A stretch of DNA of 64,000 nt, from assembly GCF_018863395.1 (NCBI RefSeq), contig NZ_JAHKRR010000008.1, positions 1-64,000 of the forward strand, written 5' to 3'. The stretch is from Sinomicrobium weinanense. Lineage in GTDB: Bacteria > Bacteroidota > Bacteroidia > Flavobacteriales > Flavobacteriaceae. A model generated the notes under the pieces. It was not told where the DNA came from and did no database searches. It saw nothing but the letters and a program-made list of their open reading frames with translations. Shown in pieces: positions 1 through 64,000 of this stretch. The translations under genes were made by a program, and so were the position numbers. Numbering within the stretch: position 1 is the stretch's first letter; each line of letters starts with the position of its first letter.

Positions 1-81
1 CGAACTTCTTATGCTTTTTCTCCTATAAAGACACACCTCCGCGCATCTCTACATGACCTATCCTCTCCGGATAAGCGGGTG

Positions 82-89
82 CAAAAGTA
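82..89 (-). promoter_or_regulatory. Leftward promoter -7 box, copy 1
   Basis: Read on the minus strand the bases are TACTTTTG, an exact match to the Bacteroidota -7 consensus TAnnTTTG, followed by CACCCGC. It points out of the left edge, so the gene it drives is not in the window. A near copy lies 113 bp away (195-202). Confidence 0.5.
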
Positions 90-194
90 AATACTCTTTT
101 TGACTCTCACAACCCTTTTTGAAAAAAAATTTTAATGAACTTTTTTACTTCGCAATCCCTTCCTATCCTTCACTCTTCCTCTGCAAAGCGGGTG

Positions 195-202
195 CAAATA
201 TA
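195..202 (-). promoter_or_regulatory. Leftward promoter -7 box, copy 2
   Basis: Minus-strand TATATTTG followed by CACCCGC, with a GTTG about 21 bp upstream that could serve as the -33 element. The flanks (TCCTCT...AAGCGGGTGCAAA in plus orientation) repeat those around copy 1, so this looks like a duplicated tandem promoter for a gene left of the window. Confidence 0.5.
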
Positions 203-392
203 GAACCCTTTTTTCATTCCAGCCAACATTTATTTGCCCTTTTTTTAAAAAAATTTAAGCCCCGCTGAATATGAAGAAGTTAGAGACCCCATCTCAAGAA
301 ACCGGGAGATACATCCTATATATACCCTATATCATATGAATATTCCTCAAGTAATACAGGCAGGAATAGTTCTCCTTAATATCTCCTTTCTT
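203..392. other. Intergenic, no gene seen
   Basis: AT-rich spacer between the leftward promoters and the thiamine operon promoter. No convincing reading frame or RNA structure was seen here. Confidence 0.5.
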
Positions 393-425
393 TTTGAATA
401 TCCTTATCATTTTTATGTACATTTG
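393..425 (+). promoter_or_regulatory. Thiamine operon promoter
   Basis: TTTG at 393-396, a 21 bp spacer and TACATTTG at 418-425 match the Bacteroidota promoter pattern TTTG-N17-23-TAnnTTTG. Transcription would begin about 15 bases before the TPP aptamer. Confidence 0.7.
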
Positions 426-438
426 TAATCGAGAACTT

Positions 439-547
439 TAGGGGTGCTTTATTCCCTGAAACCCGGATGACTATCATCTGGATTTCAGAATAAGGCTGAG
501 AAACACCCTCGGAACCTGATTCGGATAATACCGGCGAAGGGAAAAGG
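439..547 (+). promoter_or_regulatory. TPP riboswitch (THI element)
   Basis: The conserved blocks of the thiamine pyrophosphate aptamer occur in order: GGGGTGC at 441-447, GGCTGAGA near 494, ACCC, GAACCTGAT near 512, GGATAATACCGGCGAAGGGA near 523-542. It sits about 110 bp before thiS, the first gene of the operon. A short AACCC/GGGTT hairpin (572-588) lies between aptamer and gene but has no T-run, so whether control is at transcription or translation cannot be told. Confidence 0.95.
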
Positions 548-657
548 CGAATATTGTATTTTCTGATAAAGAACCCGTTTCCGGGGTTTATTTACACGTA
601 TTCTTACCTGTTACAAGCATTTCCTATTGTTCCATAAACTTTTAAAATTAAAAAAGT

Positions 658-906
658 ATGGAAACAATCACGGTAAATGTAAATGACAAAGCCGTTTCTG
701 TAACTGCACAAAGCACCATTACCGACCTCATCCGGCAGTTGAACTTCCCTTCGCAGGGCATTGCCATTGCCATCTCCTCGTCCGGAGACCAGATGAGGGA
801 CGGACAGGAAACAGCCAGGGAAGTTATTCCACAAAAACAATGGCCGGACTATACACTTGCAGACCGGCAGGACATTCTTATCATACAAGCCACCCAGGGC
901 GGATAA
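658..906 (+). CDS. thiS: Sulfur carrier protein ThiS
   Basis: This 82-residue protein is the sulfur carrier for the thiazole half of thiamine. The C-terminus is Gly-Gly (ATQGG), the tail that is adenylated and converted to a thiocarboxylate that ThiG uses. The start METITVNVND gives a beta-strand-rich ubiquitin-like fold, and the length is slightly above the usual 65-70 residues because of an insertion around residues 45-65 (the EVIPQKQW region). It is the first gene after the TPP riboswitch and is followed 50 bp later by thiC. Identification is firm from the tail, size and operon position. Confidence 0.93.
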   Translation: METITVNVNDKAVSVTAQSTITDLIRQLNFPSQGIAIAISSSGDQMRDGQETAREVIPQKQWPDYTLADRQDILIIQATQGG

Positions 907-935
907 ATCCCGTAACTCATCTCTCTAAACTTTAA

Positions 936-2792
<1,857 letters not shown>

Positions 2793-2838
2793 GCTCTCCT
2801 GCCGGATAACGGGTTTATAAAATCAAAAAACAGATCTA

Positions 2839-3468
2839 ATGCACATCCCCGGACACATCGTAATCACCAAACCGGATAACAGCCCGGATGAGATAGCCCG
2901 CATCATCCGTATGTTTCGTGTGGGGCTGGATGTGCTGCACCTCCGAAAACCGGGAATATCCGGGACGGAGCTGCTACACTTCCTGCAAAACATTCCGGAA
3001 AAATATCACTGCCGGATCGTAGTGCACCAACACTATGAGATGATCGCAAAATTCGGGCTGAAAGGCATTCACCTTCCGGAAAGGGCCCGGGAAAGTTATG
3101 GAAAAGACTTAAAACGATGGCTTCTGGAATACCGAAAAAAAGGGTTTTCCGTAAGCACCTCCTTTCATACTGTCCGGGATATAAAATTCCAGATGAAACA
3201 CGCTTTTGATTATGCCTTCCTCAGTCCGGTTTTTGACAGTATCAGCAAAACGGGGCACCAGGGACGGCTGTTTGACCTTTCGGAAAAAAAGCTGCCCTTT
3301 CCCATCATTGCCCTGGGAGGGATCACTCCCCGGCATATTCCCCGCTTGAAGAAAATGGGGTTTTCCGGGGCCGCCTCTTTGGGATATGTGTGGAACAGCG
3401 AAGATCCGGTTAAAGCGTATAAAGGGTTGCAGGTTCAGTGTTCAACCCTTCAACTGCACTCAGGGTAA
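2839..3468 (+). CDS. ThiE/TenI-like protein
   Basis: This 209-residue TIM-barrel protein belongs to the thiamine phosphate synthase/TenI group. Visible traits are HLRKP near residue 35 (compare QLRxK of ThiE), the segment GLKGIHLPE near 75, and the phosphate-binding end IALGGITPRHI near 155 and FSGAASLGYVW near 173. The classical ThiE segments (DDH, HLGQ/KND, GxGP, THTK) are absent or altered, whereas the next gene carries a complete ThiE domain. This copy may therefore be a TenI-like or diverged paralogue rather than the main condensing enzyme. It lies 46 bp after thiC in the same operon. A repeat-bearing 126 bp gap follows. Confidence 0.75.
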   Translation: MHIPGHIVITKPDNSPDEIARIIRMFRVGLDVLHLRKPGISGTELLHFLQNIPEKYHCRIVVHQHYEMIAKFGLKGIHLPERARESYGKDLKRWLLEYRKKGFSVSTSFHTVRDIKFQMKHAFDYAFLSPVFDSISKTGHQGRLFDLSEKKLPFPIIALGGITPRHIPRLKKMGFSGAASLGYVWNSEDPVKAYKGLQVQCSTLQLHSG

Positions 3469-3493
3469 CATGTTTGAGGTCCAAAGTTTTGGT

Positions 3494-3549
3494 CCCTGAG
3501 CAAAGCCGAAGGAAAGGTTTAAAGTTTTACCCTTCGGGTGTGCTGAGGG
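3494..3549. repeat. Small palindromic dispersed repeat
   Basis: CCCTGAGCAAAGCCGAAGG (3494-3512) and CCCTTCGGGTGTGCTGAGGG (3530-3549) form an imperfect hairpin in the gap between the ThiE-like gene and thiDE. Related TGAGC/CGAAG units occur in the tail of thiG and at 21120-21214. Confidence 0.55.
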
Positions 3550-3594
3550 GGGCAAGTTAAGATTTGATTCTGAAGTCTGAGTAAAAAAATAAAA

Positions 3595-5001
3595 ATGATG
3601 GGAAATCCATACATATTGACTATTGCCGGGCACGACCCCTGTGGCGGGGCAGGTATCACTGCAGATCTAAAAACTATGGAAGACCTGGGTGTCCATGGGT
3701 TAAGTGCGTGTACTGCCCTGACGGTGCAGAGCGATACCGTCCTGAAAAAATGCGAATGGACAGATGCCGGGCTTATCGTCGAACAGATCGAAATCCTCAT
3801 GGAAAGCTATCCTGTTCAGGCAGTAAAGATCGGGATCATTGAAGACCTGGAAGTGTTAAACACCATAGTTCACCTTCTGAAAGCCAAAGATCCCGGGATC
3901 CGGATCATCTGGGACCCTGTTTTGAGGTCGGGCAGCGGTTATGATTTTCACAATCGTATAAAAGTCCGTGACCTCCACGGGATATTAGAACATTGTGATC
4001 TGGTCACTCCAAATTACAATGAGATCAGGGCCCTGTCTGAAAACGGCAATACGGAGAAGGCCATACGCGAAATTACGTCCCGCTGCCATCTCTTCCTCAA
4101 GGGAGGGCACCGCAATGACCGGAAGGGGATGGATATCCTGTACAGGAAAGGAATGCCTCCTGTGGAATTTTCTCCAAAGGACATCCTAAACACGGACAGG
4201 CACGGCAGTGGTTGTGTCCTTTCGTCAGCCATTGCAGCATACCTCGCCCTGGGGAACAGCCTGGAAGACTCCTGCGAACAGGCCAAGGAATATACCTATC
4301 GTTTTCTGAACAACGCTCCCGGCCGGGACAGGCTGAAAGGGATAACCCTTCAATACATCTCCCAGGGCACAACCATAGACGAGCATCTTAAAAACATCCG
4401 GAACATTTGTGTTGCGGGAGGAGACTGGATACAGCTCCGCATCAAGGACCATCCGGAAAAAGAAGTCTTCGAAGCGGCCAGGGAAGCCGTGAAGCTGTGC
4501 AGGGCATACGGAGCAAAACTTATTATAGACGATCATGTATCCGTAGCCAAAGCCGTCGGGGCAGACGGTGTTCATCTCGGAAAAAACGACCTCCCTGCGG
4601 GGGAAGCGAGAAAAATACTCGGCCCCGGTTTCATCATAGGAGCAACGGCGAATACCACAGAAGATATTGAGCACCTGGCCGGAACAGGGATCGACTATAT
4701 CGGCCTGGGTCCCTACCGCTTTACCCATACCAAGAAAAACCTCAGCCCTGTACTGGGGTTAGCGGGATATTCCCGTATCATGGAACAGTTGAGACAAAAG
4801 AAGATCTACATTCCCGTAGTGGCCATCGGAGGTATCGGGCTTAAAGATATGGGGCCGTTGTCGGAGACGGGTTTACAGGGTGTGGCGGTCTCCTCTTTAT
4901 TGTCTGATGCTAAAGAACCGAGTACGCATTCCGGATTGCGGGAAACCATTGCCCGGATACAACAATATTTTAACCAGACACCGGAAGTTGCAAGCCGGTA
5001 A
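3595..5001 (+). CDS. thiDE: ThiD-ThiE fusion (HMP-P kinase / thiamine phosphate synthase)
   Basis: This 468-residue protein joins two consecutive steps of thiamine synthesis. Residues 1-250 are ThiD, which phosphorylates [20 protein letters not shown] near the start, DPVLRSGSG near 105, and the anion-hole segment [11 protein letters not shown] near 200. Residues 255-460 are a complete ThiE, which joins HMP-PP to thiazole phosphate: [26 protein letters not shown] with [24 protein letters not shown] and AIGGIG. Two adjacent ATGs make the first residue uncertain by one codon. It lies two bases before thiG, so translation is probably coupled. Confidence 0.93.
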
Positions 5002-5003
5002 AA

Positions 5004-5849
5004 ATGATAAAAACCATGTGTGACACCTTAATAATAGCAGGCAAAGAATTTAAATCCCGGCTGTTCATAGGCACGGGGAAATTCAGCTCAGCCAATCTTA
5101 TGAAAGCAGCAGTAGCAGCTTCGGAAAGCGAATTGGCCACCCTTGCCCTGAAAAGGGTGAACCCCGACGAAAAAACAGAAGATATACACGCTGCCCTCAG
5201 GGAAACCGGGATTGAGCTGTTACCAAACACTTCGGGAGTGCGTACGGCAAAAGAAGCTGTACTTGCAGCACGGCTGGCCAGGGAAGCCCTGGGGACCCAC
5301 TGGATAAAACTGGAGATCCATCCCGATCCGCGATACCTGCTTCCGGACCCGGTAGAAACCCTGCTGGCGGCGGAGGAGCTGGTTAAACAAGGATTTGTGG
5401 TCATGCCCTATATCCATGCCGACCCAGTACTGTGCAAACGGCTGGAAGAGGTCGGCGTTCAATGCGTCATGCCCCTCGGTGCACCGATAGGAAGCAACAA
5501 GGGGTTAAAAACACTGGATTTCCTGGAGATCATTATAGAACAAAGTAATGTGCCCGTCATTATCGATGCGGGAATAGGCAGCCCTTCTCATGCAGCTGCG
5601 GCTATGGAAACCGGGGCAGATGCCGTACTGGTCAATACGGCCATTGCAGTATCGGACGATCCTGTTGCCATGGCCCATGCTTTCAGGCTGGCTGTCAAAG
5701 CAGGGAGAATGGCCCGCAATGCCAGACTTGCCCCCGTAAAGCCCCATGCAGAAGCCAGCAGCCCCCTCACCTCTTTCCTGGCTTCGGCGGAGCCTGTGCT
5801 GAGCGGGGCCGAAGTGCTCAGCCATCGGGAGGCAACAGAAAAATCGTAA
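5004..5849 (+). CDS. thiG: Thiazole synthase ThiG
   Basis: ThiG builds the thiazole phosphate ring from DXP, ThiS thiocarboxylate and dehydroglycine made by ThiH. The sequence shows FIGTGKFSS at 21-29, the Schiff-base lysine K102 in [20 protein letters not shown] near 155, [11 protein letters not shown] near 190, and [11 protein letters not shown] near 208. The family usually ends soon after SSPLTSFL. Here 22 further residues (260-281, starting [13 protein letters not shown]) are encoded by a palindromic repeat-like stretch, so the tail is probably an acquired, nonfunctional extension. It starts two bases after thiDE and is followed by thiH after 21 bp. Confidence 0.95.
5781..5825. repeat. 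Repeat unit forming the thiG tail
   Basis: CTTCGGC near 5782 and GCCGAAG near 5808 bracket GAGCCTGTGCTGAGC, the same word set as the repeats at 3494-3549 and 21120-21214. The unit is translated as the last 22 residues of ThiG. Confidence 0.45.
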
Positions 5850-5870
5850 ATGGTTTAAAGCTCAGAAACA

Positions 5871-7040
5871 ATGCAAACCAAACTTCAGGATAAAACACAT
5901 TATTCCTTTTCCCGGCAGGAAAACATAGACAAAGGTCTTTTCTATGACATTTTCCGGTCGTATTCCTGGGATAGTGTCAAGGAAAATATCTATACTAAAA
6001 CGGAAACGGACGTCCTCCGGGCCCTGCACCATAAAAAACGCAACCTGGAAGATTTCAAAGCCCTGATCTCCCCGGCGGCAACACCTTTCCTGGAGCAAAT
6101 GGCCCGGGAAAGCATGCGCATTACACAACGCAGGTTCGGGAAAATTATTCAGATGTACGCCCCGATGTATCTTTCCAACGAATGCCAGAACATCTGTACC
6201 TACTGCGGCTTCAGCCTCACCAACAAGATCCCGAGGCGTACACTCACCGACAAGGAGATCCTGCGGGAAGCCCGTTTTCTCAAAAGCAGGGGATACGACC
6301 ATATCCTCCTGGTCACAGGCGAAGCCAACAAAACCGTTGGTGTACCTTATCTGAAAAATGCCATCAGACTTATACGCCCGTATTTTTCCAATATAAGCAT
6401 CGAAGTACAGCCTCTGGATACCGTTGAATATGCCGACCTGATCGCCGAAGGGCTCTATGCCGTCCTCGTATACCAGGAAACCTATCACGAAGCGTGTTAT
6501 AAAATACATCATCCCAAAGGAAAAAAATCCAATTTCAAATATCGCCTGCACACCCCGGACCGCCTCGGACAGGCCGGGATCCACAAAGCAGGGCTCGGGG
6601 CGCTTTTCGGACTGGAGGACTGGAGGACCGACAGTTTTTTTACGGCGCTCCACCTCAAATACCTGCAACGGAAATACTGGAAAACGAGATATTCTATTTC
6701 CTTTCCCAGGCTTCGCCCTCATTCCGGCGGACTGGAACCCAAAGTGATCATGACCGATACAGACCTCGCACAGTTGATCTTTGCCTATCGCCTGCTGGAT
6801 GGAGATGTGGAGCTTTCCCTCTCTACCCGGGAAAGTACCGCTTTCCGGAACAACATGATAAAACTGGGGGTCAACTCCATCAGTGCGGAATCCAAGACCA
6901 ATCCAGGCGGTTATGTCGTGGACCCGAAATCCCTGGAACAGTTTGAGATCTGTGATGAAAGGACCACGGAAGAGATCGCCGCTATGATCCGAAGTCAGGG
7001 ATATGAAGTGGTGTGGAAGGATTGGGAGAAAGGATATTGA
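5871..7040 (+). CDS. thiH: 2-iminoacetate synthase ThiH
   Basis: This radical SAM enzyme cleaves tyrosine to p-cresol and dehydroglycine for ThiG. The 389-residue protein has the radical SAM motif CX3CX2C at C105, C109 and C112 (CQNICTYCGF). It also has LLVTGEANKTVGVPY near residue 147 and the C-terminal SISAESKTNPGGY segment near 342. Length and order after thiG are normal. It is the last recognisable thi gene of the operon. The usual neighbour thiF is absent here and a separate promoter follows at 7051. Confidence 0.95.
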   Translation: MQTKLQDKTHYSFSRQENIDKGLFYDIFRSYSWDSVKENIYTKTETDVLRALHHKKRNLEDFKALISPAATPFLEQMARESMRITQRRFGKIIQMYAPMYLSNECQNICTYCGFSLTNKIPRRTLTDKEILREARFLKSRGYDHILLVTGEANKTVGVPYLKNAIRLIRPYFSNISIEVQPLDTVEYADLIAEGLYAVLVYQETYHEACYKIHHPKGKKSNFKYRLHTPDRLGQAGIHKAGLGALFGLEDWRTDSFFTALHLKYLQRKYWKTRYSISFPRLRPHSGGLEPKVIMTDTDLAQLIFAYRLLDGDVELSLSTRESTAFRNNMIKLGVNSISAESKTNPGGYVVDPKSLEQFEICDERTTEEIAAMIRSQGYEVVWKDWEKGY

Positions 7041-7050
7041 GTTGGAATGC

Positions 7051-7081
7051 TTTGAAAGTCGGCCGTGCTGTGGTACTTTTG
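7051..7081 (+). promoter_or_regulatory. Promoter of the ClC gene
   Basis: TTTG at 7051-7054, a 19 bp spacer and TACTTTTG at 7074-7081 form a near-ideal Bacteroidota promoter, so the ClC gene is separate from the thi operon. Confidence 0.7.
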
Positions 7082-7114
7082 CGCCGGACCGAATAAAAAC
7101 AGCGTTTATTACCA

Positions 7115-8398
7115 TTGAAACTAAAAAGAAAACGAAAGCTCGTACGTTATCTGAACCTGCTGGACCAGCCCATCCGGTTCAACCCTTTTGTCTTTAGCCG
7201 TACTTTCCTGCTCTGGGCCTTTCTGGGGCTTATAGGCGGGGTCATAGCCGGACTGTACTGGATTGTCCTTGAATTTTTAACGCATAAGATCGCTTTTTTC
7301 TCTGGTTGGGAAGTCATTCCAACCATGACCGTCTGTGGATTGCTCGCCGGATTGATCATTCATTTTATTGGCGATCCGGGTGAAATACACCTTATTGTAA
7401 ATAATATTCGCTTTAACAAGGGCAAGCTGGACCCTAAAAACAACCCTTCCATGATCCTGTCTTCCCTGCTTTGTGTAGCATCGGGAGGAAGCCTGGGCCC
7501 GGAGGCTCCCCTGGTACAGGTCACCGGGTCTACGGGAAGCTGGCTGGGAAAAGTGTTTCGGTTGAAAGGGGAAGAACTGAGATCGCTGAGCATTGCGGGA
7601 ATGGCTTCAGGTTTTACAGCCTTGTTCGGTGCCCCGCTCGGAGGAAGCCTGTTCTCCCTGGAAATACTGCATCACAAACATGTGGCTTTATACTACAAGG
7701 CCATCATGCCTGCCCTGGTGGCCAGCAGTTTTAGCTATATTGTCTTTGCCCTGATCATTCACCTGGGGCTCGGTCCTGTATGGGATCTGTCGCCTTACGA
7801 GTATTCCGGGGTTTTCGATTTTGCCTATGCCGTATTCTTTGCTGTTGCAGCAACGGCCATAGGATGGATATTTACCTATTGCACCAAGTTTTTTAAATCC
7901 CTTTTCGAAAGAAGAAAACTTCCCATCTATATAAAAACCACCATAGGCGGGATTATACTCGGCATCATTGCCTTTTACTTTCCAATCACCCGGTATTTCG
8001 GGCATCACGAAATAAGCGAGCTTCTTACACAGCACCTTTCTGTGAAACTGCTTCTGGCCGTCCTGGTCTTTAAGATCATCGCCATTGCAGTAACCGTGAC
8101 TTCCGGATGGAGAGGTGGTTTTATTATTCCGCTCTTTTTTGTCGGGGCCACCCTCGGGTTGATCCTGCACCATATATTCCCCGAAGTCAGTCTTACATTG
8201 ACCATTATCAGCTGTATGGCAGCGATCAATGCCTGTGTGACCCGGACCCCGATGAGCACTACCATATTGCTCGCCACCCTTACAGGCTTCTCCTATCTTA
8301 CTCCCATTTTGTTTGCCAGCCTTACCGGATATTTTCTCGCTCCGAGGATACCTTTTATCAGCTCACAGATGGAACCTGCGGACGAAGCTGCATCATAA
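7115..8398 (+). CDS. ClC-family chloride channel or H+/Cl- exchanger
   Basis: This polytopic inner-membrane protein of 427 residues belongs to the ClC family. Signature regions are GGSLGPEAPLVQ near residue 130, which corresponds to GREGP with the gating glutamate, and GWRGGFIIPLFFVGA near 330, the GxFxP anion-site segment. About ten hydrophobic segments are visible. No C-terminal CBS domains follow, as in short prokaryotic ClCs. The start is a TTG at 7115; an in-frame TAA at 7094 excludes a much longer N-terminus. Channel or exchanger activity cannot be decided from sequence. It has its own promoter and no evident functional link to the thiamine genes. Confidence 0.92.
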   Translation: MKLKRKRKLVRYLNLLDQPIRFNPFVFSRTFLLWAFLGLIGGVIAGLYWIVLEFLTHKIAFFSGWEVIPTMTVCGLLAGLIIHFIGDPGEIHLIVNNIRFNKGKLDPKNNPSMILSSLLCVASGGSLGPEAPLVQVTGSTGSWLGKVFRLKGEELRSLSIAGMASGFTALFGAPLGGSLFSLEILHHKHVALYYKAIMPALVASSFSYIVFALIIHLGLGPVWDLSPYEYSGVFDFAYAVFFAVAATAIGWIFTYCTKFFKSLFERRKLPIYIKTTIGGIILGIIAFYFPITRYFGHHEISELLTQHLSVKLLLAVLVFKIIAIAVTVTSGWRGGFIIPLFFVGATLGLILHHIFPEVSLTLTIISCMAAINACVTRTPMSTTILLATLTGFSYLTPILFASLTGYFLAPRIPFISSQMEPADEAAS

Positions 8399-8615
8399 GC
8401 TAGTTGCGAGTTGCCGGTTGCAGGTTTGAGCGGGCCTGTTGGTTGTTGTTCGGGACAGGCTTGGCAGTTAACGGTCAAAGTTTATAAAAAGGAAATTCCA
8501 CGTGCCGAACCTCAGGCCTGATCGTAAATATATGTTCTAAAATTTCTTTTTGTAAGGGATCCTAACTATATTTAGTGTGGTGTTTTTACCGTAAAACCAT
8601 TTAAACCAAACCAAA

Positions 8616-8849
8616 ATGAAGAAGTCAGTTTTTTATCATGCAGGTTGTCCTGTATGCAAAAGTGCGGAACACGACATCATTGACGTTGTTGGTGCATCGG
8701 GTGTAGAAGTGGTTCACCTGGGTGAAGACCGGTCCCGTATTGCCGAAGCGGAAAGTGCGGGTGTAAAATCTGTACCGGCCCTGGTGGTACCCAACGGAAA
8801 TGTCCTTCACATCAACTTCGGGGCTTCCCTGGAGGATGTTAAGGGCTAA
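8616..8849 (+). CDS. Small thioredoxin-like protein
   Basis: A 77-residue protein with a thioredoxin/glutaredoxin-type active site CPVC at residues 11-14, directly after the first beta strand (SVFYHAG). A cis-proline-like SVPALVV segment near residue 48 supports the fold. No signal peptide is visible, so it should be a cytoplasmic thiol-disulfide protein. It is followed 134 bp later by a MarR regulator that itself has four C-terminal cysteines, which hints at a shared redox theme. A partial -7 match (TATATTTA) lies about 45 bp upstream. Confidence 0.8.
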   Translation: MKKSVFYHAGCPVCKSAEHDIIDVVGASGVEVVHLGEDRSRIAEAESAGVKSVPALVVPNGNVLHINFGASLEDVKG

Positions 8850-8860
8850 GAAACAGTTTC

Positions 8861-8868
8861 TAAATTTG
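8861..8868 (+). promoter_or_regulatory. Candidate promoter -7 box for marR-like gene
   Basis: TAAATTTG matches TAnnTTTG and lies 116 bp before the ATG at 8984. No convincing -33 element is visible. Confidence 0.4.
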
Positions 8869-8983
8869 CCCTGCATAGTTAGGTATCCTATCTTTACGGG
8901 GCATATTTTTGCAATATCCTCCTTGTTTTGTTATCCGGAGACGGAGATGGAGCGGGGAACGATACAAACTTTATCCTTTTTTC

Positions 8984-9595
8984 ATGAAAGACAGCCCGTT
9001 CGATCCGGATTTTCAGCATCTGAGCACAGCGCATAAGATCGTAGTCGCCCTGGAGCGTATCTCGGAGGCTTTTCGCGTGTTGTTATGGGAGGAAAGTAAA
9101 TCCTTTGGTTTGAGCCCTACCCAGATCCAGATCCTTATCTTTTTGAATTATCACGATGAAGGGAAACGGAAGGTCAGCTATATTGCCAGGGAGTTTAACA
9201 TGACCAAAGCCACTGTCAGCGATTCGGTAAAAGTCCTGGAGCAAAAAAAACTGATCACCAAGGAATACCTGCCCCACGATACCAGGAGCTACATTATCCA
9301 TCTTTCTGAAACAGGAAAAGCCATTGCGGAAAAAACGGCATTGTTTACGCAGGAAATCCAAAAACCCGTTCAGCGACTGCCCCCTGCTCATAAGGAAGGC
9401 CTTTTGCGAAGTTTAATGGACATCATTCACCACCTCAACAAGTCCGGTGTGATCACCATACAGAGAATGTGTTTCAGTTGCCGCTATTATTCCGGAAAAG
9501 GCAACGCGCATTACTGCAACCTCCTTCAGACCCCGCTTACCGATTCGGAATTACGGGTGGACTGCCCGGAACACGAGCTCATAGAAGATAATTAA
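8984..9595 (+). CDS. MarR-family regulator with four-cysteine tail
   Basis: A 203-residue winged-helix DNA-binding protein. The recognition region is VSYIAREFNMTKATVSDSVK (residues 64-83), followed by the wing LITKEYLPHDTRSYIIHLSE. The C-terminal part, beyond a normal MarR, holds cysteines 163, 166, 178 and 194 (C-x2-C-x11-C-x15-C), which could bind zinc or an Fe-S cluster or sense oxidants. The ATG at 8984 (MKDSPFDPDF) is preferred; the frame is open further upstream but encodes a basic stretch unlike the family. Targets are unknown; the thioredoxin-like gene just upstream is a candidate. Confidence 0.85.
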   Translation: MKDSPFDPDFQHLSTAHKIVVALERISEAFRVLLWEESKSFGLSPTQIQILIFLNYHDEGKRKVSYIAREFNMTKATVSDSVKVLEQKKLITKEYLPHDTRSYIIHLSETGKAIAEKTALFTQEIQKPVQRLPPAHKEGLLRSLMDIIHHLNKSGVITIQRMCFSCRYYSGKGNAHYCNLLQTPLTDSELRVDCPEHELIEDN

Positions 9596-9667
9596 ACCCC
9601 ATTCAACATTCTAAAACAAACCTGCTAAATTCCCATGCTGTTGTGCCCCGTTTTTAATTATCCGGTG

Positions 9668-9675
9668 TAACTTTG
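9668..9675 (+). promoter_or_regulatory. Promoter -7 box of thiF/moeB-like gene
   Basis: TAACTTTG matches TAnnTTTG, 22 bp before the ATG at 9697, with TTGT about 23 bp further upstream. Confidence 0.5.
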
Positions 9676-9696
9676 TAGTATCAAAAAACACCCGCC

Positions 9697-10794
9697 ATGT
9701 TATCCAAAGGAGAAAGAGAACACTACCACAGGCAACTCATACTTAGCGAGATCGGGGAAATCGGACAGGAAAAACTCGGGAATGCCAGGGTCTTGGTCAT
9801 CGGGGCCGGTGGACTGGGTTCGGCCATACTCCCCTACCTCATTGCTGCGGGCATCGGGCATACAGGCATTATGGACCATGATAAAGTAGACGTATCTAAC
9901 CTTCACCGACAGGTGCTGTTTTCTACGGAAGACGTGGGACAGAACAAGGCAGTCACCGCTGCAGAAAAGCTCTCGAAGCTCAATCCACATGTTGAGATCA
10001 CCGCATATCCGAAAGCGCTGACCAAAGAAAACGCCATTGAATTGTTTTCGGCATATGATATTATCGTGGACGGATCGGACAATTTCCCTACCCGTTACCT
10101 GGTCAACGATGCTGCCGTGATGTGCAACAGACCCGTGGTTTTCGGCTCCATATACAAATTTGAAGGACAGGTGTCCGTGTTCAATTACCGGGGCGGGCCT
10201 ACCTATCGCTGCCTGTTCCCCTCTCCCCCTCCTCCCGGAGCCTCCCCGAATTGCGCCGAGATAGGGGTCCTGGGCGTACTGCCCGGTCTTATAGGTACCA
10301 TGCAGGCCAATGAAGTAATGAAGATCATATGTGGCCTGGGCGAGGTGCTGAGCGGAAAACTCCTTACCATTGATTGCCTGAGCATGCGGACCCAGGTCCT
10401 GAAATTCCGGAAGACCGTACACGAAATCCCGGAAGCATTGAACGACACGGAATATGCCTGTATCCGTGAAGAAGGAGTGATCGTTGAAGTTGCTCCCGAA
10501 GATTTTATAAAATCCGATCTCAAAAACATCACCGTTGTGGATGTCCGGACTTCCAAAGAGAGGGAAAATTCGCAGATGGATATACTTCCACCGGACCATG
10601 ACGACATACATATCCCACTGGACCAACTACAATCCCTCCACCACACGATCCCGACACACCAGGCCGTTGTCTTTTATTGCCAGAGTGGTGTAAGAAGCCA
10701 ACAGGCGGCACAGTTGTTTTTGCAGGAATACCCTTCTACAAATGTGCAGAGCCTCCGGGGCGGGCTGACGGCTTTGCTGAATTCCGTGACGTAG
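9697..10794 (+). CDS. ThiF/MoeB-type adenylyltransferase with rhodanese domain
   Basis: An E1-like enzyme that adenylates the C-terminal glycine of a sulfur carrier (ThiS or MoaD), fused to a sulfurtransferase domain. Residues 1-245 carry GAGGLGS (36-42), the NLHRQ segment (R71), GSDNFPTR (126-133) and a probable catalytic C186 in SPNCAEIGVLG, as in the MOCS3/Uba4 type. Residues 260-365 are a rhodanese domain with active-site loop C328-QSGVRS. The two zinc-binding CxxC pairs of classical MoeB are not seen. Because the nearby thi operon has thiS but no thiF, this protein may activate ThiS, MoaD, or both. Confidence 0.85.
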   Translation: MLSKGEREHYHRQLILSEIGEIGQEKLGNARVLVIGAGGLGSAILPYLIAAGIGHTGIMDHDKVDVSNLHRQVLFSTEDVGQNKAVTAAEKLSKLNPHVEITAYPKALTKENAIELFSAYDIIVDGSDNFPTRYLVNDAAVMCNRPVVFGSIYKFEGQVSVFNYRGGPTYRCLFPSPPPPGASPNCAEIGVLGVLPGLIGTMQANEVMKIICGLGEVLSGKLLTIDCLSMRTQVLKFRKTVHEIPEALNDTEYACIREEGVIVEVAPEDFIKSDLKNITVVDVRTSKERENSQMDILPPDHDDIHIPLDQLQSLHHTIPTHQAVVFYCQSGVRSQQAAQLFLQEYPSTNVQSLRGGLTALLNSVT

Positions 10795-10796
10795 AA

Positions 10797-10842
10797 GATT
10801 GAATGAGATTGATTTAAAATGTTTACTCAATCTCATTCAATC
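10797..10842 (+). terminator. Strong hairpin after the thiF/moeB-like gene
   Basis: A perfect 16 bp inverted repeat, GATTGAATGAGATTGA (10797-10812) and its complement (10827-10842), separated by 14 bases, starts three bases after the stop codon. There is no T-run after it, so it is either a terminator of the non-canonical type or an RNA-stabilising hairpin. Confidence 0.5.
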
Positions 10843-10874
10843 TCCAACCAATCTCTATTAAAAATTTTTCATGT

Positions 10875-10882
10875 AAGTTTGC
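10875..10882 (+). promoter_or_regulatory. Promoter -7 box of purK
   Basis: TAAGTTTG matches TAnnTTTG and lies 27 bp before the preferred purK start. Confidence 0.5.
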
Positions 10883-10908
10883 GGATGTAAATACAAATGC
10901 AGCATAGA

Positions 10909-12072
10909 ATGAACTACTTTTCTTCCGATTTTAAACTCGGTATACTCGGCGGCGGACAACTCGGTAAAATGTTGTTGTACGAAACCAGGAAATACGATAT
11001 TTACACCTGTGTCATGGACCCCAGTGAAGAAGCGCCCTGCAGGATTGCCTGCAACGAATTTTATACGGGCGACCTTATGGATTATGACAAGGTTTACGAA
11101 TTCGGAAAAAAGGTGGATGTACTCACCTTTGAGATTGAGAACGTCAATGTAGATGCCCTGGAAAAACTGGAAAGGGAAGGGATCAAAGTCTATCCTTCGC
11201 CTGCTACTTTAAGGACCATCCAGAACAAGGCCAAGCAAAAGCTGTTTTATGTAGACCACAATATTCCTACTGCCCCGTTCACGAGATTTGCCTACACCAA
11301 CGAGATCCATACAGCCTTAAATAACAATAGCATTGATTTCCCGTTTGTGTGGAAAAGTGCACAGTTCGGGTATGACGGTAAAGGAGTTAAAGTGATCCGG
11401 ACATATTCCGACCTTGACGACCTGCCCAATGTGGAGTGTATCACAGAAGAGCTGGTCCCTTTTAAAAACGAACTGGCAGTTATTGTTTCCAGAAATACTA
11501 AGGGAGAGGTTGTTACTTACCCGGTCGTGGAAATGGAATTCCATCCTACGGCGAACCAGGTGGAATATGTGATCTGCCCGGCGCGTATAGACCCGGTTGT
11601 TACAGAAAAAGCACAACTCGTTGCCCTGAAAGTATCGGAATCATTCCAACATACTGGCCTGCTGGCCGTAGAAATGTTCCAGACCAAAAACGATGATATC
11701 CTGGTCAATGAAGTGGCTCCCCGCCCGCATAACAGTGGACATTTCAGCATTGAAGCCAGCTACACCAACCAGTTCGAACAGCACCTGAGGTCCATCCTGG
11801 GGTTGCCCCTTGGTCATACGGACAGCAAGGTAGGCGGGATCATGGTAAACCTCACCGGAGAAGAAGGACATACGGGAAAAGTCGTTTACCAACATATAGA
11901 AGGTATTATGAAGATGGAAGGGGTCACACCCCATATCTATGGTAAAAAGGAAACCCGGCCTTTCCGTAAAATGGGACATGTAACCATTGTGAATAGGGAT
12001 ATTGACAGGGCCAGGGAAATTGCGGAAGAGGTGAAGAATACGATTAAGGTAGTCGCTGCAAAAAATATATAA
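10909..12072 (+). CDS. purK: 5-(carboxyamino)imidazole ribonucleotide synthase PurK
   Basis: PurK uses ATP and bicarbonate to carboxylate AIR in purine synthesis. The 387-residue ATP-grasp protein begins MNYFSSDFKLGILGGGQLGK with the N-terminal nucleotide loop GILGGGQLGKM. It shows FVWKSAQFGYDGKGV near residue 145 and EVAPRPHNSGHFSIEA near 270, both typical. An in-frame ATG four codons upstream (10897) is possible, but the chosen start matches the usual family N-terminus. purE follows, so the two steps from AIR to CAIR are probably cotranscribed despite a 68 bp gap containing a short GC-rich repeat. Confidence 0.95.
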   Translation: MNYFSSDFKLGILGGGQLGKMLLYETRKYDIYTCVMDPSEEAPCRIACNEFYTGDLMDYDKVYEFGKKVDVLTFEIENVNVDALEKLEREGIKVYPSPATLRTIQNKAKQKLFYVDHNIPTAPFTRFAYTNEIHTALNNNSIDFPFVWKSAQFGYDGKGVKVIRTYSDLDDLPNVECITEELVPFKNELAVIVSRNTKGEVVTYPVVEMEFHPTANQVEYVICPARIDPVVTEKAQLVALKVSESFQHTGLLAVEMFQTKNDDILVNEVAPRPHNSGHFSIEASYTNQFEQHLRSILGLPLGHTDSKVGGIMVNLTGEEGHTGKVVYQHIEGIMKMEGVTPHIYGKKETRPFRKMGHVTIVNRDIDRAREIAEEVKNTIKVVAAKNI

Positions 12073-12080
12073 ATCAATCC

Positions 12081-12111
12081 CGGTGACCTCTCGACTGCGC
12101 TCGGGGTGACA
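12081..12111. repeat. Short GC-rich palindromic repeat between purK and purE
   Basis: The stretch contains CTCGACTGCGCTCGGGGTGA, an imperfect hairpin around CTGCGC. It resembles short dispersed intergenic repeats common in this lineage. Confidence 0.4.
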
Positions 12112-12140
12112 GGAAGCCGAAGTTCAAAAAACCGAATAAA

Positions 12141-12626
12141 ATGAGTAAAGTAGCCGTTATTATGGGAAGTACCAGCGACCTGCCCGTTATGCAGGACGCC
12201 ATAGATATTCTGAAAGGATTCGACATCGAGGTTGAAGTAGATATTGTTTCCGCCCACCGGACTCCCGAAAAAATGTACGACTTCGGGAAAAATGCCCATG
12301 AACGGGGGATCTCGGTTATTATAGCCGGTGCCGGAGGAGCGGCACATCTGCCGGGAATGGTAGCCTCCTTATCCCCTCTTCCGGTGATCGGAGTCCCTGT
12401 AAAAAGCAGCAATTCCATAGATGGATGGGACTCTGTATTGTCCATCCTGCAAATGCCGGGCGGGGTACCTGTGGCCACCGTAGCCCTCAATGGGGCCAAA
12501 AATGCAGGAATACTGGCCGCCCAGATCATCGGAAGCAGCGACAAATGCGTACAAGATAAGGTACTGGTCTATAAGGAAGGATTAAAGACCAAGGTTATTG
12601 AAGGAGCCCAAAACATTAAAAAATAG
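12141..12626 (+). CDS. purE: N5-carboxyaminoimidazole ribonucleotide mutase PurE
   Basis: PurE moves the carboxyl group of N5-CAIR to give CAIR. At 161 residues it has the usual class I length. It has MGSTSDLPVM at 8-17, VSAHRTPEKM near 37-46 and IIAGAGGAAHLPGM near 60-73, which form the active site. It is encoded directly after purK. Only 17 bp separate its stop codon from the stop codon of the convergent lanthipeptide gene on the other strand, and no clear terminator fits there. Confidence 0.96.
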   Translation: MSKVAVIMGSTSDLPVMQDAIDILKGFDIEVEVDIVSAHRTPEKMYDFGKNAHERGISVIIAGAGGAAHLPGMVASLSPLPVIGVPVKSSNSIDGWDSVLSILQMPGGVPVATVALNGAKNAGILAAQIIGSSDKCVQDKVLVYKEGLKTKVIEGAQNIKK

Positions 12627-12643
12627 GTCCTTTATTAATTTTT

Positions 12644-13585
12644 CTATTCGTTAAGAATCTTTACGATCTCTTTACGGCTTACGGTATTGTTTTTTCCTTT
12701 TTTCTTTCTCGCAATAGTGGACTTGTAGTATCTGTACAGAAAATCGTAGCACACCATTTCGTGCATGCGGTTTTTGGATTTGAACAGACGGTTCATCAGC
12801 ATATGGATATAGCTTGCCATAAAATCGTTCAGCGGCTTTTCCAGTGTTTTTTCTTCCCGGTGTTTTAAGATGGTTTTTGCTACGGGAGCTATATTGTGTT
12901 TTTTTTGTTCCAGCACCTGCAGCATCGGGGCATAACCGGGATTATCTTCCGGCTGAAAAACCATGAACGCGTCTATTTTTACCCTTTGCTTACGGTATTT
13001 GTCATCCAGTTGTTTCTTTAACGGCCTGCTCATCCCGAATTCTTCGCCAAATCCGGTTTTTAATCCTTCCATCAGGGCCAGTTTTTCTTCTTCGGTATAT
13101 TGAAAGCTGTCCAGAAGGGCATCCATAGCGCGTAGGGAAAACAGCCATCTCAGTTCTTCACCTTCATCTCCTTCTATCATATCCAAAAATGCGGTTATCA
13201 TTTCACTGTCGTGGAAAAACAGGGTTTCTGCCAGCTCCATCGTATTATTTCCGTAGCGCTCGAGTTCCCTTTTGTAGGTGTCGACCTCAACCTTCCAGAT
13301 CAGGTCTTTTTCCTGATAATCCCTGAAATACGGAACCAGGCGATTGATAATTATTCCGATATTATCCGGTTTCTCATAGTGAAACCGAACCCTGAGATGG
13401 TGTTTCGGATCACCATAACGGATAAAAAACCATCGGTCTATTACCTTTTCTTCCAGCAGTTGTATGGCCACGGGACGGATGATCTCCGTAAGAATGGCAT
13501 CTGAGGTCTTAGGGCCGGCATAAATCTTATAAAATAACCAGCTATCACCGGGGATAAAATAGCGTTGTGCAGGTCTATTCTTCAT
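12644..13585 (-). CDS. Lanthipeptide dehydratase C-terminal (elimination) subunit
   Basis: A 313-residue protein of the thiopeptide-type/SpaB C-terminal family. In class I lanthipeptide synthesis this unit removes glutamate from glutamylated Ser/Thr to leave dehydroamino acids. Typical features are WLFYKIYAG near residue 16, RWFFIRYGDPKHHLRVRFH at 50-68 and a basic C-terminal half rich in helices. The start overlaps the end of the preceding LanB N-terminal gene by 11 bp, so the two are translationally coupled. In Firmicutes both domains are one protein of about 1000 residues; the split form is known from Bacteroidota clusters such as that of pinensin. It is the last gene of the cluster. Confidence 0.9.
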   Translation of the reverse strand: MKNRPAQRYFIPGDSWLFYKIYAGPKTSDAILTEIIRPVAIQLLEEKVIDRWFFIRYGDPKHHLRVRFHYEKPDNIGIIINRLVPYFRDYQEKDLIWKVEVDTYKRELERYGNNTMELAETLFFHDSEMITAFLDMIEGDEGEELRWLFSLRAMDALLDSFQYTEEEKLALMEGLKTGFGEEFGMSRPLKKQLDDKYRKQRVKIDAFMVFQPEDNPGYAPMLQVLEQKKHNIAPVAKTILKHREEKTLEKPLNDFMASYIHMLMNRLFKSKNRMHEMVCYDFLYRYYKSTIARKKKGKNNTVSRKEIVKILNE

Positions 13586-15818
13586 CTTTAAGTCTTTGGC
13601 TGTTATAAAAGGACAGCACTATCTGGTTGGCATAGTATGCATTCCTGTCGTCTTTTACTATTCCTCCTTTTCCGAAAAAAAACTCGGTGAGCTTAAAGCG
13701 CTGTCTCTTTTTAACGGTATCCAGCAGCATTCTTACGGAAGTGAGGTTTTTAAAGTTAATCAATAATTCGTTATCCCCGTCTGTCAGCATAACGTATTGG
13801 GGGATCTTTCGTTTTTTTCTGAAATTTTCTACGGCATCTTCCAGTTTTTTATCTTCTTTTATTGATCCTTTCAAGGGTTCGATATCTTCCGTGGCGAGGT
13901 TCCAGGTGGCTTCTGAAAAGATCAGGTTCTGGTATGTTATACGGGGAATAAAGGTGTATTCGTCTGCAAAAGGCCCGAGGTTGAGCCCTACTCCTCCCCT
14001 GAGCCCCTGTGTTTGCATATCGCATAGAAAATGGTAGATAGGCAGGGAATTGGTAGAATAGTTATGGGCATTGGTGAGGTGCGGGATCACTTCCTTGTCC
14101 AGTTTTCCGGACCGCAACCTTACTTTTGTACCATATTTTACGGAAATACGAAGATCTTCTATGGGCAATTGCTGTTCTCCGGGCAACACGGACTTGGCCA
14201 GATACGGGATCTCATAATGGCGAAAAGCAGGGCGCATCAATATGTTCCCCACCCGGGATTCGGGCAGGTGTACGATCTCCGCCAGTACTTTGCCGTTATT
14301 GGCCCTGGCCTCCGTATCGATGACCTTCCGGGTATGGCTATCCAGTTTTTCATCTCCATGACAAAAACGGCCGAGAAGATTAGCTGCACTGGACCCTCCG
14401 GCCCCACCGAGTTTTATTTTGATCTCCCCGTCTTCTTCTACGACTTCGATCATCGTAGAGATGGTGTCGGGCAGGTCTTCCCAGTTTTCATCAAAATCCT
14501 TAAAATCATCGCCCTGCAGGTTAATACAGTAATCTTTCCGGGCGAGGGCCTGTACCAGTTTTTGTTGCAGTACGCTGTGTACCGGGCTCCATTTTACTTC
14601 GGAGATCTGGTGTTTTAGCTTCTTTCCGGGGAGGATTAGATCGTCCACCAGCGGGTTAACGTCCCCTGTTCCCTGGTCTTGCTTATAGCCTATGCCCATC
14701 TCAACATCCAGCGCCATGGACAGAGGGACCTCTCTTTCTTCAAAACGTTCGTAAAAGGCGGTCTTAAACTGATCCAGGAGCGTCTTTTTCGGGGGAAGGG
14801 TGACCTTGTTCAAAAAACACAACCCTTTTTTTACCGCGTCCACCACGGTTTTGTCAAGGATGTTTTTTTCTGTTTCCAGGATCATATCCGTTTGAAAGAG
14901 GTATTTTAATTCGAAACTCGTTTCCAGTTGTTTTAAAAATTCGCTGAGTGTTACGTAGCTTTCCGGGGGATTTCCTATCCCTTGATCCAGTTCCTCTATT
15001 TGCGAACCGGCCCTGTTCAGGAAATCCAGCACATCTTTCGTACCTTCCAGTTTTTCCAGCACTTCCCGTATCTGTTCCAGAAACTCAGGACCGGAAACGG
15101 AGGGTTCCAGTTCACTGATCAGGAGCTGGCTCTCTACGAGTTCTTCTATAAAACCAGCGGCCTCTTCGTAGGTGATCTCATCATCTACAAGGGCTTCGGA
15201 CAGGTTTTTGAGCGACTCCCCTTTAGCGGCCTTTTCCAACAGACCGGAAAGGTATTCGGAATCGTCTACGGCCACAATATGATGATGCCGCTTGCTGTTG
15301 ACATATTTGTATTCGATATATCTTAACTGGTCTCCTGCCCGATAAATACTGGAATTGGGAAAGAAAAGCAGTTGCTCCCTGATGTTTTTGTTCTTTACCA
15401 GGTCTTGTGACAGGGCCACCAGGTAGTTCATATCGAGCCGGGTATGCCTGCGGTTATTCCGGGCGCCGCGGAGTTTTATTTCGGTCCCTTCCCCGAACCC
15501 GCCCACAGTACATCCGGCAAAAAGGCCGAAAGGTGTACACCGGGACGACATCCGGGAGAGATATTTAAGAAAGGAATACTTTAATTTTTCGGTTTTTTTC
15601 GGGTCTTTGGCCTCTCCGTTCGCCCAGCGGTTCAGCTCTTCGTACAACGGGGGAGATGCCAGGAAAACCGCTTCCTGTATTACGAGGTCTTTAAAGCATT
15701 CCTTTAGTTTTTCGTCCGGAATATCTTTTTCTGCGGTAAGGTCTTTATAAAAATCTACGGCGAACAGCGGGGTTCTCAAAACGTAATTGGGGAAATGTTT
15801 ATAAGGGTTCTTGTTCAT
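13575..15818 (-). CDS. lanB: Lantibiotic dehydratase N-terminal (glutamylation) subunit
   Basis: A 747-residue LanB N-terminal domain, which attaches glutamate from glutamyl-tRNA to Ser/Thr of the precursor. Typical segments are YVLRTPLFAVDFY at the start, SRMSSRCTPFGLFAGCTVGGF near residue 90-110, and the C-terminal block with RISVKYGTKVRLRSGKLDKE and PRITYQNLIFSEATW. It ends where the elimination-subunit gene begins (11 bp overlap), giving a two-protein dehydratase. Its own gene follows lanC after 62 bp. It probably acts in the cytoplasm on the double-glycine precursors encoded upstream. Confidence 0.92.
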   Translation of the reverse strand: MNKNPYKHFPNYVLRTPLFAVDFYKDLTAEKDIPDEKLKECFKDLVIQEAVFLASPPLYEELNRWANGEAKDPKKTEKLKYSFLKYLSRMSSRCTPFGLFAGCTVGGFGEGTEIKLRGARNNRRHTRLDMNYLVALSQDLVKNKNIREQLLFFPNSSIYRAGDQLRYIEYKYVNSKRHHHIVAVDDSEYLSGLLEKAAKGESLKNLSEALVDDEITYEEAAGFIEELVESQLLISELEPSVSGPEFLEQIREVLEKLEGTKDVLDFLNRAGSQIEELDQGIGNPPESYVTLSEFLKQLETSFELKYLFQTDMILETEKNILDKTVVDAVKKGLCFLNKVTLPPKKTLLDQFKTAFYERFEEREVPLSMALDVEMGIGYKQDQGTGDVNPLVDDLILPGKKLKHQISEVKWSPVHSVLQQKLVQALARKDYCINLQGDDFKDFDENWEDLPDTISTMIEVVEEDGEIKIKLGGAGGSSAANLLGRFCHGDEKLDSHTRKVIDTEARANNGKVLAEIVHLPESRVGNILMRPAFRHYEIPYLAKSVLPGEQQLPIEDLRISVKYGTKVRLRSGKLDKEVIPHLTNAHNYSTNSLPIYHFLCDMQTQGLRGGVGLNLGPFADEYTFIPRITYQNLIFSEATWNLATEDIEPLKGSIKEDKKLEDAVENFRKKRKIPQYVMLTDGDNELLINFKNLTSVRMLLDTVKKRQRFKLTEFFFGKGGIVKDDRNAYYANQIVLSFYNSQRLKDEE

Positions 15819-15880
15819 GGTTCGGATTTTGGGTTTACTCTGAGGAACTGTCTATTCAAAAATACATTTTTCCGGCATTT

Positions 15881-17092
15881 CTATCCTATCATCAGGCATT
15901 CATCCCATGAGTTGTCACCGGACAGGTGACTAATGATACTGAGCCCTATACCTGCGATGCCTTCCAGAAGTGTCAACTCGCCCCGCCATTCACGATCTTG
16001 TCCTCTCCATTGTTTAAACCCGGCGTAACCGTCTTCATAGACCGCTTTTTCCAGGCCATCACTGAGCCAGAAGGCTGCGGCTTCCCGGAATGCTTCTTCC
16101 CCGGTTTCGGCGTACATCCGGTTAAATATCTGTGCATTGCCGAAAGAACCATGACACAGGCCTGCATCCCTGACCATACTACTTTCGGGGGCAGTGCGAC
16201 GGGTTGCGTGTTTGAGGATCTCAACCGCAGTTTGTCCCAGTCCTGTATCTTCGAGGCTCTTTGACGCCTGCCAGAGGGAAACTCCCACTCCCGGATCGCC
16301 ATAGCACCAGGCCAGGCGGCTCGTTCTGTCATAGTCTTCACCTTCTTTGACCCAGGCGGGGAACAGGGACATGACACTGCTATCTTCATTTTTATGACTC
16401 AGGATATATGCTACCCCTCCCTTTAGCAGGGGATGCACCTGGGTCCTAAATATATCATGTTTATATAACCGTGACAAAAAATTCACGATACTGGACATAC
16501 CATGGGACAGGCTAAGATTGTACCCTTTTTCACCGGTTTCCCTGTTGAGCACAGATAACCATTTTATTTTATCGCCATCCGTTTCCGCCAGTTCGCTCAA
16601 AAGACCGATCAATTCATACAGGTGATTTTTATATCGCTCTTTCAGCCCGGCAGACCTGGTATTCCCGTACCGCTTCAGAAAATAAAAACCGTACCCCAGT
16701 GCCCCGTGCAGGAAATCGTAATTTCCCTCTTTTATATCGGAGACCATGACCCCGTGGAGGTAATGATCCAATTCGGCGAGTAATTCGTCACTTTCCGCAT
16801 CCATGAAATCCTGTTGTTCCAGGTGGTCCACCACCCAGCCTGTACCGGCCAGGCCTGAGCAATAGGTCGGAAAACCGTAGCCGTTGTTTATCCGCTCTAT
16901 ACCATCGGTAAGTATTTCCGCCCCAATATCAGCAAATTCGTCAGTGTCCAGGAATTTGGAGTAGTGGAACTGGAAGAGAGCTATTCCGGAGGTCCCCGCC
17001 AGAACCCCGGTTTGGTCGCTTTCTTTATATTTTTCCCTGAGGATATGGCTAATTTCTTTGAGTTTTGCATGAAGAAGTTCTTCTTTTTCCAT
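15881..17092 (-). CDS. lanC: Lanthionine cyclase LanC
   Basis: A 403-residue LanC-like protein that joins Cys thiols to dehydrated Ser/Thr to form lanthionine rings. The three zinc ligands are present: C263 in WCYGDPGVG, and C313-H314 in GLCHGSFGNA. The other family motifs, GLAGTGWVV near 80, FLHGALGYG near 128 and LSHGMSSIV near 195, are also intact, so it should be active. It lies between the DoxX-like membrane protein gene and lanB on the minus strand, 24 bp after the former. Confidence 0.93.
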   Translation of the reverse strand: MEKEELLHAKLKEISHILREKYKESDQTGVLAGTSGIALFQFHYSKFLDTDEFADIGAEILTDGIERINNGYGFPTYCSGLAGTGWVVDHLEQQDFMDAESDELLAELDHYLHGVMVSDIKEGNYDFLHGALGYGFYFLKRYGNTRSAGLKERYKNHLYELIGLLSELAETDGDKIKWLSVLNRETGEKGYNLSLSHGMSSIVNFLSRLYKHDIFRTQVHPLLKGGVAYILSHKNEDSSVMSLFPAWVKEGEDYDRTSRLAWCYGDPGVGVSLWQASKSLEDTGLGQTAVEILKHATRRTAPESSMVRDAGLCHGSFGNAQIFNRMYAETGEEAFREAAAFWLSDGLEKAVYEDGYAGFKQWRGQDREWRGELTLLEGIAGIGLSIISHLSGDNSWDECLMIG

Positions 17093-17116
17093 GTATTGGG
17101 TTTATGCAGGTTAAAT

Positions 17117-18400
17117 TTATCGGTTAAAGGAGTACTCATTGATCCAATGAAATCCCCGGTTAATGAGCAAAAAATCAGTCCGGTCTTTTCTTTGAAATTG
17201 TATTTTGAGGGTGTCCCTGTGGTGATAACCGTTCAACAGCAATACGCTATCTTTTACGGTATAGGTAAAATCATAAACGAAAGTCGTATCGCGGAAAGAC
17301 ACGAGTTTCAAAGTGTTGTGAACCGTATCCGTCTCATTCCTGACGTACTGGATATTTCCGTCCATTTTCTCTATACCTGTTCTCCACCTGTCTATCACCA
17401 ATCGTTTCCAGCGGTGGCCATCTTTGGTCAATGACGGCAAGGTGTCCTTTCCGGAAATAAACCGCTCCGTTTCATAAATACCGTAGAGGGCCGGGAGTGG
17501 CCTTTCTTCTCTTGTTATCTTGCCGTACAGATTACTCCCAATAATATAAATCAAAACGATCCCTTTGAAAATATACCCGGCCACATTCCAGCCTCTTTTT
17601 TGAAAATAGGGTTTTAATACAACCGGGGCAACAGGCTTGTTACGAATAAAAAAACGCAGTAGGTTCCTGGCATCCGGAAGCAGGATAAAGGCAGCCATAA
17701 GCACAAGGTGTGCCGAGTACAGTTTTACCGGCACGTCATAGCTCATATTCAGTAAAAAGACATTAAGCATAATACCAAAACACATAAGTGCTCCCAAACG
17801 TACGGTGGGCCTGAACATTAACAGTATGCCCGCGATCACTTCGGCGGCACCGGTAAAAATGGAATACGCATGGGAGTTTCCCATAAATTTCCAAAGCAAT
17901 CCCATAGGTGAAGAATTACCATGAGGTGTTATCAGGTCAAAAAGAGTGGGATCCCAGAACTGTATAAGAAATACTTTAGAGAAGCCATATGTCAACATGG
18001 AAAATGCCAGGTAATACCGGAGTGCAATGATAAGGCCGACCAGCCAGCCGGAATAATTTTTCTTCTTATGGTCCAGTAAAGACCATATCAGCACGGCAAA
18101 GGCTGCTATGCATAAACGGGTAAAAAGTTTTAAAAAATCGAAGGTCGTATCTCCGCTAGTCCGGTTTCCCCCGGGAATTTCTTCCACGATGTGAAATATG
18201 TCCTTACTGATCAGGAGAACCATCCATTGCCAGAAACCATCGATCCATGAGCTTATATGATCTCCTATTTTAAACGGAATATATTGAAACGGAAAAGGAA
18301 ATAAGAACAGTACATAATAACAAAAGACCAGGCGAAAGAGTGTTTTTTCTGCGGTATTCCATTGGGGCTCGGTAGTAGTGGTTGTAGATGGGTCAATCAT
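17117..18400 (-). CDS. DoxX/HTTM-like membrane protein of the lanthipeptide cluster
   Basis: A 427-residue integral membrane protein. The first 275 residues contain about seven hydrophobic segments and resemble DoxX/HTTM-type membrane proteins (for example LRYYLAFSMLTYGFSKVFLI near 128-147). The last 130 residues form a soluble beta-rich domain after a final membrane segment (GYIFKGIVLIYIIGSNLYGK). No catalytic motif is recognised. Its position as first gene of the DoxX-lanC-lanB group suggests a role in modification, immunity or membrane anchoring of the synthetase, but that is inference. Confidence 0.65.
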   Translation of the reverse strand: MIDPSTTTTTEPQWNTAEKTLFRLVFCYYVLFLFPFPFQYIPFKIGDHISSWIDGFWQWMVLLISKDIFHIVEEIPGGNRTSGDTTFDFLKLFTRLCIAAFAVLIWSLLDHKKKNYSGWLVGLIIALRYYLAFSMLTYGFSKVFLIQFWDPTLFDLITPHGNSSPMGLLWKFMGNSHAYSIFTGAAEVIAGILLMFRPTVRLGALMCFGIMLNVFLLNMSYDVPVKLYSAHLVLMAAFILLPDARNLLRFFIRNKPVAPVVLKPYFQKRGWNVAGYIFKGIVLIYIIGSNLYGKITREERPLPALYGIYETERFISGKDTLPSLTKDGHRWKRLVIDRWRTGIEKMDGNIQYVRNETDTVHNTLKLVSFRDTTFVYDFTYTVKDSVLLLNGYHHRDTLKIQFQRKDRTDFLLINRGFHWINEYSFNR

Positions 18401-18593
18401 AATTGTAAAAGTGAGCTATGGTAAACAAAACGACGGGAGACATCCTTTTATGCTACTTAGACTGGATGTTTTTTCCTTTTTAGGGATAAGTCTTCCGGGG
18501 AGTTTCTTTTTTCATACTCGACTTTGCTTTGGTCAATAGCTTTCTAATTTAGAAAAATTAAACAAAAACACGTCCTGTTCTTTAAAATTTAAC

Positions 18594-18636
18594 TGTAAAA
18601 ACAAAACCACCCCTGGTTTTCAACCCAAAGGTGGTT
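18594..18636 (-). terminator. Rho-independent terminator after the precursor genes
   Basis: On the minus strand ACCACCTTTGG (18635-18625) pairs along its full length, with G-U pairs, with CCAGGGGTGGT (18616-18606) across an 8-base loop, and TTTGTTTTT follows. It lies between the last precursor gene and the DoxX-like gene. It would produce short abundant precursor mRNA with limited readthrough into the modification genes. Confidence 0.85.
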
Positions 18637-18669
18637 TAGTGTTATTCCAATATTAAAAAATATTGTGTC

Positions 18670-18873
18670 TTACGGGCATCCTCCGGTAGTTCCTCCACAA
18701 TTGCCGTCTCCCGTAGCCGGGTCGCAAACTTTCATTGTTGGAGGGCTACAAACCGGCCACCAGGTCTTGCCGCAGCCATAGCTTATCCAGTCCCCTCCTT
18801 TTATCTTTTCAGAATTAAGGTCAGAGATGGTCTGTTTGTTCAGTTTAAGTGTTTTTAAACTTCTTTTTTTCAT
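18670..18873 (-). CDS. Class I lanthipeptide precursor 1 (five Cys)
   Basis: A 67-residue precursor. The leader begins MKKRSLKTLKLNKQTIS and ends in Gly-Gly at 26-27, the site expected for the C39 transporter peptidase. The core (residues 28-67, starting DWISYGCGKTWWPVC) has cysteines 34, 42, 50, 59 and 66. Each has Ser or Thr three to five residues before it (S31, T37, T46, T54, T62/T63), giving up to five small rings. It resembles the GG-Bacteroidales natural-product precursor group. Leader and the first two rings align with precursor 4. The product itself is unknown. Confidence 0.9.
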   Translation of the reverse strand: MKKRSLKTLKLNKQTISDLNSEKIKGGDWISYGCGKTWWPVCSPPTMKVCDPATGDGNCGGTTGGCP

Positions 18874-18886
18874 GATAATGGGATTT

Positions 18887-19063
18887 TTAAGAAATATTGT
18901 TACACACTGTAATACAATCTTGCTTTATGGACTGCGTAGGTCCCGGGCAGGTTTCACAACTATACCCGGTTTCTCCGCCCAGAATTTCACGGGCTGTCTC
19001 CTGATCCAGGCGGCTAATGATCTTTTTGTTCAGACTTAGGTTTTTGAGATCCTTTTTTTTCAT
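18887..19063 (-). CDS. Lanthipeptide-like precursor 2 (divergent leader)
   Basis: A 58-residue open frame translated here by hand. The leader starts MKKKDLKNLSLNKKIISRLD and ends in LGG at 28-30. The core (ETGYSCETCPGPT...) has cysteines 36, 39, 50 and 54 with nearby Ser/Thr. It shares the LNKK-IS pattern and GG with its neighbours, but residues 19-30 (LDQETAREILGG) differ and the core is unrelated to the other three, so it is a second precursor family served by the same machinery. Only 13 bp separate it from precursor 1. Confidence 0.85.
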   Translation of the reverse strand: MKKKDLKNLSLNKKIISRLDQETAREILGGETGYSCETCPGPTQSIKQDCITVCNNIS

Positions 19064-19174
19064 GGTTATCGATTTTAATCTATTTTGATATCATAGCATA
19101 GAATGCTTTTACCACACTCTTTTTTCATTTTTTACAACCCACATTCCGGGTATTGTAAAACAAAAGGGCTTAAC

Positions 19175-19330
19175 CTATCCTACACACGGTCGGGCTGCTG
19201 TACATTCCGGTGGCCAGGAACCTGTACATGCAGGACTGGTCCAGTCTTCTCCGCCCTTCAACTTTTCGGGAGTAAAGCCGGAAATCGTCTTTTTGTTGAG
19301 TTTCAGTGATTTTAAACTTCTTTTTTTCAT
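19175..19330 (-). CDS. Class I lanthipeptide precursor 3 (three Cys)
   Basis: A 51-residue open frame translated here by hand. Leader MKKRSLKSLKLNKKTISGFT then PEKLKGG, with Gly-Gly at 26-27. The core EDWTSPACTGSWPPECTAAR plus PCVG has cysteines 35, 43 and 49, each preceded at three to seven residues by Ser/Thr. It is nearly identical in leader to precursor 4 and shares SWPPxC and ARPCxG with it, so the two are recent duplicates. Confidence 0.9.
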   Translation of the reverse strand: MKKRSLKSLKLNKKTISGFTPEKLKGGEDWTSPACTGSWPPECTAARPCVG

Positions 19331-19569
19331 GATTAAAGGTTTTGGATTAAAATACAGAACCGGGTAAAAAGGAAAATGACAGATCGCTGTTCCGGATAGT
19401 ACCTACCACTCTCATTCCGGAGAGTTGTAATAAGCTATACCGGAATATTTGACGAACAAGCTATGAAACTGTTCCACAGTCGATCTGCTTCCTGTTTCCC
19501 TGTCCTGAAAAACGATAAAATAAATACATTAAACATCCTTCCGGGACCGGAAGAATTAGAGGTCATTCC

Positions 19570-19722
19570 TTAACCTATACACGGTCTTGCCTGAGAGCAT
19601 GCCGGTGGCCAGGAATCTCCACAACCGTAGGTAGGTCAGTCTCCTCCCTTTACTTTTTCGGGAGTAAAACCGGAAATGGTCTTTTTGTTGAGTTTAAGCG
19701 ATTTGAGGCTTCTTTTTTTCAT
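19570..19722 (-). pseudogene. Lanthipeptide precursor 4 broken by a stop after GG
   Basis: The frame starts with the same leader as precursor 3 (MKKRSLKSLKLNKKTISGFT, then PEKVKGGD) but codon 29 is TGA (bases 19638-19636). The frame then continues open to a TAA at 19570, and the unread part reads PTYGCGDSWPPACSQARPCI-G. Precursors 1 and 3 have Trp (TGG) just after GGD or GGED, and YGCG sits at 32-35 in both precursor 1 and this gene. A single TGG to TGA change therefore explains the defect. As written it would make only a 28-residue leader. A sequencing error is possible. Confidence 0.85.
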
Positions 19723-19770
19723 GAGAATTAAATTTTAGGATTTGGATTCTCAAGATAGCAAAAAAAATCA

Positions 19771-19778
19771 CAAATACA
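19771..19778 (-). promoter_or_regulatory. Weak candidate promoter of the precursor genes
   Basis: Minus-strand TGTATTTG is one mismatch from TAnnTTTG and lies about 50 bp before the first precursor ATG (19722), at the end boundary of the HlyD gene (stop at 19780). No clear -33 element is present. Confidence 0.3.
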
Positions 19779-19779
19779 T

Positions 19780-21096
19780 TTAATTCCGTGAAAATATTTT
19801 ATTCAATTGATAAAAGATCCGTTGCAGGATACTGAGCTCTTCCGTGATGATCTCGGCATTGCCCTGCATTTCCTGCCGGAATTCGAGTTTTTTATCAAAC
19901 GAAGTCTCCAGGCTGCCCACATTAACGTAAATGGAATATATGGCTTCTCCTTTTTTCGGAACAGCGGAGATATCGACAATATGCCCCTGCAAACTGCCCC
20001 ATTCCTGATAAGGGTAATTATCCAGTTTTATGATGACCTCCTGCCCTACCTTCACTTTCCCGGAATTCTGCACCGGCATGGTTACCTGCCCGATCAGGGA
20101 ATCGGTCTCTTCCGGCACTACTGTAAATACAATATCTCCCGCCTGTACGTTCTGGTATTTGTGGCGTATATCGAACATGGAAACCTTGCCTTTCATCGGG
20201 CTTTTTAAGATATTGGTAAGCTCCCAGTTATGGATCTCGTTCTTCAGGATTTCGAGACTTCCCTCTAATTGCTGGCGATAGCTGTAGCTAAGTTCTTCGC
20301 CCGTAATGGTAGACTGGGTCTTACTTCCACTGAGTGAAGCAATGGCAATACGGGTATTGGACACGGAACTTTTGAGGTTCTCGTATCGCTGCTTGTCTGC
20401 GAGATAACTCCTGGAGATGGTCTCGAATTCGGACCTGGAAATAACCCCCTTGTCCAGCAACGCCTTGTTCCTTGCGTATTCCGATTCGGAAAGGGCCAGT
20501 TCCTGTGCAAAGAGTTCCAGCTGATTTTGCTGTTTGTCCAGCAGCTCGTATTGCTCTTCTATTTGCTGTGTGGCTGCCATGATCTCCTGCCTGTTCGGTT
20601 CCAGTATATTAAAAAGGACATATTTCTGATATTGGGACACAAAATCGGAATAAGCCTGCCGGACGCTCCCCAGCTTCAGATGAGGCGGAAAAATGAGCGG
20701 GATGGAATCCGGGGGTATCAGGCGTGGTGTAAAATCTGACAACCTGTCCCTGAGCTTGTATACATCCCGGAGATCTGCCGTATTTTCTATCTCTGCCAGC
20801 ACCTCACCTTCTTTGACGGACTGATCGGCTTTTACAAACAACCCCGTTAACTTGCCCGAACTATTGGCTTCTATATAGGCCGGGGGTGTCCTGGTGGTGA
20901 TGGTAATACGGGCCATGATAATATCGTCATAACGAATGAGCGCACTTTCCACGATGAGAAGTACTACGATAATAAATACTACCGTAGTCCCCCAGCGGAT
21001 CATCCAGCCGGGCGCTGCTCCAAGAATCTCCTTCACCTGGTCGGAACGTTCGTCCAGGTGGTCGATCTTTTTCTTTTTCTCTTTGGTTTCACTCAT
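19780..21096 (-). CDS. HlyD-family secretion adaptor
   Basis: A 438-residue membrane-fusion protein. One transmembrane segment (TTVVFIIVVLLIVESAL near 38-54) follows a short cytoplasmic N-terminus. Then come a lipoyl-like half motif (SSGKLTGLFVKADQSVKEGE near 80-98), a long helical hairpin region (about 160-265), the second lipoyl half and a beta-barrel with VGQEVIIKLDNYPYQEWG near 355-372. It partners the ABC transporter encoded 146 bp upstream to carry peptide across the periplasm. An outer-membrane TolC partner is not encoded in the window. Confidence 0.88.
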   Translation of the reverse strand: MSETKEKKKKIDHLDERSDQVKEILGAAPGWMIRWGTTVVFIIVVLLIVESALIRYDDIIMARITITTRTPPAYIEANSSGKLTGLFVKADQSVKEGEVLAEIENTADLRDVYKLRDRLSDFTPRLIPPDSIPLIFPPHLKLGSVRQAYSDFVSQYQKYVLFNILEPNRQEIMAATQQIEEQYELLDKQQNQLELFAQELALSESEYARNKALLDKGVISRSEFETISRSYLADKQRYENLKSSVSNTRIAIASLSGSKTQSTITGEELSYSYRQQLEGSLEILKNEIHNWELTNILKSPMKGKVSMFDIRHKYQNVQAGDIVFTVVPEETDSLIGQVTMPVQNSGKVKVGQEVIIKLDNYPYQEWGSLQGHIVDISAVPKKGEAIYSIYVNVGSLETSFDKKLEFRQEMQGNAEIITEELSILQRIFYQLNKIFSRN

Positions 21097-21119
21097 TTTT
21101 TCCCTCGGCTTTAGTTTAT

Positions 21120-21214
21120 CCTGAGCCTGCCTGCACTGAGCACTTCGATAAATGATATACTGACTTTATCGAAGTGCCCGGTATATTACTTGTCGAACTG
21201 CCGAAGGGCTCAGG
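21120..21214. repeat. Composite palindromic repeat between transporter and HlyD genes
   Basis: An outer inverted pair CCTGAGC (21120-21126) and GCTCAGG (21208-21214) encloses an inner perfect 13 bp pair GCACTTCGATAAA (21140-21152) and TTTATCGAAGTGC (21165-21177). It belongs to the same TGAGC/CGAAG word family as the repeats near thiDE and in thiG, and would fold as a nested RNA structure inside the transcript. Confidence 0.6.
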
Positions 21215-21242
21215 AACCGGAAATCTAAATTCGAAAATCCTT

Positions 21243-23447
21243 TTATTCTCCCAGTTCCAACTGGTTTTTGACCAGCGTATAATAGGCCCCTTTTTTCTGT
21301 GCCAGTTCCCGGTGTGTCCCCTGTTCAATGATCTTTCCTTTTTCGAGAACGATGATCTGGTCGGCATTTTTTACCGTACTGAGCCTGTGGGCTACGATGA
21401 CTACGGTCTTCCCTTTATAGAACTCCTCCAGGTTCTCCATGATCGTCTTTTCGTTATTGGCATCGAGGGCACTGGTGGCTTCGTCAAAAAAGATGTATTT
21501 CGGGTCTTTGTATACCGAACGGGCGATCAGTATGCGTTGTCTTTGCCCGCCACTGATATTTACCCCGCTGGAGCCTATTTTGGTGTTGTAGCCCGACGGC
21601 TGTTCTTCGATAAAACCTTCTATATTGGCCACACTGACAGCATGTACCAGCCGCTCCTTGCTGATGACCCCTTCCGAATCGGACTCTGTAATATTCCGGG
21701 CTATCGTATCCCCGAAGAGAAAACCATCCTGCATGACCGAACCGCATGCCCTTCGCCACATGGTGGTGTTCAGGTTGTTCAACCGCGTATTTCCTACGGA
21801 GATGGTCCCTTCGATGGGGTCATAGAATTTGAGCAGGAGCTTTACCAGGGTGGTCTTACCGCTTCCGCTGGCACCTACTATGGCCGTTACCTTACCTTCC
21901 GGGATCTCGAAATTGAGATGATCGAGCACCAGCGGAGAAGCACTTCCGCCATACCTGAAACTGACATCCTGGAACTTAACACTTTTGTCATCCGGAAGAT
22001 CAGTTATATTATCTTCAAAAGGGTCTTCTTCATCGTCCCTGGAATGAATTTCCGCCAGCCTTTCCAAACTTATCTTGGCATCCTGCCCGGTTTGAATAAA
22101 AGTGATAAAATTGTTGATGGGAAGATTCAGTTGCCCTATAATATATTGTACGGAAAGCATCATCCCCAGGGTGAGTTCTCCTTCGATCACGGCTTTGGCA
22201 GCGATGAACGTGATCAGGATATTTTTTAATTCATTGAGAAAGCGCCCCCCGGTATTCTGCGTCTGGGAAAGGGACAACCCTTTAATGGATATCTTGAACA
22301 GGCGCACCTGGATCGCTTCCCATTCCCAACGCCTTCGCCTTTCCGAACCGTTGAGCTTGATCTCCTGCATCCCGGAAATGAGCTGGTAAAGGCTGCTTTG
22401 GTTGTCGGACGACTGGTCGAACCGCTTGTAATCCAGCTCCGCTCTTTTTTTCATAAAGAGCAGGGTCCACCCGATATAGAGTATGGAGCCGAAAAGAAAG
22501 ATGAGAAATATCCCCAGGTCGTAATAGGCCAGCACCACCCCGAAAATAACAACATTAAATGCCGAGAACAGCGTATTGAGCGTAGTGGTGGACAAAAAAT
22601 TCTGTATCCGGTTATGATCGTAGATCCGCTGAATGATATCTCCTGTATTCTTGGAGTCGAAGAACGCTATGGGCAACCGCATCAGCTTGATGAGAAAATC
22701 AGAGATCAGGTTGATGTTCACCCTGCTGGTTACATGTAGTAAAATCCAGCCCCGTATGAGCTCTACGGTGGTCTGGGAAATGAACAGGGTCAACTGGGCC
22801 ACCAGTATGAGATAGACAAAATTAAGGTTCTGGTAGTTGATCCCATAGTCTACCACAGCCTGGGTGAGAAAAGGAAAGATCAACTGGAGCAAACTGCCTA
22901 CGAGCAGGCCCAGGAATAATTGGGTCAGGTGTTTTTTATAGGGTCTGAAATACCAGAACAGGAATTTAAAGCCGTATTCTTTTTTCGTTCCCTGATCGTT
23001 TTCATAGAAATTGGGCGTAGGTTCGAGTAACAACAGGTAGCCTTCGTCGCTATCTATATCGGCGCTTTTCCCCATCCAGCCGGATACAAATTCCTTTTTA
23101 CTGTATTTCACCAACCCATGGGCCGGGTCTGCCACGTATACCTTGTCCTTTTTAATGGCGTAGACCACTACAAAATGCCGTTGCCTCCAATGCGCAATAC
23201 AGGGCAGGGGTACTTCTTGCTCCAGGGTTTTAAAATCTATGCTCACCGCCAGGGAGTGAAAACCGATGCTTTCTGCAGCTTCGGCTATCCCGCCCAGGGA
23301 TACCCCCTCGCGGGTAATATTGGCTTTCCGTCTTAAAAAATCGGTAGAATAAGACCTTCCGTAATACCGGGCTATCATCCGAAGGCAGGTAGGGCCACAG
23401 TCCATTTGATCGAGCTGCCTGTAAAACGGAAACTTCTTCAGGTTCAT
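21243..23447 (-). CDS. Peptidase C39 ABC transporter (LanT-like)
   Basis: A 734-residue bifunctional exporter. Residues 1-135 are a C39 cysteine protease domain with catalytic C17 (QLDQMDCGPTCLRM), H91 (QRHFVVV) and D107 (VADPAHG), which cuts double-glycine leaders. Residues about 160-440 hold six membrane segments. The ATPase domain has Walker A GASGSGKTT at 525-533, signature SGGQRQR near 632 and Walker B with FFDEATSALD near 652. It fits the Gly-Gly motifs of the downstream precursors. It is the first gene of the cluster on the minus strand and is divergent from a susC gene. Confidence 0.95.
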   Translation of the reverse strand: MNLKKFPFYRQLDQMDCGPTCLRMIARYYGRSYSTDFLRRKANITREGVSLGGIAEAAESIGFHSLAVSIDFKTLEQEVPLPCIAHWRQRHFVVVYAIKKDKVYVADPAHGLVKYSKKEFVSGWMGKSADIDSDEGYLLLLEPTPNFYENDQGTKKEYGFKFLFWYFRPYKKHLTQLFLGLLVGSLLQLIFPFLTQAVVDYGINYQNLNFVYLILVAQLTLFISQTTVELIRGWILLHVTSRVNINLISDFLIKLMRLPIAFFDSKNTGDIIQRIYDHNRIQNFLSTTTLNTLFSAFNVVIFGVVLAYYDLGIFLIFLFGSILYIGWTLLFMKKRAELDYKRFDQSSDNQSSLYQLISGMQEIKLNGSERRRRWEWEAIQVRLFKISIKGLSLSQTQNTGGRFLNELKNILITFIAAKAVIEGELTLGMMLSVQYIIGQLNLPINNFITFIQTGQDAKISLERLAEIHSRDDEEDPFEDNITDLPDDKSVKFQDVSFRYGGSASPLVLDHLNFEIPEGKVTAIVGASGSGKTTLVKLLLKFYDPIEGTISVGNTRLNNLNTTMWRRACGSVMQDGFLFGDTIARNITESDSEGVISKERLVHAVSVANIEGFIEEQPSGYNTKIGSSGVNISGGQRQRILIARSVYKDPKYIFFDEATSALDANNEKTIMENLEEFYKGKTVVIVAHRLSTVKNADQIIVLEKGKIIEQGTHRELAQKKGAYYTLVKNQLELGE

Positions 23448-23844
23448 AAATAGGTTTTAGTAGGTAGAACTCCTTGTTCTGGCAGTTAAGGAATTTTTGT
23501 TCAGCGTACTAAAATAGAAAAAAACTCAGACGTATAAACCCGTAGTATAAACAAAATTCGCCGACATCCCTTTGTCTTTTTGCCTGAAACAGTTCATACA
23601 GAAACGATCAGAAGATTTCTCCAGGATTTAAAGAATGAAGGCTTTTTCTTTCTTACACAGAATTCATATCTCACAACAAATAGTTAATAATTATATTTTA
23701 ATAGTACTAATTAACTTAATTTTAACTAAATAATTTTACTAAAATTAACTTATAAAGTTAAAATTTAATACAATAAAAATTAATTTCTTGTGTATTTAAC
23801 ATTCTTTTAAGATATTTACAGAAGCTAATTCAAATAATTAAACA
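23448..23844. other. AT-rich divergent intergenic region
   Basis: Lies between the lanthipeptide transporter gene (minus) and the first susC gene (plus). It holds AATTAACTTAATTTTAAC (23709-23726) and CTAATTCAAATAATT (23825-23839), both shared with the leader of the susC gene at 34353. No TAnnTTTG box or reading frame was convincing. Confidence 0.5.
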
Positions 23845-26800
23845 ATGAGAACAAAGTTTAGTAGACTACTAACGCTACTATTAGCGTTTGTTGTGCATCT
23901 TTCTTTTGCACAGGAAAAAACGATCACAGGTACGGTAACCGATCAGAACGGTATGCCCCTGCCGGGAGTTAACATTCTTGTAAAAGAGTCCACTACGGGA
24001 ACCCAAACCGATTTTGACGGGAATTATTCCATTCAGGCCAGCACAGGCCAGGTCCTGGTCTATTCGTATATTGGTATGACCAATGTAGAAAGGACCATCG
24101 GGGCAGAAAACACCATTAATGTACAAATGGCCGAAAGTGCCGAAGCGCTGGAAGAAGTTGTTGTTACCGCCCTCGGTATCAAAAGAGAAGAAAAAGCTCT
24201 GGGTTATGCTGTACAAGGTATTTCCGGTGACGGTTTAACCGAAGCGAGGGAAAGCAACATATCCAATGCCATAAGCGGTAAAGTTGCTGGAGTACAGGTA
24301 ACAGGAACCTCAGGTAGTGTTGGCGCTTCCTCAAGGATTGTCCTTAGGGGTAATTCGTCAATAACAGGTAATAACGAACCTTTGTACGTAGTCGATGGGG
24401 TTCCTATTGACAATAGATCTTTTGGTGATGCAGGTTCTACAGGTGGCGTCGACCTACCGAACGGGGCCGCTGACATCAACCCCGATGATATTGAATCAGT
24501 ATCCGTTTTAAAAGGGCCTAATGCCGCCGCACTATATGGCTTAAGGGCGGGTAACGGTGTCATAGTGATCACAACCAAAAGAGGCAGCGAAGGCAAAAAA
24601 TTCGAAGTCTCCTTAAACACTAACGTCACCTTCTCCAATCCTTTAATATTGCCGGATTATCAAAATTCATACGGGCAAGGCGGAGATCCCAGCGGTTTTG
24701 AATTTGTTGATGGTGCCGGTGGTGGTATTGGAGATGGAGTTGATGAGAGCTGGGGGGCCCCATTGGACGTAGGCTTAGAATTTATTCAATGGAACTCTCA
24801 GTTAATAAACGACGGAAAACCTCTTCCGTGGGTTTCTTATCCGGATAATGTAAAGGACTTCCTGGACACAGGGATCAATATCAGCAATAATTTATCACTC
24901 ACCAAGGGAAACATGAGATTATCCATCGGTAATAGTGATGAACAGGGGATGATCCCTTTTACGGAACTCAAAAAACTGACTATTGGATTTAACGGAAGCA
25001 TGGATCTGGGAGAACGATTCACGGCGAGCCTGTCTGCCAATTACTTTAATATAGACAGTGATAATTTACCTATAAGCGGGTATAACAACGAAAACCCTTT
25101 TCAGCAATTCATCTGGTCTGCCAGGAATGTTAATTTTGCAGATCTAAGAGACTGGAGAAACTTTCCTTTGGCCCCGGACCATACTGCTGCTGCGGGCACT
25201 CCGCTCAACTGGAACCACAATTTCCAGAACAACCCGTATTGGGTGCTGGAAACCAACCGAAATACACTTGAAAAGGACCGTCTTGTAGGTAACGTCAATT
25301 TATCATATCAATTAAATGACTGGCTGTCCCTAAGCACTACGCTAGGAACAGATTTTTACTCTCAATTGGAGACCAGCAGGCAAGCCATGGGAAGTAATAA
25401 TGCTCCTGACGGATCTTACACAGAAATACAAAGAAGGTTTGAAGAGATAAATGCCAGCGTGCTGCTGAGCATGGAAAAGGACATCTCAGAAGATATTTCG
25501 ATTTCATTCAATGTGGGGGGCAATCATATGAACAGAAAATACCACAGTACTTTTGGATCCCTTCCAGCTTTGGAGCTTCCGGATCTATACAATTTATCCA
25601 ATTTACAAACCGGTGCCACAGCAACAGTTAATAATACAAATCGAAATCAAAAAATAAACAGTTTATACGGATACGGACAAATTGCGTACAAGAACTTCTT
25701 TTTTATTGATTTCACCGGTAGAAATGACTGGGCAAGTATTTTACCCAAAAAGAACAACTCGTTCTTCTACCCTTCCATTTCCACTTCCATAGTACTATCT
25801 GACATATTCAACCTGGGAGAAAGTGTAAATTTCCTCAAATTAAGGGGTGGATGGTCAAAAGTGGGAAGCACTGGTGCATTAAGCCCTTACAATATCAATC
25901 CCACCTTTAGCCTTAACAACACAGGTTTTGGCAACCAGGGGCAGGTACCTAACACCCTATTCAACCCCAACTTAAAAGCAGAGACCGTTACAGGTATAGA
26001 GGTTGGTCTTGACGCTAAATTTTTCCAGAACAGATTACGCTTAAATGCAACATACTACGACCAGCAAAGTGAAGACCTGTTAGTTCCTATCCAGGTATCT
26101 TCCTCAACGGGTTACCGAAATGTATGGGATAATATCGCAGACATGAGTAATAAGGGTGTGGAAATACAACTTGGAGGAACAATAGTTCGCACTGAAGATT
26201 TCAGTTTCGATATAGACCTCAACTGGGCAAAAAACGACAACCAGGTCACTTCATTAGGTGAGTTAGACAGCTATGTCCTTGGAGGCCAATGGGGTGTTAC
26301 CCTGGAGGCCCGTGCCGACCATCCGTATGGCGTGCTCGTGGGACGTGATTTTGAAAGGACTGATGATGGCCAGGTAATATACCAAGACGGACTTCCGTTG
26401 ATTGACCAAACCCCGAAAGTCCTCGGAGATATCGCCCCAGACTGGACCGGAGGTGCCAATTTCTCTATCAGGTACAAAAACCTTGATTTTTCTACGTTAA
26501 TAGACGCAAAAATCGGAGGAGACATTCATAGCATGACGTACGCCTGGGGGAGATATGCTGGTACTCTTGAAGAAAGTTTAATAGGAAGAGAGGGAGGTGT
26601 AGTAGGTAATGGTGTAAAGTCTGACGGCAATGGAGGCTATGTTCCCAACGATGTGATTTCCCCTGCAAAATCCTTTAACCAGGCATCTTATAGCAACTCG
26701 ATCGAGTCCAGCGCCATATTTGATGCTTCTTACGTGAAGCTCAGGCAGGTGACTCTCGGCTATTCCATACCTTCGAGATTATTAGAGAATACCCCTATTC

Positions 26801-26970
26801 AATCCCTTAAGTTTTCAGTAGTTGGCAGAAACCTGGCCCTATTATACAAAAAGGCCCCACATATAGACCCCGAAACCGGTTTTAGTAGTGCTAACGGCGA
26901 ACAGGGCCAGGAGTTCGGACAATATCCTTCTGCCAGAAATATAGGCTTTAACATCAACTTAAAATTCTGA
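23845..26970 (+). CDS. SusC/RagA-type TonB-dependent receptor 1
   Basis: A 1041-residue outer-membrane transporter. A signal peptide (about 1-22, ending SFAQ) is followed by a carboxypeptidase-D-like regulatory domain (26-105, with TGTVTDQNGMPLPGVNILVK), a TonB box-like segment with EALEEVVVTALG, and a plug domain (about 120-230, with GVQVTGTSG and PLYVVDGVPID). The rest is a beta barrel ending in INLKF. The ligand is unknown. The susD gene follows after 21 bp. The leader and first 90 residues closely resemble the two further SusC proteins downstream. Confidence 0.93.
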   Translation: MRTKFSRLLTLLLAFVVHLSFAQEKTITGTVTDQNGMPLPGVNILVKESTTGTQTDFDGNYSIQASTGQVLVYSYIGMTNVERTIGAENTINVQMAESAEALEEVVVTALGIKREEKALGYAVQGISGDGLTEARESNISNAISGKVAGVQVTGTSGSVGASSRIVLRGNSSITGNNEPLYVVDGVPIDNRSFGDAGSTGGVDLPNGAADINPDDIESVSVLKGPNAAALYGLRAGNGVIVITTKRGSEGKKFEVSLNTNVTFSNPLILPDYQNSYGQGGDPSGFEFVDGAGGGIGDGVDESWGAPLDVGLEFIQWNSQLINDGKPLPWVSYPDNVKDFLDTGINISNNLSLTKGNMRLSIGNSDEQGMIPFTELKKLTIGFNGSMDLGERFTASLSANYFNIDSDNLPISGYNNENPFQQFIWSARNVNFADLRDWRNFPLAPDHTAAAGTPLNWNHNFQNNPYWVLETNRNTLEKDRLVGNVNLSYQLNDWLSLSTTLGTDFYSQLETSRQAMGSNNAPDGSYTEIQRRFEEINASVLLSMEKDISEDISISFNVGGNHMNRKYHSTFGSLPALELPDLYNLSNLQTGATATVNNTNRNQKINSLYGYGQIAYKNFFFIDFTGRNDWASILPKKNNSFFYPSISTSIVLSDIFNLGESVNFLKLRGGWSKVGSTGALSPYNINPTFSLNNTGFGNQGQVPNTLFNPNLKAETVTGIEVGLDAKFFQNRLRLNATYYDQQSEDLLVPIQVSSSTGYRNVWDNIADMSNKGVEIQLGGTIVRTEDFSFDIDLNWAKNDNQVTSLGELDSYVLGGQWGVTLEARADHPYGVLVGRDFERTDDGQVIYQDGLPLIDQTPKVLGDIAPDWTGGANFSIRYKNLDFSTLIDAKIGGDIHSMTYAWGRYAGTLEESLIGREGGVVGNGVKSDGNGGYVPNDVISPAKSFNQASYSNSIESSAIFDASYVKLRQVTLGYSIPSRLLENTPIQSLKFSVVGRNLALLYKKAPHIDPETGFSSANGEQGQEFGQYPSARNIGFNINLKF

Positions 26971-26991
26971 ATAGGTTAAAAAATATATATC

Positions 26992-28437
26992 ATGAAAAAA
27001 ATGAAGAAAATATTATATGTATTGTTTAGCCTAATAATGATCACAGGCTGTGATAAAGATTTTGAAGAGCTAAACACAGACCCCAATAACCCGGTGGCAC
27101 TCCCCGCACACCTATTATTGGGTGGATCACAAAGAGTTTATTCCAACGTATTGTATGGAGTTTTGGGGGGTGCCGGAGGCGATATGGGAGCCGTTTGGGC
27201 ACAAACATGGACAAAAGTCCAGTACAATGACGAAGAAAGATATGTTCCGAGAAGAGGAGTCATTGACAATATTTGGGACAACATATATTCTGACGTCATA
27301 TCCGAAGCAAATGCCATGTACTTCCAGGCAGAGGCAGAAGGGAATACCAATCTGCAGGCCATTTCTCTGATAATGCAGGCTTCCGGGTATCAGTTTTTAA
27401 CTGAACTGTACGGCCCTATTCCTTTCACAGAAGCTATGTCCTCCGACATATTAAAACCCGTGTATGATGATGAAGCCACGGTATACGAAGGAGTTATTGA
27501 TATGTACACGCAAGCTGCCGGTATGCTTTCGGCAGAAGGAGGAGAAGTAACAGCCTCTTCAGATTTATATTATGGTGGAGATATCAACAAATGGAGAAAA
27601 CTTGCAAATTCACTGAAATTCCGGGCTTTAATGAGGATTTCATCCACCAGGGATGTTAGTTCTGAACTACAAGCATTGATCAACAATGGGCAAATGTTTA
27701 CTTCTAATGCAGACAACGCACAGGTGAGCTACTTACCCAATCAACCGGATGCAAACCCCATATATGAATTGATTGATTTCGGATCAAGGCTTGAGTACAA
27801 GGTGAACTCCGCTTTGGTAGAAATGATGGAATCCTTAAATGATCCCAGGCTTGAGGTCTATGCTGCTCCAAATGCAGACGGTGATATTGTGGGTAAACCG
27901 GCAGGATATGGCAACCAGACAACACTGCCTAATGAAGCCTTGGGTTATACCTATGCCAATATTTCAGGTTTAGGGGAATTTTACTTAAATCCCGAACTCC
28001 CCGGCACTTTAATGTCGTATGCCCAATTGAGTTTTTTAAAAGCAGAAGCCGCTAACGAAGGATATATCTCCGGAGGTACGGCCCAGGCATTGACTTATTA
28101 CAACGAAGGGATCGAGGCAAGTTTTCAGTTTAACGGTTTGAATGCTACAAACTACTTAACCCAATCTAACGTTAGTTTTTCCACCCAGGCCGATGCAAGA
28201 GTAAAAATAGGAAATCAATTGTGGTTGGCATTATTTGACCAGGGATTTGAGGCATGGACAGAATGGAGAAGAACAAAGATCCCGGCATTAGACCCGGCAG
28301 CAGAGGCTGCTATAAACCAAATCCCTTCCCGTTATTACTACCCGACCACAGAAGTCTCTTTGAACAAAGACAATTACGATAGCGGAGCGCAACGGCTTGG
28401 TGGCGATGAATTAACATCACCCTTATTCTGGCAATAA
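26992..28437 (+). CDS. SusD/RagB-like surface lipoprotein 1
   Basis: A 481-residue lipoprotein with the lipobox cysteine at C20 (MITGC), followed by DPNNP. It belongs to the SusD-like_2 type (AHLLLGGSQRVYSN near residue 42, helical repeat region in the middle, FWQ at the end). It should sit on the cell surface as a lid over the SusC encoded just upstream. A conserved WLALFDQGFEAWTEWRRT segment lies near residue 410. No enzyme gene accompanies it, so the ligand cannot be inferred. Confidence 0.9.
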   Translation: MKKMKKILYVLFSLIMITGCDKDFEELNTDPNNPVALPAHLLLGGSQRVYSNVLYGVLGGAGGDMGAVWAQTWTKVQYNDEERYVPRRGVIDNIWDNIYSDVISEANAMYFQAEAEGNTNLQAISLIMQASGYQFLTELYGPIPFTEAMSSDILKPVYDDEATVYEGVIDMYTQAAGMLSAEGGEVTASSDLYYGGDINKWRKLANSLKFRALMRISSTRDVSSELQALINNGQMFTSNADNAQVSYLPNQPDANPIYELIDFGSRLEYKVNSALVEMMESLNDPRLEVYAAPNADGDIVGKPAGYGNQTTLPNEALGYTYANISGLGEFYLNPELPGTLMSYAQLSFLKAEAANEGYISGGTAQALTYYNEGIEASFQFNGLNATNYLTQSNVSFSTQADARVKIGNQLWLALFDQGFEAWTEWRRTKIPALDPAAEAAINQIPSRYYYPTTEVSLNKDNYDSGAQRLGGDELTSPLFWQ

Positions 28438-28458
28438 CTAAACTTAAACTGTTAAAAG

Positions 28459-29301
28459 ATGAAAAATATAAAATTCCTTATATACACCATACTGGCTCTG
28501 TCTATCACCGTATCCTGTATAGATGATGATAATGACGAATTAACAGGAGATGCCATCATGGGAGGCATAATGATTGACATCAAATCTGACTCAGAAGGTA
28601 AATTTTTAGGAACTCCGGAAAGTGGTGTTGACCTTGAAGATGCTTCAGTAAGTATTTCAGAAGCCAGCCTTCACCTGGTGATTAACGAAACCTCAGGCTC
28701 TTTTGATGATGTTGAAAAACTTGAAGTTGTCAAATCGTTCAATGGAGGCGAGGAAATACCTATTGCCGAAACCAGTTCACTTCCATATACAGTAGATTTA
28801 AGTTCAATTGACGATTTCCTGTCCGGAACAGGTATAGCCGAATCTGATCTAAGAATTGGCGATCAATTATCGCTTATAATTAAAGTATACAAAACCGACG
28901 GGAATGTGCTATACTACACTTCATCTATCGGAACATTTAATTTAACGCTGAATTGTTCCTATGACCTTGCAGGCACATATACCATGTCTAATACTATTTG
29001 CGACAATCCGCAAACTGTAACCATATCATTAAATGCCGATGGCACATGGTATGCTTCTACTGCCGACGGAGGCCTGCTGCAATTCTGTACATCAAACACT
29101 TCGTTACAGAACGACGGTAATTTTTCCGTTATATGTGAAGGTATTGTTCCTCCAAGCGATGATGTTGCCTATTGTCCGGATTTTGGTATTGGTTGTATTA
29201 CCGGTGGAAGTTGGGATCAGGAAAACGGAATCCTTATCCTGGAACACAATGATGACTACTTTGACAATGGCGCCTATACCTCAACTTATGTTAGACAATA
29301 A
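28459..29301 (+). CDS. Accessory lipoprotein of SusCD locus 1
   Basis: A 280-residue lipoprotein (lipobox cysteine C20, VSC), unknown family. The first part (30-165) alternates beta-strand-like segments. It ends in FNLTLNCSYDLAGTYTMSN, after which a cysteine-bearing C-terminal domain begins. The third SusCD locus has a lipoprotein of similar layout in the same position (39527-40489). It is probably an extra surface ligand-binding protein, in the position SusE/SusF-type proteins take, but no sequence link to those was seen. Confidence 0.6.
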   Translation: MKNIKFLIYTILALSITVSCIDDDNDELTGDAIMGGIMIDIKSDSEGKFLGTPESGVDLEDASVSISEASLHLVINETSGSFDDVEKLEVVKSFNGGEEIPIAETSSLPYTVDLSSIDDFLSGTGIAESDLRIGDQLSLIIKVYKTDGNVLYYTSSIGTFNLTLNCSYDLAGTYTMSNTICDNPQTVTISLNADGTWYASTADGGLLQFCTSNTSLQNDGNFSVICEGIVPPSDDVAYCPDFGIGCITGGSWDQENGILILEHNDDYFDNGAYTSTYVRQ

Positions 29302-29348
29302 TTAAATCAATTGCATATTATTAAGAAACTATTTAAATTTTATTCTCG

Positions 29349-29411
29349 CTGAGGGCAATGAAATATACACGGGAATCACCTCCATAAAAATCCCGTTTAT
29401 TATTGCCTCAG
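29349..29411. repeat. Nested inverted repeat
   Basis: CTGAGGGCAAT (29349-29359) pairs with ATTGCCTCAG (29402-29411, one bulge), and inside it ACGGGA (29369-29374) pairs with TCCCGT (29391-29396). It lies 48 bp after the accessory lipoprotein gene and may protect the transcript end. Confidence 0.55.
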
Positions 29412-29467
29412 ACAACACTGGCCATAATTATATATTTTGGTGTTATATTACATATATTTTTTAGCTA

Positions 29468-29500
29468 GAAGCTGCCCTCGCGGGCAGCTTCATTTTTTTT
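29468..29500 (+). terminator. Rho-independent terminator after SusCD locus 1
   Basis: AAGCTGCCC-TCGC-GGGCAGCTT followed by a run of eight T. It separates the first and second susC loci. The rest of the 418 bp gap is AT-rich without a visible gene. Confidence 0.9.
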
Positions 29501-29719
29501 GTCCCATGCCCCCATACAATCCTCCCTTTCGGGAAAGGACACTCCCTTCCTTAAGCAGTGCCATATCATTTCAAAAAGATAAATATTCTCCCAAATAAAT
29601 CACCTTTATTTATTAAATCGATGACATAATGTTAAAAAAATACATTAATTAAGATAATATTTTGGTTATACAACACTAATTTAAGATTTTTGACAACACC
29701 TAACTCAAACCCTTTCAAA

Positions 29720-32700
29720 ATGAAAACAAAATTCAGCAGACTCCTAATGCTACTGATAGCATTTGTTGTGCATACTTCTTTTGCACAGGAAAAAACCATC
29801 ACGGGTACGGTATCCGCGGAAGGGCTTCCCCTTCCCGGTGTAAACATCCTTATCAAAGGGACTACCAGCGGAACCCAGACCGATTTTGACGGGAATTATT
29901 CCATCCAGGCCAGCCCGGGACAGATATTGGTCTTTACCTATATCGGGATGACAACAATGGAAATGGAAGTTGGAGAGGGCAACAGCATCAATGTCAGCAT
30001 GACAGAAGATGCCCAGGCCCTCGACGAAGTCATTATCGTAGGATATGGTACGCAGAGCAAGAGAAAGCTCACCGACAATGTCGCCAAGCTCACTTCCGAC
30101 GATATTTCGGAGATCCCCACTCCCGGGTTACAAAATTCCCTCTCCGGAAAGGCAGCCGGGGTGCAGGTAACACAAACCAACGGTAAGGTAGAAGGAGGGA
30201 TCAACATCCGAATAAGGGGAGTTGCCAGTATTGGCGCCGGGGCCGAGCCCCTGTATGTACTCGATGGGGTGCCTCTTATCAACGACAACGAATCCAGCAC
30301 GGATGCCCCCACCAACCCGCTTATCACCTTAAGTTCTAATGAGATAGAATCCATCGACATCCTAAAAGATGCCTCTGCTTCTGCTATATACGGATCAAGG
30401 GGCGCCAACGGAGTGGTGCTCATCACCACCAAAAAAGGGAAACAGGGCAAAGGCACCTTTGCCCTGAACATGTCTCACGGTATCAGCCGGCCTACCAATA
30501 AAAGAGAATGGCTGAATGCAGACGAATATATCGAATTATTTACCGAGGCCGCGATAAACACTTACGGACAGGAAGAAGGGACAGCACGCGCCGAAGGAAT
30601 GTTCGACGACCTGTCCTCCGGTACCGACTGGCGAAACAGGGAAGTAAGTACCGACTGGCAGGACCTCGCCCTTCAAAACGGGTATGTAACAGATGCCGAC
30701 CTCTCATTATCCGGAGGAAACGAAAAGACGAACTATTTCTTTTCAGGGGCTTATCACGACACCAAGGGTATTATTCGTGGTAATGAAATGGAAAGGGTTA
30801 CGGCAAGGGTAAATTTAACCCACCAACTGTCCGACAAGTTCAGAACCGGGGCCAATATCAGCTTTTCCAGGACGGAAATAGACAGGATTGCCAATGACAA
30901 CGCATTTGTCACCCCCATGCAGGCCATAGCACAATCGCCATTGTCACCGGCCTTTCTCGATAACGGCGACCCGAACCCCAGTACCCTGTACTCCAACTTT
31001 CTGCTGCAGGACAAGCACGCTTTCTTTAACACTGTAATACGAAGAGTTACGGGAAGGGCTTTCGGAGAATACCAGTTCCTGCCGTTCTTAAAGTTCAATT
31101 CCGATTTTGGTTACGACCTGTACTACCAAACAGAAGACAGCTATACCGGAAGATTGGCCCCTTTCCAGTCTACCAACGGAGAAGCCTTCGTTTCGAGCCT
31201 GGGAACAGAATCTTATGTATTCAGTAATTACCTGACCTTTACAAAGAACATCGCCGATATTCACGACATTGAAGTTGTTGCCGGTATGGAATACAATAAT
31301 TCCAACAGGCGGTTCGAGAGCGTAACCGGCATAGAATTTCCGAGCGATGATTTCCAGTCCATTTCAAGCGCAGCCGAAATTACGGGTGGTGGAGGCGAAC
31401 GTTCGAGAAATACTTTCCTGTCGTATTTCGCAAGGGCTACCTATTCTCTGCACGACAAATACCTCTTTAAAGCAAGTATCCGGAGAGACGGCTCGTCCAG
31501 GTTCGGTAAAGACAAACAATTCGGTACTTTTTCTTCCCTTTCAGCCGGATGGATACTTTCGGAAGAGAACTTCCTGGCAGGTTTCGACGCCCTGTCTTTT
31601 TTAAAACTAAGAGCCAGCTGGGGACAAACCGGGAATGCCAATATCGGCAATTATGCATGGTGGAGCCTCTATGAAGCCATTTCGTATAACCAGCGCCCGG
31701 GCATAAGCCCGATACAGGCAGAAAATCCTTTCCTCACCTGGGAAAAGGTAGAGCAATACGATATAGGGCTGGAATACGGCTTCTGGAATAACCGCATATC
31801 CGGTGAAATCGATTATTACGTAAAAGATTCCGACGGATTGATCCTGGAAAATCCGCTCCCCATGACATCCGGCCGGGACTTTATTACGAGGAATGTCGGG
31901 CTCATACAAAACAAAGGAGTAGAATTCGTGCTTAACACCAGGAATATCGTAAAGGACGATTTTACATGGAACACCAGCATCAACCTTTCCAAAAACAAAA
32001 ACGAGGTTAAAGAGCTTCCTGATGACGGGGCCGACATTATCACTGGCGAAAACATCATCAGGGAAGGAAAGCCCCTGAACGCTTTCTACCTGATAGAATA
32101 TGCAGGAGTTGATCCGGACAACGGGGACGCCCTGTTCTACACCAACACCACCAACCCTGACGGTTCACTTAGTAAGGAAACCACCACCAACCCCAATGAG
32201 GCAAACCGGATCGTTACCGGCCAACCCTTTGCGGACTGGATAGGAGGATTGACCAACACCATTCTCTACAAAGGGATCGACTTCAGTTTCACCTTCCAGG
32301 GCGAATGGGGTGCCAGCATATACAATGCGGGAGGCGTATACCAGTCTGCCAATGGCGACTACTGGGACAACCAAAGCAGGGACCAGCTCAGAAGATGGCA
32401 GCAACCGGGGGACATTACCGATGTGCCACAGGCACGGCTGTTCGGGTCTAACGGAGTTACCCAGTCTACCAGGTATCTCCAGGAAGCCGATTTTATCCGC
32501 CTGAGAAACCTTACCCTGGGATACACCCTTCCGGAATCTGCCATAGAAAAGATAGGACTGAGCAAGTTGAGGGTCTATTTTACAGGATTCAATGTACTCA
32601 CCATTACAGGTTATGACGGATACGATCCGGAAGCCCGGAGTGATGCCGGAAGCACCGCAGCCGGCAGGGGCATAGACTTTTATTCGGCCCCGGCAGCCTC

Positions 32701-32734
32701 TACATATTCCATAGGTTTTAATATCAACTTTTAA
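29720..32734 (+). CDS. SusC/RagA-type TonB-dependent receptor 2
   Basis: A 1004-residue receptor from the ATG at 29720, chosen because MKTKFSRLLMLL matches the N-terminus of the first SusC; ten further codons are open upstream. Signal peptide to about residue 22 (SFAQ), regulatory domain with TGTVSAEGLPLPGVNILIKG, DEVIIVGYGTQSKRKLT plug start, then the beta barrel ending in GFNINF. It is followed 11 bp later by its susD gene. No enzyme or accessory lipoprotein is linked. Confidence 0.93.
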   Translation: MKTKFSRLLMLLIAFVVHTSFAQEKTITGTVSAEGLPLPGVNILIKGTTSGTQTDFDGNYSIQASPGQILVFTYIGMTTMEMEVGEGNSINVSMTEDAQALDEVIIVGYGTQSKRKLTDNVAKLTSDDISEIPTPGLQNSLSGKAAGVQVTQTNGKVEGGINIRIRGVASIGAGAEPLYVLDGVPLINDNESSTDAPTNPLITLSSNEIESIDILKDASASAIYGSRGANGVVLITTKKGKQGKGTFALNMSHGISRPTNKREWLNADEYIELFTEAAINTYGQEEGTARAEGMFDDLSSGTDWRNREVSTDWQDLALQNGYVTDADLSLSGGNEKTNYFFSGAYHDTKGIIRGNEMERVTARVNLTHQLSDKFRTGANISFSRTEIDRIANDNAFVTPMQAIAQSPLSPAFLDNGDPNPSTLYSNFLLQDKHAFFNTVIRRVTGRAFGEYQFLPFLKFNSDFGYDLYYQTEDSYTGRLAPFQSTNGEAFVSSLGTESYVFSNYLTFTKNIADIHDIEVVAGMEYNNSNRRFESVTGIEFPSDDFQSISSAAEITGGGGERSRNTFLSYFARATYSLHDKYLFKASIRRDGSSRFGKDKQFGTFSSLSAGWILSEENFLAGFDALSFLKLRASWGQTGNANIGNYAWWSLYEAISYNQRPGISPIQAENPFLTWEKVEQYDIGLEYGFWNNRISGEIDYYVKDSDGLILENPLPMTSGRDFITRNVGLIQNKGVEFVLNTRNIVKDDFTWNTSINLSKNKNEVKELPDDGADIITGENIIREGKPLNAFYLIEYAGVDPDNGDALFYTNTTNPDGSLSKETTTNPNEANRIVTGQPFADWIGGLTNTILYKGIDFSFTFQGEWGASIYNAGGVYQSANGDYWDNQSRDQLRRWQQPGDITDVPQARLFGSNGVTQSTRYLQEADFIRLRNLTLGYTLPESAIEKIGLSKLRVYFTGFNVLTITGYDGYDPEARSDAGSTAAGRGIDFYSAPAASTYSIGFNINF

Positions 32735-32745
32735 AAAAGGAGAAG

Positions 32746-34101
32746 ATGAAGAAATTTAAAACATACGGCCTCATAGCGTTCTTGTTCGGAGCCATAATCT
32801 CCTGCGAGAAAGAGCTCGATATCGAACCCATTCAGGAAATCCCTCAGGAAGTTGCCCTGTCTTCTTCCGAAAATATTGTAAATCTCCTCACCGGGGCTTA
32901 TGAATCCGCAGGAAATATAGACGCTTACGGCGGACGGCTCCAGATGTTGTCCGACCTGTACGGTTTCACCGACCAGGCCACATGGGTAGGTACTTTTCAA
33001 CAACCCAGACAGGTCTTCAGCAAAAACATTCTTGTAAACAATTCATTTATAAGGGATTTCTGGGGAAATGCTTACAGCACCATAAATATGGCCAACCTTG
33101 TTATCGACCATATCGACATTGTCGAACCCGACCTGCAGAAGTCTGTAATGGGACAGGCCCTGTTTCTGCGCGCCCTGTCCTATTTTGACCTGGTCCGGTT
33201 TTTCGGAGCGAATTACGAACCCGGTGCACAAAACACACAACCCGGAGTTCCGCTTTCATTGAAAGGGATCACAGACTACGATACCGACCTTACTATTGCC
33301 AGGAGTTCCGTAGAAGAAGTTTATGCCCAGGTCATATCAGATCTGCAGGAAGCCTATGAATTACTCAAATCGCCAAACTCATACTTTGCAGGGAAATATA
33401 CTACCAAAGCCCTGTTGGCCCGGGTTTACCTCCAGCAAGGCAATTATCAGGGTGCCCTGCAAGCCGCTTCTGAAGTTATAACAGACAGTAAATATAAGCT
33501 CACCCCTTCCTTTGAAGGAGCCTTTAACAATGATGTCAATTCCACGGAAGACATTTTTGCCATACAGATCACTTCCCAGGACGGGACCAACGACCTTATC
33601 ACCCACTATGCCGATCAGCCTTTCGGCGGAAGAGGCGGGGATATCGTAGTTGAAGAAACCTACATCGATCTCTTTGACGATGAGAATGATGAAAGGGCCG
33701 GGTTCTTTTACATAAGCGACTATAACGGCGGTACGCTTACCAGTAAATACACCAATCAATTTGGCAATGTCCCCGTGATCCGCCTGGCGGAGATGTACCT
33801 CATACGGGCGGAGTGTAACCTCAGGCTGGGCTCGGAAACCGGAGATTCCCCCCTGAATGATGTGAACACCATACGTCAAAGAGCAGGAGCAGCACCAAGA
33901 GCAGCTGTAACCCTGGACGACATTCTGCTGGAAAGAGAACTGGAACTCGCCTTCGAAGGCTTTTTGATCCACGACCTGAAAAGAACACAACGCTCCGTAG
34001 GAGAATTGCCGTATAACGACAACAGACTGCTATACCCCATCCCCCAAAGGGAGATGGACGTGAACTCGCTCCTGGAGCAAAATCCCGGTTACGGAAATTA
34101 A
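32746..34101 (+). CDS. SusD/RagB-like surface lipoprotein 2
   Basis: A 451-residue SusD-family lipoprotein with the lipobox cysteine at C20 (GAIISC). Typical parts are NILVNNSFIRDFWGNAYSTI near residue 92, FLRALSYFDLVRFFG near 140, TKALLARVYLQQGNY near 217 and a C-terminal RLAEMYLIRAECNLR near 345. It is of the classical RagB type and differs from the SusD proteins of loci 1 and 3. It is the partner of the SusC encoded 11 bp upstream. Confidence 0.92.
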   Translation: MKKFKTYGLIAFLFGAIISCEKELDIEPIQEIPQEVALSSSENIVNLLTGAYESAGNIDAYGGRLQMLSDLYGFTDQATWVGTFQQPRQVFSKNILVNNSFIRDFWGNAYSTINMANLVIDHIDIVEPDLQKSVMGQALFLRALSYFDLVRFFGANYEPGAQNTQPGVPLSLKGITDYDTDLTIARSSVEEVYAQVISDLQEAYELLKSPNSYFAGKYTTKALLARVYLQQGNYQGALQAASEVITDSKYKLTPSFEGAFNNDVNSTEDIFAIQITSQDGTNDLITHYADQPFGGRGGDIVVEETYIDLFDDENDERAGFFYISDYNGGTLTSKYTNQFGNVPVIRLAEMYLIRAECNLRLGSETGDSPLNDVNTIRQRAGAAPRAAVTLDDILLERELELAFEGFLIHDLKRTQRSVGELPYNDNRLLYPIPQREMDVNSLLEQNPGYGN

Positions 34102-34128
34102 AAATCACCCTCTTTTAAAAACATCTGA

Positions 34129-34160
34129 TAAAAGCTGTCCTTCACGGGACAGCTTTTTTA
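34129..34160 (+). terminator. Rho-independent terminator after SusCD locus 2
   Basis: AAAGCTGTCC-TTCAC-GGGACAGCTTTTTT, a stable stem followed by a T-run, 30 bp after the susD stop codon. Confidence 0.9.
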
Positions 34161-34352
34161 TATCCCCCCCCTGCCATCCCATCTAAAAATTCGGAATTTC
34201 CTACCCTTTTCACTCATAAATATCACATTCCCGCACATCATTATTTAACATTTATAGAAAATTACTGTTAAATTAACTTAATTTAACATATTATTTGCAT
34301 CTTAAATTAAATTTTAAGAATTTTATAATCAACTAATTCAAATAATTTTAAG

Positions 34353-37300
34353 ATGAGAACAAAGTTACGCAAGCCATTAGCGTTATTGCTGGCTTTTGTT
34401 GTGCATGTATCTTTTGCACAGGAAAAAACGATTTCGGGTACGATAACCGACCCGAACGGTCTACCACTTCCCGGAGTTAACATCGTGATACGGGGAACTA
34501 CCAGCGGCACTCAAACCGACTTTGACGGTAATTACACAATTACTGCAGAGATAGGCCAGACCCTGGTGTTCACTTATATCGGGATGACAGCTGTAGAACA
34601 AACCGTGGGAGCGGCCAACACCATTGATGTACAAATGGTAGAAGATGCTCAGGCCCTTGAAGAGGTGGTAGTGACCGCCCAGGGTATTTCCCGGGCAAAG
34701 AAATCCCTTGGATATGCTGTGAGCGAAGTATCCTCGGAAGACGTTGAGCAAAGAGCTGAAGGAGATGTGGCCAGGGTCTTGTCCGGAAAAGCATCCGGGG
34801 TAGAGATCACTTCACAAAACGGTACTTCCGGGTCCGGAACCAACGTCGTTATCCGTGGTTACACCTCTATTAACGGTAGTAACCAGGCTCTTTTTGTGGT
34901 AGATGGTGTACCTTTTAGCAGTGACACCAACACCAGTAATGAAGCTACCGGTCAGGGTTTTACAACGGGTAATGTAGGTTCCAGCCGTTTCCTGGACCTG
35001 GACCCCAACAATATCGAAAGCGTGAGTGTCCTTAAAGGCCTGGCCGCAGCAACCCTCTACGGTAGTGCCGGTAGGAACGGGGTGATCTTAATTACCACTA
35101 AGGCCAACAGCGGCAAAGGAGGCCCTAAAAAAACGGAAATTACCCTGAACACCTCTTATTTCTTTAACGAAATAGCCTCGATACCCGATTACCAGGATAA
35201 CTATGGTAATGGCTTTAACCAGTCTTTCGGGTGGTTTTTCAGTAACTGGGGACCTGCTTTCCGGCCCGATGGGGTTGATGGCTACCTAAACGACCCTGCG
35301 CAATTGATTGACGAAAACGGTACCGTAGAACACCCCTACTCTACAAGTGGTTTCCTGGCCAACTTTCTGGGCGGTAACAGTGAGCTGTCCCAACAATTTG
35401 ACGGACAACGCTATCCGTATAAGCCTTACAACAGTGTAGAAAACTTCTTTCGCACCGGGAACGTAAGCAATACCTCTTTGAATATACGTGGCGGGTCTCA
35501 GGATGGCAACGTTAATTACAATTTAAACTTCGGCCACCTGGAAGAAACAGGATTCACTCCCGGCAACACACTTACCCGAAACAATTTATCTATTGGAGGT
35601 AAGGCCAGGCTAAGTAATCGTTTTACCGTAAACGGAACTTTAAACTACTCAAGGACAAGCTACATTACCCCCCCCCGTAGCGCCGGGTGATGGTAATGCC
35701 AACTTTGGTATATCGGTATTCGGGCAAATTTTCTTTACTCCGCGAAGTGTAGACCTTATGGGGCTTCCTTTCGAAGTTCCCGAAACAGGGGGTAGCATAT
35801 ACTACCGCAATGGTAACGATATTATCAACCCTCGCTGGACCGTTAAAAATGCCCAGAACGCTCAAACGACCAACCGGGTTTACGGTACAGGGCAACTCAC
35901 CTACGATTTTAACGACAACCTGAATATAACTTATCGTGCCGGTCTCGATTTTTACAACGAAAGAAACCATGCGTACTCTAACAAAGGAGGGGTTAACAGC
36001 GATGTCGATCTCTTTGGTTTTTACAATACCTGGGACAATAATGTTAGCATATGGAACCACTATCTGGCCTTAAATGGTAATGTTACCCTAACCCATGATG
36101 AAAAATTGGGCTTAAACTTTATTGTAGGTGGTGATACCCGTGCAGAACGATTTAACAGACAGGGGGTTTCCAGTACCGGTCAGATCGTGTTCGACGTGCA
36201 GAAACACTTCAATTTTGAGAACCAAACTCCTATACAATTCATACAAAACAGAAATATAATAGGAGTATTCGGAGAGCTTTCGTTTGATTATGACAATTAC
36301 CTGTACCTTACCCTTTCCGGAAGGAATGACTGGGTTTCCAATCTTATCAGGGAAAACAACAGTAGGTTCTATCCCAGTGCCAGTGTTTCTTTTATTCCTA
36401 CTACGGCAATTGAAGGTTTTGGCGGTAGTGATAGCTGGGGAATCAACTATCTGAAAATCAGAGGAGGGGTTGGATCTTCTGCCGGTTTCCCCGAGGGGTA
36501 CCCTACGGTTAACAGCATCGTTCAGGCTACAAAACAGGACGGTGGCCTTGCGGGGGGTTCAAATGGTATAGTTACCAATTCGGTAGATAACTTCCAGGCC
36601 AACCCTGACCTGAAACCAGAGCTTATCCAGGAATGGGAAATTGGTTTTGATGCCAGGTTCCTGAAAAACATGGTTAATCTGGGGTTGTCTTATTACAGCA
36701 GATCCACTACAGACCTCATCGTATTTAAACCATTGCCTACCTCAACCGGGTTTACCCAGACCCAGGACAATATCGGTAAAGTAGAAGGAACCGGTTGGGA
36801 AGTTGACCTCGGGGTAGACATTTTCAAAAGTGGTCAGGCAGATGGCTTTAACTGGAATTCCAGGGTAAACTTCACCACTAACGAACAGATCGTTACCGAA
36901 CAAGAGGACGACCAGATCATTTATACCGGTTTTACCAATTTAGGTAACGCAGCGATAAAAGGAGAACAACTGGGAGTGATCGTCGGCACCAGGATAGAAA
37001 GAGATGAAAACGGCAACAAAGTAGTAGGGGCTGACGGTATATACAGGGGACAAGAAGAAATAGCCATCGATGCTAATGGAAACGAAGTACCTAGTGGTAC
37101 AGAAGGTTCCAGAAACATTGTTCCTATAATCGGAAATCCGAATCCCGATTACGTTATGAACTTCATCAATACCCTTTCTTTCAAAAACTTCACCCTGGGC
37201 TTTCAGATCAGTCATGTCAAAGGCGGGGATATTTATTCTCAATCCGTAGGGACATTATTAGGTCGTGGTTTAATTGTAGAGGACAGGCGCGACTCTTTTA

Positions 37301-37671
37301 TCGTACCGGGGGTTTTGGAGAACGGAGAGCCCAATACGATACAAATTGATAATGCAACATATTACTTTGACAACTTAGGGTTTAGTTCCAATCAGGAAGA
37401 AACACTGATCTTCGATGCTTCTGTAATACGTTTAAAAGAGGTTTCCCTGAGCTATAACCTTCCAAAGAAGTGGCTGGACAAAACTCCTTTCGGAAGTGTA
37501 TCATTCACCGCTTCCGGGTACAACCTTTGGTATGACGCCTACAATATGCCCGACAGGGCCAATTTTGACCCTAACGTGGCTGGTATAGGCGTAGGTAACA
37601 GCCGTGGTTTTGATTTTCTTAACGGGCCCAGTTCCAAACGGTACGGGTTGAGTGTTAAAGTCTCATTCTAA
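34353..37671 (+). pseudogene. SusC/RagA-type receptor 3, frameshifted at a C9 tract
   Basis: The first frame (34353-35690) gives 445 residues: signal peptide, regulatory domain (TISGTITDPNGLPLPGVNI), plug and early barrel. It then reads YITPPRSAG and stops. At 35668-35676 there is a run of nine Cs. With eight Cs the frame would read ITPPVAPGDGNANFGISVFG and continue without a break to 37671, giving about 1105 residues, a normal SusC length ending in VKVSF. So the gene is one base out of frame. This may be a phase-variable tract, a recent mutation or a sequencing error. Confidence 0.9.
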
Positions 37672-37709
37672 ACAAGACTCTTTTTTGGATAATTTAAAAA
37701 ACAACTATT

Positions 37710-39515
37710 ATGAAAAGATTTAAATATATAATAATAGCTTTCCTTCCGGTCTTGGCCTTTTTACAAGGATGTGAGACGACAGAATTGGAAAACCTGGACG
37801 ACCCGAACAACTTAGGGCCGGATCAGGCAGACCCTGCATTGCTATTCAATTCCATCCAGACCAATTACAGGGACGCAGTGACCACCTTTAACGACATAGG
37901 AGGCGACCTGGGCAGGATAGAATATATGTTTGGCAGGGTATACAGGGAAAATTATACCGGTAGCGCTTTAAATGGGCCCTGGGCCGATTTGTACAGTGAT
38001 ATGATGCCCGATATTACTACCATTGAAAACCTGAATGCCGATGGGTCTTTAAACTTCGTTCTGGGGGCCTCTAAAGCCATGCAGGCCCATATTATGATGT
38101 TATTGATAGATTATATGGGCGACATTGTCTGGACCGAAGCTAACAACCCTGCTGAATTTCCCAATCCGACTTTGGATGACGATGAGGCTGTTTATCAAGC
38201 TGCACTAAGCCTTTTGGATGAAGCTAAAGGCCTCCTTACCCAGGACAATAGTATTGTACTCGATATGTATTATGACGGGTCTGCTGAAAAGTGGGTTCGG
38301 TTTATCAACACCTTAAAAATGAGGGCATCCCTGACTTTAGGTGATTACCAGGCTGTTATAAATGCCAGCGATGTTATCGAAGCAGATGGTGACAATATGG
38401 TATTTGAATATGGCACCAATCAATTAGAACCGGATAACAGGCACCCAGATTACTCCACCGATTACACTGCATCCGGGGCCAACGAGTACCGTTCTAACTG
38501 GTTAATGAATTTAATGTTAGGCAATGAAGGCGATGTACTTAAAGAAGACGATACCATACCTGTAACAAGATTTGATGACCCCAGGAGGAGATATTATTTC
38601 TACAGGCAAAAAGAAGTAACCCCCGGAAATTCTACTTATCTGTTCTTTGAGGGTAACGGACAGTTCTTCATCTACCCGGACGACCTCGGAGGATCGAGTG
38701 TAGATGCCCAGACACTCATCTGTTCTACCCAGGAAACACCTGCGCATATCCAATTTACCCCGGATGAAGCCTACTGGTGTTCCAATTTCCTGGGCTATTG
38801 GGGAAGAACCCACGGTAATGCCGAAGGTATCCCGCCCGATAATTTTACCAGGACCGCCAGTGGTGTTTATCCCGCCGGAGGACGCTTTGATGACAACCTG
38901 GATTGGGTTGTTCTGAGTGCAGACCAGAGTGAATTAACCCTTTACGAAGCCGGGGTAGGTATAGGATTAGGAGCCGGTGGTGCCGGTATTGAGCCCATTA
39001 TCCTCTCTTCCTTTATAGAGTTTTGGAGGGCAGAAGCCTATTTTAAACTGGGCAACAACAGTATGGCCGCGGAGCATATGATGGAGGGATTGAAAGAATC
39101 TATTAACTATGTAGCCAGTTTTGGCCCGCGTGATGGTTCAGCCAACCTGTCATTTGCTCCAAGCGAGAAACACATCGAGGATTTTATTAATTCCAAAATG
39201 GACGAATTTACCAACGCAAGCAACTCCACTTCCCTGGGTTCCGATGGGTGGCCTACAACAAAAGATAAAATGGATATCATGGGAGAACAATTTTTCGTTG
39301 CCATGTATGGCGCTGGTGCCGATGCCTATAATTTTATAAGGCGAACCGGCTACCCGAGGACGTTGGCAAGGAGTATTGAGCCTAATCCCGGAACTTTCCC
39401 GAGATCATTGTTGATCCCCGCCAGTGAAACGGGAGCAAACGAGAACATTTCTCAGAAACAAGACCTTCAAACACAGGTATTCTGGGATTCAGGAGTTACT
39501 AATCCAGCGAACTAA
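37710..39515 (+). CDS. SusD/RagB-like surface lipoprotein 3
   Basis: A 601-residue SusD-like_2 type lipoprotein, lipobox cysteine C21 (LQGC), then DDPNNLGPDQADPALL. It is longer than locus 1's 481 residues, with an insertion around 280-390 that includes RRRYYFYRQKEVTPG and FTPDEAYWCSNFLGYWGR. The C-terminal region has the family's ISQKQDLQTQVFWDSG ending. Its frame is intact although the upstream partner susC is frameshifted, which favours a recent or reversible lesion in that gene. Confidence 0.9.
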   Translation: MKRFKYIIIAFLPVLAFLQGCETTELENLDDPNNLGPDQADPALLFNSIQTNYRDAVTTFNDIGGDLGRIEYMFGRVYRENYTGSALNGPWADLYSDMMPDITTIENLNADGSLNFVLGASKAMQAHIMMLLIDYMGDIVWTEANNPAEFPNPTLDDDEAVYQAALSLLDEAKGLLTQDNSIVLDMYYDGSAEKWVRFINTLKMRASLTLGDYQAVINASDVIEADGDNMVFEYGTNQLEPDNRHPDYSTDYTASGANEYRSNWLMNLMLGNEGDVLKEDDTIPVTRFDDPRRRYYFYRQKEVTPGNSTYLFFEGNGQFFIYPDDLGGSSVDAQTLICSTQETPAHIQFTPDEAYWCSNFLGYWGRTHGNAEGIPPDNFTRTASGVYPAGGRFDDNLDWVVLSADQSELTLYEAGVGIGLGAGGAGIEPIILSSFIEFWRAEAYFKLGNNSMAAEHMMEGLKESINYVASFGPRDGSANLSFAPSEKHIEDFINSKMDEFTNASNSTSLGSDGWPTTKDKMDIMGEQFFVAMYGAGADAYNFIRRTGYPRTLARSIEPNPGTFPRSLLIPASETGANENISQKQDLQTQVFWDSGVTNPAN

Positions 39516-39526
39516 AAAAAAGGAAG

Positions 39527-40489
39527 ATGAAAAATATATTTAAAATCATAGCCATACTATTCGGCTTTTCGGTCCTCATATATTCTTGCGACAAAGACCC
39601 CGATAAGCCGGTATACGATCTTATTGAAAGCCCGGAAACCGGTGCCGTACTAAGAACCATTTCCATAGACAATAACCTGCTGGATGTTTTCAACCCGGAA
39701 TCTGCTTTTAAAGTGACCCTTGAGGAACAAGACGAAGAAAACGGAGCGCTTATGGAAAACATAGAGGTATTGGTGGCTTTTAACGACAGAACGCCAGATA
39801 ATGGTACCACTCCTCCTTCTGAGGCTATGGCCAAAACTATTCCAGCCTCAGATTTTTCGAGTGGCCCGATAGGGTTACCACGTGCTACCGTTAGTGTCAC
39901 TTTTGGTGAAGCTGTATCCGCTATGGGGCTTACTGAAGATGATTATGACCTTGGCGATATCATTGTTGTAAAATTTCGCCTTAATTTGACCGATGGCAGG
40001 AGTTTTGGGCCTGAAAGTAGCTCATCAGTACTTACCGGGATCTATTTCAACTCCCCATTCCAATACAACTCCCTGCTTTCGTGTACTCCTCCTCCCGGAG
40101 ACTATGTAGTAAAAATGTTTGATTCTTTTGGAGATGGTTGGCAAACCGACGGAGGTAATGGCGGAAGTGGTATTACCGTTGTCCTTGATGGTTCTACCAC
40201 CATAGAAGTAGGTATGTGTTCATATCATGAAGAAAGTGATTTCGAATGTACAGGGTGGCCAAGTGGCCAGGGTGAAAATGAATGTGGTGATCAATATTGC
40301 TTTTTTGAAGCAGAAGCCATCGTAACCATCCCTGAAGGCACTACAAGTGCAGCCTGGAACTTCCCGGGCGACCAGTATGGCGAAATACGGTTTGAAATCT
40401 ATGCGCCCGATGGTTCATTGGTCTTCGATTCCGGAGATTTCGGTGAAACCGGCGCCGGATTGCTTCCGTTTGTTGTTTGTGCAGATTAA
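39527..40489 (+). CDS. Accessory lipoprotein of SusCD locus 3 with FGDGW segment
   Basis: A 320-residue lipoprotein (lipobox cysteine C21, LIYSC). The first 185 residues resemble in layout the accessory lipoprotein of locus 1 and end in NSLLSCTPPPGDY. The C-terminal domain starts VVKMFDSFGDGWQTDGGNGG. It has an acidic, glycine-rich loop that may bind calcium, and several cysteines. Function unknown; it probably binds ligand at the surface together with SusD 3, whose gene ends 11 bp upstream. Confidence 0.6.
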   Translation: MKNIFKIIAILFGFSVLIYSCDKDPDKPVYDLIESPETGAVLRTISIDNNLLDVFNPESAFKVTLEEQDEENGALMENIEVLVAFNDRTPDNGTTPPSEAMAKTIPASDFSSGPIGLPRATVSVTFGEAVSAMGLTEDDYDLGDIIVVKFRLNLTDGRSFGPESSSSVLTGIYFNSPFQYNSLLSCTPPPGDYVVKMFDSFGDGWQTDGGNGGSGITVVLDGSTTIEVGMCSYHEESDFECTGWPSGQGENECGDQYCFFEAEAIVTIPEGTTSAAWNFPGDQYGEIRFEIYAPDGSLVFDSGDFGETGAGLLPFVVCAD

Positions 40490-40510
40490 ATTTCGAAAAT
40501 TAATACAAAA

Positions 40511-40636
40511 AAAGGAAACTGCTCATAAAAGAGGTTATTGAGTTGCCTATTTGGATTAGCGGCAATCAGAAGATGCATTTATATTCTCATATTACATATT
40601 TTGGCAATAACCAACCTTTTTAAGTAGTTTCCTTTG
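40511..40636. repeat. Long-range nested inverted repeat
   Basis: AAAGGAAACT near 40511-40520 pairs with AGTTTCCTTT near 40626-40635, and inside it GGTTATTG near 40533-40540 pairs with CAATAACC near 40605-40612. No gene is seen in it. It could be the end structure of the locus 3 transcript. Confidence 0.4.
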
Positions 40637-40641
40637 CTTTT

Positions 40642-40820
40642 AACAAAAGTTTTTTGGACAATGTCATTGCAAATGTTGGTGATGAGGTAGCCATGCTGTA
40701 TGCCTGAAACAGGATTTCCAGTGCTGCGACACGGGAAGATATTCCCCATTCCCTGAAAGCGAGGTATTACCTCCATACCAAACAGTATGAGCTGGCCCTT
40801 CAACATGTTAAAACTGGCTT
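40642..40820 (+). pseudogene. Decayed gene fragment, possibly SusD-like
   Basis: One frame reads FLDNVIANVGDEVAMLYA, then TGA, then NRISSAATREDIPHSLKARY and YLHTKQYELALQHVKTG before running into the rlmB promoter. The helical, TPR-like wording resembles the middle of SusD/RagB proteins. It has no start codon, an internal stop and no continuation, so it is a remnant. The family assignment rests on short resemblance only. Confidence 0.4.
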
Positions 40821-40830
40821 CTTTTTTTCA

Positions 40831-40838
40831 TACCTTTG
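40831..40838 (+). promoter_or_regulatory. Promoter -7 box of rlmB, very close to the start codon
   Basis: TACCTTTG matches TAnnTTTG but lies only four bases before the ATG at 40843. If used, the transcript would be leaderless or nearly so. Confidence 0.45.
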
Positions 40839-40842
40839 CCCC

Positions 40843-41586
40843 ATGCAAAATGACTATCAGATTTTCGGCATACGGGCCGTCATAGAAGCCATATCAGCCG
40901 GAAAGACCGTAGATAAGGTCTTTATTCAGAAAGGGCTTAAAGGAGCATTGTTCTCTGAACTGGAATCCCTTCTCCACAAGGAAAAGATCAATTCATCATA
41001 TGTTCCCCTGGAAAAGCTGAACCGCCTGGGCCATAAAAACCACCAGGGAGTTATTGCCAATATTTCCCCCGTGGCGTTCCATACGCTTGACGATCTTGTC
41101 TCAAGCACTATGGAATCGGGAGAAACCCCTTTATTCCTTCTCCTGGACCAATTGTCGGATGTGAGGAACTTCGGAGCCATTATCCGCACTGCCGAATGTA
41201 CCGGTGTACACGGCATTATCATACAGAGCAAGGGGTCTGCGCCCGTAACGGCCGATACGGTAAAAACCTCGGCAGGGGCTGTGTTCAACGTGCCTATTTG
41301 CAAGGTAGATCATATCAAGGACGCGGTCTTCTACCTCCAGGGATCCGGTATACAGGTGGTTGCTGCCACGGAAAAAACGGAAAATACGCTCTATGACCTT
41401 CCCCTTGCCACCCCAACAGCCATTGTCATGGGAGCCGAAGACAAAGGCATTTCTCCTTCTGTATTGAAATCGGCAGACCACAAGGCTAAACTTCCCATGT
41501 ACGGAAATATAGGGTCCCTGAATGTTTCAGTGGCCTGTGGTGTTTTTTTATATGAAGTGGTACGGCAACGAGAAAATAACTCCTAA
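40843..41586 (+). CDS. rlmB: 23S rRNA 2'-O-methyltransferase RlmB (SpoU/TrmH family)
   Basis: A 247-residue SPOUT methyltransferase. An N-terminal substrate-binding domain (QIFGIRAVIEAI at 6-17) is followed by the SpoU domain. That domain has motif 1 LSDVRNFGAIIRTAEC near 105, motif 2 IVMGAEDKGIS near 190 and motif 3 GSLNVSVACGVFLYE near 224. It probably methylates G2251 of 23S rRNA, but TrmH-type paralogues exist and the exact target is inferred. The start is the first ATG; the promoter box sits unusually close. Confidence 0.9.
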   Translation: MQNDYQIFGIRAVIEAISAGKTVDKVFIQKGLKGALFSELESLLHKEKINSSYVPLEKLNRLGHKNHQGVIANISPVAFHTLDDLVSSTMESGETPLFLLLDQLSDVRNFGAIIRTAECTGVHGIIIQSKGSAPVTADTVKTSAGAVFNVPICKVDHIKDAVFYLQGSGIQVVAATEKTENTLYDLPLATPTAIVMGAEDKGISPSVLKSADHKAKLPMYGNIGSLNVSVACGVFLYEVVRQRENNS

Positions 41587-41591
41587 ATTTG
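41584..41591 (+). promoter_or_regulatory. Promoter -7 box of kdsA
   Basis: TAAATTTG matches TAnnTTTG, overlaps the rlmB stop codon and lies 46 bp before kdsA. Confidence 0.5.
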
Positions 41592-41637
41592 CTGTTGTAT
41601 CAAAAAAACTGTCTCTTCCGGGAGAAAAACAAAAAGC

Positions 41638-42468
41638 ATGCTCATGAAAATAGAAGCGATCCCACAGATAAAACATACCGACGCAGGTAATTTTTTCCTC
41701 CTCGCAGGCCCCTGTGCCATCGAAGGCGAAGAAATGGCCCTGCGTATTGCCGAAAAAGTGGTTGGCATTACAGATAAATTGCGGATTCCCTATGTCTTTA
41801 AGGGAAGTTATAAAAAGGCCAACAGAAGCCGTATAGACAGCTTCACCGGTATCGGGGACGAAAAAGCCCTGAAAATACTCCGCAAGGTTTCCGAAACCTT
41901 CCATGTACCTACGGTCACAGACATCCACCAGGTGGAAGATGCCGCCAAAGCTGCCGAATATGTAGACATATTGCAGATCCCCGCATTCCTCGTCCGGCAG
42001 ACCGATCTCGTGGTCGCTGCGGCAAAGACCGGAAAAACCGTAAACCTCAAAAAAGGCCAGTTCATGAGCCCGGAAAGCATGAAACACGCCGTACAGAAAG
42101 TACTGGACTGTAACAACGAACAGGCTGTGATCACAGACCGGGGTACCATGTTCGGCTACCAGGACCTTATTGTCGATTTCCGGGGGATCCCCACCATGCA
42201 GCAATACGCCCCGGTGGTACTGGATGTCACCCATTCACTCCAGCAACCCAACCAGTCCAGCGGCGTTACCGGCGGAAGGCCGGATATGATAGAGACCATT
42301 GCCCGTGCAGGAGTGGTCAATGGCGTGGACGGATTGTTCCTGGAAACCCACTTCGACCCGGCCAATGCCAAGAGCGACGGTGCCAATATGCTTCATCTCG
42401 ACCACCTGGATAAACTGCTCACCAATCTGGTGGCCATCCGGAAGACTGTAAACAGCCTGGCATTATAA
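41638..42468 (+). CDS. kdsA: 3-deoxy-8-phosphooctulonate synthase KdsA
   Basis: KdsA condenses PEP with arabinose 5-phosphate to make KDO-8-P for lipopolysaccharide. The 276-residue protein has LLAGPCAIEG near residue 21, YVFKGSYKKANRSR near 53-66, DILQIPAFLVRQTDL near 112-126, NLKKGQFMSPESM near 138 and DVTHSLQQPNQSSG near 200. The start is either 41638 or 41644 (MKIEAIPQIKH), two codons apart; both are reasonable. Confidence 0.95.
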   Translation: MLMKIEAIPQIKHTDAGNFFLLAGPCAIEGEEMALRIAEKVVGITDKLRIPYVFKGSYKKANRSRIDSFTGIGDEKALKILRKVSETFHVPTVTDIHQVEDAAKAAEYVDILQIPAFLVRQTDLVVAAAKTGKTVNLKKGQFMSPESMKHAVQKVLDCNNEQAVITDRGTMFGYQDLIVDFRGIPTMQQYAPVVLDVTHSLQQPNQSSGVTGGRPDMIETIARAGVVNGVDGLFLETHFDPANAKSDGANMLHLDHLDKLLTNLVAIRKTVNSLAL

Positions 42469-42543
42469 AAAATCTCACACGGAGAGTTGCCTTATCGTAC
42501 ACAAAAAACTATCTTAGTGCTGCAATTCCTTAATTTTTAAGAT

Positions 42544-42708
42544 ATGAGCATCCTGAGAATTATTTTTGCCATTATCCTTCCACCCTTAGGGGTCTTTTTA
42601 ACCGTGGGGCTTAAAGGGGCGTTCTGGTTAAATATCCTTTTGACACTTTTGGGGTTTTTACCGGGAATTATCCATGCCGTATGGGTTATTGCCAAACATG
42701 ATAAATAA
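42544..42708 (+). CDS. YqaE/Pmp3-like small membrane protein
   Basis: A 54-residue open frame translated by hand: it begins MSILRIIFAIILPPLGVFLT and ends AVWVIAKHDK. Two hydrophobic helices with the ILPPLGVFL motif and the FLPGIIHAVWVI motif are diagnostic of the UPF0057/Pmp3 family, whose members respond to salt and membrane stress. Its stop codon TAA shares one base with the ATG of the next gene, so the two are translationally coupled. Confidence 0.88.
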   Translation: MSILRIIFAIILPPLGVFLTVGLKGAFWLNILLTLLGFLPGIIHAVWVIAKHDK

Positions 42709-43796
42709 TGGGGTTTCCGGAAATTACAGCCACCGTATTAGCTTCCGTTTTTATCATTTCCACACTGGCTTCGCTCGTTAAACGGGACAACTGGTGGATA
42801 CGGGTCTTTGACTTTCCCCGTTTGCAACTGTTTATCCTCGGCCTGATTGCACTCCCAACCTGCCTGGGCGGATTTAACTTCGACTCCCTTTTTCCCTATA
42901 TCCTTACAGGACTACTGCTTATTTGCCTCATATATCAGGCCTGTAAAATACTTCCTTACACACCGTTTTACAGGAAAGAAGTGATCCGTTTCAAAGGAAA
43001 AGAGGATGACACCAACCGTATCTCCATCCTGGTGAGCAATGTGCTTACCCCCAACAGAAAGGCCGGGAAACTGTTGTACCTGATCCAAAAGAAAAAACCG
43101 AATATCGTACTCACACTGGAATCCGATTCGTGGTGGCAGGAACAACTCGACGCCCTGGGAAAGGACTATCCGTATACGGTAAAGATCCCCCTGGACAACC
43201 TCTACGGGATGCATCTCTATTCCAATCTCGAACTGGAAGATACCAGGGTGATGTATCTCGTCAAAGACGATATTCCTTCCATAGAATCGTATGTTAAGCT
43301 GCCTTCGGGAAAGAAAGTAAAAATATACTGCCTACACCCTATGCCACCAAGCCCCACAGAAGACGACACTTCAACAGACCGGGATGCGGAGCTTCTCCTG
43401 GTAGGCAAAAAAGTAAGTGCAAAGGAAGAATCCGTATTGGTCTTTGGCGACCTGAACGACGTAGCCTGGTCTTACACTACCATATTGTTCCGGAAGATCA
43501 GCGGGCTAATGGACCCAAGGATCGGACGTGGAATGTTCAGCACCTTTCACGCCGGATATTTCTTTCTCCGATGGCCATTGGACCACCTCTTCCATTCCAA
43601 TGACTTTATGCTGAATCGCATAGAGAGGCTGCCAGGTATAGGATCTGATCATTTCCCCATTTATGGTGACCTCCAGTATAAGCCTATCGCCGAAAAAGTC
43701 CAGAAAGAACCGGAAGCCGATAGTGAAGATGAAAAACTGGCCCGCGAAAAAATAGACAGGGCCAAGCCTATCCGGAAAACCGTTAAAAACGTCTGA
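42708..43796 (+). CDS. Membrane-anchored endonuclease/exonuclease/phosphatase protein
   Basis: A 362-residue protein. Three hydrophobic segments fill the first 90 residues, followed by an EEP domain (about 100-330) with LTLESDSWW near 130, YCLHPMPPSP near 208, the metal-site GDLNDVAWS near 248 and the terminal GIGSDHFPIY near 310. A charged tail of about 40 residues follows. The catalytic domain topology (inside or outside) is uncertain. Members of this family cleave nucleic acids or phosphoesters; the substrate is unknown. The start overlaps the YqaE-like gene by one base. Confidence 0.85.
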   Translation: MGFPEITATVLASVFIISTLASLVKRDNWWIRVFDFPRLQLFILGLIALPTCLGGFNFDSLFPYILTGLLLICLIYQACKILPYTPFYRKEVIRFKGKEDDTNRISILVSNVLTPNRKAGKLLYLIQKKKPNIVLTLESDSWWQEQLDALGKDYPYTVKIPLDNLYGMHLYSNLELEDTRVMYLVKDDIPSIESYVKLPSGKKVKIYCLHPMPPSPTEDDTSTDRDAELLLVGKKVSAKEESVLVFGDLNDVAWSYTTILFRKISGLMDPRIGRGMFSTFHAGYFFLRWPLDHLFHSNDFMLNRIERLPGIGSDHFPIYGDLQYKPIAEKVQKEPEADSEDEKLAREKIDRAKPIRKTVKNV

Positions 43797-43876
43797 TCAA
43801 CTGCCTCCCGAGCAGGCCAAAGAGATATTCATATGAGTAAGCCCACTCATTTCAATACGATCACCTGGAGGTTAAA

Positions 43877-43888
43877 CCCGCTAGCGGG
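43877..43888. terminator. Palindrome between convergent genes
   Basis: CCCGCTAGCGGG is a perfect 12 bp palindrome in the 104 bp gap between the EEP gene and the convergent dehydrogenase gene. With short flanking A and T runs it may act as a weak two-way terminator. Confidence 0.35.
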
Positions 43889-43900
43889 ATTCAAAAAAGG

Positions 43901-45112
43901 TTAACTGGCAATCTCTCCCTCCACGTAGTCCTGTAAATACGAATACCTATCGGTGAGCTTGCCATGATGCGTCATCCTAGCGCGTTCGAGTATACCGTCT
44001 TCGTCCCCGTTGAAAAAGGCAGGCATTACATATTCCGTAAACATCTCCCCGAACCCTTCGCTGGCATCCCGCGGAAGCTCACAGGGCAGGTTGTCCACGG
44101 CCATGACCGCAATGGCTCCTTCTTCCCTGAAATCTGTTTCCCTGCCCGTGCCGGGATCATAACCGTAAACCGGGTCTGCAATGGTCGAGGCCCGGATGGT
44201 CGAAGCCACCGGCCCGTTGATATCACAGCTGATATCCGCTACCACCCTTATCTTAAAATCCGGGGATTTAGCGTCTTCTTGTGTAAAGATATATGGAGCG
44301 CCTTCACCGTAAAAATGCCCGGCCATATACAGGTCCGTTACCCTGGCAAAACGCATAAAATCGGAATCATATGCCCTGGGATTTTCGTAAAAGTCCTTAT
44401 AGGTCAATCTTCTCCCGTCTTTTCGTTTGTTGTAGTCCAATACGTCGATCTGGCAATAAACGGGTTCCGAAAAGGTCTTTTTCAGGTAATCTTCACACCC
44501 CACTTCCCTGAGTCCCATAGCGTCCAGTATTTCCTTAGCACCTCCTCCTACCCGGCCCTTTCCGGTGAGTACTATTTTAATACCTGGTAGCCGGGTATCT
44601 TTCAGGACATTGATAAGGGCCTGCCGGTCCGGCAGGGTCTCCGCCTTTGGCAATTCAAAACAGCCGGATTTCAGTCCGTATGCACGGATACCATTATACG
44701 CCCCTACAATACCGGCATATCGGCCAAAAGCCACAAGACGCTGGCCATTAGCACCGGTGATGACCTCATGGTCGTACAATTCGATGTTTTTATCCAGGAC
44801 AGCCTGTAACAATTTGCGGTTATAGGGTTGCTTTTTTATGGTGTGCGAAAAGAAAAAATACTTTTTATCCGGGATCAGGGCCTCCACAGGTACTTCTTTT
44901 ACGCCCAGAAGTACATCACAGCCCGAAACATCATCTGTGACTTCTATACCCGCATTTTTGTAATCCGCATCCCGAAACACCCGGATATCCGAACCTTCTA
45001 CCACCAATTCAACTCCGGGGAAAAGCTCCGTGGCTTTCACACAGGCATCCGGAGAGAACACAACTCTCTTATCGGGAGGATTTTTTCTTTCTTTGATGAT
45101 TCCGAACTTCAT
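43901..45112 (-). CDS. Saccharopine/alanine dehydrogenase-like oxidoreductase
   Basis: A 403-residue protein of the AlaDH/PNT and saccharopine dehydrogenase (NAD+, lysine-forming) group. The N-terminus MKFGIIKERKNPPDKRVVFS and the segment LLGVKEVPVEALIPDKKYFF (68-87) are typical of the substrate-binding half. The nucleotide-binding half starts IKIVLTGKGRVGGGAKEILD near 174. Later segments are VVADISCDINGPVASTI near 288 and IAVMAVDNLPCELPRDAS near 338. The exact substrate is not certain. It is transcribed convergently with the EEP gene and away from ssrA. Confidence 0.82.
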   Translation of the reverse strand: MKFGIIKERKNPPDKRVVFSPDACVKATELFPGVELVVEGSDIRVFRDADYKNAGIEVTDDVSGCDVLLGVKEVPVEALIPDKKYFFFSHTIKKQPYNRKLLQAVLDKNIELYDHEVITGANGQRLVAFGRYAGIVGAYNGIRAYGLKSGCFELPKAETLPDRQALINVLKDTRLPGIKIVLTGKGRVGGGAKEILDAMGLREVGCEDYLKKTFSEPVYCQIDVLDYNKRKDGRRLTYKDFYENPRAYDSDFMRFARVTDLYMAGHFYGEGAPYIFTQEDAKSPDFKIRVVADISCDINGPVASTIRASTIADPVYGYDPGTGRETDFREEGAIAVMAVDNLPCELPRDASEGFGEMFTEYVMPAFFNGDEDGILERARMTHHGKLTDRYSYLQDYVEGEIAS

Positions 45113-45207
45113 ATTTATAGATTTTTAACTTTTTGGCTTATCTTTTGTTTCAAATGTAACATTTGAGAATGTTCTTAGCAAGATTTTCAGGGAATAATTT
45201 TTTGTAG

Positions 45208-45215
45208 TACATTTG
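45208..45215 (+). promoter_or_regulatory. Promoter -7 box of ssrA
   Basis: TACATTTG matches TAnnTTTG about 53 bp before the mature 5' end of the tmRNA. Confidence 0.5.
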
Positions 45216-45268
45216 CACACTACTATGGCACCATAGTTGTTGTATCATAAAAAAGTTCTTTATGTACT

Positions 45269-45663
45269 GGGGTCGACCGGTTTTGACAGCAGGTCGAATT
45301 GAAATGTAAGCATGCAGAGCGCTGGAATACAGCTCTTAAATCTCATGTTTCACACCTTTTAAATGGCGAGAATAACTACGCTCTTGCTGCGTAATCTGAA
45401 TTATAGTAGGATTTAGCCACGTTTCCGCAAGGCGGAAAAGCGAGATGTCTCCGGAAAGCCCTTGTTGACGGCGGTCCGCAAGGAGGCACCATAAAAGTCA
45501 ACATAGAGATACTGTGGCTTTGGCAGTATTTCAAATCTTTAGAAGCTAAGCCTAAGGTAGGCGGTTTTCGGTCAGCCTTAGGTCGAAAAACAAACGAAGA
45601 CTAAGCATGTAGAAAGCATTTTAATTGCTTGTTTGGACGGGAGTTCGATTCTCCCCGACTCCA
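45269..45663 (+). ncRNA. ssrA: Transfer-messenger RNA (tmRNA)
   Basis: tmRNA rescues stalled ribosomes. The 5' end GGGGTCGACCGG pairs with the 3' end CGACTCC to form the tRNA-like acceptor stem. The T-arm GGGAGTTCGATTCTCCC lies near the 3' end. The CCA is not encoded (CTA follows the discriminator A). The tag reading frame at 45365-45394 encodes GENNYALAA and a TAA, the usual tag of this phylum. Pseudoknot-forming GC-rich hairpins lie between tag and tRNA domain. Confidence 0.97.
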
Positions 45664-45673
45664 CTAAACTGAA

Positions 45674-45713
45674 GAAAACCCTTATGAAACTGCGGTTTCA
45701 CAAGGGTTTTTTC
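45674..45713 (+). terminator. Rho-independent terminator of ssrA
   Basis: AAACCCTTATGAAAC-TGCG-GTTTCACAAGGGTTTTTT: a 15 bp stem with one mismatch followed by T6, ten bases after the tmRNA end. Confidence 0.92.
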
Positions 45714-45824
45714 ATTCTAACACAAAAGAGTTTATATCATTCCTTTATTAGACTTTTTAGTATTTGCATGCATTTTATTTATAAAAGACCATTGCAGAAA
45801 GTCTAAATCATAAAAACCCGAAAA

Positions 45825-47585
45825 TTAGTGCAGGGTCGGGTCAAAAGAGCCTCCCCAGCCTACATTCTGTTCCAATTCCGGGTTTCTGTCCAAAACACCC
45901 TTTTGAACAGGAAAGAAATAGTAGTTCTCGGGAAGTGTACTTTGTTGTACTCCCGAACGGGGAACCTGCAAGGTAGAATACTTAAAGTCCTCTTCCACAA
46001 GCTCGTAATTATCCGCAAGTTCCCTGGCCTTTCCGATTTCCATTTCACTCTGATCCGGTTCGATAGCAATAGCCTCAACACCTTCTTTTATAGTTCCGTT
46101 AAGACGATCCAACAGGCGTAACCTTCTCAGGTCCCAAAAACGGTGGCCTTCAAAGCAAAGTTCTATGTTCCTTTCCGCCAATATGGCTTCTCTTACTTCT
46201 TCTCTGCTACTGGCAGTAATCCCATAATTTCCGTCAACACCGGGCTCAATACCCGCCCTTTCCCGGATCTGTTTAAGAATTGCCAAAGCTGTACCCGAAT
46301 TTCCGGTTTCATTGGCTGTTTCGGCATAGTTCAACATGACTTCGGCAAAGCGCATGAGTACAAAATCCAGGTCGTACTGCTGTACTTCGGCCTGGGTTAA
46401 ATGGAGAAGGCTGTTCTTTACAATAAAGAAACCGGTATATCGGTTTAAATTGGATGAATTTATATTCGCATTCGGATTGATCCCGAAATCATCCAGTTCA
46501 TGGGAAATTCCCAATGCGGTATACTGTTTTTTCCCGGTCTTTCCGGAAACTTCATATAGTTTCCCGTTCCAAACCACTGATTTATCAAACCTGGGATCCC
46601 GGTTTTTCCAGTAATTCTGCAAAAACTCCTCGTCAGACATGGTGTAAGCGCTTAAAGGATCATTGTAGAGCCTTCCGTCTTTCATGGGGAATTCTTTAAC
46701 AAATTGCCAGGTAGGGCAGGCACTTGCCGCGCCCCGGCTTTCTGAACCTGGACGTACGCCATGATCCCAGGCAGCGGTTTTGTTAGGGTAGGTATTAATA
46801 ACCGAGAATACCACTTCTTTATTTCGTTCTTCCAAAGCGATATCTGAATAATCTTCTACAAGGCCATACCCCTGACCTAACAACGATTCATAAGCCTCTT
46901 TATTCACAGCGTTCGCCTCCTGCCAATACGGATTATTCCACGGCTGGGAAGGGTTGAATTGCGGAGAAGCCTTATAGAGAAGTACTTTGGCTTTAAAGGC
47001 CAGCGCAAAATTCCCGTCAATTTTTCCGTAATCGCCCGATGCGGGAACAATATGCTGAGGCAGGAGTTCAATAGCGCTGTCGAGGTCTTCTTCTATAAAG
47101 TTAAAACATTCTTCGGTAGAATTTCTGGGTACATTCAGATCGTCTTCGTACCGGTCCTGTGGTACGGTAATATAGGGGACGCCTCCGTGGTGCTTGACCA
47201 TGTTAAAATAGGCATAGGCCCGCATAAAAAGTGCCTGACCGGTTATACCGTCTTTTACTTCCTGTGGAAGCGTTCCGTTTTTAACGTCAATAAGCGCCTG
47301 GTTTATGAGCCGGATCCTCGAGTAATCCCAGCTTTTAAAATTTCCATTTGAAATGGTTACTCTATCCGGGTACCATTCTATACCTGCCAGTTGTTGACTC
47401 AGTTTGTCAGCCCCGGAGTCCCAGTTTCCGAACATGGGATATAAATTGGCCATATAGGCATTGGCGAGGTTTTCGTCGTTCCAGACAGCATCCGGGCTGT
47501 AGCTGTCAATATTCTCTATGTCGAGAACATCAGAGCAGCCCGACAGAAAAATAAAAAGTCCGAATATGTATATTAGTTTGTTCAT
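45825..47585 (-). CDS. SusD/RagB-like surface lipoprotein of the fucose-type locus
   Basis: A 586-residue classical SusD lipoprotein (lipobox cysteine C17, LSGC). It shows ALFMRAYAYFNMVKHHGGVP near residue 122-141, FALAFKAKVLLYKASPQFNP near 200-219, MRFAEVMLNYAETANETG near 410 and FCFEGHRFWDLRRLR-type wording near 485 (LCFEGHRFWDLRRLRLL). The C-terminal PVQKGVLDRNPELEQNVGW is typical of the family. It follows its SusC gene after 10 bp and probably binds a host or algal glycan at the surface. Confidence 0.93.
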   Translation of the reverse strand: MNKLIYIFGLFIFLSGCSDVLDIENIDSYSPDAVWNDENLANAYMANLYPMFGNWDSGADKLSQQLAGIEWYPDRVTISNGNFKSWDYSRIRLINQALIDVKNGTLPQEVKDGITGQALFMRAYAYFNMVKHHGGVPYITVPQDRYEDDLNVPRNSTEECFNFIEEDLDSAIELLPQHIVPASGDYGKIDGNFALAFKAKVLLYKASPQFNPSQPWNNPYWQEANAVNKEAYESLLGQGYGLVEDYSDIALEERNKEVVFSVINTYPNKTAAWDHGVRPGSESRGAASACPTWQFVKEFPMKDGRLYNDPLSAYTMSDEEFLQNYWKNRDPRFDKSVVWNGKLYEVSGKTGKKQYTALGISHELDDFGINPNANINSSNLNRYTGFFIVKNSLLHLTQAEVQQYDLDFVLMRFAEVMLNYAETANETGNSGTALAILKQIRERAGIEPGVDGNYGITASSREEVREAILAERNIELCFEGHRFWDLRRLRLLDRLNGTIKEGVEAIAIEPDQSEMEIGKARELADNYELVEEDFKYSTLQVPRSGVQQSTLPENYYFFPVQKGVLDRNPELEQNVGWGGSFDPTLH

Positions 47586-47595
47586 TTTTGATCCA

Positions 47596-50500
47596 TTAAA
47601 ATTTAAAGTTCATTCCGAGGGAATATGTTTTCATAACAGGATAGGAATCGTAATTTTTCTGTTCGGGGTCGTGAAACTCCTTAACCTCTGAAATGGCAAA
47701 CAGATTGGTGCCGTTGAAAAATAATTGTACACTCGATACCCCTATGCTTTCCAGTATTTCTTTCGGCAGGCTGTACCCTATATTTAGATTCTTCAATCTC
47801 AGATAAGCCCCGTTGTGGATCCAGAAGGATGTGGCGCCTGTTCCGGATTCGTACCAGTTCTGCCCGACAACCCGAGGGTATTTAGCATCGGGATTTTCCG
47901 GGGTCCATACATCGCTTGCCCAAATCGGGTAGTAAGGGCGAACGGTCCCACCGTGTTGCCTCATACCTGCTCCTTCCTGGTTGCTTATGATACGATCGTA
48001 ATTGGTGACCCCCTGAAAATGGGCATCCAATGTGAGATTTCCCCAACCCAGGTTAAAGCCGAACCCATAGTTAATCCTGGGGATCGCATTTTTAGAAAGC
48101 AACTGAAAATCATTGCCGTCTATTTTACCATCGGGCCCCGGAGAGTAGCCATCGCCACGTACATCTTCAAAATAAAGTCCCCCTAAATAGGGATCCCTGC
48201 CGTACTGGGTAAACCCCTGGGCCAATAGTTCATCCAATTGTTCTTGTGTACGTATGATCCCCAAGGATTTTAAGCCGAAGATACGGTCAATGGGCTGTCC
48301 TATTTTCGATTCGGACGCTCTGAGTCCTCCCGGTTCAAAAATCGGGTCCTGATCAATTTTGTCCCATTGATCCCTGGCATAACCTATGTTTCCGTATACC
48401 GAATATTTAAATTTGCCGTCTTCTGAGTAATCGCGCCACATCAGCGAAAGTTCACCACCGCGCCAGGATCTTTCGGCATAATTTTCCGGGGCCAGAGACC
48501 TCCCGTAATTGTCGGGTAGTGTAACCAGCCTGGAACCTAAAATATCGACTTCTTTTTTTAAGAAAATGTCTATAGATCCGATAATCTTCCGGTCCAGCAT
48601 CTCAAAATTCACACCCGCATTATAGGTGGTCGACGTAGCCCAGGTAAGGTTAGGGTTGGGTGTTGCGCCAGGCCCGATACCACGGTAGAGGTCGGTCCCG
48701 AAAATATAACTGCCGGTATTATTATACGTATTGACAAATGAAAAAGGAGAGATCTTTTCGTTATTTATATCCAGATCATTCCCGGTAGTTCCGTAAGAGA
48801 CCCTTAGTTTAAGTTCATCCAACCAATCGGCCTCTGCCATAAAGGATTCTTCTGAAATTCTCCAGGCGGCTGAAAAGGAAGGAAAAAAGCCCCAGCGTTT
48901 ATTTTTCGGGAACAGGGTGTTCCCGTCATACCTGAACGAAAACTCGGCAATATACCGTTCGTTGAAATCGTAATTGACACGCCCTATGATCGACTGCCTG
49001 GCTCCTATCTCCTCGTATCCGCTACCGTATCTTCGTTCTGCATCGGTCGAATACACAAAATCCTGGTCGTAATTGGTCACGGGATCTTCGGCCTTGGCAT
49101 AAGCTCCGTACAAACCGTTTTCGGCCTGTTCGAATACGGCCATGGCCTTGATTCCATGATTTCCGAATCTATTCTCGTAGTTAAGAAACCAGTTCACCTG
49201 GTATTCCCAGGCCGTATTTATTTCATAACTTAAAAATTCCTGGTTTTGACTAAAGGTAAAGGTGTTGGTTTTATCGGGGTCCGGGGGCCCGGGAATAAAC
49301 CGGTTACCATCAGGGTCGGCCTGATTGAAAACATAATTTTCCTGAAAGGTCAGAAAATGTTTTCGCATATAATCTTCCGCCAGATAACTTCCTACAAATT
49401 TTGTGGACAGTCCCGGTATATAGTTGCCCAGATCAATATTCAGAGAGACTAAAGAACTCAGTTGCCGCTTTCTGGTTTTTATATATCGGTTTCCAACGAT
49501 CTGATCAATCACACTCCAGGCAAGCCAGCTCCCCATAGGTGTTTGAACAGGGTAATCGGTAATCTGATTACTTGGCGTACCATCGGCTTCTGTATAAAAC
49601 GGGTAGGTCTTTGGCCAGTTAAAAGTAACCCGGTAAAGATCGGAGACGTCATAATCGTCATCCGGAGAAAATGGCCAGTAAAACCGATCGTGATTTTGTT
49701 GGCTTGCCGCAAGGTTTACATCTAAAGTAATGCTTTTTGAAAGTTTGGCCGAAACATTTGACCGGAGGTTAAACTTATTGTAATCCAGCCCTTTAAAAGA
49801 ACCCTCCTGCCCGCGATAACTGGCCAGGGTGTAATAGGTGATGGCTTCACCACCCCCATTTACGCTCATGGTATAGTCCAGACTAGAAGGATTCCTCCAG
49901 ATCATATCATTGACATTATAATTTTTGTCCTTGAAATAATTGAACTCCGTAGGTCCGTTAGGTGGTGTGGTACCATTGAATTCTGCGACGCGGTTCTGGT
50001 AGATCAGTTCATCGGTAGCCGTGGTCAGATCGGAAAGAAGAGTCTGCGTGGGTGAAGATGCGGAATATGAGGCCTGAAAATTAAAAACCGGCTTTTGCTT
50101 GCGGCCTTTTTTGGTGGTGACCAGTACAACCCCGTTACCGGCCCTCGACCCGTATATGGAAGCAGTGGCGGCATCCTTTAAAAAGCTCAGCTGCTCCACT
50201 TCGTTCGCATTAAGAGCATCAAAGGCCTCTTTATCTCTTACAATGCCGTCAATGACGAACAAAGGGTCCCCGAAACCTCCCCGGATCCTTATACTCGAAG
50301 ATGCCCCGGAAAGACCGGAAGTGTTCGTTATATTCACACCGGGGGCACGACCGGCCAGGGTGTTTGATAAATTGCTCGTTGGCACTTCATTTAATTCTTC
50401 TGTATTTACTGAGGTTATAGCTCCCGTAATATTCACTTTCTTTTGCGTACCATAACCTACCACAACCACCTCATCCAGGGCGGAAAGTTCCGTTTCCAAT

Positions 50501-51135
50501 GTAATGTTTATAACGGAACGCCCTCCGACCGGAATTTCCTGGGTGGTATAACCGATGTAGCTGAAAATCAACACCCCGTCAGATGGTGCCTGGAGGGAAT
50601 AGTTACCGTCAAAATCCGAAACAACCCCCACAGAGGTATTTTTAACAACAACATTTACTCCCGGTATCGGGTCTCCCGTATCCGCGTCGATCACCGTACC
50701 TGTAACCGGGTCCTCTTGTCTTTCCTCCCGTCCTTCATCTTGTTTACGCTCCGGAACGGGATTGTCAGCGGCAGGTGACTTCTTCTTTAATATGATCTGT
50801 TTGTCGAGAACAGTATAGGTAACCGCCGTGTTTTTGAAAAGTATATCCAGGATCTCAAAGATGTCTTTCTTTTTGACCTTTATGGAAACCGGTGGATAAT
50901 TCTCTATAACCTCCGCATTACCCAGGAATTTGAAATCACTTTTAGATTCAATGGCCCGGAGAACGGTCATCACCCCGGCGTTTTCAAAATCGAGTGAGAT
51001 TTTTGTGTTCTGGGAATAATTACTGGCATAAATATTCGGCAATACAGCGAATAAGAACAATACGAGGAGTCGTATCTTTAGCGATAATTTAAACATGGGG
51101 AGATCACAGAGTTCCCCCTTTAGCAATAATTTCAT
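47596..51135 (-). CDS. SusC-type TonB-dependent transducer with STN domain
   Basis: A 1179-residue outer-membrane receptor. A signal peptide (to about residue 38) is followed by an STN domain (about 45-112, ISLDFENAGVMTVLRAIE to VLDKQIILKKK), a charged linker and a regulatory domain (145-220, VTGTVIDADTGDPIPGVNVV). Then come DEVVVVGYGTQKKVNITGAI, the plug, and the barrel ending LGMNFKF. The STN domain marks it as a signalling receptor that talks to the periplasmic part of FecR, whose gene lies just upstream. Uptake should therefore be induced by its own ligand. Confidence 0.94.
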   Translation of the reverse strand: MKLLLKGELCDLPMFKLSLKIRLLVLFLFAVLPNIYASNYSQNTKISLDFENAGVMTVLRAIESKSDFKFLGNAEVIENYPPVSIKVKKKDIFEILDILFKNTAVTYTVLDKQIILKKKSPAADNPVPERKQDEGREERQEDPVTGTVIDADTGDPIPGVNVVVKNTSVGVVSDFDGNYSLQAPSDGVLIFSYIGYTTQEIPVGGRSVINITLETELSALDEVVVVGYGTQKKVNITGAITSVNTEELNEVPTSNLSNTLAGRAPGVNITNTSGLSGASSSIRIRGGFGDPLFVIDGIVRDKEAFDALNANEVEQLSFLKDAATASIYGSRAGNGVVLVTTKKGRKQKPVFNFQASYSASSPTQTLLSDLTTATDELIYQNRVAEFNGTTPPNGPTEFNYFKDKNYNVNDMIWRNPSSLDYTMSVNGGGEAITYYTLASYRGQEGSFKGLDYNKFNLRSNVSAKLSKSITLDVNLAASQQNHDRFYWPFSPDDDYDVSDLYRVTFNWPKTYPFYTEADGTPSNQITDYPVQTPMGSWLAWSVIDQIVGNRYIKTRKRQLSSLVSLNIDLGNYIPGLSTKFVGSYLAEDYMRKHFLTFQENYVFNQADPDGNRFIPGPPDPDKTNTFTFSQNQEFLSYEINTAWEYQVNWFLNYENRFGNHGIKAMAVFEQAENGLYGAYAKAEDPVTNYDQDFVYSTDAERRYGSGYEEIGARQSIIGRVNYDFNERYIAEFSFRYDGNTLFPKNKRWGFFPSFSAAWRISEESFMAEADWLDELKLRVSYGTTGNDLDINNEKISPFSFVNTYNNTGSYIFGTDLYRGIGPGATPNPNLTWATSTTYNAGVNFEMLDRKIIGSIDIFLKKEVDILGSRLVTLPDNYGRSLAPENYAERSWRGGELSLMWRDYSEDGKFKYSVYGNIGYARDQWDKIDQDPIFEPGGLRASESKIGQPIDRIFGLKSLGIIRTQEQLDELLAQGFTQYGRDPYLGGLYFEDVRGDGYSPGPDGKIDGNDFQLLSKNAIPRINYGFGFNLGWGNLTLDAHFQGVTNYDRIISNQEGAGMRQHGGTVRPYYPIWASDVWTPENPDAKYPRVVGQNWYESGTGATSFWIHNGAYLRLKNLNIGYSLPKEILESIGVSSVQLFFNGTNLFAISEVKEFHDPEQKNYDSYPVMKTYSLGMNFKF

Positions 51136-51289
51136 ACTTTAGTAAAGTTTTATCGGGTTAATGATTATATGTCATAACTCAGAGATCGGGAAATGTTGGC
51201 GCATTTCCTGATTCTTTTTACAGGAGTGATAACTGGTCGGGTTGAAATATAATTCAGGTTATGTATACAGCTCTCATGATGATTGGTTT

Positions 51290-52429
51290 TTATGGTTTAT
51301 CAATTATAATGTTATCTCCGTTAATCTGATAGGAAAAAGGTTCACTTCCCTGAAAAGACCGGAGCACCTCTTCGATGTTTTCAACATCAAACTTTGCAAA
51401 AAAGCGCTTGTTTTCCAGCTCCTTGTACCTATTGGTAATTTGCACGTTGTAATGTCTTTCCAGCACCCTGATAATCTCCGAAAAAGGGCGGATCTTAAAT
51501 AGAAGGACTCCATCAACCCATGCGATGTATTCGGTAGTATCTACATCCTCTACCAGGATACTTTTGTCATTTCTATTGTAAACGGCTAACTCTCCGGGAG
51601 AGAGTTTAATCATATCATCTTTTGAGAGATCATTTTCCGAATCGTGATAGAGCCCTACAGAGCCCTCTACCAAAACCGTACTTATACTTTTATCTCCCGT
51701 ATAGGAATTTACATTGAATTTTGTACCAAGAACCTGAACATGAAATCCGTTGCTATTGACCATAAAAGGACGTTGCCTGTCTTTGGCCACATCGAAAAAA
51801 GCCTCACCCTCCAGGAAAACTTCACGCGGCTGATCTTCCAGAAAGGCCACGGGAAATTTAAGCCGGGAACCCGCATTGAGGCTTACTTTGGTCCCGTCTT
51901 CGAGCAACAGGCGAAATTTTTTGCCAAAAGGAACAGATAATTCGTTATACACTGCTTTCTTTGGAGACGTGGTATCACCACTTCGGTAATTAATAATACT
52001 GCCGTCATGGCGGGCAATGGTATTACCTTCTTTGTCCAGTATATTCGAAACCCCTTCTTCAGAAAGCTTTTTTATTTTTCCGTTGTGCAATTTAATGGTT
52101 ATGGTATCCGGGGGGATCTCTGTTTGGGAAGGCACGGACAATTTCATGTAAAGCCCTATGCCAAGAACGATGATCAGTATAGCCGCAACCCTGTAAAAAA
52201 CTTGTTTCCTTTTTTTCTTTTTAATGTCGATCCGGTGAAGTGTGGCAGTATATTCTTTTTCAAGATCGAGGGAGGTTAACTTTTTATTTACGAAATAATG
52301 ATCTTCTGCATATTTTTCAAATTCTTCCCGGTTGGCAGCATCGGCCAGGAGCGATTCAAGATCGAATAGTTCTTTCTCCGTAATCTGTCCGGATAAGTAT
52401 TTCACCACAAGCACTTTTAATAAAATCAT
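51290..52429 (-). CDS. FecR-type anti-sigma factor
   Basis: A 379-residue membrane protein from the ATG at 52429; thirteen more codons are open upstream but MILLKVLVVKYLSGQITEKE matches the usual start. The N-terminal cytoplasmic part would bind the ECF sigma factor. One membrane segment (VAAILIIVLGIGLYMKL near 73-90) follows, then the periplasmic FecR domain (about 160-250, with LPFGKKFRLLLEDGTKVSLN-like wording) and a DUF4974-type end (about 300-375). It lies between the STN-type susC and the divergent sigma gene. Confidence 0.92.
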   Translation of the reverse strand: MILLKVLVVKYLSGQITEKELFDLESLLADAANREEFEKYAEDHYFVNKKLTSLDLEKEYTATLHRIDIKKKKRKQVFYRVAAILIIVLGIGLYMKLSVPSQTEIPPDTITIKLHNGKIKKLSEEGVSNILDKEGNTIARHDGSIINYRSGDTTSPKKAVYNELSVPFGKKFRLLLEDGTKVSLNAGSRLKFPVAFLEDQPREVFLEGEAFFDVAKDRQRPFMVNSNGFHVQVLGTKFNVNSYTGDKSISTVLVEGSVGLYHDSENDLSKDDMIKLSPGELAVYNRNDKSILVEDVDTTEYIAWVDGVLLFKIRPFSEIIRVLERHYNVQITNRYKELENKRFFAKFDVENIEEVLRSFQGSEPFSYQINGDNIIIDKP

Positions 52430-52511
52430 ATAAAAAACCCCAATTACATACGTATAACAAGCCAACATGTAAAAACCCTTAAAAGATTACTGATTTTTTT
52501 TGATATTTGTT

Positions 52512-52523
52512 AACGTGCACGTT
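52512..52523. promoter_or_regulatory. Palindrome in the sigma/FecR divergent promoter region
   Basis: AACGTGCACGTT is a perfect 12 bp palindrome, 26 bp before the sigma factor start and 83 bp before the fecR start. It is a candidate binding site for a dimeric regulator controlling both directions. Confidence 0.4.
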
Positions 52524-52548
52524 TTTGAACTGATTTTTTGGTATCCGA

Positions 52549-53088
52549 ATGAACAATGAAACAGGAATAGTCGATAAATTAAGGAAAGGGGATCACGCCA
52601 TATTTAAAATAGTGTTTGAAGAATTCTATCCGTCAGTGGTAGCCTATGTGTTGACACTTACGGCAGATGATGCAAAAGCCAAGGACATTGCCCAGAGTAG
52701 TTTTATAAGCCTTTGGGAAAAAAGAAAAAAACTCCGGGAAAAATCATCTCTCAGGCCTTACTTGTTTAAAATTGCATATCATCTCTACATCAATCAATAT
52801 CACAAAGAGAAGTTCAGGAAAAAGGTACTGGAAGAATTTAAATACGACGCACTGCAAAAAATAATCCCCAAAGAAGAGGATCCGGATGATGACCGCCAGA
52901 AACGGTTAGGGGAAATTATTGACGCATTGCCGGTGAAATGCCGGGAAATCCTCATGCTTCATAAAAAAGAAGGTAAAAAATACAAGGACATTGCAGCTTT
53001 ATTGAATATTTCGGTCAAAACCGTGGAATCGCAAATGCGGATCGCTTATATAAAAATAAGAGAAGGGTTTGAAGCCGGAAAAAAATGA
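52549..53088 (+). CDS. ECF RNA polymerase sigma factor
   Basis: A 179-residue sigma factor of the Bacteroidota ECF group. Region 2 covers about 20-90 with AKDIAQSSFISLWEKRKKL (about 45-63). Region 4 covers about 120-172 with YKDIAALLNISVKTVESQMR, the DNA-reading helix. It is transcribed away from fecR, whereas in most such loci sigma, FecR and SusCD genes run the same way. It presumably drives fecR, susC, susD and itself when the receptor signals. Confidence 0.93.
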   Translation: MNNETGIVDKLRKGDHAIFKIVFEEFYPSVVAYVLTLTADDAKAKDIAQSSFISLWEKRKKLREKSSLRPYLFKIAYHLYINQYHKEKFRKKVLEEFKYDALQKIIPKEEDPDDDRQKRLGEIIDALPVKCREILMLHKKEGKKYKDIAALLNISVKTVESQMRIAYIKIREGFEAGKK

Positions 53089-53225
53089 ATAATGCCGGCT
53101 GTTGCACATTTGGAACGGGATGTGTATACAACAAGGTTTATCTTTACAGTTTCCCAAAAGCTCAGTTTTAACAAAAAACAGCAGGAACTGTGAGGTCGAA
53201 GATAGATTTTTAACTCTATATTTCT

Positions 53226-55607
53226 TTAAAATTTGATCTCAACGGATTTTTTTTCCTGGTTCCTGAAAACCACCAGTTTCAATTTCCCTCTCCAATTATT
53301 GGTCTGGAAAGATTTTAACAGGTCCGGGATACGGTGTATTTCAACACCTTCACTTTCCACGATAACATCACCTTCTCTCAACCCGGATTTCTCTGCAGGG
53401 CTTCCGGGCTCAACAATAATTATCAGCACTCCTGAACTTTCCGGAAGGCCGGCTGCCGAACGTTCGGCCAGAGTCTTCACATTTTTGATCTTTGTCTCCA
53501 GCCAATGCACAGGGCCCGGTGAATCTCCGGGGTTTTCATCCGATCGTCTCGCCAGCCACATATCCGGAATTTCAGGCTTTTTGGCGATCTGCTTTAAGGT
53601 TTTATCTTTAACTCCAAAGCTGTCCATGGGGAAGTTTTTAAATCCCAGTTTTAAAACCGGAGAATTTTCGGCAACGGTAAAATCACCGGCTTCGGGATCT
53701 GTGAACAACGGGTCTCCGTAACTACTGTTCTTATCGACCTTATGTGCCCGTGATGCTTCAATATCTTTTTGATCCATAAAAAAATTGTGATCTATTTCTT
53801 TGCCCCAACCTTGTAGCATGATATCCTTATGTGCCATAAAAACAATATTCTTTCTGAAAATATCTTCACTGTTTTTAAACCACACATGCGGATGAAAACC
53901 ATTATTAACCAATATGTTGTTTTCCACAATTCTCCGGAAACCTTCCCTGAGCTTTATACCCCCGTTAAGACAAAGGTTATTGTATATATGATAGTTTGAG
54001 GATCCGTCATCGAGATCTATATCCCAACCGTGATCACATCGAAAACGGTTATTTCTTATCACTGTGGTATCCTGCGCATCCCAAAAAGGCATTTCCGGAT
54101 GCTCTGAAACGATCTCTTCCATTTTTTTTCTATCGGGATGCCAAAAACGGTCCCGCCCCCATGAATTAAAGGAACCATGGTCCCCGGTTTCGAGAACGGT
54201 GTTAAATACATCATTATAGGCGATCAGGTGCCCTCCCCATGTTCCATCGCCTATATTTATCCCCGCCCTCGGAGTATCATAAATGCTGTTATTGCTTACC
54301 GTAATTTTCTTTGACATAGAGATTTCAACACCGGAGGATTGTTTTTCCAGGGTTCCGATCCTGTATATGAGATTATTATCTGCAATACACTCGTGAGGAA
54401 AATTATTATTCACAGGTCCGGGAACCGTATCCATTTCATTCAAAGGAACATATTCTTTATATTGAAACGAGGGAGAACGGACAATTCCGGGATCTCCTAC
54501 AAAACAAATTCCCGAAGCTCCACAATCGTGAATGTGATTTCCACGAATAATGGTCTTCTTATTATAATTACTCACAAAAACCGCATGTCCTCCCAAATTC
54601 CTGAATTCAGAATCCCTGATCTCTACATTTTCCGTTCCTTCAATAAAAACAGCACCGCCCCGATATACGGTCCAATCACTTCTTAAAAGGGGTTCGTATA
54701 TTTCGAAAATCGTTCTGCCCGTATGTTCAAAAGTGACTCCCCGAATGGAAAAATCCTTTACCGGGACATCCATACTGCCTTTGATCTCAAGCAGACCTTT
54801 TAAATGGACGGCTTCTACCAGGGCATTTTTAAGGTCTGTCCCTTTTTCGGGCCAATAGTATAATTTTTGAGTATCCTTGTCAAGAAACCATTCTCCGGGC
54901 GAATCGAGTTCTTCGAAGATATTTTCGACCATCCTGTATTCCTTGTGGGGGCCAAGACCCGGCCTGTTATTTTGGTGCCCACCTTCAAGCACGGCATTGC
55001 CGTTCGCATCGATTCCCGTTATCCGGTAATGAAACCCTCCCCATTCGGCCGCATGCATCACGTGAAAGATACCTCCTTCCGGATTGGACCACAACCCGAT
55101 CCTGTCTGCATCAATGGCATCTGCTGCATATCCGTTCCAGTGCCTGCTTTTTTCATCGTAATCCGGATATCTGGCCAGAATCTGCTTTTGACCGTCTATA
55201 AACAGATCCTGAACAGAAACTCCCTCTTCTATTGGTGCCTCCCATACACTATCGGTATATTTCTTCCACTTCAAATGAAGACGTTTGGAACCTTTAAGGA
55301 AAACCTTGCCGCTTCCTGCTCCGGCAATCTCCACATGGCTTAATTCGGGAGTAATGGCCAGGGAAGAATCCAACCTGTATTCTCCTTCCTGCAAATGGAC
55401 AATTATTTTAGAACGTTTATTATCCTTTCTTATTTCTCCTGCTTTAACCAAAGCATCGCTGATCTCGACAAAGGTACTGTCTTTAACAAAAGATCCAGGG
55501 TTGGCCTCTCCCCCTTTGATAACGTATAAATGGATATCTGCCGCATGTTCACAGCTCAAAAACAAAAGGGTACAAAACAGCAATGGTATACCAAACCCGT
55601 ATTTCAT
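53226..55607 (-). CDS. GH141-like parallel beta-helix lipoprotein with PDZ domain
   Basis: A 793-residue lipoprotein (lipobox cysteine C19, LSC). Residues 25-690 resemble GH141-type right-handed beta-helix glycosidases: LFIDGQKQILARYPDYDE near 135-152, then repeated helix coils with HAVFVSNYN, NHIHDCGASGI and NNSIYDTPRAGINIGDG. The last 95 residues (about 695-793) form a PDZ domain (IIIVEPGSPAEKSGLREGDV). Known GH141 members act on fucose- or xylose-containing pectin and xylan. The PDZ fusion is unusual. It lies next to a GH29 fucosidase gene on the same strand. Confidence 0.75.
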   Translation of the reverse strand: MKYGFGIPLLFCTLLFLSCEHAADIHLYVIKGGEANPGSFVKDSTFVEISDALVKAGEIRKDNKRSKIIVHLQEGEYRLDSSLAITPELSHVEIAGAGSGKVFLKGSKRLHLKWKKYTDSVWEAPIEEGVSVQDLFIDGQKQILARYPDYDEKSRHWNGYAADAIDADRIGLWSNPEGGIFHVMHAAEWGGFHYRITGIDANGNAVLEGGHQNNRPGLGPHKEYRMVENIFEELDSPGEWFLDKDTQKLYYWPEKGTDLKNALVEAVHLKGLLEIKGSMDVPVKDFSIRGVTFEHTGRTIFEIYEPLLRSDWTVYRGGAVFIEGTENVEIRDSEFRNLGGHAVFVSNYNKKTIIRGNHIHDCGASGICFVGDPGIVRSPSFQYKEYVPLNEMDTVPGPVNNNFPHECIADNNLIYRIGTLEKQSSGVEISMSKKITVSNNSIYDTPRAGINIGDGTWGGHLIAYNDVFNTVLETGDHGSFNSWGRDRFWHPDRKKMEEIVSEHPEMPFWDAQDTTVIRNNRFRCDHGWDIDLDDGSSNYHIYNNLCLNGGIKLREGFRRIVENNILVNNGFHPHVWFKNSEDIFRKNIVFMAHKDIMLQGWGKEIDHNFFMDQKDIEASRAHKVDKNSSYGDPLFTDPEAGDFTVAENSPVLKLGFKNFPMDSFGVKDKTLKQIAKKPEIPDMWLARRSDENPGDSPGPVHWLETKIKNVKTLAERSAAGLPESSGVLIIIVEPGSPAEKSGLREGDVIVESEGVEIHRIPDLLKSFQTNNWRGKLKLVVFRNQEKKSVEIKF

Positions 55608-55693
55608 TATGGAGTTATTTTATTCTTAGACAGTTCCTAAAACTTTATGTATTTCTATACTCCCACCTCTTGGATAAGTCATTATAGAAAAAA

Positions 55694-57067
55694 CTATTTT
55701 AAAGTAATTTCAACCACCGGGATCTCCATTCCGGGTTTTTGCTCGGGAAGCAAAAGTATAAGATCCTCATTTTTTAAGGTTCCGGAGGGTCCTTCTGCGG
55801 AAATCCCAATTTCCGAATTATCGTGTAAAAACTGGGTGTATCTGATCTTATTCTTATATCCGGGTAGTACTAACCGGCCGGAAGAAGGATATTCAAACAG
55901 ATGAAGGTATAACCGGTTGGTTTCCGGGTTATAGGTCAGTTTTGTCCCGGTGGGAGCTTTGTAGTCCTCGGGGGCAAAAGTACAACCATAGACAGACCTG
56001 CTATTGGCATGCATCCAGCCTCCCAGGCCATCCAGGGCATTGATGGCGCGATAGTCAAATTCTCCCCGGCCGGTCGGCCCCACATTTAAAAGGAGGTTTC
56101 CGCCATTGGCTACGGAGGTGATCAGCAAATCGAGTAACTGCCGTTGTGATTTCCACGTATTTTCATCGCGATAGTACCCCCAGGAACCGGAAAATGTCTG
56201 GCAGGTTTCCCACATTTTTCCTTTATATTTTGCAAGTTCTTCGGTTTTGACCTGCTCGGGAGTTTCAAAGTCAGCCCCATCTGCATAGTCATTCAGGTCC
56301 AGGCGATTATCCACAATGATCCCCGGCTGTAACTCCCTTGCCATTTTTAAAAGCTCAACGGAATTCCAGTCATCCTTTCCCTTACCGTTTTTTCCGGGAT
56401 AGGAAAAATCAAACCAGATAATATCTATTTTTCCATAATTAGTCAGTAACTCCCTAACCTGGTTAAACAAATATTTCCGGTACTTTTTCATGTCGCGGCC
56501 TTTATTCACCGCGTCGTAATCTGCTTCCGAACCTTCGTCGATCCTTTGGGGATGTATCCGGTCTATGGTAAAATCGGGATGATGCCAGTCGATAAGGGAA
56601 TAATAGAACCCTACTTTTAATCCTTCTGCACGGAAGGCTTCCACAAATTCCGCGATAAGGTCCCGGCCGGCTTTTGTGTTGGTCGATTTGTAATCGGTAA
56701 ACTCTGAATCGAAAAGGCAAAAACCTTCGTGGTGCTTTGTAGTGATCACGGCATATTTCATTCCTGCTTTTTTGGCCTGTTTCGCCCATTGCTTCGGGTT
56801 ATACAGGTCAGGATTAAATTCATCAAAATATACCTGGTATTGTTCGTCGGTCATTCGTTCGCGCTGTTTTACCCATTCGTGGCGGGCCGGCAAAGCATAC
56901 AGTCCCCAGTGGATAAACATTCCAAAGCGGTCGTGAGCCCACCAGGCCATACGTTCCTTTTTCTGTGCTTCGGTCTCATCGGTGATTTTCTTCTGTGCCC
57001 CCGCTGTTGCGGTATACAATAAAAATAAAACAGAGCAAAAATAGCTTACACTTGTAGTTGAAATCAT
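55694..57067 (-). CDS. Alpha-L-fucosidase, GH29
   Basis: A 457-residue secreted enzyme from the ATG at 57067, chosen because MISTTSVSYFCSVLFLLYTA is a signal peptide ending near TAGAQ; the frame is open for 66 codons upstream without family likeness. GH29 traits are DRFGMFIHWGLYALPARHEW near 46-65, ITTKHHEGFCLFDSE near 106-120 and the nucleophile aspartate in IIWFDFSYPGKNG near 213-225. Its C-terminal domain is short. It releases terminal fucose, which indicates that the neighbouring SusCD system takes up a fucosylated glycan. Confidence 0.93.
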   Translation of the reverse strand: MISTTSVSYFCSVLFLLYTATAGAQKKITDETEAQKKERMAWWAHDRFGMFIHWGLYALPARHEWVKQRERMTDEQYQVYFDEFNPDLYNPKQWAKQAKKAGMKYAVITTKHHEGFCLFDSEFTDYKSTNTKAGRDLIAEFVEAFRAEGLKVGFYYSLIDWHHPDFTIDRIHPQRIDEGSEADYDAVNKGRDMKKYRKYLFNQVRELLTNYGKIDIIWFDFSYPGKNGKGKDDWNSVELLKMARELQPGIIVDNRLDLNDYADGADFETPEQVKTEELAKYKGKMWETCQTFSGSWGYYRDENTWKSQRQLLDLLITSVANGGNLLLNVGPTGRGEFDYRAINALDGLGGWMHANSRSVYGCTFAPEDYKAPTGTKLTYNPETNRLYLHLFEYPSSGRLVLPGYKNKIRYTQFLHDNSEIGISAEGPSGTLKNEDLILLLPEQKPGMEIPVVEITLK

Positions 57068-57322
57068 AATTCCTGAAGTTTGATTATTGATCTTAATTGC
57101 AAAAAGTTTAAGAAGATCTGTGACGACCTTCCCGGCATCTCCCTGAAGTTGAAATGCGCTGACCGCGGATTTATCGAGCAGGTAGGCCCCGGGGAAATTC
57201 GTTTCAGAGGGAATCGCCTTAAAAACCTCTATGGCCGTGGAAGTAAGTTTATAGGTACTGGACACAGCGATATCCCCTCAAAATCTGAAAACTCGGCAAC
57301 TCCTTATTTGGACAATACGAAA

Positions 57323-57330
57323 CAAATATA
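57323..57330 (-). promoter_or_regulatory. Promoter -7 box of the fucosidase gene
   Basis: Minus-strand TATATTTG matches TAnnTTTG, about 255 bp before the chosen start, giving a long leader. The palindrome GCAATTAATTGC lies about 35 bp further upstream. Confidence 0.45.
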
Positions 57331-57650
57331 ATTAGTTAAATCATGTTAAAATTGTAGTGAATTGGCAATTAATTGCACAATATTTGCATTTCCGGAGTTG
57401 TTTTAGATAATACTTATTTATAGTAATAAATACAATTATTAAATTATTTGACTGAATATATATATATATTTTCCAAAAAAAAGATCCTATAATTAGCCAA
57501 TATAAATATTTAAGCTAAGAAAAATAAGGGCTCAGACCATTTCAATGCTAATATTGTGCACTTTACTACAGTCATATGATACCAGGTAAAGTCGCAAATC
57601 ATTGAACACGTTTAAACTTTTTTAATGAGAAGTAATTGCGTAGTGGCTGT

Positions 57651-57698
57651 TTTGTTCCTTTTTATACAATTTACAGCAAACGGGGTGCGGTAATTTTG
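57651..57698 (+). promoter_or_regulatory. Shared promoter element, copy 1
   Basis: TTTGTTCCTTTTTATACAAT begins at 57651 and the -7 box TAATTTTG lies at 57691-57698, 40 bp further on. The same element with the same 40 bp spacing occurs at 59112-59159, before the ICL/PEP-mutase gene. The AraC gene lies between the two, so this is a candidate AraC operator. Confidence 0.6.
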
Positions 57699-57728
57699 CT
57701 TATAAATAACCCTTTAATTACAAGCAAA

Positions 57729-58199
57729 ATGAAAAATGACTTCACATTATCCGCTCTTGTATTTACACTCTTCTTTGGTTTGCTGTTTTTTCAGGCTAAT
57801 GCTCAAACCGAACTCGAGGAAGCAAAGCAAGTAATTAGCGAAAGCAACGATGTATACTTTCGTGCATTTAAAGAACACAATGCGTCAATTTTTGTAGATC
57901 GTTATGCAGAAGATTGTCTCATCATGGCGCCAAACTCGTCCAGTTTTGAGGGACATGACGGGGCTCTGGATTTTTTTGGTATAGCTTACGATACCATTGG
58001 CCTGCGCGGAGGAAAATTTACAACCACAAATATTTACGGACTGGGCGATGGCTATGTGGTTGAAGAAGGACTTTGGGAATCCCTGGATAAAGATCATAAA
58101 GTATTTGACAAAGGAAAATTCCTGGTACTGTGGAAGAAAACCGCAAAGGGCTGGAAAATGTTTCGCGATTCCTTTAGTAGCGATGGAAAGTTGAACTAA
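57729..58199 (+). CDS. Secreted NTF2-like (SnoaL/DUF4440) protein
   Basis: A 156-residue protein from the ATG at 57729, chosen because MKNDFTLSALVFTLFFGLLF is a signal peptide (cleavage near ANAQ) and because the promoter box lies just upstream, inside the longer open frame. The rest is an NTF2-like fold: FRAFKEHNASIFVDRYAEDC near 42-61, FEGHDGALDFF near 74, and a C-terminal KTAKGWKMFRDSFSSDG. No catalytic residues are assigned. It shares a promoter element with the ICL/PEP-mutase gene, so the two are probably induced together. Confidence 0.8.
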   Translation: MKNDFTLSALVFTLFFGLLFFQANAQTELEEAKQVISESNDVYFRAFKEHNASIFVDRYAEDCLIMAPNSSSFEGHDGALDFFGIAYDTIGLRGGKFTTTNIYGLGDGYVVEEGLWESLDKDHKVFDKGKFLVLWKKTAKGWKMFRDSFSSDGKLN

Positions 58200-58294
58200 G
58201 TCTTTTTAAAGACAACACAAACCATTCCGGGCTTTTACTCCATCAAATATTCTTATAGAGAAAGATAACCAATAAAAAGTAATACATTTACTTT

Positions 58295-59107
58295 ATGGAT
58301 TTTCAACAATTTATACCATCAAACACCTTGAAACCTTATATAAGGCACTATTATCTTTTCGAATCTGCTTCCGATATGGAATTCGAGGACACGGTTCTTC
58401 CCAGCGGGGATATGGAGATGATATTTAATTTAGGCGATGGTATCTGGGAATTTTCTGTCAACAACGTTTTTCATCGTACCCCTCCAACCGAACTTTGGGG
58501 ACAAATTACAAAACCATTGTCCATTAGGTCCAGAGGAAAACACACCATGGTAGGCATCAAATTCTTCACCCATTCTGCTGCATACTTTCTAAATGATGAG
58601 ATACGAATATTCAATGACCATGTCTATGACTTATATGAGGTAATGGGCCATCCCATCCGGACTCTTCACGGACAACTTCTGGAAGCTGCGGATATGGCCA
58701 CCAGAATCCGCCTGATCGAGAGCTTTTTGATAAAAAAACTGATCTATAATCAACAAAAAATATATAAAATAGATAGAGTTGGAAAAATATTGGAGACCAT
58801 TAAAGATAATTATACAGAAAACAATTTGAGGCTGGTAGCTTCAAAACACCATGTAACGCCACGTTATTTACATAAGTTAATTAACCAATATACAGGCCTC
58901 ACGCCAAAATCATATAATAAAATAAAGAGGTTCCAGCGAAGCCTCATGCTTATCTCAAGAAAAGAAGAAACGCTAACCTCTATTGCCTATAACTGCGGTT
59001 ACTTTGATCAATCTCATTTTATACGGGATTTTAAATGGTTTACAGGCAGTACTCCTTCTTCTTATATGAACAACATTACACCGGTTAACCAGCTTTTACT
59101 TCCGTAA
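58295..59107 (+). CDS. AraC-family transcriptional regulator
   Basis: A 270-residue regulator. The N-terminal domain (1-120, with LKPYIRHYYLFESA near 10) resembles the DUF6597 sensor type. The AraC HTH pair lies at about 165-260 with LRLVASKHHVTPRYLHKLIN and TSIAYNCGYFDQSHFIRDFK. It stands between two genes that share an upstream element (57651-57698 and 59112-59159), and is the obvious candidate to bind it. Its own upstream region lacks that element. Confidence 0.93.
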   Translation: MDFQQFIPSNTLKPYIRHYYLFESASDMEFEDTVLPSGDMEMIFNLGDGIWEFSVNNVFHRTPPTELWGQITKPLSIRSRGKHTMVGIKFFTHSAAYFLNDEIRIFNDHVYDLYEVMGHPIRTLHGQLLEAADMATRIRLIESFLIKKLIYNQQKIYKIDRVGKILETIKDNYTENNLRLVASKHHVTPRYLHKLINQYTGLTPKSYNKIKRFQRSLMLISRKEETLTSIAYNCGYFDQSHFIRDFKWFTGSTPSSYMNNITPVNQLLLP

Positions 59108-59111
59108 AACA

Positions 59112-59159
59112 TTTGTTCTTTTTTATACAATTTTTCAGGTTTTCATTAAGGTAATTTTG
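59112..59159 (+). promoter_or_regulatory. Shared promoter element, copy 2
   Basis: TTTGTTCTTTTTTATACAAT begins at 59112 and TAATTTTG lies at 59152-59159, the same arrangement and 40 bp spacing as at 57651-57698. It precedes the ICL/PEP-mutase gene by 36 bp. Confidence 0.6.
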
Positions 59160-59194
59160 GTTTAGTATAATTGTTAAATCATAAACTTTAATCT

Positions 59195-59980
59195 ATGGAT
59201 CTATTTGAAAAATTCAATCAATTACATCGATCGGATTTGCCATTATTGCTTGGTAATATTTGGGATGTAAGCAGCGCCAAAATGTTTGAATCCAGGGGAT
59301 TTCAGGCCCTAGGAACCTCAAGCCAGGCTGTTGCAATAGCCAATGGCTATCAAGATGGTGAACAGTTACCTTTTGAAATTTTATCTTCTCTGGCCCGAAG
59401 AGTGGTAGAAAGTGTACAGATCCCTTTGACCGTTGATATGGAAGCCGGTTATGCCGATACTGTGAATAAAATAATCAAAAACATCCAAAACCTGGCAGAC
59501 ATTGGCGTGGTTGGAATTAATATAGAAGATACTGTTCCGGGCCCTGATCGTAAATTCCAGACGATAGAGGCATTCTCTGAAAAACTTTCTGCAATAGCCG
59601 AATACATCAGCTCTAATAATCTTAAAATATTCCTCAATGTTCGTACTGATGGTTTCCTCTTGAATGTGCCTAATGCACTGGAGGAGACAATCAACAGGAT
59701 ACAACATTACGAAAACGCAGGAGCCTCAGGTATATTTACACCCTGTATTACTTCTATACCAGATATAGAAGCTGTTGTTAAGGCCACTTCCCTACCGATC
59801 AACGTTATGTGCATGCCAGGCCTGCCAGGCTTTGATATACTGCACCGGCTCGGTGTAAAACGAATAAGCATGGGAGGCTTTCTTTTTAACAGACTTCAGG
59901 AAGATGCGACCAGAACGGTAGATCAGATTCTCGGCAAGCAGGATTTCAATCCCCTTTTTACCGGGATTTTTCAAGACTGA
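59195..59980 (+). CDS. Isocitrate lyase/PEP mutase family protein
   Basis: A 261-residue TIM-barrel enzyme of the broad ICL/PEP mutase superfamily (COG2513-like). It shows NIWDVSSAKMFESRGFQALG near 22-41, the metal-site DMEAGYADT near 83 and GINIEDTVPGPDRK near 105. The KKCGH active-site loop of true isocitrate lyase is not present, so the reaction (C-C or C-P bond cleavage) is open. Its promoter carries the element shared with the upstream NTF2-like gene. A second NTF2-like gene follows 94 bp downstream. Confidence 0.87.
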   Translation: MDLFEKFNQLHRSDLPLLLGNIWDVSSAKMFESRGFQALGTSSQAVAIANGYQDGEQLPFEILSSLARRVVESVQIPLTVDMEAGYADTVNKIIKNIQNLADIGVVGINIEDTVPGPDRKFQTIEAFSEKLSAIAEYISSNNLKIFLNVRTDGFLLNVPNALEETINRIQHYENAGASGIFTPCITSIPDIEAVVKATSLPINVMCMPGLPGFDILHRLGVKRISMGGFLFNRLQEDATRTVDQILGKQDFNPLFTGIFQD

Positions 59981-60074
59981 TTTACTTGTTTTTATATCTC
60001 TGTCCTACCGTAATAACAGACTGTTATTTTAGGTGGACTTACATTATATAGTTTTAATCAAAATACATAAAAAG

Positions 60075-60455
60075 ATGGATTTACCGACAAAAGCCGAGGA
60101 CGCCCATGCTAATTTAGCGGCTGCCTTTAACACAAAGAACCTTGATACCGTATTAAAAATGTACGATACCAACGGCATTATTTTTCCTGAACCGAACAAG
60201 AAAATAGCAGATAAAGAAGGATGGAAAGAAGCCATACAAAACATTATGGATATTCCCGGAACAATGGAGATCAAAACAGTTTACTGCCTGCAATTTGACG
60301 ATATCGCACTTGGACGCTCTGAATGGTGTATAACAAACGAGGGGAAAATCAAAGTAGCCGCTAAAGGGATTGAAGTGATGAAGAGACAAGAAGACGGAAC
60401 ATGGAAAATAGTCATTGACCATGCCTTTGGCGCGGAAGCAGATCTTACCGCATAA
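60075..60455 (+). CDS. Cytoplasmic NTF2-like (SnoaL/DUF4440) protein
   Basis: A 126-residue protein from the ATG at 60075 (MDLPTKAEDAHANLAAAFNT); fourteen upstream codons are open but unlike the family. NTF2-like wording: AFNTKNLDTVLKMYDTNGII near 17-36, IADKEGWKEAIQNIM near 42-56 and DGTWKIVIDHAFG near the end. No signal peptide, unlike the paralogue at 57729. It probably belongs to the AraC/ICL group by position; function unknown. Confidence 0.75.
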   Translation: MDLPTKAEDAHANLAAAFNTKNLDTVLKMYDTNGIIFPEPNKKIADKEGWKEAIQNIMDIPGTMEIKTVYCLQFDDIALGRSEWCITNEGKIKVAAKGIEVMKRQEDGTWKIVIDHAFGAEADLTA

Positions 60456-60807
60456 ATATCACCTATTTAAAAAAGAGATCAAAGAAGCCGGCTTCGGGTA
60501 AAAAACATCTTGAAACATTACACAAAAATGTGAATAAAATTCAAAAAACCAGGGGCCGGATCATTTTAAAAACACTCCCGAATTATGTAATTCAACGTAT
60601 ACCATAAAATTATATTCAGAATCTTTTAAAGTGTATTGTCAGCGGACACAAAGTGTATCGAAACCGTACGGTCAAGGATATGCCGATTAAATTCAATATA
60701 TTGGTTTAATGCATGTTATACATTTGGCATGATTATTATATACTAATAGCAGGTAAGACACTCAGACCTGCTGACCAAAGGCCATCACCCTTTTTATCAA
60801 CCGGACC
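60456..60807. other. Intergenic region, promoter box only
   Basis: No gene seen. TACATTTG at 60719-60726 matches TAnnTTTG and lies 82 bp before the permease gene. The rest is AT-rich without a clear repeat or hairpin. Confidence 0.45.
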
Positions 60808-63228
60808 ATGATCGGAAACTACATCAAAACATCGGGGCGCAACTTAATGCACAATAAACTCTTCTCGTCCATTAATATTGTTGGCCTTGCCATCAGTATG
60901 TCCGTAGGCTTACTGCTCATCGCGTTCATGTTAGACCTGTATTCGTACGATAAATTCAACAAGAATGGCGAAAGGATCTATCGCATCACCAACGTCACGA
61001 CCTCCAATAATGGACAAAACAGCAAGATGGCAACCACATCGATAAAGGCCGGAAAACTTATCCGCGAGAAAGTGACCGGCACTGAAGAAGTGGCTATTCT
61101 GCGTAACGACTTTTCGCTTGATGCAAAGGTTGGCGACAATATTCTCCCCATCAAGGGCTTTTGGGCGGAGCCGTCGCTGTTCAGGATATTTACATTTCCG
61201 ATGCTGGAAGGCAATCCCGACACGGCGCTGAAAAATCCTTATTCGATCGTTCTCACCGAGACGGCAGCTAAAAAGCTGTTCGGCAACGAGTCGGCGCTCG
61301 GCAAGACGATCAGATCCGATACACTCAGTTACCGGGTGACTGGTGTAATGAAGGATGTTCCCTTCTTTTCGCATATCAAATTCGAAGCACTGGTATCGTT
61401 CTCCACAGCCGAACAAATAAATAAAGGCGACGCTGATTTTGAGGCATGGACAAACATGTCGTCGAACTACGTGTACCTCCTGATGCAGGAAAATGCCGAT
61501 ATGGCTTCAATGCAGTCGCAGCTTAATGCCATTGCAAAAGAGGAGAATCTCGCCGACAAAAGTACTGAGATCCAACTCGAGCTCCTTCCTTTATATAAGA
61601 TCGTAGTTGGGGAGGATCTCGGCTCCATGGCCCCGATGGGCCCGCACATCCCTCCGGTTGTACTTTGGATACTTGGCGGACTTGCACTTGTTGTCATATT
61701 GTCGGCCTGTCTCAATTATACCATTCTTACGATAGCACGTGCCATGCGCCGCTTTAAGGAAATAGGCCTTCGCAAAGCTATCGGTGCCGGAAAAGGCCAG
61801 GTACGGCAACAATTCCTCACGGAGGCGGTCATAATCTCCCTGGCAGCCCTTCTTCTTTCATTCTTCATATTTCTCTTATTGCGGCCGCAGCTGATAGACA
61901 TGGCACCGGAGATGCAGCACCTGGTGAAACTGGAGCTCTCTCCGGTCATGGTCGCAGCCTTTATCGTCTTTTCGGTCGTTGTAGGTGTTATTGCAGGCTT
62001 CCTGCCTGCACTGTTCTTTTCGAAAATCAGCGCGATCAATGCGCTCCGGAATGTGTCGTCGGTAAAAGTATTCAGGCACCTATCGCTCAGGCGCGCCCTG
62101 GTGGTGATCCAATACACACTCACACTTATCTTTATAACAGCAACCGCCATCGGCTATGTGCAGTATAAAAACATTCTTGCATTCGACCTGGGGTTCAAAA
62201 CAGAAAACATCCTGAACATCAATATGCAGGGTAATAAATCCGAAGGGTTTCTCCACGAACTGGGCGAAATACCGGAAGTAACTGCCCTGTCCCGGTCCAT
62301 GATCGTTACCAGCGTCGGGAATGCCTGGGGTTCCTTTATGAAATACAAGGATTCGCGCGACTCTGCCATGGTCCTGACCAACTACGTCGATGAAAACTAC
62401 CTGCCCCTGCATCAATACCAGCTCGTTGCCGGAGGAAATTTCATGGCGCGCCCCACCACGGCCGAAGCAGCCAGGGAAGTGATCGTTAACCAGCAAGTTT
62501 TAAAACGATTTAACATGGATCCCGACAACCCCGGGAAAGCAATCGGAAAAGAGATCACGCTGATACAGCCGCCCGATTTCTCGGAGCAACGCAAGATGAC
62601 CATTGTCGGGGTCATAAAAGACTTTCACTATGGCAAGGTCCAGGACCTCATCGAGCCGGTAGCTTTTCAATTCTGGACACCGGAAGACAGGGCTATTGTT
62701 AATGCTAAAATACGAAGTACTGACATGCCGGCAACCATGGCCAGGATCAAGTCCGTATGGAAGAAGATCGATCCTGTCCATCCATTTCAGGCTGAATTTT
62801 ATGACGAAGCCATAGAAAATGCATACAGCGAACTTTCCGCCATGGTCAAGATCATCGGTTTCCTTTCGTTCCTCGCCATTTCTATCGCATCGATGGGATT
62901 GTTCGGAATGGTGGCCTTCACTACGGAAACCAGGCTGAAAGAGATCAGCATCCGCAAGGTGTTGGGCGCAGGTTCCGGCAGGCTTATATACTTGTTGAGC
63001 CGCGGCTTTCTCGTATTGCTGTCAATATCGGCCCTTATCGCCCTGCCGGTAACCTACCTTTTCATCGAAAACTTTGTGCTGACCAGGTTTCCGTATCACA
63101 CCCCCGTCCATGCCACCGAGTTGTTCGTCGGTCTGCTGGTGGTATTATTGGTGGCATTCATTATGATCGGATCCCAGACGATAAAGGCAGCGAAGAGTAA
63201 TCCGACGGAAGTCCTGAAGAGCGAATAG
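60808..63228 (+). CDS. MacB/FtsX-type ABC transporter permease
   Basis: An 806-residue inner-membrane protein with two FtsX halves. Membrane segments are near 20-45, 285-310, 345-370, 385-405, 430-450, and three at the C-terminus (690-800). A MacB-like periplasmic domain fills 50-265. The hallmark SMGLFGMVAFTTETRLKEIS then IRKVLGAGSG occurs near 702-728, and a similar RFKEIGLRKAIGAGKG near 313-328. Such proteins work with an ABC ATPase, often exporting or sensing peptides or lipids, but no ATPase gene is adjacent, so the partner lies elsewhere. Confidence 0.9.
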   Translation: MIGNYIKTSGRNLMHNKLFSSINIVGLAISMSVGLLLIAFMLDLYSYDKFNKNGERIYRITNVTTSNNGQNSKMATTSIKAGKLIREKVTGTEEVAILRNDFSLDAKVGDNILPIKGFWAEPSLFRIFTFPMLEGNPDTALKNPYSIVLTETAAKKLFGNESALGKTIRSDTLSYRVTGVMKDVPFFSHIKFEALVSFSTAEQINKGDADFEAWTNMSSNYVYLLMQENADMASMQSQLNAIAKEENLADKSTEIQLELLPLYKIVVGEDLGSMAPMGPHIPPVVLWILGGLALVVILSACLNYTILTIARAMRRFKEIGLRKAIGAGKGQVRQQFLTEAVIISLAALLLSFFIFLLLRPQLIDMAPEMQHLVKLELSPVMVAAFIVFSVVVGVIAGFLPALFFSKISAINALRNVSSVKVFRHLSLRRALVVIQYTLTLIFITATAIGYVQYKNILAFDLGFKTENILNINMQGNKSEGFLHELGEIPEVTALSRSMIVTSVGNAWGSFMKYKDSRDSAMVLTNYVDENYLPLHQYQLVAGGNFMARPTTAEAAREVIVNQQVLKRFNMDPDNPGKAIGKEITLIQPPDFSEQRKMTIVGVIKDFHYGKVQDLIEPVAFQFWTPEDRAIVNAKIRSTDMPATMARIKSVWKKIDPVHPFQAEFYDEAIENAYSELSAMVKIIGFLSFLAISIASMGLFGMVAFTTETRLKEISIRKVLGAGSGRLIYLLSRGFLVLLSISALIALPVTYLFIENFVLTRFPYHTPVHATELFVGLLVVLLVAFIMIGSQTIKAAKSNPTEVLKSE

Positions 63229-63308
63229 GGGTGATTTTTATTTTTGCATTTCGTCCGCTCAGCATCACACTCTATTTTGCCTGGTTATTCCGGTTGACAG
63301 TTCGTTTT

Positions 63309-63950
63309 TTATTTCAGTATCCTCATATTTTTAAATACACCTTTTGAATTGTTTCCTGTCCAAAGGGCGATCTTATTTGAAGCCTGCTTTTCTAACCGGT
63401 TTATATTTAATAATTCTGTACCCGACTTATCATACACAGAAACACTGCTACTGTCTATCTTCATCCTGATCCCAAACCATTCATCAGGGGATGGTGGATT
63501 CAGATATGCCGCTTCGTACTCTCCTTCGTGCTTAGTTCTTAAGGATTGCCATGTGTGATGCGGAGGGCTGATGTATTGAATTGAATGTTCCCGGCTCGCC
63601 GGTCTGTCAGATCTAAAATTAAAGGGCCTGAAATAAACCGCTTCGTAGGTTGAGTCGTTTTGGATGTTAAAGGCAATGCCAATAAAACTTTTGCCTGGGT
63701 TATTTTCTCCTTTCAATTCTAACGCTATCGTGCCCATATCAAAGTTTATATTTTTAATGACGGCCATACCGCCCCCTTCTTTAGCATTCAATGCCAAGGT
63801 ATTTGCCTCTTTTTCATCCGTCGGGATTATCTCTCTGTTCACTAGCTCCAAATGAACTTTATCGAAGTTAATTTCTCTTTCAGTACACGAGGTTAAAAAG
63901 GAAATTAGTGAAACAGCCGTTGTTGTGATGATTAAATTTTTTACTTTCAT
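63309..63950 (-). CDS. Lipoprotein, possible laminin G-like/DUF1080-type
   Basis: A 213-residue lipoprotein from the ATG at 63950 (MKVKNLIITTTAVSLISFLT, lipobox cysteine C22). The mature part has alternating strands with MGTIALELKGENNPGKSFIGI, YEAVYFRPFNFRS and DEWFGIRMKIDSSSVSVYDK, resembling jelly-roll domains of the DUF1080/LamG kind found in sugar-binding proteins. Function is not known. It is convergent with the permease gene. Confidence 0.65.
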   Translation of the reverse strand: MKVKNLIITTTAVSLISFLTSCTEREINFDKVHLELVNREIIPTDEKEANTLALNAKEGGGMAVIKNINFDMGTIALELKGENNPGKSFIGIAFNIQNDSTYEAVYFRPFNFRSDRPASREHSIQYISPPHHTWQSLRTKHEGEYEAAYLNPPSPDEWFGIRMKIDSSSVSVYDKSGTELLNINRLEKQASNKIALWTGNNSKGVFKNMRILK

Positions 63951-64000
63951 GATATCAATTATTCGCTGGTTTGAGTACATTGCAAAGAAAAACGAAGCAG

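What the first reader, a model, noticed from the sequence alone, without database searches (positions are those of the whole stretch)
12644..23447. Complete class I lanthipeptide cluster with four precursors and a split LanB
Seen: on one strand, a C39-peptidase ABC transporter, HlyD, four small GG-leader genes, a DoxX-like membrane protein, LanC with all zinc ligands, and LanB as two overlapping genes. Known: split LanB occurs in Bacteroidota such as the pinensin producer. Inference: this makes two or more ring-bearing peptides with cores I do not recognise, by cutting after GG during export. No immunity gene of the LanFEG type is present; the DoxX-like protein is the only unexplained member.
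Basis: partly seen in the sequence, partly recalled or inferred. Interest (0 to 1): 0.8.

Follow-up and report, generated by a model that had tools for sequence, protein, structure and literature searches.

The report
Lanthipeptide cluster with two broken precursors
A bacterium of the genus Sinomicrobium carries a gene set for making ring-bearing export peptides of a kind already described in its phylum, but one of its four peptide genes carries a stop codon and a fifth has been overwritten by an unrelated membrane-protein gene.

Summary
On the minus strand at 12644-23447 lie a C39-ABC exporter, HlyD, GG-leader precursors, a 427-aa DoxX-like protein, LanC with its zinc-ligand motifs, and LanB as two overlapping genes. 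Three points change the picture. (1) Precursor A1 (19570-19722) has an in-frame TGA just after the GG site, where three congeners encode Trp; only A2, A3 and A4 are intact. (2) Those congeners carry the cluster at the same purE-purK locus WITHOUT the DoxX-like gene; a fifth precursor, A5, sits there. The window keeps a frameshifted A5 leader (18515-18438), then the DoxX-like gene. So the 'unexplained member' is a lineage-specific insertion on a destroyed precursor; its family was beside LanB/LanC in 0 of 100 neighbourhoods examined (at least 3 places counted twice). (3) Bacteroidetes class I precursors with GG leaders and C39 proteases are published, as is split LanB; a 'pinensin-like' cluster with split dehydratase and 24-aa core is in print for a strain of the S. 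oceani species and is most likely this cluster's ortholog. Verdict: new member of a known kind; precursor birth-and-death is the modestly interesting part. Product and activity are untested.

The parts
21243..23447 (-). C39-peptidase ABC exporter (734 aa), predicted to cut leaders after GG during export
   Evidence: PF03412, PF00664, PF00005; catalytic motifs; matches the solved ABC-type bacteriocin transporter 4ry2 over residues 4-727, E 4.7e-104; 92-95% identical in three congeners
19780..21096 (-). HlyD-type adaptor (438 aa)
   Evidence: PF13437, TIGR01843 below its cut-off; 85-88% identical in three congeners
19570..19722 (-). Precursor A1, interrupted: leader ends KGGD, then in-frame TGA, then a conserved 21-aa core remainder
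   Evidence: the three congeners encode Trp there; downstream of the stop 7 synonymous and 0 non-synonymous codon changes against G585
19175..19330 (-). Precursor A2, intact; core EDWTSPACTGSWPPECTAARPCVG
   Evidence: orthologs 94% (G585) and 90% (S. pectinilyticum) identical, none seen in S. oceani; 11 synonymous and 1 non-synonymous core changes against G585
18887..19063 (-). Precursor A3, intact; core ETGYSCETCPGPTQSIKQDCITVCNNIS
   Evidence: NF038153 29.1 bits against cut-off 22
18670..18873 (-). Precursor A4, intact; core DWISYGCGKTWWPVCSPPTMKVCDPATGDGNCGGTTGGCP
   Evidence: orthologs in three congeners
18604..18637 (-). Terminator-like hairpin after A4
   Evidence: 13-pair stem then T run; -21.1 kcal/mol, z -3.25
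18438..18515 (-). Remnant of a fifth precursor leader (A5), frameshifted, core missing
   Evidence: alignment to A5 of three congeners; no match to the G585 A5 core above shuffles (best 20, shuffled maximum 27)
17117..18400 (-). DoxX-like protein, presumably membrane, with C-terminal lipocalin-like barrel (427 aa); lineage-specific insert at the A5 position
   Evidence: absent from the orthologous clusters L086-L088; model pLDDT 84.6; barrel residues 303-405 match 4qrl at Z 8.8, 2.6 A over 91 residues
15881..17092 (-). LanC cyclase (403 aa)
   Evidence: PF05147 159 bits; WCYG 262, CHG 313; only PF05147 match in the genome at E 0.001
13575..15818 (-). LanB N-part, glutamylation domain (747 aa)
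   Evidence: PF04738 485 bits; PDB 9g04 E 4.3e-40, NisB 4wd9 E 1e-23
12644..13585 (-). LanB C-part, elimination domain (313 aa), overlapping the N-part gene by 11 bp
   Evidence: PF14028 255 bits, TIGR03891 256.6 bits against cut-off 48.45

Best explanation
A class I lanthipeptide cluster of the Bacteroidota GG-leader type, found at the purE locus in four Sinomicrobium genomes. Inferred working: LanB-N glutamylates Ser/Thr of precursors A2, A3 and A4, LanB-C eliminates glutamate to give dehydro-residues, LanC joins cysteines to them, and the C39-ABC/HlyD exporter removes the leader after GG. The precursor array evolves by gain and loss: in this genome A1 has a recent in-frame stop and A5 was frameshifted and its core replaced by an unrelated DoxX-like gene, which is most likely a passenger rather than a biosynthetic or immunity part. 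Shown: the genes, motifs, orthologs, stop codon and A5 remnant. Inferred: dehydration, rings, cleavage, export and any biological activity.
For: Families and motifs. The same exporter, LanC and LanB genes, without the DoxX-like gene, in three of the five other genus genomes searched, all beside purE/purK. Intact A1 and A5 in those three. A5 remnant. DoxX-like relatives: no LanB or LanC in 20 of 20 neighbourhoods and 80 of 80, with at least three places in both sets. The window DoxX copy lies outside the well-supported clade of the genus's groEL-linked copies (100/99). Published types (PMC7268733, passages) and sister-species cluster (PMC10112250).
Against: No expression or chemistry. The DoxX-like gene is intact and ends 24 bp before LanC, so it could have been kept for a function in the cluster. 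The stop in A1 could be a sequencing error: no reads and no second strain were available. Two of the six genus genomes have no LanB-N match at E 1e-10, so inheritance throughout the genus is not shown. The congeners' precursor sets differ (S. oceani shows no A2; G585 has an additional A1-like gene, another order, and an insert between LanC and LanB-N). Only A3 of the intact precursors passes the curated leader model.
Confidence: 0.82

Rival explanations
1. The DoxX-like protein is a recruited immunity or accessory factor: a membrane domain with a lipocalin-like barrel that binds the peptide or lipid and protects the producer, replacing the LanFEG/LanI function.
For: Intact gene placed inside the operon 24 bp before LanC; the model has long helices and a lipocalin-like barrel; no LanFEG found among 39 scanned ORFs.
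Against: Three congeners have the same cluster without it, G585 having no homolog in its genome at E 1e-5; 0 of 100 neighbourhoods of its relatives hold LanB/LanC (at least 3 places counted twice); it sits on a broken precursor.
Confidence: 0.13
2. A1 is still made: the TGA is an assembly error, or is read through at a low level with Trp, restoring the ancestral core.
For: After the TGA the core shows 7 synonymous and 0 non-synonymous changes against G585, and 8 and 1 against G587; relatives have Trp exactly there.
Against: A recent stop predicts the same pattern; G585 carries another A1-like gene (A1b) with an in-frame stop further along its core, at the position of the second conserved Trp (by eye), which points to ordinary gene death; no recoding element was looked for.
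Confidence: 0.15
3. The whole cluster is decaying and no longer makes product.
For: Two of five precursors are dead in this genome; the A5-LanC spacer, with a hairpin seen by eye in the congeners, is gone.
Against: LanB-N, LanB-C, LanC, HlyD and ABC are all full-length and 70-95% identical to the congeners; A2 and A4 cores change mostly synonymously.
Confidence: 0.08

Closest known systems
Bacteroidetes class I lanthipeptides with LxLxKx5L leaders, many ending in GG, often with a C39 protease (Walker et al. 2020, PMC7268733; passages seen)
   Same: Leader motif in A3 and A4, GG ends, C39-ABC exporter; the paper also notes split LanB in a number of class I clusters, as in pinensin
   Different: A1 and A2 leaders have F instead of the last L; the DoxX-like insert; one stopped and one truncated precursor
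Pinensin-like cluster of Sinomicrobium sp. PAP.21, a strain of the S. oceani species (PMC10112250; part 1 of 2 of the text read, which holds the whole announcement)
   Same: Genus; split pinB1/pinB2; pinA to pinC and pinT homologs; 24-aa core, equal to the length after GG of A1 in the S. oceani type strain (counted)
   Different: The core sequence of PAP.21 is not printed in the text, so orthology is inferred; the window's A1 is stopped; homologs of Cpin5321-5324 and Cpin5330-5332 were not tested here
Pinensins of Chitinophaga pinensis (Mohr et al. 2015; not held; known here only through citing papers)
   Same: Class I, split LanB, Bacteroidota
   Different: Core sequence not available to me; not compared

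Membership tests
Class I lanthipeptide cluster | LanB dehydratase with glutamylation and elimination domains | tested here: met
   PF04738 485 bits and PF14028 255 bits, on two genes; NisB and 9g04 matches for the N-part, 9g04 for the C-part
Class I lanthipeptide cluster | LanC cyclase with zinc ligands | tested here: met
   PF05147 159 bits; C263, C313, H314 motifs, aligned to the 8byk and 3t33 chains; ligand role recalled
Class I lanthipeptide cluster | Leader-core precursors with Ser/Thr and Cys in the core | tested here: met
   A2, A3, A4 cores with 5 S/T + 3 C, 7 S/T + 4 C, 7 S/T + 5 C
Class I lanthipeptide cluster | Lanthionine rings in the product | not testable with these tools
   needs mass spectrometry
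Bacteroidetes GG-leader class I subgroup (NF038153) | Leader passes the curated model | tested here: inconclusive
   A3 29.1 bits passes cut-off 22; A4 16.9 and A2 13.2 do not; A1 no hit
Bacteroidetes GG-leader class I subgroup (NF038153) | C39 protease in the cluster | tested here: met
   PF03412 129 bits
Pinensin family | Split LanB | tested here: met
   747-aa and 313-aa genes overlapping by 11 bp
Pinensin family | Core peptide homologous to pinensin A/B | not tested
   pinensin sequence not found in the parts of papers seen
DoxX family (PF07681) | Score above the gathering cut-off | tested here: not met
   16 bits against 23.6; called DoxX-like only

The most novel reading that the evidence does not exclude
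The in-frame TGA of A1 is functional: leaky decoding as Trp keeps a low, set amount of the A1 peptide relative to A2-A4, or the leader-only 28-residue product acts on LanB in trans.
Probability: 0.05. Interest if true: 0.7.

Novelty: new member of a known kind. Interest (0 to 1): 0.25.

Why it matters
It removes a false lead (a DoxX-like protein as a lanthipeptide part) and gives a small example of precursor birth-and-death: conserved enzymes and exporter, with leader genes gained, stopped and overwritten between species of one genus. The three intact cores and the congeners' A5 are concrete targets for heterologous production.

Tried and rejected
Rejected: DoxX-like gene as a conserved cluster member. 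Rejected: recent duplication of the genome's own groEL-linked copy (52% identical; tree). No conserved neighbour explains the DoxX-like family: among 100 neighbourhoods (6 kb either side) the commonest linked neighbour group recurs in 17.

Led nowhere: search of a genus I guessed to be Chitinophaga for a split LanB like that of pinensin (30 of 36 genomes have matches at 1e-40; no listed match has a frame of 735-772 aa; three listed frames are shorter, the rest over 1000 aa). Literature on DoxX with lanthipeptides: four papers in the search listing; one read in passages concerns bufferins, another kind of RiPP. A search for lanthipeptide precursor pseudogenes listed six papers, none opened for that question. 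The Foldseek search of the PDB gave no match at E 0.001 or better; the barrel match comes from the second look, and nothing is claimed about the fold of the helical part. The SusC/SusD pair beside the cluster resembles what is reported near pinensin-like clusters, but SusC1 was found in only one of three congener loci (L086), whose flanks beyond the exporter are about 3, 4 and 6.5 kb.

Choices made: the 20 DoxX neighbourhoods fetched are the own paralog and 19 other genomes of the 26 with matches over most of the length; six such genomes (G026, G082, G093, G148, G162, G168) were not fetched. The 80 are the best of 464. For the tree I named 28 rows; 20 passed my length and motif filter and were used (18 different). 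Of the LanB matches, 43 span from residue 50 or before to residue 700 or beyond (my count from the listing); 8 of those 43, the window included, have frames of 735-772 aa.

Full report
WHAT IS THERE. On the minus strand the order is C39-ABC exporter, HlyD, A1, A2, A3, A4, DoxX-like, LanC, LanB-N, LanB-C. The family matches are far above cut-offs for LanB-N, LanB-C, LanC and the C39 peptidase; catalytic and zinc-ligand motifs are in place. This is not chance.

THE FOUR PRECURSORS. A1 is interrupted by an in-frame TGA directly after KGGD. G585, S. pectinilyticum and S. oceani encode Trp at that point (the S. oceani leader is one residue longer there and starts with GTG). Beyond the stop, the window differs from G585 by 7 synonymous and 0 non-synonymous codons, and from S. 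pectinilyticum by 8 and 1, so the stop is recent, or an error. A2, A3 and A4 are intact. Core changes in A2 are 11 synonymous and 1 non-synonymous (G585) and 7 and 3 (S. pectinilyticum); in A4 they are 13 and 5, 15 and 5, 11 and 5 (G585, S. pectinilyticum, S. oceani); the A4 leader against S. oceani shows 8 and 10, so not every part is tightly held. The congeners' sets differ: G585 has A1, an A1-like gene (A1b), A3, A2, A4, A5; S. pectinilyticum A1, A2, A3, A4, A5; S. oceani A1, A3, A4, A5. A1b of G585 has a GTG start and an in-frame TAA at the position of the second conserved Trp of A1 (by eye), a different place from the window's TGA; death of such genes has happened more than once.

THE DOXX-LIKE GENE. 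In the three congener clusters (L086, L087, L088) nothing resembling it is found. In its place is a fifth precursor, A5 (KGGxETAIGCNTDEY...), between A4 and LanC. In the window, after the A4 hairpin, the A5 upstream region and leader are still recognisable at 18515-18438 (58 of 78, 61 of 77 and 53 of 78 aligned bases identical; scores above all 1000 shuffles in each case), with a 2-base deletion near the start; the A5 core (that of G585 was tried) is absent. The DoxX-like ORF begins 37 bases after the aligned leader stretch. Its family is common: 26 of 199 genomes of the bacterial family have a match over most of its length and 45 of 199 have any match at 1e-5 (my count for the 26); 464 confirmed places exist in genome contigs. 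None of 20 neighbourhoods and none of the best 80 (56 of these loci are longer than 15 kb) contains LanB or LanC by tblastn at 1e-3; at least three places occur in both sets. In two congeners and in the window genome itself another copy lies near groEL, and the window copy is not part of that clade; its own placement in the tree is not firm. The predicted model (pLDDT 84.6) has long helices, presumably membrane, and a C-terminal barrel resembling lipocalin-like proteins (best Z 8.8, 2.6 A, 91 residues, to a Bacteroides lipocalin-like protein; middling, shared by many barrels). I read it as a passenger inserted at a dead precursor; an immunity role is the main rival.

REGULATORY DETAIL. A strong terminator-like hairpin follows A4 (-21.1 kcal/mol, z -3.25; one of 200 shuffles folds as well) and a weaker one follows A1 (-12.7, z -1.23). 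By eye, hairpins also follow A1, A4 and A5 in the congeners. They may set how much precursor is made relative to enzymes; this is inference. The scan found 19 terminator-like sites against 14.3 expected, so single sites are weak evidence.

KNOWN OR NEW. Walker et al. 2020 (PMC7268733; passages) describe a number of Bacteroidetes class I precursors with an LxLxKx5L leader, many ending in GG, with a C39 protease often in the cluster; separately they note split LanB in a number of class I clusters, as in pinensin. Riyanti et al. 2023 (PMC10112250) report a pinensin-like cluster with split pinB1/pinB2, pinT and a 24-aa core in a strain at 98.89% ANI to S. oceani. The S. oceani type strain has one LanB-N match, and its A1 core after GG is 24 aa (counted), so that published cluster is most likely the ortholog; the text I read gives no core sequence, so this is inferred. 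Split LanB is a minority form: 8 of 43 near-full-length LanB-N matches in 395 genomes of the class (my count). Searches on DoxX with lanthipeptides (4 papers listed) and Sinomicrobium with lanthipeptides (10 of 550 listed, PMC10112250 first and the only one holding 'Sinomicrobium') showed nothing closer.

VERDICT. A real class I lanthipeptide cluster, a new member of a known kind. GG leader with C39 and split LanB are both established; the unexplained DoxX-like gene is explained as an insertion; the precursor count is three intact, one stopped, one truncated.

Noticed in passing
window 34353-37671 (+): A SusC-type TonB receptor appears as two ORFs (plug part 34353-35690, barrel part 35758-37671) before a SusD at 37710, suggesting an interrupted gene; part of an array of three SusC/SusD pairs from 23845 on.
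   Followed up: no
L086 9511-11993: In congener G585 the same lanthipeptide cluster carries a different insert, one long ORF filling most of the 2.5-kb stretch between LanC and LanB-N (S41-peptidase-like by my reading, not searched).
   Followed up: no
L086 6799 on: G585 has an additional A1-like precursor (A1b) with a GTG start and an in-frame TAA at the second conserved Trp position: another dead precursor in the genus (by eye).
   Followed up: partly
L089 (S. pectinilyticum, G587:C150): A second, divergent split-LanB lanthipeptide cluster (LanB-N 53% identical) with its own GG-leader ORFs.
   Followed up: no
L162, L166, L171, L173, L183, L186: The DoxX-like/lipocalin-barrel family reaches MAGs labelled Acidobacteria-type lineages, Eremiobacterota and Phycisphaerales at 36-39% identity, so it may be widely transferred; binning errors not excluded.
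   Followed up: no
window 19535-19556 and 18604-18637 (-): Hairpins follow A1 and A4 between precursor genes; similar hairpins seen by eye in congeners.
   Followed up: partly
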